40,397 nucleotides of DNA from assembly GCA_023251675.1 (NCBI GenBank), contig JAHEYJ010000010.1:1-40397 (forward strand), given 5' to 3'. A model generated the notes under the pieces. The model searched no databases and was not told the origin of the DNA. It saw only the letters and a program-made list of their open reading frames with translations. The DNA is from Bacteroidota bacterium (lineage in GTDB: Bacteria; Bacteroidota; Bacteroidia; Palsa-948). Positions 1 through 40,397 of this stretch are shown in pieces (within the stretch, counting starts at the first letter, position 1; each line of letters begins with the position of its first letter). A program made the position numbers and the translations under genes.

Positions 1-743
1 TGGTTCTTTGTAATAAGAAAAAGATTATTCCTGAAATTATAAAATGTTTTACGGGGATTCATCTTGGCAAGTGTTCCGGCTCCAACATGATATACCCGCG
101 AGTTCCCGCAATAAAAGATCTTATTCCCCAGGTTACGCATTCTCCAGCACAGGTCAATTTCTTCCATGTGCGCAAAGAAGTCTTCATCAAAGCCGCCGGC
201 ATCAAAAAAACTTTTTGCCCTGACAAACATGCAGGCGCCGCTTGCCCAGAATATTTCGGTTGTATTGTTGTATTGGCTTTCATCCTTTTCAAATGAATCG
301 AATATCCTTCCCCGGCAGAACGGGTATCCCCACTTATCAATAAATCCGCCGCCGCCGCCTGCATATTCTAATTCATCACGAACATTGTAATTCAAAAGTT
401 TCGGCTGGCAGGCAGCTATTAGGGGATCCGCATCCATAAGCGCAATAACCGGGTTGATCCAACCGGAAGTCACTTCCACATCGGAATTAAGCAAGACAAA
501 ATACTCGGCAGGAATATTTTTCAGGCCATCGTTGTATCCCTTTGCATAGCCTCCGTTAACTGAATTCCGGATGATCTTTAGAGAAGGGAATTTCTCCTTC
601 ACCAGATCAACAGAATGATCCGTTGAGTCATTATCGATCACAAAAACTTCAGCCCAACCGGAAGAATGTTCGATCACGGCAGGAAGGAATTTTTCAAGAA
701 GAGCTTTCCCGTTCCAGTTAAGGATGGCGATGGCGACTTTCAT
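1..743 (-). CDS. Glycosyltransferase family 2 (partial, runs off left edge)
   Basis: Own reading of the minus strand from ATG at 743: MKVAIAILNWNGKALLEKFLPAVIEHSSGWAEVFVIDNDSTDHSVDLVKEKFPSLKIIRNSVNGGYAKGYNDGLKNIPAEYFVLLNSDVEV..., a typical GT2 N-terminus with NSD motif. Not in the ORF track because it is truncated at the window edge. Confidence 0.9.
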   Translation of the reverse strand, partial: MKVAIAILNWNGKALLEKFLPAVIEHSSGWAEVFVIDNDSTDHSVDLVKEKFPSLKIIRNSVNGGYAKGYNDGLKNIPAEYFVLLNSDVEVTSGWINPVIALMDADPLIAACQPKLLNYNVRDELEYAGGGGGFIDKWGYPFCRGRIFDSFEKDESQYNNTTEIFWASGACMFVRAKSFFDAGGFDEDFFAHMEEIDLCWRMRNLGNKIFYCGNSRVYHVGAGTLAKMNPRKTFYNFRNNLFLITKN

Positions 744-767
744 TTTTGATCTCTAAGGCAGTAAAAG

Positions 768-2240
768 TTATTTGGGATTCCCGAAGGTATCATGGGAGTT
801 GCCGCCATAGTGTTCCGGCGCATCTTTTTTCTCAAAATCATTCGACTGCACCGTTCTCGCATGAAGTTTCATTTCCCAGTTTGCATCATGCGTTTCGCCC
901 AGGGCATCTGAATGAAGTATCTGGTAATTGTTGGTTACCAGGTCCCTGCTGTAAAAAACAAATTGCTTATTTGTCTGGCTCGGATTTAATTTGCTCTTAT
1001 CTACTAATTTGTAATACAACCATATTTCATAAGGATACGCGTTGGGTTCGCTGGGTGCTTCTTCCCGCTTATCAGGAGCTCCGTATTGAAGGAAAATCCT
1101 TCCACGGTCCGTTTCATATCCCCGGTAATTAAAAGTCCCGAATTTTGCATTCACTGCTTTAACCAGCTGGTAATATTTAGTCCACTCTTCTTCCGGTGTA
1201 AGTGCCGCTCTGGACTGCCAGAAATTATAAAAGAACTGCTGCATTAATTTTGTATCCGCCAGTTTAAGCTGGGTATTAATAAAGTCTTTTTCGGATTCGG
1301 AAGCAATGGGACGTAATGATTTAATAAAATCAGCAAGCGTGTCTTTGCCGTTTATCCGGGAAGCAAACGTATTCTCGATCGTTACGCCGGACAGATCTGC
1401 CATATCCATTTTTGCATTGGGATTCTTGCGTTGAAAGAAAACTTTCTTTTGAGCAACAAGTTCATTGTTCTTGTTTCTGCAATCAACTACTAAATTAAAA
1501 TTGCCGCTCGGAAGGTTTGAAATATTAAATTTTGATAAAAGAAGGCCGACCTCGCCTGTCGTTTCGCGTTTAAACGCCGTGAACTTAGAAAGCATCTTCT
1601 TGTTCTCATATCCTTCAATGTAATAATTCATGAGGTATTTTTCGTTCTCACCAAGCAGTGTTTTTGTATTGTAAACTTCTGCATAAAATAAAATCTCATT
1701 TACATCTTCCGGATAATAGAAATCAGCCATATAGGGAATCAGATCGTACCCGTTTTTTGTAACTGCGCTTTGCACATCTGATTTTATGAAAGAGGTCAGC
1801 AGTTCTATGTCAGAGATATTGATCTTATTAGACGGAAAGTCGATTGTGATCTTTTTCTTTACAGAAAATGTTTTTCCATTGATGTTCTTATCGGTGATCA
1901 TTTGTTCAAATTCATACTCACCTGCTTCAAGTGAAAATCGCTGCTGATCAATAAAGTTGGGCCGCTTAAGCGTATCATTTAACTCCGGGCTCATCAGGAT
2001 GTATTTTTTAGATGCTTTGATCTGTCCGTTCTGTGAAAAGATCGTGCCTACTTCCACCTTCCCCTGATATTTTCCTGCACTGTTTTTTACGAACGAAGCT
2101 GAATTACCAAAGACAGAAAGATACGTTTCTACATAAGGTTTATTATCTGGCGTATTGAAGGCACAATGAGAAAAATAAGCATTAATCTGGGCGTTTACTC
2201 CAGTAGAGACAAACAGCATAAAAGCAAAAACTTTTTTCAT
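768..2240 (-). CDS. GWxTD domain-containing secreted protein
   Basis: 490 aa ORF with signal peptide; C-terminal RGRIFLQYGAPDKREEAPSEPNAYPYEIWLYY typical of GWxTD-domain proteins of Bacteroidota. Confidence 0.85.
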   Translation of the reverse strand: MKKVFAFMLFVSTGVNAQINAYFSHCAFNTPDNKPYVETYLSVFGNSASFVKNSAGKYQGKVEVGTIFSQNGQIKASKKYILMSPELNDTLKRPNFIDQQRFSLEAGEYEFEQMITDKNINGKTFSVKKKITIDFPSNKINISDIELLTSFIKSDVQSAVTKNGYDLIPYMADFYYPEDVNEILFYAEVYNTKTLLGENEKYLMNYYIEGYENKKMLSKFTAFKRETTGEVGLLLSKFNISNLPSGNFNLVVDCRNKNNELVAQKKVFFQRKNPNAKMDMADLSGVTIENTFASRINGKDTLADFIKSLRPIASESEKDFINTQLKLADTKLMQQFFYNFWQSRAALTPEEEWTKYYQLVKAVNAKFGTFNYRGYETDRGRIFLQYGAPDKREEAPSEPNAYPYEIWLYYKLVDKSKLNPSQTNKQFVFYSRDLVTNNYQILHSDALGETHDANWEMKLHARTVQSNDFEKKDAPEHYGGNSHDTFGNPK

Positions 2241-2364
2241 TTGAGATAGTTTAGGCTAAAGTATCAAAAATTATGCTCACTCCTTTTCATAGTGAGCAGG
2301 TGGTTCATTTTATTTAGTAAGTGGATTAATGTTGCCTGAAGGGAAGAAAATTATATTTTTGCCA

Positions 2365-2396
2365 GCCCGAAGCGTACCCTCTCGGTACTGGCGGGC
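2365..2396. repeat. GC-rich imperfect hairpin
   Basis: GCCCG-aagc-GTACC-ctctc-GGTAC-tgg-CGGGC, nested self-complementary arms. Confidence 0.5.
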
Positions 2397-2401
2397 CAAT
2401 C

Positions 2402-2466
2402 GGAGGGATGGCAGACTTGCTCCTACGGAGGCGGTTGCCCCGTCGGGGTAAAATCGCACCGGTCTT
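2402..2466 (+). pseudogene. Degenerate 5' half of a tRNA-Ser gene
   Basis: Blocks GGAGGGATGGCAGA (2402-2415), GCGGTTG (2431-2437) and ATCGCA (2453-2458), then CCGGTCTT, match in order the acceptor, D-arm and anticodon-stem 5' strand of the intact tRNA-Ser at 2722, with two 15-nt insertions and no 3' half. Confidence 0.65.
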
Positions 2467-2472
2467 AATATT

Positions 2473-2715
2473 ATGTTTTATACATACATATTAAAAAGCT
2501 TAAAGGATGGTAAGTATTACTATGGCCAAACAAACAATTTAGAAAATAGAATTAAAAGACATAACAATGGAAAAGAAAAATCTACAAAAGGAAGAATTCC
2601 GTTTGTCTTACATTATTTCGAAGAGTATAAAACAAGGGGTGAAGCTGTAAAAAGGGAATTCTTTTTTAAAACAATCAATGGCTATAACTACCTAAAAGAA
2701 AAAGGAATAATTTAG
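2473..2715 (+). CDS. GIY-YIG nuclease family protein
   Basis: 80 aa; MFYTYILKSLKDGKYYYGQTNNLENRIKRHNNGK...F.LHYFEEYKTRGEAVKREFFFK matches the small URI-type GIY-YIG domain. Confidence 0.93.
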   Translation: MFYTYILKSLKDGKYYYGQTNNLENRIKRHNNGKEKSTKGRIPFVLHYFEEYKTRGEAVKREFFFKTINGYNYLKEKGII

Positions 2716-2721
2716 CAACCT

Positions 2722-2806
2722 GGAGGGATGGCAGAGCGGTTGATCGCAGCTGTCTTGAAAACAGCCTTGGGTAAAACCAACGGGGGTTCGAATCCCTCTC
2801 CCTCCG
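2722..2806 (+). tRNA. tRNA-Ser (anticodon TGA)
   Basis: Acceptor GGAGGGA/TCCCTCC, anticodon stem GCTGT/ACAGC with loop CTTGAAA, long variable arm TTGG..CCAA, T-arm GGGGGTTCGAATCCCTC. CCA not encoded (followed by CAG). Confidence 0.95.
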
Positions 2807-2823
2807 CAGATAAATCAAATCAG

Positions 2824-2850
2824 ACCCCGCAAAAGCGGGGTTTGTTATTT
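2824..2850 (+). terminator. Rho-independent terminator-like hairpin after tRNA-Ser
   Basis: ACCCCGC-AAAA-GCGGGGT followed by TTGTTATTT. Confidence 0.75.
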
Positions 2851-2920
2851 AATGTCGGTATAGTATTCTCAAAAGGGAGAATCCGAACGATTCAATCAGT
2901 ACTTTTCATATTTTTGATTC

Positions 2921-4162
2921 ATGTCCGAGAAGCTTGCCACTAAAAACCCTTTTAACATAATTGTTATCGTTGCTGCTTTGGGTTATTTTGTGGATATCTA
3001 CGACCTTATTTTATTTGGAATAGTCAAAGACCCCAGCCTGAAAGATATCGGCATCACGGATCCCCAGATGATCATTGATCAGGGCGCTACGCTGCTCGGC
3101 ATCCAGATGATCGGGATGCTGATCGGAGGAATGATCTGGGGAATCCTTGGAGATAAACTGGGACGGCTATCCACTTTATTTCTCACCATACTCATTTATT
3201 CCGCTTCTACGTTTGCCAATGGTTTTATACATGACTTTAACCAATATGCAGTGCTCCGGTTTATTTCCGGAATAGGATTGGCAGGAGAACTGGGTGTAGG
3301 AATCACACTGGTCAGTGAAGTAATGACAAAAGAACACCGCGGATACGGCACTGCGTTAGTTTCAGGCGTTGGGATTGCCGGAGCCGTGCTGGGCTACCTG
3401 GTAACTAAATATTTTGGCTGGAGAGAAGCCTATTATGTAGGCGGCGGACTGGGATTGGCTTTGCTCATCCTTCGTGTATCCGTTTACGAGTCGGGTATGT
3501 TCAAAAAAATGAAAGAAGAAAAAGTGAAACGCGGTAGCTTCATCAGTTTATTCACGAATAAAAAAAGATTCTTTAAATACCTGAACTCCATTATGATCGG
3601 CATACCCGTGTGGTATGTGATCGGCATTCTTGTAATTTTCTCACCTCAGCTGGGAGAAAAAGTTTTTAATATCCAGGGGGTAATTATCGGAGGCGCTGCC
3701 ATCATGTATCACTACATAGGCGCGTCCATCGGCAGCATTGTTACGGGTCTTATCAGCCAGTGGCTGAAGTCAAGAAAAAAAGCTTTATTGATCGCACTTT
3801 CCGTGCTCACGGTCTTCATTGCAATTTATTTCTCCATGTTCAACGCCTCGGTTACTTTCTTCTATACCGTTCTGTTTCTGCTTGGAATAGCCCAGGGATA
3901 TTGGGCCGTATTTGTTACTTCTGCTTCCGAACAGTTTGGAACCAATCTGCGTTCTACCGTTACGACAACCGCTCCGAATTTTGTAAGGGGATTAACTTTC
4001 CTGATGGCAATTGCATTCAAAAGAATGGGTAAGATTGAAGCAATCGGTTTATGGAACTCCGCGTTAATAATCGGTGTGGTCGTGATGGTACTGGCTTTCA
4101 TCGCACTTTATAACCTGGAAGAAACGTATGGAAAAGATCTGGACTATTTTGAAGAAATATAA
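2921..4162 (+). CDS. MFS transporter
   Basis: 413 aa, 12-TM-like; LGDKLGRLSTLFL resembles the MFS loop 2-3 motif. Confidence 0.88.
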   Translation: MSEKLATKNPFNIIVIVAALGYFVDIYDLILFGIVKDPSLKDIGITDPQMIIDQGATLLGIQMIGMLIGGMIWGILGDKLGRLSTLFLTILIYSASTFANGFIHDFNQYAVLRFISGIGLAGELGVGITLVSEVMTKEHRGYGTALVSGVGIAGAVLGYLVTKYFGWREAYYVGGGLGLALLILRVSVYESGMFKKMKEEKVKRGSFISLFTNKKRFFKYLNSIMIGIPVWYVIGILVIFSPQLGEKVFNIQGVIIGGAAIMYHYIGASIGSIVTGLISQWLKSRKKALLIALSVLTVFIAIYFSMFNASVTFFYTVLFLLGIAQGYWAVFVTSASEQFGTNLRSTVTTTAPNFVRGLTFLMAIAFKRMGKIEAIGLWNSALIIGVVVMVLAFIALYNLEETYGKDLDYFEEI

Positions 4163-4165
4163 GTT

Positions 4166-4525
4166 ATGAAAACCACTTTGGTGATAGGCGCCTCTGAAAA
4201 TATTGAACGATATTCAAATCGTGCCGTACGGATGCTGAAGAAATACAACCACCCGGTTATAGCGGTCGGTTTAAAACCAGGCGAGATCGATGGAGTGACT
4301 ATCCAGACCGGATTACCTGAAATAAAAAATGTGAATACCGTTACTGTATATGTGGGAGAAAAAAACCAACCGCCCTATTTTGATTACATCCTGAATCTAA
4401 AACCTTCAAGGGTGATCTTTAATCCGGGAGCAGAAAACCCTGCGCTTGAAAAAAAACTGGAAGAAAAAGGCATTGAAGTATTGGAGGCCTGTACGCTTGT
4501 CATGCTTTCTACCGGGAGTTATTAA
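4166..4525 (+). CDS. CoA-binding domain protein
   Basis: 119 aa; TLVIGASENIERYSNRAVRMLKKYNHPVIAVG...VIFNPGAENPALEKKLEEKGIEVLEACTLVML resembles the YccU-like CoA-binding family. Confidence 0.85.
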   Translation: MKTTLVIGASENIERYSNRAVRMLKKYNHPVIAVGLKPGEIDGVTIQTGLPEIKNVNTVTVYVGEKNQPPYFDYILNLKPSRVIFNPGAENPALEKKLEEKGIEVLEACTLVMLSTGSY

Positions 4526-4532
4526 ATGAAAA

Positions 4533-4563
4533 ACCCCGTCCGCCTTAGGCGGATCGGGGCTTA
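4533..4563 (+). terminator. Terminator-like hairpin with nested palindrome
   Basis: ACCCCG-TCCGCCTTAGGCGGA-T-CGGGGCTT between the CoA-binding gene and the convergent Lys-rich gene. Confidence 0.6.
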
Positions 4564-4594
4564 ACATAAACCAAACAAAAGAAATTACTTTCTT

Positions 4595-4792
4595 TTATTT
4601 CTTTGTTTCCTCTGTTTTTTTCTTAGCAGGAACTTTCTTTACAGGCTTATCTGCTTTTTTAGTGGTGTCTTTCTTTGCAGGAGCAGCTTCTGTTTTAGGT
4701 TTGCTTGTTCCTTTTTTTTCTGTTGATTGCTGAGCAAACATAGTGCTTACTGCAAAAGCAGAAACAACTGCGAATAACATTAACTTTTTCAT
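4595..4792 (-). CDS. Small secreted Lys/Ala/Pro-rich low-complexity protein
   Basis: 65 aa; signal peptide MKKLMLFAVVSAFAVSTMFAQ then KKxxxKPKTEAAPAKKDTTKKADKPVKKVPAKKK. Confidence 0.7.
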   Translation of the reverse strand: MKKLMLFAVVSAFAVSTMFAQQSTEKKGTSKPKTEAAPAKKDTTKKADKPVKKVPAKKKTEETKK

Positions 4793-4922
4793 TTTGTTTT
4801 TTTGTTTTTGTTGTTGTACATTTTAATTTACAATACAAATATAGAGCAACCTAAATGAAGATACAATGAAGGAAAAAACCTTTTTTTAAAACAAAAGATG
4901 AAGAAAAGATGAAGGGAACGCG

Positions 4923-6239
4923 TCATGGAAAGATTAAAACGAAGGAGGTTCCTCTTGGTTGATTCGCTAGGATAACGATCTCAATACCATGAAAATCCGC
5001 AATGGCCCTTACAATGGGTAAACCAAGCCCATAACTTCTCGTGTCGGTGCTTTGATGCTTGCGGAAGCGATTAAAAATCACCTTTTGCTGTTCCGCATCA
5101 ATGCCGATTCCGGTATCTTTTACTTCGACCTTGAATTTCCCGTTCTCTATCTTCGAATGAATAATGATCATGCCTTCCGTCACATTGTATTTTATGGCAT
5201 TATTGATCAAATTAAAAAATAAGGTAAAAAGCAAACTCTTATTACCTTGTTGAAATACATATTCCGCATCGTACTTTATCTGAATCTTAATATGCTTCTC
5301 TTCAAAACGCTCTTCTATTTCATCGATCACCTCATTGATCAGCAAATTAATATTAACAGCCTCTTCTTTAAGATATTGCTCATTCTCAATACGCGCAATC
5401 ATTAAAAAAGCGGTAATGATTTTATTCAGCCGCACCAGTGTTTTCTGCGATTCTATTACTTTCAAAGCTGCATTTTCTGAAATTGACGGGTCGGACATGA
5501 TATTCTCCAGCCGGCTTTGCAAGAGTGAGATCGGAGTCAATAACTCATGAGAAATATTTGAAGTAATTTCTTTCTCCCGCTGAAAAGCGGCGTTGATCTT
5601 TTCCATCATTTCATTGATGCTCTTATCCAAATATTTAAAATCGGTAGTCGTGGTTTGAATCTCCCTGAAATCAAAATCAGCAGGATGTTTTACCCCTTTC
5701 AGCTTTTTTTCAATGATCCGCTGAAATGGCTTTAAAAGTTGTTTTGCATACCCGACATCGATCAAAACAGTGATCGTAAGAATTAACAACAATACATATA
5801 AAGCGAATTTTTTTATTGTCTGGTCCAATTCCGTAATGGTAGCCGTGCTCTTTCCTATTTCAAGTAAATAATTTTTTTCCTGCATTTTGAAAACGTAACT
5901 TAAAACCCGGTAATCCACTACTGAATTCTCAATATTACGCTGCGTGTTTTCTATGCGCTGAAAGGGCGACGTGGTATCCGATGCCGGTTCCAGCGAAATA
6001 AATTCTTCTTTAAGAATATTGTAACTGCTGTAACTGCTGTCGCCTTCTTCCTGAATAAACGTACTAATGCCTACCCGATTGACAATTCCCAAAACACGTT
6101 CTTTCATCACCAGCAACCGCTCATCCGTATGATTGAATACGACTTGCTTGACGATGATAGGTAAGAATGAAAAAAAGGCAATAAAAACCAATGCTTTTGA
6201 GATCGTGTTGAATAAGGCGAGTTTGGTGTAAAGCTTCAT
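4923..6239 (-). CDS. Sensor histidine kinase
   Basis: 438 aa; two TM segments, H-box NISHELLTPISLLQSRLENI, N-box NLINNAIKYN, G-boxes DTGIGI and GLGLPIVRAI. Confidence 0.95.
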   Translation of the reverse strand: MKLYTKLALFNTISKALVFIAFFSFLPIIVKQVVFNHTDERLLVMKERVLGIVNRVGISTFIQEEGDSSYSSYNILKEEFISLEPASDTTSPFQRIENTQRNIENSVVDYRVLSYVFKMQEKNYLLEIGKSTATITELDQTIKKFALYVLLLILTITVLIDVGYAKQLLKPFQRIIEKKLKGVKHPADFDFREIQTTTTDFKYLDKSINEMMEKINAAFQREKEITSNISHELLTPISLLQSRLENIMSDPSISENAALKVIESQKTLVRLNKIITAFLMIARIENEQYLKEEAVNINLLINEVIDEIEERFEEKHIKIQIKYDAEYVFQQGNKSLLFTLFFNLINNAIKYNVTEGMIIIHSKIENGKFKVEVKDTGIGIDAEQQKVIFNRFRKHQSTDTRSYGLGLPIVRAIADFHGIEIVILANQPRGTSFVLIFP

Positions 6240-6910
6240 GAATTTATTCTATAACCAATTCCCCGTACGGTTTCAATCCAATCCGAAGAAGAATACACAG
6301 CTAATTTTTTACGGAGATTTTTTATGTGTACATCAATGTAATTGGAATCATAGTTCTCTTCCAGCACATCTCCCCATAAATGTTCGGTTAACTGCACACG
6401 GGTTAAAACCCGGTTCTTGTGCAGTATTAAGTAAGAAAGGATATCAAATTCTTTTTTAGTAAGCGGAATTTCCTTTGAACTGAAATAAACGGCCCGCTTC
6501 TGCATGTCAACTATAAATCCTTTGATCTCAAAAGTGTTCTTCTTTAATCCGTGTTTTCTCCGGGTAATGGCATTCATCCTGGATAAAAGCTCAAGTAATG
6601 AAAACGGTTTTGCGAGGTAATCATCAGCACCTAAATTAAGTCCTTTGATTTTATTGTCTACATCGCCCCTGGCCGTTAAAATTATAAAAGAAGAATCTTT
6701 GTTTGATTCACGGGATTCTTTAAGCAGATCCAATCCCTCGTAGTCGGGCAAACCAAGATCCAAAAGGACAAAATCATAATTATTTACAAATATCTTTTCA
6801 GAAGCGATTTTTCCTGTAAAGGCTAAATCACAAAGATAGTTTTCCTTTTCAAGAAATATTTTTATTTCCCCGGCAAGATCTTTCTGGTCTTCAACGATCA
6901 ATACATTCAT
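6236..6910 (-). CDS. OmpR-family response regulator
   Basis: 224 aa; receiver domain (VEDQ..., LLDLGLPDYEGL, GADDYLAKPF) plus winged helix; 4-bp overlap with the kinase gene. Confidence 0.96.
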   Translation of the reverse strand: MNVLIVEDQKDLAGEIKIFLEKENYLCDLAFTGKIASEKIFVNNYDFVLLDLGLPDYEGLDLLKESRESNKDSSFIILTARGDVDNKIKGLNLGADDYLAKPFSLLELLSRMNAITRRKHGLKKNTFEIKGFIVDMQKRAVYFSSKEIPLTKKEFDILSYLILHKNRVLTRVQLTEHLWGDVLEENYDSNYIDVHIKNLRKKLAVYSSSDWIETVRGIGYRINS

Positions 6911-6969
6911 GAAAGAAAATTTTCGAAGTAAAGTTAACGAAAAGGCATCCGGTAAATTCCTAATAAATG

Positions 6970-8142
6970 TTAACTAATGGACTGAAGGATAATTTCACAG
7001 GAATATCGGATCTCTTTCTCGGAAATGATCAGCGGAGGCGCAATCCGCATGGCGGATGGATTAAACAAGAACCAGTCGGTGATCACTCCCTTCTCCATGC
7101 ATTTTGAAATTATTTTTTTATTCTCTACTTCACTAGAAAACTGAACGGCAAGAAGCAACCCTTCTCCCCTCACCTCTTTAATGCAGGGATGAACTAAAAG
7201 TTTTTTAAACAACTGACCCTTCTGCCTTCTGCCTTCTGCCTTCTGCCTTGTAATTTGTTTCATTGCTTCCATTCCGGCCACACAACTCAGCGGATGTCCT
7301 CCAAAAGTGGTAATGTGCCCCAAGGATGGATTTTGAGAAAGTGTACTCATTATCTCCTCGGATGAAATAAATGCGCCTAATGGCATTCCACCGCCGAACG
7401 CCTTAGCCAGGCAAAGCACATCAGGTATCACTTTATAATGCTCAAAAGCAAAAAGACTTCCGGTTCTGCCCATGCCGGTCTGAATTTCATCAAATATCAA
7501 AAGAGCATCCGTTTCAGTGCATCTGTTTCTGAGCTTAGACAGAAAATTATTTTTAGGAAGAATCACTCCCGCTTCTCCCTGTATAGGTTCAATAATTACA
7601 CAAGCAGTCCTTGATGATATCCTTTCCAAATCAGCTGGGTTATTGAACTCCATAAAGTTAACATCCGGCAACAATGGACGGAATCCCTGTTTCATGAGTT
7701 CATTTCCCATTACGCTCAAGGCACCGTGCGTGCTGCCATGATATGCATTTTTAAAAGAAATAATTTCTATTCTTCCTGTAAAACGTTTTGCGAGCTTCAG
7801 CGCTCCTTCCACGGCTTCACTTCCTGAATTCACAAAAAAAACATTATTCAGTTTTTTGGGGAGAAATTTGGTCAAAAGTTTTGCGTATGCGGTCTGCGGA
7901 GCCTGAATATATTCACCGTAAACCATTACATAACTATGTTTCGATAGCTGTTTTATGATCGCCCGGTTTATTTTGGAATTCGCATGTCCGAGACTGCTCA
8001 CCGAGATCCCCGAAATCAGGTCCATGTATTTTTTACCGTTTGTACCGTAGAGATGAACTCCCTTTGCTTTTGTGATTTCAAGAGCCGGAGGTGCAGGCGA
8101 TGTTTGAGCAAGGTGCGAGAAAAATATTTTTCGGTTGGTCAT
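6970..8142 (-). CDS. Class-III (PLP-dependent) aminotransferase
   Basis: 390 aa; FFVNSGSEAVEGALKLAK, IIEPIQGEAGVI, LIFDEIQTGMGRTGSLFA, CLAKAFGGGMPLGAF; contains heptamer repeat (see repeat feature). Confidence 0.92.
   Translation of the reverse strand: MTNRKIFFSHLAQTSPAPPALEITKAKGVHLYGTNGKKYMDLISGISVSSLGHANSKINRAIIKQLSKHSYVMVYGEYIQAPQTAYAKLLTKFLPKKLNNVFFVNSGSEAVEGALKLAKRFTGRIEIISFKNAYHGSTHGALSVMGNELMKQGFRPLLPDVNFMEFNNPADLERISSRTACVIIEPIQGEAGVILPKNNFLSKLRNRCTETDALLIFDEIQTGMGRTGSLFAFEHYKVIPDVLCLAKAFGGGMPLGAFISSEEIMSTLSQNPSLGHITTFGGHPLSCVAGMEAMKQITRQKAEGRRQKGQLFKKLLVHPCIKEVRGEGLLLAVQFSSEVENKKIISKCMEKGVITDWFLFNPSAMRIAPPLIISEKEIRYSCEIILQSIS
7218..7249. repeat. Heptanucleotide tandem repeat (CCTTCTG)4
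   Basis: ccttctg x4 followed by cctt, inside the aminotransferase CDS (encodes RQKAEGRRQKG on the minus strand). Confidence 0.95.
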
Positions 8143-8450
8143 CTGAGAACTTTCTTTAGAATCAAAATTACTTTCTTTCCTATTTTGAAACCATTTTTAA
8201 TAATCGGGATCGCTTTATCCATTACCGGGTTTGCCTCTGCAACTAAGCTGCTAATGGCTCTTAATGTGCCTGACCTTTTTTCAATCCTTTGATAGCCATT
8301 TTTTACTATCGGGGCAGCTGCTTTAATAATGTTTTTCGCCTTGTTCACAACGGGGCTTTCTCTTGAAATTCGCTGGGAAAAACATTGCATTGAAAATAAT
8401 GTTGCACAAACAAGAAAAATAAAGAACTTTATCTTTGAATTAGTTTCCAA
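8139..8450 (-). CDS. Small secreted/anchored hypothetical protein with internal repeat and cationic C-terminus
   Basis: 103 aa; hydrophobic N-terminus; repeated P-V-[VM]-x-K-A...IVKNG / IIKNG units. Confidence 0.7.
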   Translation of the reverse strand: METNSKIKFFIFLVCATLFSMQCFSQRISRESPVVNKAKNIIKAAAPIVKNGYQRIEKRSGTLRAISSLVAEANPVMDKAIPIIKNGFKIGKKVILILKKVLR

Positions 8451-8489
8451 TTAAATGCATTTATCAAATTTACTGATAATTTTTTCTCA

Positions 8490-9221
8490 ATGACAAAATG
8501 GATCGAAGATTGGTTTGGCTCGGAATATTATTGCCTTTTGTATAAACACAGAAGTTCGGATGAGGCAAAGCTATTTCTCGATCAACTTATTGCCATTCTG
8601 AAGTTAGAGGCCGGAAAAAAAATTCTTGATTGCGGCTGCGGAAGAGGAAGGCACGCAGGCTACCTGGCTAAAAAAAGATTTGATGTGACGGGTATTGATA
8701 TCAGCGAAAAGAACATTTTAACAGCAAATAAATCGGGTTCAACAAACCTGCACTATTATACCCATGACAGCAGAAATATTTTCCGAACAAATTATTTTGA
8801 TGTTGTACTGAGTCTTTTCACCAGCTTCGGGTATTTTGAAAAGGATACCGAAAACAACAAGTCTATTCGGTCGATGGCCATCGCACTTAAAAAAGACGGA
8901 TGGTTTGTCCTCGATTTCATGAATTCCGTTAAAGAAAAAAAGGAGCTGGTCCGCCATGAAAGCTCAAAATGCAAAAAAGTTAAATTTGAGATCAAACGAT
9001 TTACCGGGAACAATTGTTTCGTAAAAGAAATAAGTGTTTCTGATTCTAAAAAAAAAATCTCTTACCGGGAACAGGTAAAAGCCTATGCCCAAACAGAACT
9101 TGAAAACTTTTTCAGGCAAAATGGACTGGCGGTCGTACATTTGTTTGGCGACTACAACCTTAACCCTTTTGACGAAACAAAATCTGACCGGTTGATACTT
9201 ATTGGAAAAAAGATAAAATGA
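8490..9221 (+). CDS. Class I SAM-dependent methyltransferase
   Basis: 243 aa; KKILDCGCGRGRHAGYLAKKRFDVTGIDISEKNI motif I. Confidence 0.92.
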   Translation: MTKWIEDWFGSEYYCLLYKHRSSDEAKLFLDQLIAILKLEAGKKILDCGCGRGRHAGYLAKKRFDVTGIDISEKNILTANKSGSTNLHYYTHDSRNIFRTNYFDVVLSLFTSFGYFEKDTENNKSIRSMAIALKKDGWFVLDFMNSVKEKKELVRHESSKCKKVKFEIKRFTGNNCFVKEISVSDSKKKISYREQVKAYAQTELENFFRQNGLAVVHLFGDYNLNPFDETKSDRLILIGKKIK

Positions 9222-9928
9222 CCAGCAATCTGACTTATTTATTTGTTTTCCTCACAGCGCTAATAAGCGGAAGCAGCGTATTGTATATTAAAATAGGAGG
9301 CAAATCGCTTAAGCTGATTCTGGCTTTCAGCGGAGCCTACCTTCTTTCCATCACCGTTCTTCATTTGATCCCTGAAATATATGCCCAGGAAAATATTAAA
9401 ACAGGAATTTTTATTCTCTGCGGTTTTCTCCTCCAGATTCTTATTGAATATTTTTCAGAAGGGATCGAACACGGGCACATTCACATTCATAAAGATGAAG
9501 AGAAAACATTTCCAATAGCCATTATGATTGCACTTTCAGTTCATTCTTTTATTGAAGGGATTCCCCTGTCAGGAGAATTAAATGAGACAAAAAAATCACT
9601 GGCAACAGGCATTGTACTTCACAACATCCCCATTGCGATTGCACTGATGAGCATGCTCCTTCAATCGGGACAGAAAAGATCCATCGCATTGATCTGGCTA
9701 TTCATTTTTGCGCTGATGACTCCCCTTGGATCCTTAGCTGGAAATCTGCTTGAAGGGAATCTGCACCTGATCACCCATTATTCAAATTACCTGATGGCAC
9801 TAGTGGTTGGAATCTTCCTTCACGTTTCAACAACCATTCTTTTTGAAAGCAGTGAACACCACCGTTTTCATTTTATAAAACTAGCCGTTATCCTTTCCGG
9901 AATGGCACTGGCACTGATCACTATTTAA
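9218..9928 (+). CDS. ZIP-family metal transporter
   Basis: 236 aa membrane protein; HSFIEGIPL and HNIPIAIAL ZIP TM4/TM5 motifs, His-rich loop EHGHIHIHKD. Confidence 0.9.
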   Translation: MTSNLTYLFVFLTALISGSSVLYIKIGGKSLKLILAFSGAYLLSITVLHLIPEIYAQENIKTGIFILCGFLLQILIEYFSEGIEHGHIHIHKDEEKTFPIAIMIALSVHSFIEGIPLSGELNETKKSLATGIVLHNIPIAIALMSMLLQSGQKRSIALIWLFIFALMTPLGSLAGNLLEGNLHLITHYSNYLMALVVGIFLHVSTTILFESSEHHRFHFIKLAVILSGMALALITI

Positions 9929-10391
9929 TTGACCCAAGCGCTTTCTTAATGCCTTCAAAATCCGGATAATCACCGGCATTGGGAAGTACTTCTGCAAAAA
10001 CAACTGTCCCTTCTTTATCAATAACGAATGAAGCGCGTTTTGAAACGCCCTTTAATCCGGCTACAAATTCTTCAATCTTTATATCGTATGCAGAAATAGT
10101 TTCTTTATTAAAATCCGAAAGAAGAGGGAATGTGATCCCGTTCAGCTCTTTGAATTTTCCAAGAGAGAATGGCATGTCAACTGAAATACCGAACACCTTA
10201 GCGTTCATTCCATTATAAAAGGTCAGTTCGTCACGCGTCTGGCACATTTCTTTTGTGCATACGCCCGTAAATGCGTCGGGAAAGAAAAGAAGAACAACAT
10301 TTTTACCTTTCAACCCTTCCAAAGAAACCATGTTTTTATCCTGGTCAGGAAGATTGAAGCCGGGTGCTTTTTGTCCGATTTTGATTGCCAT
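9921..10391 (-). CDS. Peroxiredoxin (AhpE/redoxin-like)
   Basis: 156 aa; VVLLFFPDAFTGVCTKEMC peroxidatic Cys motif. Confidence 0.9.
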   Translation of the reverse strand: MAIKIGQKAPGFNLPDQDKNMVSLEGLKGKNVVLLFFPDAFTGVCTKEMCQTRDELTFYNGMNAKVFGISVDMPFSLGKFKELNGITFPLLSDFNKETISAYDIKIEEFVAGLKGVSKRASFVIDKEGTVVFAEVLPNAGDYPDFEGIKKALGSIK

Positions 10392-10539
10392 ACTATTTTG
10401 GGGATTAGGTTGATGATATTTTTGGCAAATTTAATTTCTTTTTGATATAAAATAGTGACCAACAACTTTTCATTGAAATGATTTTTAACAGATATTTGCC
10501 GTAGTTACTAAAATAATAACCCCATAAAATAAATCAATT

Positions 10540-11175
10540 ATGTCAGTACTAGTAGGCAAAAAAGCCCCATCGTTTAAAGCAAAAGCCGTGGTGGGCGGAG
10601 GAGAATTTGTTGAGAACTTCTCTCTCGACCAGTATCTGGGCAAGAAATATGTGCTCCTTTTCTTTTATCCGAAGGATTTTACATTTGTTTGCCCAACTGA
10701 ACTTCATGCGTTTCAGAGCAAGCTCAGCGAGTTTGAAAAAAGAAATACAGCCGTTGTTGCTGCTTCAACCGATACAGAACAATCGCATTGGGCCTGGCTG
10801 CAGACCAGCGCGAAAATGGGCGGAATACAGGGCATCACCTATCCGATCGTTGCAGACACGAATAAAACGATTTCGGCAAGCTTCGATGTGCTTTCAGGAA
10901 ACCTCGCTATTCTTCCTGACGGAACCTGGCAGGCAACCGGAGAACTCGTTGCCTACCGCGGGCTGTTCCTTATCGACAAGAACGGGGTCGTACGCCACCA
11001 GATTGTAAACGATATGCCTCTTGGCCGGAATGTAGACGAAGCCCTCCGGATGATCGATGCGCTCCAGTTCAACGAAGAGAACGGCGAAGTTTGCCCTGCA
11101 GACTGGCACAAGGGAAAAGAAGGATTAAAAGCAACGCACGAAGGGATCGCCAGTTATCTTTCAAAGAGCAAGTAA
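10540..11175 (+). CDS. Typical 2-Cys peroxiredoxin (AhpC/Prx1-like)
   Basis: 211 aa; FFYPKDFTFVCPTELHAF and resolving Cys GEVCPADW. Confidence 0.95.
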   Translation: MSVLVGKKAPSFKAKAVVGGGEFVENFSLDQYLGKKYVLLFFYPKDFTFVCPTELHAFQSKLSEFEKRNTAVVAASTDTEQSHWAWLQTSAKMGGIQGITYPIVADTNKTISASFDVLSGNLAILPDGTWQATGELVAYRGLFLIDKNGVVRHQIVNDMPLGRNVDEALRMIDALQFNEENGEVCPADWHKGKEGLKATHEGIASYLSKSK

Positions 11176-11183
11176 GACCCCTG

Positions 11184-11840
11184 ATGAAAAAATACATCAC
11201 CGAGTTCATCGGAACATTTTTTCTGGTAGCGGTTTTCTGCTTAACAAATGGTAATTTTCTAGCACCAATAGCCGTGGGCAGTTTGCTCGCGGCTATTGTT
11301 TATATGGGATTCCCCGTCTCCGGAGCGCATTTTAATCCGGGGATCACGCTGGCCGTATTCCTCCTGAAGAAAATAAGCATCAAAGAATCGTTGATCTATA
11401 TTCTTGTCCAGCTGATAGCCGGATGCACCGGCGCCTTATGTTATTTTCTGATCTGGGGAAGAAATTCCGGCATTCCCAGACCGAATATGGCAATCAATAT
11501 TGTCAAGCCTCTTTTTGTTGAAGCCCTCTTTACTTTCATTTTAGTTCTGGTTTACCTCTTCGTTACCATCTCAAAAAGATCAGCAGGTAATAATTATTAT
11601 GGCCTGGCTGTCGGATTGACTTTAACAGGAATAGGAATTGCAGGAGGGCCAATTTCAGGAGGTGCTTTTAACCCGGCAGTTGGCTTAGGACCAATGGTAA
11701 TCGATAAACTTTTAGGAACTTGCTCTTGCAATCCGTTTGAATATGGCTGGATCTATTTTGCCGGGACTGTCACCGGTTCTGCATTGGCTGCTTTTGCTTT
11801 CTGGTTCATCAATCCAGAAGACATCGGAATAAATAACTAA
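11184..11840 (+). CDS. MIP-family (aquaporin/glycerol-facilitator-like) channel
   Basis: Internal ATG of the 11091 ORF: MKKYITEFIGTFFLVAVFC; motifs SGAHFNPGITLA and SGGAFNPAVGLG. Confidence 0.88.
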   Translation: MKKYITEFIGTFFLVAVFCLTNGNFLAPIAVGSLLAAIVYMGFPVSGAHFNPGITLAVFLLKKISIKESLIYILVQLIAGCTGALCYFLIWGRNSGIPRPNMAINIVKPLFVEALFTFILVLVYLFVTISKRSAGNNYYGLAVGLTLTGIGIAGGPISGGAFNPAVGLGPMVIDKLLGTCSCNPFEYGWIYFAGTVTGSALAAFAFWFINPEDIGINN

Positions 11841-11851
11841 AAATAATTTTT

Positions 11852-12745
11852 ATGCAAAATATTACAGTAATCGGTTCGGGAACAATGGGAAATGGAATTG
11901 CTCACACTTTCGCGCAGTTCGGATACAAAGTTGCTTTGGTTGACATCAAGCAGGAATTTTTAGACAAAGCCATTGCCACCATTACAAAAAATATTGACAG
12001 GCAGGTTGTGAAAGGAAATATCACAGAAAACGATAAGCAAAATATACTGAAGAACATCGCCACTTTTACTAACATGGAAGTTGGCGCGAAAAATGCAGGT
12101 TTAGTAGTGGAAGCAGCAACAGAAAATACAGAACTCAAACTAAAAATCTTCCGGGACCTCGACAAAATTTGCAAACCCGCAACTATTCTTGCAAGCAATA
12201 CATCTTCCATCTCCATTACAAAAATTGCTTCTGCAACAAAACGTGCTGATAAGGTAATCGGAATGCACTTCATGAATCCGGTTCCATTAATGAAATTAGT
12301 AGAAGTCATTCGCGGGGAATCCACTTCTGACGCTGTCATGAGAATCATTATGGAAACGTCGCGCAGGTTGAAAAAAATTCCTGTAGAAGTGAACGATGCC
12401 CCCGGCTTTGTCGCCAACCGGATTTTAATGCCGATGATCAACGAAGCTGTTTACACGTTGCATGAAGGTGTAGCCGGTGTCGAAGAAATTGACACGGTGA
12501 TGAAACTGGGTATGGCTCACCCTATGGGACCTCTCCAGCTTGCCGATTTTATAGGTCTGGATGTGTGCCTTTCCATACAGCAAGTCCTTTTTGATGGATT
12601 TAAAAATTCCAAATACACGCCCTGCCCTCTTCTGGTAAACATGGTAACAGCAGGGCACCTCGGAGTTAAATCCGGTAACGGGTTCTATAAGTATGTTGCG
12701 GGAAGTAAAGAGCTGGTAGTGGCCGACCGATTCAGAAAGAATTAA
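11852..12745 (+). CDS. 3-hydroxybutyryl/acyl-CoA dehydrogenase
   Basis: 297 aa; VIGSGTMGNGIAHTFAQ NAD-binding site, ASNTSSISIT, GMHFMNPVPLMKLVEVI, HPMGPLQLADFIGLD. Confidence 0.95.
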   Translation: MQNITVIGSGTMGNGIAHTFAQFGYKVALVDIKQEFLDKAIATITKNIDRQVVKGNITENDKQNILKNIATFTNMEVGAKNAGLVVEAATENTELKLKIFRDLDKICKPATILASNTSSISITKIASATKRADKVIGMHFMNPVPLMKLVEVIRGESTSDAVMRIIMETSRRLKKIPVEVNDAPGFVANRILMPMINEAVYTLHEGVAGVEEIDTVMKLGMAHPMGPLQLADFIGLDVCLSIQQVLFDGFKNSKYTPCPLLVNMVTAGHLGVKSGNGFYKYVAGSKELVVADRFRKN

Positions 12746-13353
12746 ACCTCTTTGTCCTGAATTTCCTGGATGATTCCTTCAATGAGCATATCTTCTCCTT
12801 TGGATGGATCGTATTTCCACTTTAGATTATTACCCCAGATAAGTCCAAGTGACTGCCACATGAAGGCAGAGAAGGTTCCTCGATAATCCTTTATCACTTT
12901 AAAAGTGGTCATCCCCGTTTCTCGGTTGATCAGGCGGATAAGAATTTTACCCTGGTTCATTGTTAAGTTTTTCAGATCTGCCTCAAACTGGTCTTTGAGT
13001 TCTTGTTCTGTTTTTTTCAGGAAAGGGGCACGCTTGTTTTCAGGGATATTAGCCATAATGGCATCGTACTCTTTCAATTTAATAGAAGCAAGAACTGCGT
13101 ACGGATACGCTTTCTTTACATCCCTCTTTAGTTTTAAATAAGCCAGCAGATCTTTTTGGTTTTTAAAAACCCTATTAGCCACCACAGGTACTTCTTTAAG
13201 AGTCAATGTAGGCAGTTCTTCTCCGTTAATAATAATAGAAGGAACCATTATTTTATTGTCCGGTGATGGCTGTGCAAAACCTCCAGTTGAAATTATCAAA
13301 AGAAGAAAAATTGCCGGGTAAACGAAGCGGGTTATGTTGAGAAATCGGGTCAT
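12742..13353 (-). CDS. DUF4294-like secreted protein
   Basis: 203 aa; NGEELPTLTLKEVPVVANRVFKNQKDLLAYLKLKRDVKKAYPYAVLA... GKILIRLINRETG pattern. Confidence 0.75.
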   Translation of the reverse strand: MTRFLNITRFVYPAIFLLLIISTGGFAQPSPDNKIMVPSIIINGEELPTLTLKEVPVVANRVFKNQKDLLAYLKLKRDVKKAYPYAVLASIKLKEYDAIMANIPENKRAPFLKKTEQELKDQFEADLKNLTMNQGKILIRLINRETGMTTFKVIKDYRGTFSAFMWQSLGLIWGNNLKWKYDPSKGEDMLIEGIIQEIQDKEV

Positions 13354-13467
13354 TGAGTTGCTTACATTTCAAGAACTATGCCATGAATGGAACGATGCAA
13401 TGTTTAAAATGTTACAACAAAGATATAGAAATTGTAATTAAAAGCAAAACAGAGGATTCCACTCAGG

Positions 13468-14967
13468 CTATTTAACATCAGAAAGCCTGTTCTTTTTCCA
13501 TTTTGAGAGAGCGCACGCAACAGTTTTTACTTCTTCTCTTTTTTCAGAAGGCGAAAATAATCTAGCAGCAATCAAAGAAGCGATAAAAGCTTCGTCTTCC
13601 GATTCAGAAAATAATTTATCAGGGGAAAAATATTTGCTTACAAATTGAGTGTCAAAATTACCCGAAACGAATGCTTCGTGCTGAAGAACGAATTTACAGA
13701 AGGGCAATGTCGTTTCAACCCCGGTTATCTTATATTCATCAATAGCCCGGATCAATCGTAAAATGGCCTCTTCCCTGTCTTTTCCGTAAGTAATCAGTTT
13801 AGCAATCATCGGATCGTAATAGATTGGAATATCCATCCCCTCCTCAAAACCATCATCAACTCGAACGCCAGGTCCTTGAGGCACTTTATACACGGTAAGT
13901 GTACCTATATCCGGAAGAAAATTATTGGCAGGATCTTCAGCATAGACGCGTACTTCAATGGCGTGTCCGCTGATCTTCAGGTCTTCCTGTTTGAAAGGAA
14001 GTTTCTGTCCCTGCGCAATACGGATCTGCTCTTTTACCAAATCTGTTCCGGTTATCATTTCAGTAACGGGGTGTTCTACCTGCAAACGAGTATTTACCTC
14101 CAGAAAGTAAAACTCTTTATTGGCATCGACTAAAAACTCAACGGTTCCTGCCCCCACATATCCGCATGCTTTTGATAAACGCACAGCACATTCTCCCATT
14201 TTCTTTCTGATCTCAGGAGAAAGTACAGTAGAGGGCGCTTCTTCCACCACTTTCTGATGCCTTCGCTGAACCGAACATTCGCGTTCAAACAGATAAACCA
14301 CATTGCCATGCTTGTCAGCAAGGATCTGTATCTCCACGTGTCGCGGCTTCTCCACATACTTCTCAATAAACACAGCCCCGTCTCCAAAAGCGGATTGCGC
14401 TTCACTTGAGGCTCGTTTTACTTCTTCTTCCAGGTCATTCTCCTTTTCAACAATGCGCATTCCTTTTCCTCCGCCGCCCGCACTGGCTTTAATAAGGATC
14501 GGAAAACCTATTTGTTTAGCAACTTTAATCGCCTCCTGAATATCCTTAATAGATCCTTCCGTGCCCGGCACCATTGGTACGTTATGCTTCTTCGCTGTAA
14601 CTTTTGCAGAAAGTTTATCGCCCATCATTTCCATCGCTTCGGCTGGAGGTCCAATGAAAAGGATTCCTTTATTCACCACCGCTCTTGCAAACGCAGCATT
14701 CTCCGAAAGAAATCCATAGCCCGGGTGAACGGCATCTACATTTAATTTTTTACAAACCTCAATGATCTTTTTTCCGTTCAGGTAGGATTGAGAAGAAGGT
14801 GGTGGTCCTATACAAACCGCTTCATCCGCAAAACGGACAAACGGAGCGTTTCTGTCGGCTTCAGAAAAAACAGCAACGGTAGTAATTCCCATCTCTTTGC
14901 AAGAACGCATGATGCGCAGCGCAATTTCTCCGCGGTTGGCAATGAGTATTTTTTTTATTTGATTCAC
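13468..14967 (-). CDS. accC: Biotin carboxylase (acyl-CoA carboxylase subunit)
   Basis: 499 aa; IKKILIANRGEIALRIMRSCKEMGI, GGGGKGMR, EFLEVNTRLQVEHPVTE-like motif. GTG start at 14967 overlaps the bioA TGA. Confidence 0.93.
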   Translation of the reverse strand: MNQIKKILIANRGEIALRIMRSCKEMGITTVAVFSEADRNAPFVRFADEAVCIGPPPSSQSYLNGKKIIEVCKKLNVDAVHPGYGFLSENAAFARAVVNKGILFIGPPAEAMEMMGDKLSAKVTAKKHNVPMVPGTEGSIKDIQEAIKVAKQIGFPILIKASAGGGGKGMRIVEKENDLEEEVKRASSEAQSAFGDGAVFIEKYVEKPRHVEIQILADKHGNVVYLFERECSVQRRHQKVVEEAPSTVLSPEIRKKMGECAVRLSKACGYVGAGTVEFLVDANKEFYFLEVNTRLQVEHPVTEMITGTDLVKEQIRIAQGQKLPFKQEDLKISGHAIEVRVYAEDPANNFLPDIGTLTVYKVPQGPGVRVDDGFEEGMDIPIYYDPMIAKLITYGKDREEAILRLIRAIDEYKITGVETTLPFCKFVLQHEAFVSGNFDTQFVSKYFSPDKLFSESEDEAFIASLIAARLFSPSEKREEVKTVACALSKWKKNRLSDVK

Positions 14968-16256
14968 AGCAGATTCAAAAACTCTAAAATTGAATCGTAA
15001 ATGTAATCCAAATCTTTATCGGTGATGCAGTAAGGCGGGACAAGATAAATCACATTCCCCAGCGGGCGCAGCAATATTCCTTTATCAAGAAAAAACTTCA
15101 CTGCTTTATCCCGGATGGAATTAAAGTAAGACGTTTCGCCCGATGTTTTAAGTTCGATCGCCAGAATAGTTCCCATTCTCCTGATCTCTTGTATTTTGCC
15201 TTTCACTTTTGACTTTTGACTTTCAACTTTCAACTTAAACTTATTGTGCTTATTCCCTATTCTCCTGATACGCTTCCATGTCTCCTTTTGCTCCATCAGG
15301 TCCATGCTGGCGAGCGAAGCAGCACAAGCCACTGGGTTGGCAGTGAAAGAATGCCCATGAAAAAAAGTATTTATCCGGTCTTTTGAAAGGAATGCATCAA
15401 ATACCTCATCTGTACAGGATGTAACTCCCATGGCCATGGTTCCCCCGGTAAGTCCTTTGGAAAGACACATCATATCGGGTTTGTCAGTTAGATGATCCGT
15501 TGCAAAAAACTTCCCGGTCCTGCCGAAACCAGTAAAAACCTCATCCGCTATTGTAAATATTTGATTCTCCCTGCAGATACGGATCATTTCGCTAAGCGCT
15601 TCTGCATTGTGAACAATCATTCCTGCAACACCCTGCACCAGCGGTTCAAATATGAAAGATGAGATTTGAGATCCGAGATTTGAGATTTGATATCTCAACT
15701 GGATAACAGATTCTTTCTCTTTTCCCTTTACAGGAGCATCAATAAATAGCACATCGAATAAATGGGATTCAAATGGCTTTGAAAAAGCGCCCCGATCGCT
15801 GACCGCCATGGCTCCGAATGTATCACCGTGATAATCATTCTTAAAAGCGATGACTTTTGTTTTAGGTATGCCTTTGTTATACCAATATTGAAAGCTCATC
15901 TTCAAAGCAACTTCCACTGCCGTGGAACCATTATCGGAGAAAAAAATTCTTTTCTGGTTCTTTGGAAATTTCTTCAGGAGCCGTTCTGCCAGTTCTACAG
16001 CCGGTTCATGTGTGAACCCGGCAAAGATCACATGTTCCAGTTGTTTTAACTGCTTAGAAACTTTTTTAGCGATATAAGGATGTGAATGACCGTGAATACA
16101 GGTCCACCAGGAAGAAAGCGCATCGATGTATTTTTTACCATGCTCATCAAACACATACGTGCCTTTCCCTTTAACAATTCCAATAGAATCAGGATTGAGC
16201 CGATGCTGTGTATAAGGGTGCCAAATGATCCGTTTATCGCGTTGGGTTAAATTCAT
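14964..16256 (-). CDS. bioA: Adenosylmethionine-8-amino-7-oxononanoate aminotransferase
   Basis: Start chosen at internal ATG 16256 (MNLTQRDKRIIWHPYTQH); SSWWTCIHGHSHP, FFSDNGSTAVEVALKMSFQYW, FHGHSFTANPVACAASLASM. Confidence 0.94.
   Translation of the reverse strand: MNLTQRDKRIIWHPYTQHRLNPDSIGIVKGKGTYVFDEHGKKYIDALSSWWTCIHGHSHPYIAKKVSKQLKQLEHVIFAGFTHEPAVELAERLLKKFPKNQKRIFFSDNGSTAVEVALKMSFQYWYNKGIPKTKVIAFKNDYHGDTFGAMAVSDRGAFSKPFESHLFDVLFIDAPVKGKEKESVIQLRYQISNLGSQISSFIFEPLVQGVAGMIVHNAEALSEMIRICRENQIFTIADEVFTGFGRTGKFFATDHLTDKPDMMCLSKGLTGGTMAMGVTSCTDEVFDAFLSKDRINTFFHGHSFTANPVACAASLASMDLMEQKETWKRIRRIGNKHNKFKLKVESQKSKVKGKIQEIRRMGTILAIELKTSGETSYFNSIRDKAVKFFLDKGILLRPLGNVIYLVPPYCITDKDLDYIYDSILEFLNLL
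15201..15236. repeat. Heptanucleotide repeat (TTTTGAC)2(TTTCAAC)2
   Basis: tttcac-ttttgac-ttttgac-tttcaac-tttcaac-tt inside bioA; encodes KLKVESQKSKVKGK on the minus strand. Confidence 0.9.
15661..15695. repeat. Heptanucleotide repeat (GAGATTT)n, five units
   Basis: gagattt-gagatcc-gagattt-gagattt-gatatct inside bioA; encodes LRYQISNLGSQIS on the minus strand. Confidence 0.9.
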
Positions 16257-16325
16257 ACAAAGATTGAATACGTCCCGCAAGTCGGGATGACCCAAGGAGC
16301 CAAATATACAAACTCAGTAGAGAAG

Positions 16326-16940
16326 TCAGATGTTCTGAAAATCCTTTGCGTATTTAAGGATAACTGATTTATCTATTTTACTTTCATTCAAAATACTTGA
16401 AATAGCTTGAAGGCCGCTGTAGGAAGTAATAATTTGTTTAGAAGGCTCGTGAGGAGAACCATTAAAAACCAATCCGATGATTTTGATCCCCCGCTGCTTC
16501 AATGCATCAATGGTAAGCAAAGAATGGTTGATGCTGCCGAGGTAATTTTGAATCACCACGATGACTTCCGCATCAAACTTCTTGATTAAATCAATAATGA
16601 AATGGTTGTTATTGAGCGGAACCATGACGCCACCGGCTCCTTCAATAACCAATGTATTATTTAAAGATGCAGGAAGAACAATTTTATCAAAGTCAATGCA
16701 TATGCCTTCAATCGCTGATGCTTCATGAGGGGACTTATGTTCTCGCAGTTTGTATGCTTCAGGATGTATCACTGACGTTTCATTGGTGATCAGCTTTTTA
16801 ATGAACTCAGAATCCGTCGTATAATACGTCCCCGCCTGAACCGGTTTCCAGTAATCTGCCTGAAGCGCTTCCGTAATAATTGCGGCTACAACCGTCTTGC
16901 CGATATCCGTTCCTATGCCAGTTACAAATATTTTTCTCAT
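16326..16940 (-). CDS. bioD: Dethiobiotin synthase
   Basis: 204 aa; FVTGIGTDIGKTVVAAII P-loop, YWKPVQAG, LVIEGAGGVMVPL. Confidence 0.95.
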   Translation of the reverse strand: MRKIFVTGIGTDIGKTVVAAIITEALQADYWKPVQAGTYYTTDSEFIKKLITNETSVIHPEAYKLREHKSPHEASAIEGICIDFDKIVLPASLNNTLVIEGAGGVMVPLNNNHFIIDLIKKFDAEVIVVIQNYLGSINHSLLTIDALKQRGIKIIGLVFNGSPHEPSKQIITSYSGLQAISSILNESKIDKSVILKYAKDFQNI

Positions 16941-16944
16941 ACAA

Positions 16945-18114
16945 TCAGGAAGCCAATTGTATTTGCAAAGCTAACTTACTGTTTTTCTTTAAAGAAGCGA
17001 TCAGGCCGATAATATCCTTTTCCGTATTAAAAGAATGAAGGCATATCCGAATTCTCTCTTTTCCTTTTTGAACTGTTGGGCTTAAAATCGGTCGCACATC
17101 AAAACCATCTTTTCCGACAAGCGCAGCAAACTTCTTTACATGATCATTTCCTTCAATGATCATGGACTGAATTGGGCTTGAGCTATCTAAAAAACAATAA
17201 ATATTTTCATTTACTATTTTAGTTTTAAATAAGCCTATCAATATTCTGATTTTCAATAAACGATCTCTTGATTGAGAAAGGAATTCATAGGCACATTTTA
17301 TTGACGCCAGTGCGTGAAATGGAAGTGCCGTTGTATAAATAAAAGAACGCGAAAAATTAATAAGATAATCTCTCAACTCTCTGCCACCTAAAACAATCGC
17401 ACCATGACAACCAAGTGCTTTACCAAACGTATGTACGCGGGAAAAAACATCGTTTTGCAAATTCAACTCCACGACCCGCCCTTCACCATTTTTACCAAAG
17501 ATCCCTGTAGCATGCGCTTCATCAACGATCAGGTTTGCTTTATAGGCGTTACATAAAGCAACCATTTCTGTCAAGGGAGAGAAATCGCCGTCCATGGAAT
17601 AAACGCTTTCTACAATTACGAAACAATTGGATTTTCCTTTGTAGTTGTTTTTAAAATGAATCAAACGCTCTTCAAGGTGAGAAAGGTCATTATGATTAAA
17701 AGGAAACGAATCTGCCTTTGACAATCGTATTCCATCGTAAATAGAAGCATGGGAAAGCGCATCATATATAATTGCATCTTCTTTTTTAGCGACCGAAGCA
17801 ATCAATCCAATGTTGGCATCGTACCCGGAATTAAAAATCAAACCCGCTTCAGATTGATGGTAATGTGCTATGAATTCCTCTAACGCTTCGCAATAATTTG
17901 TATTTCCAGTTAAAAGCCGGGAACCGGTAGCGCCGAGTTTGCATTCATTAATTGCAGTTTCCGCTTCAATGTTTTTAAAAAGCGCTTCCGATCGGGCAAA
18001 ACCCAAATAATCATTTGAAGCAAAATCAACAAGTGAATTCTCAGCAGAAAGTTTTCTGAACACCCTCCGCTCTTTACTATCGCTAAGCCGTTGGTTTAAA
18101 AAATTTTCAGTCAA
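16945..18114 (-). CDS. bioF: 8-amino-7-oxononanoate synthase
   Basis: 389 aa; DFASNDYLGF, GATGSRLLTGN, FNSGYDANIGLI, SVYSMDGDFSPL, VDEAHATGIFG, SRSFIYTTALPF. Confidence 0.92.
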   Translation of the reverse strand: MTENFLNQRLSDSKERRVFRKLSAENSLVDFASNDYLGFARSEALFKNIEAETAINECKLGATGSRLLTGNTNYCEALEEFIAHYHQSEAGLIFNSGYDANIGLIASVAKKEDAIIYDALSHASIYDGIRLSKADSFPFNHNDLSHLEERLIHFKNNYKGKSNCFVIVESVYSMDGDFSPLTEMVALCNAYKANLIVDEAHATGIFGKNGEGRVVELNLQNDVFSRVHTFGKALGCHGAIVLGGRELRDYLINFSRSFIYTTALPFHALASIKCAYEFLSQSRDRLLKIRILIGLFKTKIVNENIYCFLDSSSPIQSMIIEGNDHVKKFAALVGKDGFDVRPILSPTVQKGKERIRICLHSFNTEKDIIGLIASLKKNSKLALQIQLAS

Positions 18115-18118
18115 AATA

Positions 18119-18847
18119 TTAGTTTGTAAGTTTACCTAAATCAACACGCACCCCCACGATCACAGCTGCGGAATAAATTTTATGAACGATCTGAACCGGG
18201 GCTTCCGTGCGTGAATTATCATAGATTTTGTATTCCATATGAGGAGAGGCAAACAAATACACATGCGGATAAAATTCATAATCAGCCGTCAAACCGGTAT
18301 TAAAAAGCAATGCTATTGGAAAAGGCTTATCACCAATGAAATTAAACCGCTTTACATTTGTATAGCCAAACCAGCCACAGCGCATATTCCAGCTTAAAGA
18401 ATATTTTTTTCGGCTTTCGTATTTAAACGGGACTTCTGCAGCGATAAAGATCTTATCGAAGCGCATACTTTCATCAAACAAAAGATAGTCTGTTCCTGTT
18501 TTAGTATATACTCTTAATTGTGAAAGATAATGAAATTCAAAATCTATCCCAAGCCCAAGCCGCACATGGCGGATAGGTGCAAGAACACATATATCATAAT
18601 TTTTTGTTGGGCTGTTTGCTCCAAAATGAAAATCACCTTTGTTAATTACAGATCCATCCTTATCATAAAATTCCGTTTTTTCAAAAAGGGAATTCCAATG
18701 CGCCGTACCCTGTCCATAACCCAGAGCAACAAAATATTTGTCCCCGGCTTTTGATTTAAGGAAATAGCCATTTGAAACCTGCGCAATGCACAAAACAGAA
18801 TGAATAAGAAAAAAAGGGAAGAATAAATATTTAAATAATTGCCTCAT
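18119..18847 (-). CDS. Putative outer-membrane beta-barrel protein inside the biotin operon
   Basis: 242 aa; signal peptide, alternating aromatic beta-strand-like segments, strand-like C-terminus [19 protein letters not shown]; 4-bp overlap with bioB. Confidence 0.65.
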
Positions 18848-19830
18848 GCAGAAACTTCTTCTAAAGATGTATCGACCTTTCCGTGCTTAAAAGGGGCCCT
18901 CGATTTAAGCCCAAATAATTTCAGCATTTCAATATCTTCATTAAAATCCGGATTCGGCGTTGTGAGTAATTTATCTCCGGCAAAAATAGAATTGGCTCCC
19001 GACAGAAAACATAACGCCTGGCCTTCTAATGACATTTGCGTTCTTCCTGCTGATAAACGCACAACCGATTTGGACATGACGATGCGGGTTGTAGCGATCA
19101 TTCGGACCATTTCCCAAATAGAAACAAGCTTGCTTTTCTCAAGCGGTGTACCCTGAACCGGCACCAGTGCATTGATGGGTACCGATTCGGGCTGTGGATT
19201 CAAATGGGAAAGATTGTACAGCATCTTAATTCGGTCATCAACAGATTCTCCCATACCAATTATGCCTCCGCAACAAACCGTAACTTTCGCTTTACGTACA
19301 TTCTCGATGGTGGTTAATCGATCGTCATATTTGCGGGTAGTGATGATTTTTTTATAGAAATCTTCTGATGAATCCAGGTTATGATTGTAAGCGTAAAGTC
19401 CGGCAGCTGCAAGTTTCTTTGCCTGGGATTCGGTTAACATTCCAAGTGTACAGCAAACTTCCATTCCCATATCAGTGATGGAACGGACCATTTCAAGCAC
19501 TGTATCAAAATCACTATTATCACGCACCTCTCTCCATGCGGCTCCAAGACACATGCGGGTCGCACCTCCTGCTTTCGCATTTGAAGCGGCTTCCATCACA
19601 TCTCTCACAGCAAGCATTTTATGAACATCCACATCGGTTTCATACTTTGCAGACTGCGGACAATAGCCGCAATCCTCAGAACACCCTCCGGTCTTAATCG
19701 AAAGCAATGAACTTACCTGTACTTCTGCCGGATCATGAAACATTCGGTGAACCGCTGCTGCTCTAAAAACCAAATCAAGCAACGGCATATTATAGATCTC
19801 TGTAATCTCTTCTTTTGAATACTTGCTCAT
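18844..19830 (-). CDS. bioB: Biotin synthase
   Basis: 328 aa; radical-SAM CxxxCxxC in [58 protein letters not shown]. Confidence 0.97.
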
Positions 19831-19939
19831 AAGATATTGTGAATAAAGAACAAAAGTAGCATTTTGTTTCGGGATAATATAATTTTTTTGTAACGATTCG
19901 TCCCGGGTTGTTCATTACATTTGCTTCCATTAAATTCGT

Positions 19940-20638
19940 ATGAAAAAGAAGACGGTCTCTCCATTATGTATTGATATTATTACAGTTTTACCAAAATTGA
20001 TTGAAAGTCCTTTTCAGCATTCAATTGTAAAAAGGGCAATTGATAAGAAACTTGTAAAAGTGAATATTATCAATCTTCGAGATTATTCAACGGGTAAATA
20101 CCAAAGCCTGGATGACTACATGTACGGAGGCGGCGCCGGGATGGTAATGATGATCGAGCCGATCGCAAAATGCATCGAAAAACTTAAGAAGAAAAAAACC
20201 TATGATGAGGTGATTTATATGTCTCCGGACGGAGAGCTATTTGATCAAAAAATGGCTAACCGCCTTTCATTAAATAAAAACCTCATCATCTTATGTGGCC
20301 ATTATAAAGGAGTTGACGAACGTGTGAGGGAGTATTTTATAACAAAAGAAATATCCATCGGCAACTATGTTTTAAGCGGTGGTGAACTACCTGCGGCAGT
20401 TGTCTGCGATGCCGTTATCCGCCTGCTCCCGGGTGTTATATCTGATGAAACCTCTGCCTTGACCGACTCCTTCCAGGATGGGCTGCTTTCCCCTCCTGTA
20501 TATACTCGACCGGCCGACTACAAGGGAATGAAAATCCCTGACATCCTCCTTTCAGGAAATACCAAACGCGTAGATGAGTGGAGACATGAAAGATCCATCG
20601 AAAGAACAGAGAAACGAAGACCCGACCTTTTAAAATAG
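19940..20638 (+). CDS. trmD: tRNA (guanine-37-N1)-methyltransferase
   Basis: 232 aa; [57 protein letters not shown]. Confidence 0.96.
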
Positions 20639-20677
20639 GTCCTGAAAAATCAAATACTGAAGTCTCAAAATATCTAT

Positions 20678-20685
20678 TATCTTTG
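20678..20685 (+). promoter_or_regulatory. Bacteroidota-type -7 promoter motif TATCTTTG upstream of rplS
   Basis: Matches TAnnTTTG; no clear TTTG -33 element at the usual spacing. Confidence 0.4.
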
Positions 20686-20710
20686 CGTCCCTTTTATAAA
20701 ACCTACGGCT

Positions 20711-21097
20711 ATGAACCTACTAAAATACGCAGAACAGCAGCTAATTGCAAAAACAAATATTCCTGCTTTCAGAGCGGGTGATACAGTTACTGTAAACTAC
20801 AAAATCAAGGAAGGCGACAAAGAGCGCGTACAGCAATTTACGGGAGCTGTTATCCAGATTCATGGAGACGGCAATGTTAAGACTTTCACCGTTCGAAAAA
20901 TCTCTAATGGCGTTGGCGTAGAACGTATTTTCCCTCTCTATTCCCCTTTTATTGAATCCATTGTAGTTGAAAAGAAAGGCGAAGTGCGCAGGGCAAAACT
21001 TTTCTATCTGCGGGCGGCAATAGGTAAAAAAGCAAAGATCGACGAGTTAAAAGAAGATGTTGTTTCAGAAGTCACAACGCCAGAAGTCGTAGCCTAA
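20711..21097 (+). CDS. rplS: 50S ribosomal protein L19
   Basis: 128 aa; [64 protein letters not shown]. Confidence 0.97.
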
Positions 21098-21381
21098 CTT
21101 TTTTTGGTTCCGAATTTCAAAGTTCAAAAATTTTTCCACTCTTTAGATCCGCTAATGTAATTCTCTTTATTTAGAATTATTCAACCTCAGTTACCGCCGT
21201 TACTGTATACCTAAATTCTTGAAGCCAGAAGTAAAATCCTGTATTCCGAAAACAATTACTGCAAAGACGCTATTGGGCTGGCCTAAATCACTGCCCTTTT
21301 TCTTTTCAACCTTCCTTGACTATATGTCAACATCTTTTCAAAAATATTCTACATTTGTCATCGTTCTAAAATGCCAAAAAC

Positions 21382-22440
21382 ATGCTAAAAAAAATACATC
21401 TATTATTTGCAATATCAATCACTTCATTACTCTGTGTAAATGCCCAAGATACCGTAAAGGTTTCAACACTTGTTGGGCTTGATAATAATGCCGAGAAGTT
21501 TTACAACAGCGGTATCAGCAAATTTGCTTCGAAAGACTTAAACGGCGCTATTGCAGATTTCAATCAGGCTATTACATTAAATGCTAATTTTTATAAGGCA
21601 TTTTACAACCGCGGAATAGCAAAATTTGAATTAAAAGATATCCAGGGTGCTATCAGTGATTACACCCAGGCAATCACACTCTCTCATGATTCATGTGATC
21701 TCTGTTATTTCAGCAGAGGCCAAGCGAAGTATGCAATGGGCAGCAAAACAGAAGCTTCTGAAGATTATGGAAAAACAATTCGACTTAATCCGAACCATGC
21801 GCAGGCCTATTATTACCGTGGCGGGATTTTATTTGAGATCCAGGAATATAAAAGCGCTATTGATGACTTTACAAATGCGATCAAAGTAAAATCGGATTAT
21901 GCCTATGCATACAATGATCGTGGAAGTGCAAAACGCCAACTGGAAGATAATGATGGCGCCGCCGCTGATTATAAAAAAGCAACAGAACTTAACCCGGACC
22001 TGGCCTTTGCCTTCAGCAATTTAGGAAGCGTTCTTCGAAAAAAAGATGATTTCAAAGGAGCCATTACCGCTTATGACAAAGCGCTTAAAGTAAAAGAAAG
22101 TTGTTTAACCTATAATAACCGGGGCAGCGCCCGTTTTGATGCAGAAGATTACGCAGGAGCAGTTGTTGATTTCACAAAAGCCATTCAGCTAAAAAGCGAT
22201 TATGCCATTGCTTATAATAACCGGGGCGCGGCAAAATTTAAACTAAAAGATTATAAAGGAGCCATTGAAGATTACAACAAAGCAATTGTGTATAATCAAA
22301 AATACTGTTTTGCCTTTCTAAACCGAGGGATGGCAAAGGAACTCATAAGAGATCAGCAAGGTGCCTGCAAAGACTGGGAAGCCGCTGTAAATCTGGGTAT
22401 TGAACAGGGAAAAACTTATCTGCAGGATTGCAAAAAATAA
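21382..22440 (+). CDS. Secreted tetratricopeptide-repeat protein
   Basis: 352 aa; signal peptide then repeated AFYNRGIAKFELKDIQGAISDYTQAI-type TPRs. Confidence 0.92.
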   Translation: MLKKIHLLFAISITSLLCVNAQDTVKVSTLVGLDNNAEKFYNSGISKFASKDLNGAIADFNQAITLNANFYKAFYNRGIAKFELKDIQGAISDYTQAITLSHDSCDLCYFSRGQAKYAMGSKTEASEDYGKTIRLNPNHAQAYYYRGGILFEIQEYKSAIDDFTNAIKVKSDYAYAYNDRGSAKRQLEDNDGAAADYKKATELNPDLAFAFSNLGSVLRKKDDFKGAITAYDKALKVKESCLTYNNRGSARFDAEDYAGAVVDFTKAIQLKSDYAIAYNNRGAAKFKLKDYKGAIEDYNKAIVYNQKYCFAFLNRGMAKELIRDQQGACKDWEAAVNLGIEQGKTYLQDCKK

Positions 22441-22441
22441 A

Positions 22442-25015
22442 ATGAAAACTATTCTTTTTGTACTTTATTCAACGCTGATATTATGTTCTTGCGACTTTGC
22501 TTTGTCTCAAAACGTTGATTTCACAAAAACAAATTTTTCAGGAAAAGAAGATGGCCTCAAAGAAGCATTAAACAATATTAAAAAGGGAGATGACTTCTTC
22601 AGAGCAGGCTGGGAACAATATAACCGCGCTTTGGAATATTACCTGAAAGCAAATGGCTTTAACTCTGAAAATGCAGAGCTGAACTACAAAATAGGCGTGT
22701 GCTACCTGTATTCATCTTTCAAGCAAAATGCATTGAATTTTCTGGAGAAATCACAGAAGCTGGATCCGAATGTCAATGAGTCCCTGCCCTATTACCTCGG
22801 GCGCGCTTTCCATCTAGAAATGAAATGGGACAAAGCCATTGAGGAGTATTCAGAATACAAAAAGAAGATTGATGGCCTTGATATTAAGAAATCAGACGAT
22901 GTGGATAAGAAAATACAGGAATGCAAATACGGAATTGAATTAATGAAAGACACGCTTCGCGTCAGTAAACTTCCTGATTCGCTTCGGTTCAGGATAGAAA
23001 ATATAGGCGAAGAAGTAAATTCCAAATACCCCGATTATCACCCGGTAATATCAGCCGATGAATCGGTTCTCCTGTTTACATCCAGAAGAGATAATACCAC
23101 CGGTGGCGGAATTGCTGACGATGGAAAATATTTTGAGGATATTTATATTTCAAATAATGAAAACGGAAAATGGTCTGAAGCAAAAAACCTGGGCGATCCG
23201 ATCAACACACCACGGCAAAACGATGCCACTTGCGGTCTTTCTGTAGATGGACAAAAACTTCTGATCTATCTGGATGACACCTATAATGGAAGTGGAAATA
23301 TTTATGAATGCCTTCTGAATGGACATGAATGGTCTGCTCCCAAAAAATTGCCAAGCGAGATAAACAGCAAATACCATGAGTCTTCTGCAAGTTATTCTCC
23401 CGACGGCAAAACGATTTATTTCTGCAGCGAGAATCCTAAAAACAATTTTGGCCAGCGGGATATTTTTAAAGTCACATTAATAACCCATGACGGGAAATCG
23501 CAGTGGAGCGAACCTGAAAATCTTGGCGATGTCATTAACACGCCCTATGATGAACGTACGGTATTTATGCATCCGGATGGTAAAACTATCTATTTTTCAT
23601 CTGAAGGGCATAACAGCATGGGCGGATACGATCTTTTCAAGTCGGTGTATAATGACTCTTTGAAAAAATGGTCTAAACCCCTGAATCTTGGCTATCCGAT
23701 CAACTCGCCGGATAACGATGCTGATTTTGTTGTTTCCGCCAGTGGCAAGCATGCTTACTATGCAACTATACGACCTGATGGAGTGGGCGAAAAAGATATT
23801 TACAGAATTACTTTCCCCGTAGACACCACTCCTCAGCTCACGCTTGTTAAAGGAAACGTAACCGATGAAAGTGATAATCCCGTTGGGTCAAAAATTGAGA
23901 TCATTGATGTTAAAACAGGCAAAACGGTTTCAAACCAGGAATCCAACAGCGCCACCGGCAAATTTCTTGTTTCACTTCCTTCCGGCAAAAATTATAAGAT
24001 GAATGTAACAGCAGAAGGTTACTACCCGCATGAAGAAGTATTTAATATTCCTAAAGGAGAAAAGTTTAAAGAGCTGGATGTGAATATCAAGCTCAAACGC
24101 AAAGAGCAAATAGTGGATATTGAAGGCCTGGTAACTGACGAAAATGGAAAATTACTTAAAGCAAAAATTGAAATTGTAAATAATTCAACCGGTGAAGTAA
24201 TTGCCCGCACTACTGCGGACAAACTGGGCAAGTACCTTTCAAAGTTCAAAGCGGGGAAAAACTATGGTTTGACCGTCTCTGCGGATGGCTATCTGTTTCA
24301 GTCTGTAAATCTTGACATCCCGCCGGGAAAAGATAAAATCAAATTACCTCCTATCAAACTAAAAAAGATTCAGGCAGGCAAAAACATTGTATTGAACAAC
24401 ATCTTTTTTGATTTTGATAAAGCTTCTCTTCGTCCGGATTCAAAACCTGAACTGGAACGTGTTGCCACTGTTTTGCAGGATAACCCAAGCATGAAAATTG
24501 AAATTTCAGGACATACGGACAGCAAAGGATCGGCAACTTATAACTTAAAATTATCTGAGTCACGTGCCAAATCAGTTGTGGATTATCTGGTTACTAAAGG
24601 GATAGACAAAAGCAGGCTTACCTATAAAGGTTATGGATTCTTAAAACCCATTGCATCCAATGAAACAGAAGAAGGAAGACAGCAAAACAGAAGAACAGAA
24701 TTCAAAGTAACTGACATTGATGAAAATGCGGTTCATACTTCTTCGGAAACATCTGATAACGATCAAAAAGAAATGCCTGGCAGTCAAAATGGCAATTCAA
24801 CAATCACTGTTAAAGAAAATACAGATGGCAACAGCACAGGCACTTCGGTTACAACTGCAGGCATGCCTGCAGAATTTAAAGTGGCTGATAAAAACAATGA
24901 TGGAAAAATCTCTGCTGATGAAATTGTTGCTGTTATTGATGGCTTCTTTGATGGACTTAACGACTATACAACTGAAAAAATACATCGGCTTATAGATTAT
25001 TTCTTTGAACAATGA
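22442..25015 (+). CDS. PorE-like TPR / PD40 beta-propeller / carboxypeptidase-regulatory / OmpA-C protein with C-terminal EF-hand-like motif
   Basis: Start taken at internal ATG 22442 (MKTILFVLYSTLILCSCDF). TPR near N-terminus, ISADESVLLFTSRRDN PD40 repeats, two CRD-like segments, NIFFDFDKASLRPDSKPEL...ISGHTDSKGSATYNLKLSESRA OmpA-C, then DKNNDGKISADE. Confidence 0.9.
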   Translation: MKTILFVLYSTLILCSCDFALSQNVDFTKTNFSGKEDGLKEALNNIKKGDDFFRAGWEQYNRALEYYLKANGFNSENAELNYKIGVCYLYSSFKQNALNFLEKSQKLDPNVNESLPYYLGRAFHLEMKWDKAIEEYSEYKKKIDGLDIKKSDDVDKKIQECKYGIELMKDTLRVSKLPDSLRFRIENIGEEVNSKYPDYHPVISADESVLLFTSRRDNTTGGGIADDGKYFEDIYISNNENGKWSEAKNLGDPINTPRQNDATCGLSVDGQKLLIYLDDTYNGSGNIYECLLNGHEWSAPKKLPSEINSKYHESSASYSPDGKTIYFCSENPKNNFGQRDIFKVTLITHDGKSQWSEPENLGDVINTPYDERTVFMHPDGKTIYFSSEGHNSMGGYDLFKSVYNDSLKKWSKPLNLGYPINSPDNDADFVVSASGKHAYYATIRPDGVGEKDIYRITFPVDTTPQLTLVKGNVTDESDNPVGSKIEIIDVKTGKTVSNQESNSATGKFLVSLPSGKNYKMNVTAEGYYPHEEVFNIPKGEKFKELDVNIKLKRKEQIVDIEGLVTDENGKLLKAKIEIVNNSTGEVIARTTADKLGKYLSKFKAGKNYGLTVSADGYLFQSVNLDIPPGKDKIKLPPIKLKKIQAGKNIVLNNIFFDFDKASLRPDSKPELERVATVLQDNPSMKIEISGHTDSKGSATYNLKLSESRAKSVVDYLVTKGIDKSRLTYKGYGFLKPIASNETEEGRQQNRRTEFKVTDIDENAVHTSSETSDNDQKEMPGSQNGNSTITVKENTDGNSTGTSVTTAGMPAEFKVADKNNDGKISADEIVAVIDGFFDGLNDYTTEKIHRLIDYFFEQ

Positions 25016-27000
25016 TTCAACGAGGCACTATATCCGGAAATAAGATCAGGCGTTTCTTCTATTTTATAATTTCATTCATTTGCTTATCCTCTATCTCAGT
25101 TTCTGCTCAGTCCATTAAAGATCTGGAAGAAAAACTAAAATCAGCTTCCGCTGATGAGAAACCGGGAATTCTTAATCAACTTGCTGAAGAATATCTTGCG
25201 ACAGACCCTGATAAATGTATCGATTATGCTGAACAAGCGCTTAAGGCAGCAAGAAAAGCGGATGATATAAACGAAGAAGCCGGCGCTCTTATAAATCTGG
25301 GTGATGGATACAAAGCCAATAAGAACCAGAAAAAAGCATTGCAAAACTATAAGGAAGCAATCAAAATATTTGACAAATACAATCAAACTTCAAGTTCCGC
25401 TTATATATGGAATAAAATTGCGGATTTATATATTGCTTTTGGAAATACAACTGATGCCATTGATGCAGATAATAAAGCGCTTGAGCTTTTCAAAATGGCA
25501 AATGACAAAAGCGGCATCGTAAGCATGAATATTGAACTTGGGGATATTTATTTTAATCAGAAAAAATATGACGGTTCAATTCCTTTCTACAAAACAGCTT
25601 TAAAGCTTTACGAAGACTCCCATGATGCAAGAGGCCAGGTGACTATTTTGAGCCGGATCGGTACGGCCTATTCAAACTGGGGGAATTTTGACGAAGCCTA
25701 TATGTTCTTAAGCAGAGCTTTGGATCTTGCAAAAAAAAATAACCTCAATTCACTTGCCAAAGAAATTGAAAAAAATCTCGATGTTGTAAAAAACAACATG
25801 AGCGGCTACCAAAAATCTCAAACCGAATTTGCAAAACAAAAAGAGCAGCAAACACAGGAAGAAATGAAAACAAAAGAGATGAAGATTAACTCTCTTGCCC
25901 AGCAAAATGTAAAATCACTTGAAGAAATCGAGCAAATGAATGAAGATGCGCAGTTAAAGGAGTTTAAAATCAAAGCGCAAAGCGATGAAATTACGCGCAA
26001 GAAAATGGAAGCTGATTCACAGGAAAAGGCCAATGAACTGCTGACAAAAGAAAGTGAATTACAAGAACTGGAACTTAACAAACAAAAATTAATCATTTGG
26101 GGAGCTATCGGCTTTTCTGCACTCGTTGTGCTCCTCACCGTATTTATCTTCATTGCCTATCGAAACAAGAAAAAGTCGAACGACCTTCTGAAACAAAAGA
26201 ATGATGTCATTTATAAACAAAAAGAACAGATTGTACAGAAGAACATTCTTATAACGGACAGCATCGATTATGCAAAAAATATACAGGACGCCATTCTTCC
26301 ATCTGAAAAATCCCTTGCAACTTATTTTCCCGAATCTTTTATTTTAAACAAACCAAAAGATATCGTTAGCGGCGACTTTTACTGGTTTCATGAAGAGAAA
26401 GAAAAATGTTTTTGCATAGCCGCCGCAGATTGTACAGGACATGGGGTTCCGGGCGCATTTATGTCGCTGCTTGGCTTTATCATGCTGGATGATATTGTAA
26501 AAAGATCCCCCAACGGGTCCCCCGGAGAAGTTTTGAAAGAAGTGAATACAGAACTCATGGAGACCCTACACCAGGACGCTCAAAATACAACCGGAAAATT
26601 TGGAATGGACATTGCATTGGTTAAATATGACTTGAAGAAGAAGGAAATCACCTATGCAGGAGCTCACAATCCATTAATAATAATCAAACCTAACGGAGAA
26701 ATAGTAGAAGTAAAAGCCGATAAAATTTCTATCGGAACAACAACAGAGTGCTCTTTCAACAATAATGTTATACCGGTCAGCAAAGGAGATTATATTTACA
26801 TCTATTCGGATGGATTTCAGGATCAGATTGGTGGCGAAAAAAGAAAAAAATTCCTGGCTTTTCATTTAAAAGAACTATTGCAGCAGATTCATACCCTTGC
26901 ACCTGAAAAACAAAGAGAAGAACTTGATCGCAAACATATGGAATGGCGCAGTAAAACAGAACAAACAGATGACATTCTGATTATCGGCATTAAAGTATAA
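25012..27000 (+). CDS. TPR-containing SpoIIE-family (PP2C-like) protein phosphatase
   Basis: 662 aa; N-terminal TPRs, coiled coil, TM IIWGAIGFSALVVLLTVFIFIAY, then DIVSGDFYWFHEE...AAADCTGHGVPGAFMSLLG and YIYSDGFQDQIGG; 4-bp overlap with the preceding gene. Confidence 0.94.
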   Translation: MIQRGTISGNKIRRFFYFIISFICLSSISVSAQSIKDLEEKLKSASADEKPGILNQLAEEYLATDPDKCIDYAEQALKAARKADDINEEAGALINLGDGYKANKNQKKALQNYKEAIKIFDKYNQTSSSAYIWNKIADLYIAFGNTTDAIDADNKALELFKMANDKSGIVSMNIELGDIYFNQKKYDGSIPFYKTALKLYEDSHDARGQVTILSRIGTAYSNWGNFDEAYMFLSRALDLAKKNNLNSLAKEIEKNLDVVKNNMSGYQKSQTEFAKQKEQQTQEEMKTKEMKINSLAQQNVKSLEEIEQMNEDAQLKEFKIKAQSDEITRKKMEADSQEKANELLTKESELQELELNKQKLIIWGAIGFSALVVLLTVFIFIAYRNKKKSNDLLKQKNDVIYKQKEQIVQKNILITDSIDYAKNIQDAILPSEKSLATYFPESFILNKPKDIVSGDFYWFHEEKEKCFCIAAADCTGHGVPGAFMSLLGFIMLDDIVKRSPNGSPGEVLKEVNTELMETLHQDAQNTTGKFGMDIALVKYDLKKKEITYAGAHNPLIIIKPNGEIVEVKADKISIGTTTECSFNNNVIPVSKGDYIYIYSDGFQDQIGGEKRKKFLAFHLKELLQQIHTLAPEKQREELDRKHMEWRSKTEQTDDILIIGIKV

Positions 27001-27018
27001 CCCAGAAAACATTTTTAA

Positions 27019-29097
27019 ATGAAAAAATATTTCTACTTCCTTTCCGTTTTGGTTTTCTTTTCACTGGCTTCCAACTCACAAAACGTGGAATTTGAAAAAG
27101 CGAATTTCCCTGATAAAAAATCGGAATTAAAAGATGCAAAACGAAACATAGAAGAAGCCGATGGTTATTTTGACAAATCAATGAAAGAAGGTTATCGATA
27201 CTATAATTTAGCTCTTCCACTCTACCAAAAAGCAAATACTTTTAATCCCAACAATGCACTACTGAATTATAAAATCGGGGTTTGCTTTCTTAATTCCGCC
27301 TGGAAACAAAAAGCGTTGGCTCATCTTGAGAAAGCATATAATCTCAACCCGAACGTTGGCGCCAATATTCATGATTATCTTGGTCAGGCTTACCATATTA
27401 ATATGGATTGGGATAAAGCCATAAAAGAATTTCAAACTTACAAAGCTCAGATTAAATCAGAAGACAAAGAAGCATTGGCTGCTGTAGAGAAAAAAATTAA
27501 TGAATGCAGAACGGGAATAGAATTGGTTAAAACTCCAGTCCTGGTATTCATAGATAATGCCGGCCCTGAAATTAATTCACAATATCCGGATTACGCACCG
27601 GTAATTACTGCAGATGAATCTATAATGATGTTCACTTCACGCAGAGATAACACTTCGGGTGGCGGCGTTGACCCGTTTGACCAGCTGTATTATGAAGATA
27701 TTTATATATCTACCGGAGAGAATGGAAAATGGAGCCCGGCTAAAAATATGGGCAAGCCGGTGAATACTGAAAACAGGCACGATGCTACTGTTGCCATTTC
27801 TGCAGATGGACAGAAGCTCTTTATTTATCTGGATGATATGACCCGTGGCAGTGGAAATATTTACGAATGCGAACAAAAAGGTATTACCTGGACCAAACCT
27901 GAAAAACTGAACGACAACATTAATACTAAATTCCACGAAAACTCTGCTTCCTTATCTGCTGATGGAAACACATTGTATTTTATTAGCAATAAAGATGGCG
28001 GATTCGGAGGCCATGATATCTACAAAGCATCATGGGATCCCAAAAAGCAAAGATGGAATGAAGCGGAAAATATGGGACCGATGATCAATACTCCCTATGA
28101 AGAATACAGCGTTTTTATTCATCCGGACGGAAAGACACTTTACTTCAGCAGCGAAGGACACAACACGATGGGTGGATTTGATGTCTTCAAAACAGTTTGG
28201 GACGATAAAAAGAAGAAATGGTCTAATCCAGAAAATCTCGGATATCCTATTAATACTGCAGATGATGATGTTGACTTTGTCCTCTCCGCAAGCGGAAAAC
28301 ATGCCTATTTTGCTTCTTATAAAAATGACGGTTACGGGGAAAAAGATATTTACATGATCACGTTTATCACTCCTAAAAACCCTGTGCTGAATACGGAAGA
28401 TAACCTCCTGGCAAGTTTAACTGAACCGGTAAAAGAAACCGTAATAGCAAAAGAAGTAGCTGTCCCAATGGCTCAGGTATCAATATTAAAAGGGACCATT
28501 TTTGACTATGTAACCAAACAAATGCTTGAAGCCGATATAGAGCTAGTGGACAACCAGCTGAATCAAACGATTGCCACTTTCAAATCGAACAGTTCAACCG
28601 GTAAATTTTTGGTATCGCTCCCTGCAGGAAAAAACTACGGTATTGCTGTTAAAAAAGACGGATACCTTTTTCATTCAGAGAACTTTGATATTCCCGCTTC
28701 TGCCGGATACCAGGAATATGTAAAAGATATTGGTTTGAAAAATATTGCTGTAGGCACTAAAATTGTCCTCCGTAATATTTTCTTCGACTTTGATAAAGCA
28801 ACACTTCGCCCTGAATCAACATCAGAACTTGAACGATTGATAAAACTGCTCACCGATATACCTACTATGAAAATTGAAATTGGCGGGCATACTGACAGCA
28901 AGGGCTCTGATGATTACAATATGAAATTATCTGCCAGCAGGGCAGAATCAGTTGTTACTTACCTGGCAACGCATGGGATAGACAAAAGCCGTTTGACTTC
29001 TAAAGGATACGGCGAAACAAAGCCCATGGCTACAAATGACACAGATGAAGGAAGACAGTTGAACAGAAGGACGGAGTTTGAAATAAAAAGCAAATAA
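27019..29097 (+). CDS. PorE-like TPR / PD40 / CRD / OmpA-C protein
   Basis: 692 aa, clear paralog of 22442..25015 with the same domain order; ends after OmpA-C (RQLNRRTEFEIKSK). Confidence 0.92.
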   Translation: MKKYFYFLSVLVFFSLASNSQNVEFEKANFPDKKSELKDAKRNIEEADGYFDKSMKEGYRYYNLALPLYQKANTFNPNNALLNYKIGVCFLNSAWKQKALAHLEKAYNLNPNVGANIHDYLGQAYHINMDWDKAIKEFQTYKAQIKSEDKEALAAVEKKINECRTGIELVKTPVLVFIDNAGPEINSQYPDYAPVITADESIMMFTSRRDNTSGGGVDPFDQLYYEDIYISTGENGKWSPAKNMGKPVNTENRHDATVAISADGQKLFIYLDDMTRGSGNIYECEQKGITWTKPEKLNDNINTKFHENSASLSADGNTLYFISNKDGGFGGHDIYKASWDPKKQRWNEAENMGPMINTPYEEYSVFIHPDGKTLYFSSEGHNTMGGFDVFKTVWDDKKKKWSNPENLGYPINTADDDVDFVLSASGKHAYFASYKNDGYGEKDIYMITFITPKNPVLNTEDNLLASLTEPVKETVIAKEVAVPMAQVSILKGTIFDYVTKQMLEADIELVDNQLNQTIATFKSNSSTGKFLVSLPAGKNYGIAVKKDGYLFHSENFDIPASAGYQEYVKDIGLKNIAVGTKIVLRNIFFDFDKATLRPESTSELERLIKLLTDIPTMKIEIGGHTDSKGSDDYNMKLSASRAESVVTYLATHGIDKSRLTSKGYGETKPMATNDTDEGRQLNRRTEFEIKSK

Positions 29098-29103
29098 AAA
29101 AAA

Positions 29104-30288
29104 TCAATAAAACGTCTTTCCTTCTTTTGTCATTTTTTTCAGGAGAACGCTGGGTCGATAACGGTCCTCAGCATATTTAGTATAAAGTTTTTCAAGTTTT
29201 GAAAGTACAGAGGGAACACCAATTTCATCAGCCCATTTAAAAAGGCCCTTTGGATAATTCACTCCTTTTGTCATAGCCAAGTCAATATCTTCTTTGGTGG
29301 CTACTCCGTAATAAAGAGCATCAGAAGCCTCGTTTATAAGCATTATAAGTATCCTATAAAATATCTTCTTCCCTCGTGATTCGTCTTTATTAGGAGCAGG
29401 AATCATCAGGGATGAGGAACCCGCCGGTCCGGCAGGCAAGTAATCATAATAGCCTCTACCCGACTTGCGGCCAAAATGTTTTGCTTCAAATAATCGTTTC
29501 TGTGTCAAGGAAGGTTTATAGCGCGGATCAAAGAAGAATTGTTCCCAAATAGCCTCTGTAACTGTGTAATTAATATCATTACCGATCATATCCATAAGTT
29601 CAAAAGGCCCCATCTTAAATCCGCCCATCTCTTTAACAGCCCAATCAATAGTTGAAAAATCAGCAATTCCTTCTTCATATATCCTAATTGCTTCTCCGTA
29701 AAAAGGGCGTGCTATTCTATTAACAATAAATCCAGGAGTATCTTTTGCAATCACGGGAACCTTTTTCCAATTTATAATCATTGCTTTTACTTCATCAATC
29801 CTTTTAACGCCTGTGGCAATTCCAGGTATAATCTCTACCAAGGGCATCAGTGAAACCGGATTAAAAAAATGCAACCCTATAACTCTTGCTTGATTTATGC
29901 AAGCAGATGCAATGGACGTAATCGAGAGAGAAGAAGTATTTGAAGCAAGAAGGCAACTATCCCCTACAACTCTCTCCAGATCAAAAAATAATTTTTGTTT
30001 TGATTCCAGGTTCTCAGAAATAGCTTCAATAATTAAATTGCAGTGATTAAGTTTTAAAATATTCGATTCAATTTTAATATTACTAAAAATATTATTAGAC
30101 TCATCTAAACTTAATTTTTGTTTTTCAACAAGTTTTGCCAAATAAGAAGATAAATTGGATTTTGAATTTTCAAGCGCCTGAATATTGTTATCAAAAACAA
30201 TGACCTTATGCCCAGCTGTTGCAGCAGCTTGTGCAATTCCGCTACCCATTGCACCTGAACCAATAACTCCTATTATTTCATTATTCAT
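29104..30288 (-). CDS. 3-hydroxyacyl-CoA dehydrogenase with duplicated C-terminal domain
   Basis: 394 aa; VIGSGAMGSGIAQAAATAGHKV, GLHFFNPVSLMPLVEIIPG, two 3HCDH C-terminal domains. Confidence 0.92.
   Translation of the reverse strand: MNNEIIGVIGSGAMGSGIAQAAATAGHKVIVFDNNIQALENSKSNLSSYLAKLVEKQKLSLDESNNIFSNIKIESNILKLNHCNLIIEAISENLESKQKLFFDLERVVGDSCLLASNTSSLSITSIASACINQARVIGLHFFNPVSLMPLVEIIPGIATGVKRIDEVKAMIINWKKVPVIAKDTPGFIVNRIARPFYGEAIRIYEEGIADFSTIDWAVKEMGGFKMGPFELMDMIGNDINYTVTEAIWEQFFFDPRYKPSLTQKRLFEAKHFGRKSGRGYYDYLPAGPAGSSSLMIPAPNKDESRGKKIFYRILIMLINEASDALYYGVATKEDIDLAMTKGVNYPKGLFKWADEIGVPSVLSKLEKLYTKYAEDRYRPSVLLKKMTKEGKTFY
29420..29436. repeat. GC-rich palindrome inside the 3-hydroxyacyl-CoA dehydrogenase CDS
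   Basis: CCCGCCGG-T-CCGGCAGG (one G:T-type mismatch), encodes part of LPAGPAGSSSL. Confidence 0.65.
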
Positions 30289-30498
30289 GTTTTATATGAG
30301 AATTAATCATTATCGCCTTTTGATTTATTAAAAATATAATTACGCTAATATACTACTCCCTTCAAAACAACGGATAAAAGGCTATTTTGCTATGAAAATA
30401 CAAGATATGAGTGAGGCCTAGTTAACAATTTCCTGAGTCCAAGTTGACTTTTACGAAAATATTTCATTAAATTCGCATACAAATTAATAAATTTAAAA

Positions 30499-31284
30499 AT
30501 GGAAAGGGTTATTTTATCATTGTTTCTACTCTTTAATTGCTTATTTTCTTACGCAGGTATTATTGTCGTAGAAGGTAAATACCAGAACAAAAATATATAT
30601 GTTCAGAACGCTTTCTCAGGAACTGGAGTTGGTTTTTGTACTTATGCTGTTTATGTGAATGGGAAACTAACAAATGATGAAATCAATTCTTCAGCATTTG
30701 AAATTGATTTGGACCAACTTCAGCTGAAATACGGTCAAGATGTATCCATTAAAATTTTTCATAAAGAAGGATGCACTCCTCCCCGCATATTAAACCCCGA
30801 TGCTCTTAAACCGATTCCTACTTTTGACGTTGCTGCAATGAAAATGACCAATGAAGGTCTCCTTTCATGGACTGCTAAAAATGAAGGGGGCTCACTGCCT
30901 TTCATAATTGAACAGTTTCGTTGGAATAAATGGGTAAATGTTGGTGAAGTACAAGGTGTGGGCACTTCTGGGTCTCATGATTATAAATTTCAGGTTACTG
31001 CTCTCCATTCCGGTGAAAACAGATTTAGAATAAAACAAGTTGGATACCAGGCAAAATATTCTGCTGAAATTAAAATCGTTTCCAGCACCCCTCGTTGTAT
31101 CTTTTCTGTTTCTAAAGGATCAAAACAAATTGATTTCACTTGCGGCACACTGTATGAAGTGTATGATTACTATGGCACAGTTGTAAAGAAGGGATATGGA
31201 TCTAGAGTAGATATCGCTAATCTTCAGAAAGGGGGGTATTATGTTTGCTTTGACAACAGCATTGGTGAGCTAAAGAAAAAATAG
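30499..31284 (+). CDS. Secreted hypothetical protein with T9SS type A-like C-terminus
   Basis: 261 aa; signal peptide; C-terminus LYEVYDYYGTVVKKGYGSRVDIANLQKGGYYVCFDNSIGELKKK. Confidence 0.7.
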   Translation: MERVILSLFLLFNCLFSYAGIIVVEGKYQNKNIYVQNAFSGTGVGFCTYAVYVNGKLTNDEINSSAFEIDLDQLQLKYGQDVSIKIFHKEGCTPPRILNPDALKPIPTFDVAAMKMTNEGLLSWTAKNEGGSLPFIIEQFRWNKWVNVGEVQGVGTSGSHDYKFQVTALHSGENRFRIKQVGYQAKYSAEIKIVSSTPRCIFSVSKGSKQIDFTCGTLYEVYDYYGTVVKKGYGSRVDIANLQKGGYYVCFDNSIGELKKK

Positions 31285-31288
31285 TTTA

Positions 31289-31930
31289 TTATAATTTTCT
31301 CAGCATTTCCTCTAGTTCTGAAATCATCATTGCTGTAGCGCCCCAAATTATTTTTTTATTTATTCTATAGCATGGAACTTCAATATCTTTCTTAGCAAGC
31401 TTTATATGCCTTAAGACCTTTGTCTTATTTTCCTCTAAAAGAAATTCATTGATATCACATTCCAGAAGAGATTCGACTTCAATCGGGTGAATTTTAAACT
31501 CAGGCCTTATATTTGCTATTCCAACAAAAGGAAAAACCATATAATTGCTCACTGGAATATATAAGGGGGTTAAAGCACCTGCAACTGCAATATATTGCCG
31601 ATCGGCACCAATTTCTTCTTCTGCTTCCCGCAAAGCTGTTTCTGATAAATCTTTATCAGAAACATCATAACCGCCTCCGGGGAACGAAACCTGCCCTGCA
31701 TGGCTTCCCACCTCATTTTCAGGGCGAAGTATAAGCACAGTCTTTATTGATAACTGTAGTGGATCAGGATAAAATAGTATTAAAACAGCACTTTTTTTGG
31801 GAACCTCCTTTTCACTCAAATATTCATCAAATTTTACTCTGCGAATTGGATCCATTAGTTGTTGAGCAGTAAAACCAGGCAAATCCTTTTTTAATTCAAT
31901 TGATATTTTTCTTACAAATTCCTTAAACAT
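31289..31930 (-). CDS. NUDIX hydrolase (CoA pyrophosphatase-like)
   Basis: 213 aa; GQVSFPGGGYDVSDKDLSETALREAEEEIGAD Nudix box. Confidence 0.92.
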   Translation of the reverse strand: MFKEFVRKISIELKKDLPGFTAQQLMDPIRRVKFDEYLSEKEVPKKSAVLILFYPDPLQLSIKTVLILRPENEVGSHAGQVSFPGGGYDVSDKDLSETALREAEEEIGADRQYIAVAGALTPLYIPVSNYMVFPFVGIANIRPEFKIHPIEVESLLECDINEFLLEENKTKVLRHIKLAKKDIEVPCYRINKKIIWGATAMMISELEEMLRKL

Positions 31931-32026
31931 AGCTTTTATCTACTATTATATATCAATCATCCATCATTTATTCCATTTCGTCAAAAGTCATCTAACATGA
32001 CAAATTACACACGTAAAATAATATAA

Positions 32027-33514
32027 ATGCATAACCATTACGCTTTAAAAATAGTTGGATTTTGTCTTCTCACTCTTGGAATTTTCAATGCCCCAATTTG
32101 CAACAAATTTAATGAAACTTCAGGAAATGCGGCCTCTTTAAAATCATCAATAGACCTTCCGCAGATTCAAAAAAGAAAAAAACTCATAGCACTTATTGAT
32201 AACAGCACTACCAGTTACTTTATATATAAAGGGGAGCCGATGGGATATGAATATGAATTACTTCAATCCTTTGCAAAAAATATAAATGCAGAACTTAAGA
32301 TTGTTGTAGTAAAAGATATGAATGAAATTTTTAATCAATTAAGAAAAGGGAAAGTTGATATAGTATGCGCAAATCTTACGGTAACCGAAGAACGGATTAT
32401 GAAAGTGAACTTTACAGAGCCCTTAATTTACACACGGCAGGTTCTGGTTCAGCGCAAGCCAAATGGATGGCAGAAGATGAATGAAGATAAACTCAATGAA
32501 CATCTTGTTCGAAGTACAATTGATTTATCTGGAAAGAAGATTTATGTCAGAAAAGAGTCCTCTTTTTATTCAAGGCTGGTCAATCTTCAAGATGAAATTG
32601 CATCAAAAATTGATATATCTGAAGTTCCGGGAGATATAACAACGGAAGAACTGATTGCAATGGTTGCCAACGGAAAAATCCCCTATACTATTGCTGATGA
32701 AAATGTAGCTATGGTCAATCAAATTTATTTTCCACAAATAGATATTAAAACTGCAATTAGCTTTCCCCAGAAAATTGCATGGGCAGTTAATAAAAACGCA
32801 CCCTTGCTGCTTGCGTCTCTTAATACATGGATTGAAGATCAAAAAACAACCTCTGCCTACGTTGTTCTTTATAATAAATATTTTAAAAATCCGAAAGGAG
32901 CTGGCCAGCGCATTGAAAGCAAATTTTCTTCAATCGGAGGGAATAGGATTTCACCTTACGATGACATGATAATTGCATACAGCAGAGAACTCGGTTGGGA
33001 CTGGCGACTTCTCGCATCAATGATATATCAGGAATCCAGGTTTAACCCGAATGCTGAGTCATGGGCAGGTGCATGCGGTCTCATGCAAATGATACCGTCA
33101 ACTGCTGAAATCTATGGAATGGATACATGTGGAACGACTCCAATCCAAAGCATTGATGCAGGCACAAGGTATTTAATCAAACTGGATAAGTATTGGTCAA
33201 AAATTATTACAAATAAAGATGAAAGAATAAAATTCGTACTTGCTTCGTATAATGTCGGTTTAGGTCATGTAATTGATGCTAGAAATCTTGCCTTGAAATA
33301 TGGTAAAAACCCTGATGTCTGGTATAGTAATGTGGAGAAACTCATACTTCTTAAGTCAAAATCACTTTATTATAATGATCCTGTAGTAAAATGCGGGTAT
33401 TGCCGTGGAGAAGAGCCATTTAAATATGTTCGAGAGATAATGTCAAGGTACGAACATTATAAAAATATTATTAAGGATACCAATCTAAATGAAGTTCTAG
33501 TAGATAATATTTGA
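32027..33514 (+). CDS. MltF-like lytic transglycosylase (substrate-binding domain plus SLT)
   Basis: 495 aa; SBP_bac_3-like N-terminal half (GYEYELLQSFAKNINAELKIVVV) and SLT domain (LLASMIYQESRFNPNAESWAGACGLMQMIPSTAEIYG). Confidence 0.93.
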   Translation: MHNHYALKIVGFCLLTLGIFNAPICNKFNETSGNAASLKSSIDLPQIQKRKKLIALIDNSTTSYFIYKGEPMGYEYELLQSFAKNINAELKIVVVKDMNEIFNQLRKGKVDIVCANLTVTEERIMKVNFTEPLIYTRQVLVQRKPNGWQKMNEDKLNEHLVRSTIDLSGKKIYVRKESSFYSRLVNLQDEIASKIDISEVPGDITTEELIAMVANGKIPYTIADENVAMVNQIYFPQIDIKTAISFPQKIAWAVNKNAPLLLASLNTWIEDQKTTSAYVVLYNKYFKNPKGAGQRIESKFSSIGGNRISPYDDMIIAYSRELGWDWRLLASMIYQESRFNPNAESWAGACGLMQMIPSTAEIYGMDTCGTTPIQSIDAGTRYLIKLDKYWSKIITNKDERIKFVLASYNVGLGHVIDARNLALKYGKNPDVWYSNVEKLILLKSKSLYYNDPVVKCGYCRGEEPFKYVREIMSRYEHYKNIIKDTNLNEVLVDNI

Positions 33515-33657
33515 TAATTGGATTGAATAATTTGATAGTATATCTATCATAAGTATTAAACGGTCTAAATGTTAATAAAACAGAAACTCTATTGATACTT
33601 TTTACGTAAACAAAAAAGTAAATAATTGAAGTACCAAAAATCAAACAAACAATTTAC

Positions 33658-33828
33658 ATGAACCCCGAAAAACTACACGATTTTGTTACTTGGTTAAATG
33701 GTCAGGTAGAACACCTTACATCGGCAATTAATGATGCTCATGAGGACAAAAATTTTGGCAGGGAAGCTCAATTTGAAGGGATGCGTGATGCTTTTATGAG
33801 ATGCCTTAATAAACTGACAAGAGAATAA
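33658..33828 (+). CDS. Small hypothetical protein (56 aa)
   Basis: Own reading: MNPEKLHDFVTWLNGQVEHLTSAINDAHEDKNFGREAQFEGMRDAFMRCLNKLTRE-stop; below the length cutoff of the ORF track. Confidence 0.5.
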   Translation: MNPEKLHDFVTWLNGQVEHLTSAINDAHEDKNFGREAQFEGMRDAFMRCLNKLTRE

Positions 33829-33877
33829 AAAGCCGATTTTTTAATACCTGACCAACCTTACTCTCCAGAATCTACTG

Positions 33878-34471
33878 CTATTTAACGCAGGGAAGTTGAT
33901 TGATAAACACATGAGGATTTACAACTGTATATTCTTCTTCCTTTTTGGACCAGGATATTCTTACTCTTTGTAATTCTTCTGATTGAAGAAGAAGGGCGGA
34001 TTCATGAGGAAGATAAGCAAATGAAAGATACTCAGTAATATCTTTTGAAAGATCAGTATTGCCGCTGAAAGTTGCTCCAAATGGAAGTTCAACTGATTGG
34101 CCCGATTTAAGAATGAAAGTAATTTTATTTCCTTTCACAATCATGCCATAATATTGAAAGGCAACATCCGAGTGAATTTTGAAATTAAAATAAATTCCCA
34201 GAACAGAATCAACACTCATACAACTTAAATTCCCTTTAAAATATTCTTCATTTTTGTATAAAATTTTTGCTGCACTATCGGTAAAATCCATTGATATGAA
34301 TTTTTGATCTTCCACCATTCTAATCCTCTTGCCTAATGGATCCTTTTCATCTCGCGAATATGTACAAGAGCCGGAAGGTTTGGGCATCTCAGACTTATTT
34401 TCTTTTGATGACTGAGTACATGAAATAAACAATGAAGAAAATAGAAAAGTTAAAAAGAGGAGTTTTCTCAT
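33878..34471 (-). CDS. Hypothetical lipoprotein
   Basis: 197 aa; lipobox-like LFSSLFISCTQSS. Confidence 0.75.
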   Translation of the reverse strand: MRKLLFLTFLFSSLFISCTQSSKENKSEMPKPSGSCTYSRDEKDPLGKRIRMVEDQKFISMDFTDSAAKILYKNEEYFKGNLSCMSVDSVLGIYFNFKIHSDVAFQYYGMIVKGNKITFILKSGQSVELPFGATFSGNTDLSKDITEYLSFAYLPHESALLLQSEELQRVRISWSKKEEEYTVVNPHVFINQLPCVK

Positions 34472-34497
34472 GAAAGATTATTCTAGCAAAAAAATAC

Positions 34498-34574
34498 TGG
34501 CGGACCGGACGGGATTCGAACCCGCGACCTCTTCCGTGACAGGGAAGCATTCTAACCAGCTGAACTACCGGTCC
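34498..34574 (-). tRNA. tRNA-Asp (anticodon GTC), CCA encoded
   Basis: Reverse complement GGACCGGTAGTTCAGCTGGTTAGAATGCTTCCCTGTCACGGAAGAGGTCGCGGGTTCGAATCCCGTCCGGTCCGCCA; anticodon loop CTGTCAC. Confidence 0.97.
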
Positions 34575-34632
34575 TTAAAAGCACGCAAAAATATAGTTTT
34601 TTTAACACAAACAGATACCTCTTTTATCTTAG

Positions 34633-35523
34633 TTATTTCATAAAGGCTTTTAGCTGCTCAGAAAGCGACTTTTCAACTTGAGCATTTACATTAACTAAAG
34701 GAAGGCGAACATATGATGAACAGATTTTCATCTTTTCTAACAGGAATTTCACTCCGGCTGGGCTGCCATCAGCAAAAATAAGACGTATAAATTCATCAAT
34801 CTTATAATGAAGTTTTTGTCCCATAGTATAATTTCCGGCAAGAGCACAGCGGACCATTTCTGAGAATTCCCCTGGAAAGGCATTTGCAATGACAGAAATA
34901 ACACCATCCCCACCAGAAGCAATTACAGGAAGCGTAATCAAATCATCACCAGAAATAACCAGAAAATCTTTTGGCTTATATTTGATGATTTTCATTATTT
35001 GATCAAAATTACCTGAAGCTTCTTTAACAGCAAAAATATTTTTCACTTCATGCGCTAATTGGAGTGTTGTTTCAGCATTGATATTTGAACTGGTCCTTCC
35101 CGGGACATTATAAATGATTATTGGAAGTGGGCTAACTCCAGCAATTGCTTTATAATGCTCAATAATCCCTCTCTGACTGGGTTTATTATAATATGGCGAA
35201 ACTGAAAGAATAGCATCAACTCCATTTAAATCGTATTGCTTAAATGTGTCCATCACTTCACGTGTATTGTTGCCTCCTACCCCAACTACTACTGGAACAC
35301 GTTTATCAGTTTTCTCAACCGTATATTTTATAAGAGATTTCTTTTCTTCTTTGCTTAGTGTCGGCGTTTCGCCCGTTGTTCCTAATGAAACAACATACTC
35401 TACTTCACCCTTAATTACATGGTCAATAACTTTTCCAAGGCCATTAAAATCAATGCTTCCATCTTTTAAGAACGGCGTGACTAAAGCCACTCCTGTCCCT
35501 TTAAATTTACTGTACTTGCTCAT
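34633..35523 (-). CDS. dapA: 4-hydroxy-tetrahydrodipicolinate synthase
   Basis: 296 aa; GTGVALVTPF, VSLGTTGETPTLSKEE, VVVGVGGNNTRE, YYNKPSQRGIIEHYKAIA, IIYNVPGRT. Confidence 0.96.
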   Translation of the reverse strand: MSKYSKFKGTGVALVTPFLKDGSIDFNGLGKVIDHVIKGEVEYVVSLGTTGETPTLSKEEKKSLIKYTVEKTDKRVPVVVGVGGNNTREVMDTFKQYDLNGVDAILSVSPYYNKPSQRGIIEHYKAIAGVSPLPIIIYNVPGRTSSNINAETTLQLAHEVKNIFAVKEASGNFDQIMKIIKYKPKDFLVISGDDLITLPVIASGGDGVISVIANAFPGEFSEMVRCALAGNYTMGQKLHYKIDEFIRLIFADGSPAGVKFLLEKMKICSSYVRLPLVNVNAQVEKSLSEQLKAFMK

Positions 35524-36091
35524 CGGCAGATAGTTGTTTGTCGTGTTTTTTATTAATTATGAATAAATACGTATCAATGTTTTTCAAAAAATATTTCATG
35601 CCTTTTGAAGCATCTGCATCAATCATCATATCAAAGATATCACTATTTCTATCGTTTTTTTTCCCAACTTTGAATTTTGCTTTAGAGAGAGACGAAACAT
35701 ATCTTAGCGGAAAAAGATCATTTATGTTTAGATCTAAAAGAATGTCATATTCATCTTCAATGAAGTTTCTCACATAAATGCTGTCCGGGAAATTATACCA
35801 GTTTAAATCCTTAATAGTAAAGAAATCATACTCTAGTTTTGAATAGGCCATTGGAGGCGTTTGCTTAAGGTTGTAAAAACCGATCGCTTTCACCCTTTTC
35901 TTCATTTCTTTCAGATAAACAATGTACTTTTTCACTAACTCAAAATTTCCAGCCTCCGTGGCATCAAAAAGAATTCCCACAGATTTTGCTTCTTCCATGT
36001 TCATGAATGTTTTCTTTCTAGAAAAAGATGCAATTTCTAAAGAAAGAAAATATTTCCCGATAGCGTTTTTTAATGACTGAATTAATTGCAT
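35507..36091 (-). CDS. DUF6913-like hypothetical protein
   Basis: 194 aa; SVGILFDATEAGNFELVKKYIVYLKEMKKRVKAIGF...; overlaps dapA by 17 bp. Confidence 0.65.
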   Translation of the reverse strand: MQLIQSLKNAIGKYFLSLEIASFSRKKTFMNMEEAKSVGILFDATEAGNFELVKKYIVYLKEMKKRVKAIGFYNLKQTPPMAYSKLEYDFFTIKDLNWYNFPDSIYVRNFIEDEYDILLDLNINDLFPLRYVSSLSKAKFKVGKKNDRNSDIFDMMIDADASKGMKYFLKNIDTYLFIINKKHDKQLSADEQVQ

Positions 36092-36648
36092 TATTCTAAA
36101 ATCAACCTGTCTTTTATTTTTACTGCCGGATTTCCTTGATAAATCGAATAGGGTTCAAGCATATCAGATGCTACCGAACCTGCGGTCAGAACTGAATGAG
36201 AGTTGCAGGTTACTCCTGAACAAACCATCGCTCCAGCACCTATCCATACTCCCTCCTCAAGTAAAATAGCTCCTATCATTAAATCAAATGTAGATTTTTT
36301 GTAATTATGGTTACCGCAGATCAGCATAGCACCTTGTGAAATGCAACAGTTAGAACCTATTGAAAGTTTTCCAAGACTATCCAGCCAAACATTTTCTCCA
36401 ATCCAAACATGGTTTCCAATTGAAAGATTCCAAGGATATTTAATATTCACTTTCGGCTTAATGACAACTCCAGTACCTACTTTAGCACCGAATAACCGCA
36501 GCAAAAAAATCTTAAAGGAATAAAAAGGGAAATAGGAATTAAAGAAACAGATGTTCACAGAATACCAAACTGCCCTTGAAAACAAAGAAGCGCCTGGTTT
36601 ATACCATGAATTATTATATTTAGATAAATCCGTTTTAATCATATGCAA
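36091..36648 (-). CDS. WcaF-like hexapeptide-repeat acetyltransferase
   Basis: 185 aa; SLFSRAVWYSVNICFFNSYFPFYSFKIFLLRLFGAKVGTGVVIKPKVNIKYPWNLSIGNHVWIGENVWLDSLGKLSIG. Confidence 0.9.
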   Translation of the reverse strand: MHMIKTDLSKYNNSWYKPGASLFSRAVWYSVNICFFNSYFPFYSFKIFLLRLFGAKVGTGVVIKPKVNIKYPWNLSIGNHVWIGENVWLDSLGKLSIGSNCCISQGAMLICGNHNYKKSTFDLMIGAILLEEGVWIGAGAMVCSGVTCNSHSVLTAGSVASDMLEPYSIYQGNPAVKIKDRLILE

Positions 36649-36658
36649 AAGTAAGCGT

Positions 36659-37792
36659 TTAGGAGAACAGCCGCCTGTTGGCTTGAATCTTTTCTTTATC
36701 CATCACTATCTGAGCAGCATATTTAAATGCTGCATTTGAGCATGCATCATATTCAGAAGCATTCATCTCAACACATTTTTCAATTACAGTTACAAACCCT
36801 GATGTATTTCTAAGAGAAATCTCCCATCCTGCGTTTTTTAGTTCAAGATTATTCCAAGGTGTTTGATCGCTTATTATTACCGGAAGACCTTCAGACATAG
36901 ATTCGAGTATTATATGTCCAAAATTTTCTCCTCTGGATGGCATAAAAAGAAAATGGTAATCCGTCATTGATTGAAAAAGCATTTCACTGTTTGCCTCACC
37001 CTTGTATTCTGCTTTAATATTTTCAGGAAGCCCTTTTAAAGCTTTATTGCATTTATCTGCATATAAATGGTCATAGATAGATCCATAATAATCAAAGGAA
37101 ACATTGCCTTTTACATGCTTTAACACTTCTAATGCGAATAATAAATTTTTTTCAGGAGAGATCCGAGCTATATTTAATAGCCGAAGCTCTCCAAATTGTT
37201 TTTTTCGCGTATTTGGTTTTGAAAGTACCATCTTTCTTGGAAGGTTAGGGGCAACAATTATTTTAGCCTGTGGAAAAAACAATAATATCTGGTTCATTTC
37301 CTCCTGAGATGATGCTTGAAAAGTCACCCCATTAAAAAGCTCGGTTTTTTTTGCAAAAAAAAGGAATAATTTCTTTTTTAAAGATTTAATAGCTAAAGCA
37401 CTGGAAGCCAGCATGCCTCTCGAAGCAATAATTACATTTTTTTTATCTGAAATATATCTTAAAGGAACAATAGTAAAAAGCTTGGAAAAAATACCATTCA
37501 AATAATAATAATCTGTTTCAGTTTCTTTAATCAACTTTTTAATGACAGTAGAATTTAATTTTTCATTTGCTATATAATATACACTAGAGCCATCCGGAAG
37601 TCTATTCCATTCGTTTTTATTAACTGTTTTATATGAACTTAAACTCAAGTAATCCACATCAGAAGTAATAATTAAAAATTCAAATTCATCAGAAAGGTGT
37701 GCAACTAAATTCGCACAGGATCTAATCGGTCCTCCGGCCCTGAAGCCGGGTAAGTACCAGTCAATAAATATTAAGATTTTCTTTTTACCCAT
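36659..37792 (-). CDS. Glycosyltransferase (GT4-like)
   Basis: 377 aa; FRAGGPIRSCANLVAHL, ISPEKNLLFALEVL, FMPSRGENFGHIILESMSEGLPVIISD. Confidence 0.9.
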   Translation of the reverse strand: MGKKKILIFIDWYLPGFRAGGPIRSCANLVAHLSDEFEFLIITSDVDYLSLSSYKTVNKNEWNRLPDGSSVYYIANEKLNSTVIKKLIKETETDYYYLNGIFSKLFTIVPLRYISDKKNVIIASRGMLASSALAIKSLKKKLFLFFAKKTELFNGVTFQASSQEEMNQILLFFPQAKIIVAPNLPRKMVLSKPNTRKKQFGELRLLNIARISPEKNLLFALEVLKHVKGNVSFDYYGSIYDHLYADKCNKALKGLPENIKAEYKGEANSEMLFQSMTDYHFLFMPSRGENFGHIILESMSEGLPVIISDQTPWNNLELKNAGWEISLRNTSGFVTVIEKCVEMNASEYDACSNAAFKYAAQIVMDKEKIQANRRLFS

Positions 37793-38831
37793 TTACAACA
37801 GACATTAGCGTATGTGTCCAAGTTTCGGGAGTTATTTGCTTTGCAAGAATCGAACTTTTCTCTCCCATACTAAACAATTCATCATCATTCAAAGAGAAAA
37901 TTAAACTCAAAGCAGTTTTCAAACTATTAATATCACCTGCACGAAATGCAAATCCATTTTCATTTTCTTTCAAAAATAAAGTTGAGGAGCCCACTTCACT
38001 GCTACAAATTAGCGGGAAACCTGCAGATGCAAACTCATGAACTGCAACACCCCATGGTTCAAAAAGGCTTGGCAATACAAAAACCCCTGTATCCGCTATA
38101 AACTTTCCAATATCTTTTGGCTGTATAAATCCAAAGTGTTTAATTGAAGGATGAATAACAGGCTCCATATCGCCTGTTCCAAGGCACCATAATTCCCAGT
38201 TATTTGGACTTTCATTTTGAATTGCAATAAATGCACTCCAAAGATTCTTAATTCCTTTAAAATCATAATACCTGCCAACAAAAATAAGTCGATGAGGAAA
38301 TCGATTTTTTTTCGATTCTTTATATTGCAAAAATAAATTATGAAAATAATTATAATCACATGAATAAAATCCAGTAAGTATATTTTCTGAAGCAAAACCA
38401 AGTTTCTTTGCAAATTCCAATTGCGGTATTCCCGGAATCCAGCAATGAGAAAAATATTTACGAATTGTAACTGGCTTTAAAAACGCACCCACACGTTGCT
38501 TTAAACTTCCCGTCCATTTGTTATCGAAACCGACTATTACAGGAATTTTGTTTTTATAAATTTTACAAACAGAAAGATATTCATTATCCTTCCAACCGCT
38601 GCAATATATCAGGTCAGGAGATATTGCTTTTACAAAGGCAAGAATATCATTTTTATTAAAAGTATTTCTTTCATATACTTTAATCTTTCCCGGAAATGAA
38701 AACTCAAAAGGTGCTTCCTTGTTAACCGTCTTTCTGACTATATGAATATCAGCGGAAGTATTTAAAACCAACGCATCCATACATGAAAGAAAATATGGAG
38801 CCAGCTCTGTATATAAAAAAATTATTTTCAT
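37785..38831 (-). CDS. Glycosyltransferase (GT4-like)
   Basis: 348 aa; LIFVGRYYDFKGIKNLWSAF, GVFVLPSLFEPWGVAVHEFASAGFPLICS. Confidence 0.9.
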   Translation of the reverse strand: MKIIFLYTELAPYFLSCMDALVLNTSADIHIVRKTVNKEAPFEFSFPGKIKVYERNTFNKNDILAFVKAISPDLIYCSGWKDNEYLSVCKIYKNKIPVIVGFDNKWTGSLKQRVGAFLKPVTIRKYFSHCWIPGIPQLEFAKKLGFASENILTGFYSCDYNYFHNLFLQYKESKKNRFPHRLIFVGRYYDFKGIKNLWSAFIAIQNESPNNWELWCLGTGDMEPVIHPSIKHFGFIQPKDIGKFIADTGVFVLPSLFEPWGVAVHEFASAGFPLICSSEVGSSTLFLKENENGFAFRAGDINSLKTALSLIFSLNDDELFSMGEKSSILAKQITPETWTHTLMSVVNG

Positions 38832-40138
38832 TACGCTAATGGCAGCGAAGGAATAACTGGAGAATCATTTTCCTTCTCAGAAATTTCGTTTAAATATTTC
38901 TTGTAATTCACATGGTTGTAATAATACATCCAAATAAAGAAAGGAAAACCATTTAAAAAATAATGACCTTGTCTAAGAAGATTTACGGTTATCATCACAA
39001 AAATACCTCCTGAGATAATCCAGAAATAATCGGGTATTGAGCTTTCTGATTTCCTTTTAATAAAATATCGAAAATAAATAAACAAAAATAAACCTGTTCC
39101 GAATAAACCGGTTTCAGAAATCAAACGAAAAAGCATGGAACTTGCATCCTGATTATTTTGAGAAATTCCACCTACTCCAATATCTTTTGTTATGGAATAT
39201 TTACTAAAAGCTACGGGGTGAGACCCTAAGCCGGAACCCAATAAATAATTATTAGAAATATTTCTCATTGCAACCTGGTAATTATCATACAGAATAATTG
39301 AAGATCCGTGTGTCCTTCCTATAGAAAATTTACCCGTTGTAAAGATATCAATAGTGCTATCGTATCTCTCTCTAAAATCTGAAACATTATTGTATAAATA
39401 AATAAAAGCACCTAATAACAATGGAATAAAGAAAAACATATAACGTATAAAGCCGAAATTAATAAGCAATACTATCAAAGCAACAAGAATTGCAGTATAA
39501 GCGACTCCTGAAAATGAAAGGCAATACACAAAAAATATCAATACACTTTTTCGTTTTGAAAGATAATAAGGCCGTTTTACCAGTAAATTATATATCGAAA
39601 CAAATACGCTGGCAGAAATACATGTAGCAAAATAAGTGGGTTCTCCAAAAATTGAATTTATTCTTATTCCAAAATTACCTCCACGAGCAACGCCCCATTT
39701 ATTTAATAGCCAGCTATAATCATATCCATACCTAAACCCTATTTTATATGAAACAAATTGTATCAATCCAATAATAGCAACAAAATAACATCCTTTCAAA
39801 TATAGCTGGAAGAGCTTCTCAACATTAAACTCAAATTGAACTAAAACATAATAATAAAACAAATAAGAAAAAAAAACACCTAAGAATATTTTTAGAAACA
39901 TAGGTGTCGTATCGTTGTCTAAATAAATATTTAGAATACCACTTAGAAGAAGTATAGGAAAAATAATCAGAAAAGATTTAGGAAATGGATGTTTCAGAGC
40001 AAAAACAGGCAGAAGAATCAAGAAGATAGCATATCCAAAATAGATTTCAGCAGGTTCTTTAGTAAACACATAGGAATTAACAAAAACAGATACATAAATT
40101 AAAAAAACAATAATTTTATTTACTCTGCCTTCAAACAT
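38831..40138 (-). CDS. O-antigen ligase/polymerase-like membrane protein
   Basis: 435 aa multi-TM protein with periplasmic loop NISNNYLLGSGLGSHPVAFSKY and late GLFGTGLFLFIYF typical of Wzy/WaaL-like proteins. Confidence 0.8.
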   Translation of the reverse strand: MFEGRVNKIIVFLIYVSVFVNSYVFTKEPAEIYFGYAIFLILLPVFALKHPFPKSFLIIFPILLLSGILNIYLDNDTTPMFLKIFLGVFFSYLFYYYVLVQFEFNVEKLFQLYLKGCYFVAIIGLIQFVSYKIGFRYGYDYSWLLNKWGVARGGNFGIRINSIFGEPTYFATCISASVFVSIYNLLVKRPYYLSKRKSVLIFFVYCLSFSGVAYTAILVALIVLLINFGFIRYMFFFIPLLLGAFIYLYNNVSDFRERYDSTIDIFTTGKFSIGRTHGSSIILYDNYQVAMRNISNNYLLGSGLGSHPVAFSKYSITKDIGVGGISQNNQDASSMLFRLISETGLFGTGLFLFIYFRYFIKRKSESSIPDYFWIISGGIFVMITVNLLRQGHYFLNGFPFFIWMYYYNHVNYKKYLNEISEKENDSPVIPSLPLA

Positions 40139-40397
40139 TATTTATTATTGTTTTCGATTTGAATATTAGATACGATTAATGGTGCCACTTCCTGAGCAAT
40201 AAAGAAAACAATTAGTGGAAGTGTAATATAAAAATAGCGTCCGCAGCTATTTCCTAAAACAGCTACAATAGATACAAAATGAGCCTGAACATATAAAAGG
40301 AATACAATAAACAGATTTAATTTATCAAAGGATAACCTATTATAAATTTTATAAATCAATATTAAAATATATAATAAAAATATATTTTGATTCAAGA
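40138..40397 (-). CDS. Partial membrane protein of the polysaccharide cluster (C-terminus only)
   Basis: Hydrophobic ORF, open to the window edge; 1-bp junction with the preceding gene. Confidence 0.5.
   Translation of the reverse strand, partial: LNQNIFLLYILILIYKIYNRLSFDKLNLFIVFLLYVQAHFVSIVAVLGNSCGRYFYITLPLIVFFIAQEVAPLIVSNIQIENNNK

Follow-up and report, generated by a model that had tools for sequence, protein, structure and literature searches.

The closest functional precedent for a GIY-YIG gene lying beside tRNA genes is SegB of the phages T4 and T6, a free-standing GIY-YIG homing endonuclease of the tRNA region that cuts within tRNA genes and drives, by recombination, the tandem amplification of the unit formed by tRNA and segB (PMC13096335, and ref. 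26 therein). In what that study describes of this phage protein, no tRNA isotype is favoured and hairpin-interrupted remnants of host tRNA genes are not among its features (PMC13096335). Nearest in sequence and fold to the gene analyzed here are the small UPF0213/URI-type GIY-YIG proteins (1zg2 BH0048, 1ywl, YazA), which differ in having no association with tRNA genes and in forming a separate clade. A gene paired with a cognate family of short palindromes is found in the RAYT transposases with their REP palindromes; these enzymes are HUH/Y1 transposases. In the genomic islands that integrate at tRNA genes by means of a tyrosine integrase, a partial direct repeat of the tRNA flanks the insert and the tRNA is kept intact. 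Mitochondria have double-hairpin and repetitive hairpin elements, tiny single and double hairpins of which some lie within RNA genes, those of Allomyces being without flanking duplications, and the account given of them assigns no cognate nuclease (PMC2800124).

We have analyzed a locus (Table 1) found in a stretch of 40,397 nt, referred to in its whole length as the window. The family to which its ORF belongs differs from SegB in being chromosomal and much smaller (80 aa), with a tRNA isotype specific to each clade and one housekeeping tRNA per ORF. SegB has a DNA-binding region beyond the GIY-YIG core, whereas the window ORF codes for a single domain and is not phage-encoded. Unlike the RAYTs, it has only PF01541 and the target is the tRNA genes. 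The partial tRNA repeat around an insert next to an intact tRNA recalls the tRNA islands, but the insert is here one 80-aa ORF without integrase, and 5' as well as 3' halves of the tRNA are repeated. The hairpin elements, in contrast to the mitochondrial ones, are bacterial and paired with a GIY-YIG clade.

Table 1. Features of the tRNA-Ser(TGA) locus, in positions of the window.
Feature	Position	Strand	Remarks
Neighbouring gene	768-2240		Used as marker of the site
Promoter element of the tRNA, which we take to be the Bacteroidota-type -7 motif	2345-2362	+	Context TATTTTTG; now 5' of the remnant
Leader hairpin	2365-2396	+	GCCCGAAGCGTACCCTCTCGGTACTGGCGGGC; between promoter and remnant; folds as a stem-loop
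5' remnant of tRNA-Ser(TGA)	2402-2466	+	Three ordered blocks; last base is the first anticodon base
Remnant block 1	2402-2415	+	GGAGGGATGGCAGA; aligns to intact tRNA-Ser(TGA)
Insert in the D arm	2416-2430	+	15 nt; hairpin CTCC-TAC-GGAG at 2420-2430
Remnant block 2	2431-2437	+	GCGGTTG; aligns to intact tRNA-Ser(TGA)
Insert in the D loop	2438-2452	+	15 nt; hairpin CCCC-GTC-GGGG at 2438-2448
Remnant block 3	2453-2466	+	ATCGCACCGGTCTT; aligns to intact tRNA-Ser(TGA)
Spacer between remnant and ORF	2467-2472		6 nt
Stand-alone GIY-YIG nuclease ORF	2473-2715	+	80 aa; PF01541
Intact tRNA-Ser(TGA)	2722-2807	+	ARAGORN; Rfam 50.7 bits; starts 6 nt past the ORF stop

The original prediction had placed a GIY-YIG gene between a broken 5' half of tRNA-Ser and an intact tRNA-Ser, and the coordinates that it gave hold. 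What it missed is that the spacers between the remnant blocks are not random: they are two inserts, each of them with an 11-nt hairpin of 3-nt loop. The hairpin of the D arm has the same position and length in another genome of the genus (L022), and that of the D loop is similar to one half of the 22-nt double hairpin typical of the clade of the window ORF. The blocks themselves are identical to the intact tRNA-Ser(TGA) at 33/35 nt. With gaps the remnant scored 43.4 against this tRNA, a value that none of 2000 dinucleotide shuffles reached (maximum 29.7), while the best score to any other tRNA was 18.7, so the match is specific to Ser-TGA. No second place on either strand of the 40 kb window scored that high, the intact tRNA itself excepted. 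The standard tRNA covariance model, which had been proposed as a check, gave no score to the remnant even at lax thresholds, as expected because this is a half tRNA interrupted by hairpins; the comparative evidence overrides this result and the identity of the remnant is confirmed. The remnant has CACC, as the relatives do, where the window species' own tRNA has CAGC, so that the duplication is probably older than the change to CAGC. The intact tRNA-Ser(TGA) is the sole copy in the window genome, there is never more than one intact copy in a genome of the genus, and the GIY-YIG ORF is the only gene between remnant and tRNA. When folded as RNA, remnant and leader were no more stable than shuffled sequences (z -1.1). 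A group I intron or another known RNA was discarded, since Rfam gave no intron at either the gathering or the lax thresholds and the downstream tRNA is already complete.

We have followed the site through a sample of seven genomes of the genus (G000 to G006, G000 being the window genome, a fragmented assembly of 250 contigs). It was empty in G001, G002 and G005, occupied in G000, G003 and G006, and decayed in G004. In G001 (L040), and also in more distant families (L044, L045, L046), a single tRNA-Ser without ORF is found behind its promoter, with the -7 element directly before the intact tRNA, and the leader hairpin GCCCGAAGCGTACCCTCTCGGTACTGGCGGGC is missing from the leaders of empty sites. 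In G006 (L042/L035) the ORF is located between the intact tRNA and a 64-nt remnant that is the tRNA except for one hairpin insert, and in G004 (L038) the ORF has no N-terminal part and the remnant is reduced to 13-14 nt. G003 (L022) has ORF and remnant as in the window, but a different upstream gene. The comparison of these empty sites with the occupied ones (L038, L042) indicates that the remnant occupies the place, behind the original promoter, where the tRNA first stood, and that the ORF and the complete tRNA lie downstream. Relatives with one uninterrupted tRNA-Ser at the equivalent locus, which the original prediction had called for, do exist, and a single site has occupied and empty versions as is the case for homing genes.

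The 80-aa product matched PF01541 above the cut-off (E 1.4e-14), the only domain found. Y5, Y16, G18, R26, H30 and E62 were invariant among 26 relatives, including the catalytic Tyr, Tyr/Gly, Arg and Glu of the GIY-YIG superfamily. The AlphaFold model (pLDDT 95.8) is a single compact domain, with no separate DNA-binding domain. The closest solved sequences were of UPF0213/URI type (1zg2 BH0048, 1ywl and Bacillus YazA, E 2e-8), and among folds UPF0213 BH0048 was best, followed by Slx1 and I-TevI. Identities at codon positions 1, 2 and 3 were 72, 73 and 40%, the third being far more variable, indicating that the protein is under purifying selection; the dN/dS was 0.06 between L007 and L022, with synonymous sites saturated. 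Neither PADLOC (defence systems) nor PHROG gave a match for the window ORF. A phage or plasmid origin was also considered and rejected, with only distant UPF0213-like matches and none in PHROG.

The window genome has 10 small GIY-YIG genes, seven of them located at a tRNA (Ser-TGA, Ser-GGA, Phe, Leu, Gly, Met) or at the tmRNA, each with a partial copy of its RNA gene nearby, usually across the ORF. A remnant was present at 6/6 tRNAs adjoining such an ORF versus a clear one at only 2/26 of the other tRNAs examined (Fisher about 4e-5, computed on nearly this table). We extended the survey to a class-wide sample of 80 genomes (loci L062-L169), giving 137 small GIY-YIG loci together with those of the genus. 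In 53 of them a tRNA or tRNA piece was found within 500 bp on the same strand, the massive enrichment that had been anticipated; opposite-strand matches were two, both incidental, and one further plus-strand match (L112) was discounted as it lies inside its own ORF. Three layouts appear: 5' remnant, ORF and intact tRNA; intact tRNA, ORF and 3' remnant; and remnants on both sides. A breakpoint in the anticodon is not general, and this comparison did not support, in the form proposed, that a 255-bp unit was inserted exactly there. The 5' remnants of the relatives end anywhere between nt 22 and nt 71, the ORF junction differs among them, and 3', two-sided and near-full-length second copies (L165, L150, L026) occur. 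Taken together, these variable junctions and copies suggest that the primary product probably had a direct repeat of the tRNA on each side of the ORF, and that one of the two repeats has since decayed.

Several loci depart from these layouts. At L098 (G040) there is a partial copy of the ORF 5' of the remnant, which by analogy suggests a tandem duplication of the ORF and tRNA unit as described for SegB. At L034 (G004) the ORF lies between two tRNA-Pro pieces, neither of them complete. Small GIY-YIG ORFs located at the tmRNA were found at L008 (G000:C98) and L240, and at L008 the 3' end of the tmRNA, together with the beginning of its terminator, is repeated behind the ORF. Other arrangements have no ORF. 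At L170 (G000:C144, Met) and in the tRNA-Pro part of L022 a hairpin-bearing 5' remnant, an A-rich spacer of 16-29 nt and the intact tRNA follow each other, possibly as deletion derivatives or non-autonomous copies. L203 (G000:C102) has a tRNA-Val 5' remnant with the D arm replaced by TCCGTCAGCTGACGGA, and the adjoining second tRNA-Val copy is also truncated. Finally, at L189 (G000:C210, from 8176 to the contig end) 3' remnants of tRNA-Met are repeated in tandem with a period of 141 bp, and every unit includes two hairpins as well as a copied tRNA terminator.

In a tree of 136 GIY-YIG domains, built over only about 80 alignable columns, 79 non-associated sequences formed one clade (SH-aLRT 99) that included only two associated ones, L008 (tmRNA) and L162, and almost everything outside it was tRNA-associated. 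Judged by sequence, the tRNA-located ORFs are a group apart from the ordinary URI/UPF0213-type genes. tRNA association required 10 changes on the tree (mean of 39 after shuffling, 0/500 shuffles as low), and isotype within the tRNA group 22 versus 38 shuffled (minimum 32). All Met loci (8/8, support 100/99) and all Val loci (4/4, support 99/94) formed single clades with members from different families. The Met clade takes in initiator and elongator tRNA-Met genes, which have the CAT anticodon loop in common. This fidelity of clade to isotype could partly reflect vertical inheritance, and the deep tree is poorly resolved because of the saturation of synonymous sites and the few alignable columns.

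When GTDB genomes were scanned with the Ser-type alignment, named relatives were found in Fulvivirga, Balneola, Ignavibacteria/Melioribacter, Flavobacteriia, Chitinophagaceae, Cloacimonadota, Neomarinimicrobiota (at the tmRNA) and several Patescibacteria. A tRNA or tmRNA was present within 600 bp in 43 of the 47 that were not of UPF0213 type, the other four being at contig edges; the tRNAs near named relatives were 51 on the strand of the ORF and none on the opposite one. None of the 33 UPF0213-type matches of Bacillota and Spirochaetes had a nearby tRNA. Identity of the Ser-type ORFs was 60-73% within the genus and 56-67% to distant hosts (67% between the window ORF and Fulvivirga, 65% with Melioribacter), while the neighbour gene, at 62-71% among congeners, did not exceed 50% beyond the genus. 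This flat identity, compared directly rather than by formal tree reconciliation, is suggestive of lateral spread; a donor and recipient pair with a demonstrably recent transfer was not found among the loci compared.

We consider it fairly probable that the locus is a chromosomal homing-type cassette specific for tRNA genes, with a minimal GIY-YIG nuclease as its sole gene, from a lineage that has specialised here on tRNA-Ser. The nuclease would cut the tRNA gene of a chromosome without the cassette, and recombinational repair from the donor would bring in a copy of the ORF with a direct repeat of the tRNA on either side, as the anatomy suggests. One repeat has to stay intact because the tRNA is single-copy, and the other is interrupted by short hairpins, often inside the anticodon, and trimmed, a decay that is seen at the loci described above. 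The ORF is on the strand of the tRNA behind the tRNA promoter and would thus probably be read as part of the tRNA transcript. The hairpins may also keep the repeats from recombining with each other, by which the ORF would be lost. An occupied allele has a remnant broken up by hairpins next to a tRNA copy that is still intact. The latter speaks against homing: the presumed target is not destroyed, unlike in classical homing, and self-cleavage must be limited otherwise. The small size of the protein, with no separate DNA-binding domain, and the varying ORF junctions speak against it too. Membership in the homing endonucleases is only putative, since cleavage is a prediction and the occupied allele retains an intact target.

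The hairpins themselves could be the primary mobile unit instead of the ORF, which is the main rival. The nuclease would then be the mobiliser of cognate short hairpins, a GIY-YIG analogue of RAYT/REP that puts single or double hairpins of 11-30 nt precisely into the loops of tRNA genes and of other hairpins, and the duplication of the tRNA would let the host survive. We regard this as rather unlikely, although much of the hairpin data fit it. Palindromes reached 5.06/kb beside tRNA-type ORFs versus 0.71/kb at 400-800 bp (about 7 times more), some of them being terminators, and short hairpins occur in the remnants at the loops of the D, anticodon and T arms. In alignments with the intact tRNA, 69 of 111 inserts were in loops (expected 32%), mostly without duplication or loss of the target, the junction of anticodon bases 35 and 36 being a hot spot (12/111, expected 1.5). 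These counts are approximate, as the automatic alignment, run with lenient gaps, breaks up hairpins and displaces positions by 1-2 nt, and some 3' remnants beside other tRNAs were mis-assigned; p-values for insert position are optimistic, orthologous loci not being independent. The anticodon is a hot spot across clades for hairpin insertion, although not, as had been proposed, for the junction of the ORF.

The type of hairpin also tracks the clade of the ORF. In the Ser-type clade of the window ORF, 15 of 24 inserts were a 22-nt double hairpin (consensus TCCC-GAA-GGGA-TCCC-TTC-GGGA) versus 0/96 in other clades (p about 3e-13), and members of this clade located at tRNA-Glu (L212) or tRNA-His (L259) still bear it. 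Inserts at Arg/Leu loci carry CCTGCCTGCCGGCAGGCAGG, Arg(cct/ccg) loci have a hairpin of 28-29 nt after nt 16, and the Patescibacterial Gln loci a 30-nt double hairpin. A partial Mantel test controlling for isotype supported the association (0/2000) with a modest r of 0.18. A cognate palindrome family per clade, as in RAYT/REP, is thus strong in the Ser clade and weaker in general, pairs of different isotype having few k-mers in common. Copies of the 22-mer with up to 3 mismatches are dispersed (0-8 per genome) and are missing from G001, a genome without small GIY-YIG genes; however, most are away from tRNAs and G005 has copies without a tRNA-type ORF. At the same 3 mismatches the double hairpin was not found in the window itself, because the remnant there has only single 11-nt hairpins. 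One hairpin of L213 is nested, inserted in the loop of another, and the branched-DNA nuclease Slx1 is among the solved structures nearest in fold; against this, we know of no GIY-YIG enzyme that catalyses insertion. A broader proposal, which we put forward tentatively, is a two-part mobile system unlike any described, formed by a stand-alone GIY-YIG domain and a cognate single or double hairpin of 11-30 nt, which would act through structure and not through a long sequence. The protein would insert hairpins, or provoke their insertion, into tRNA-gene loops, with the hot spot inside the anticodon, and the duplicated intact tRNA would sustain the host; these units would have spread through Bacteroidota, Ignavibacteria, Cloacimonadota and Patescibacteria. 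Among hairpins observed elsewhere, the window genome contains the 16-nt palindrome TCCGTCAGCTGACGGA 15 times, at least half of these copies being in tRNA remnants, and in L294 and L303 (G087) a perfect 22-nt double hairpin interrupts the loop of a stem (CTCCCG...CGGGAG) that is not near any tRNA.

The tRNA loci might also duplicate by recombination and gather palindromes with the ORF as a bystander between the pieces, an improbable explanation to which the ORF-less remnants (Met in C144, Pro in L022, Val in L203) and the array of C210 lend some weight. It is strongly disfavoured by the presence of a single GIY-YIG subfamily, always on the tRNA strand, with isotype tracked across families and phyla, and by the rarity of remnants at tRNAs without ORF. 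Slightly more improbable is that the protein acts on the tRNA as RNA, as an anticodon nuclease or quality-control enzyme co-expressed with it, for example a tRNA-paired toxin. The clade-specific tRNA, the anticodon hot spot and the likely co-transcription suggested by the layout would agree with this, but the adjacent tRNA is the only copy and normal in sequence, the tmRNA is also used (L008, L240), there is no PADLOC match, and the duplication and hairpin insertion at the DNA level are left without explanation. Chance adjacency or an assembly artefact, which the 250 contigs of the window genome might evoke, is practically negligible, as the structure recurs in the complete chromosome CP096135 (L216) and in the genomes of isolates, Fulvivirga lutimaris among them, and 0/2000 shuffles matched the remnant.

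As far as the open-access literature was searched (subscription papers fell outside the search), there is no account of chromosomal tRNA-associated GIY-YIG genes, and this cross-phylum family of tiny nuclease genes, with one particular tRNA gene each, is previously undescribed; a 2006 survey of the GIY-YIG superfamily mentions tRNA only for a TrmH-type fusion. Under the homing-type reading, it would represent a large group of probably selfish nucleases of minimal size, which live on essential tRNA genes present in one copy and whose scars can be read in the sequence. Many small genes annotated as 'GIY-YIG nuclease family protein' gain from it a target that can be tested; it also accounts for pseudo-tRNA fragments in these genomes, and offers a bacterial counterpart to the mitochondrial double-hairpin elements. 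With an enzyme of 80 aa and a substrate of 86 bp, each step of the pairing of ORF with tRNA and with hairpin is directly testable. The window genome also has small GIY-YIG genes of another kind (L001, L003 and L004, 94-111 aa) that are not at tRNAs and sit among cacttcgag...ctcgagaagtg palindromes.
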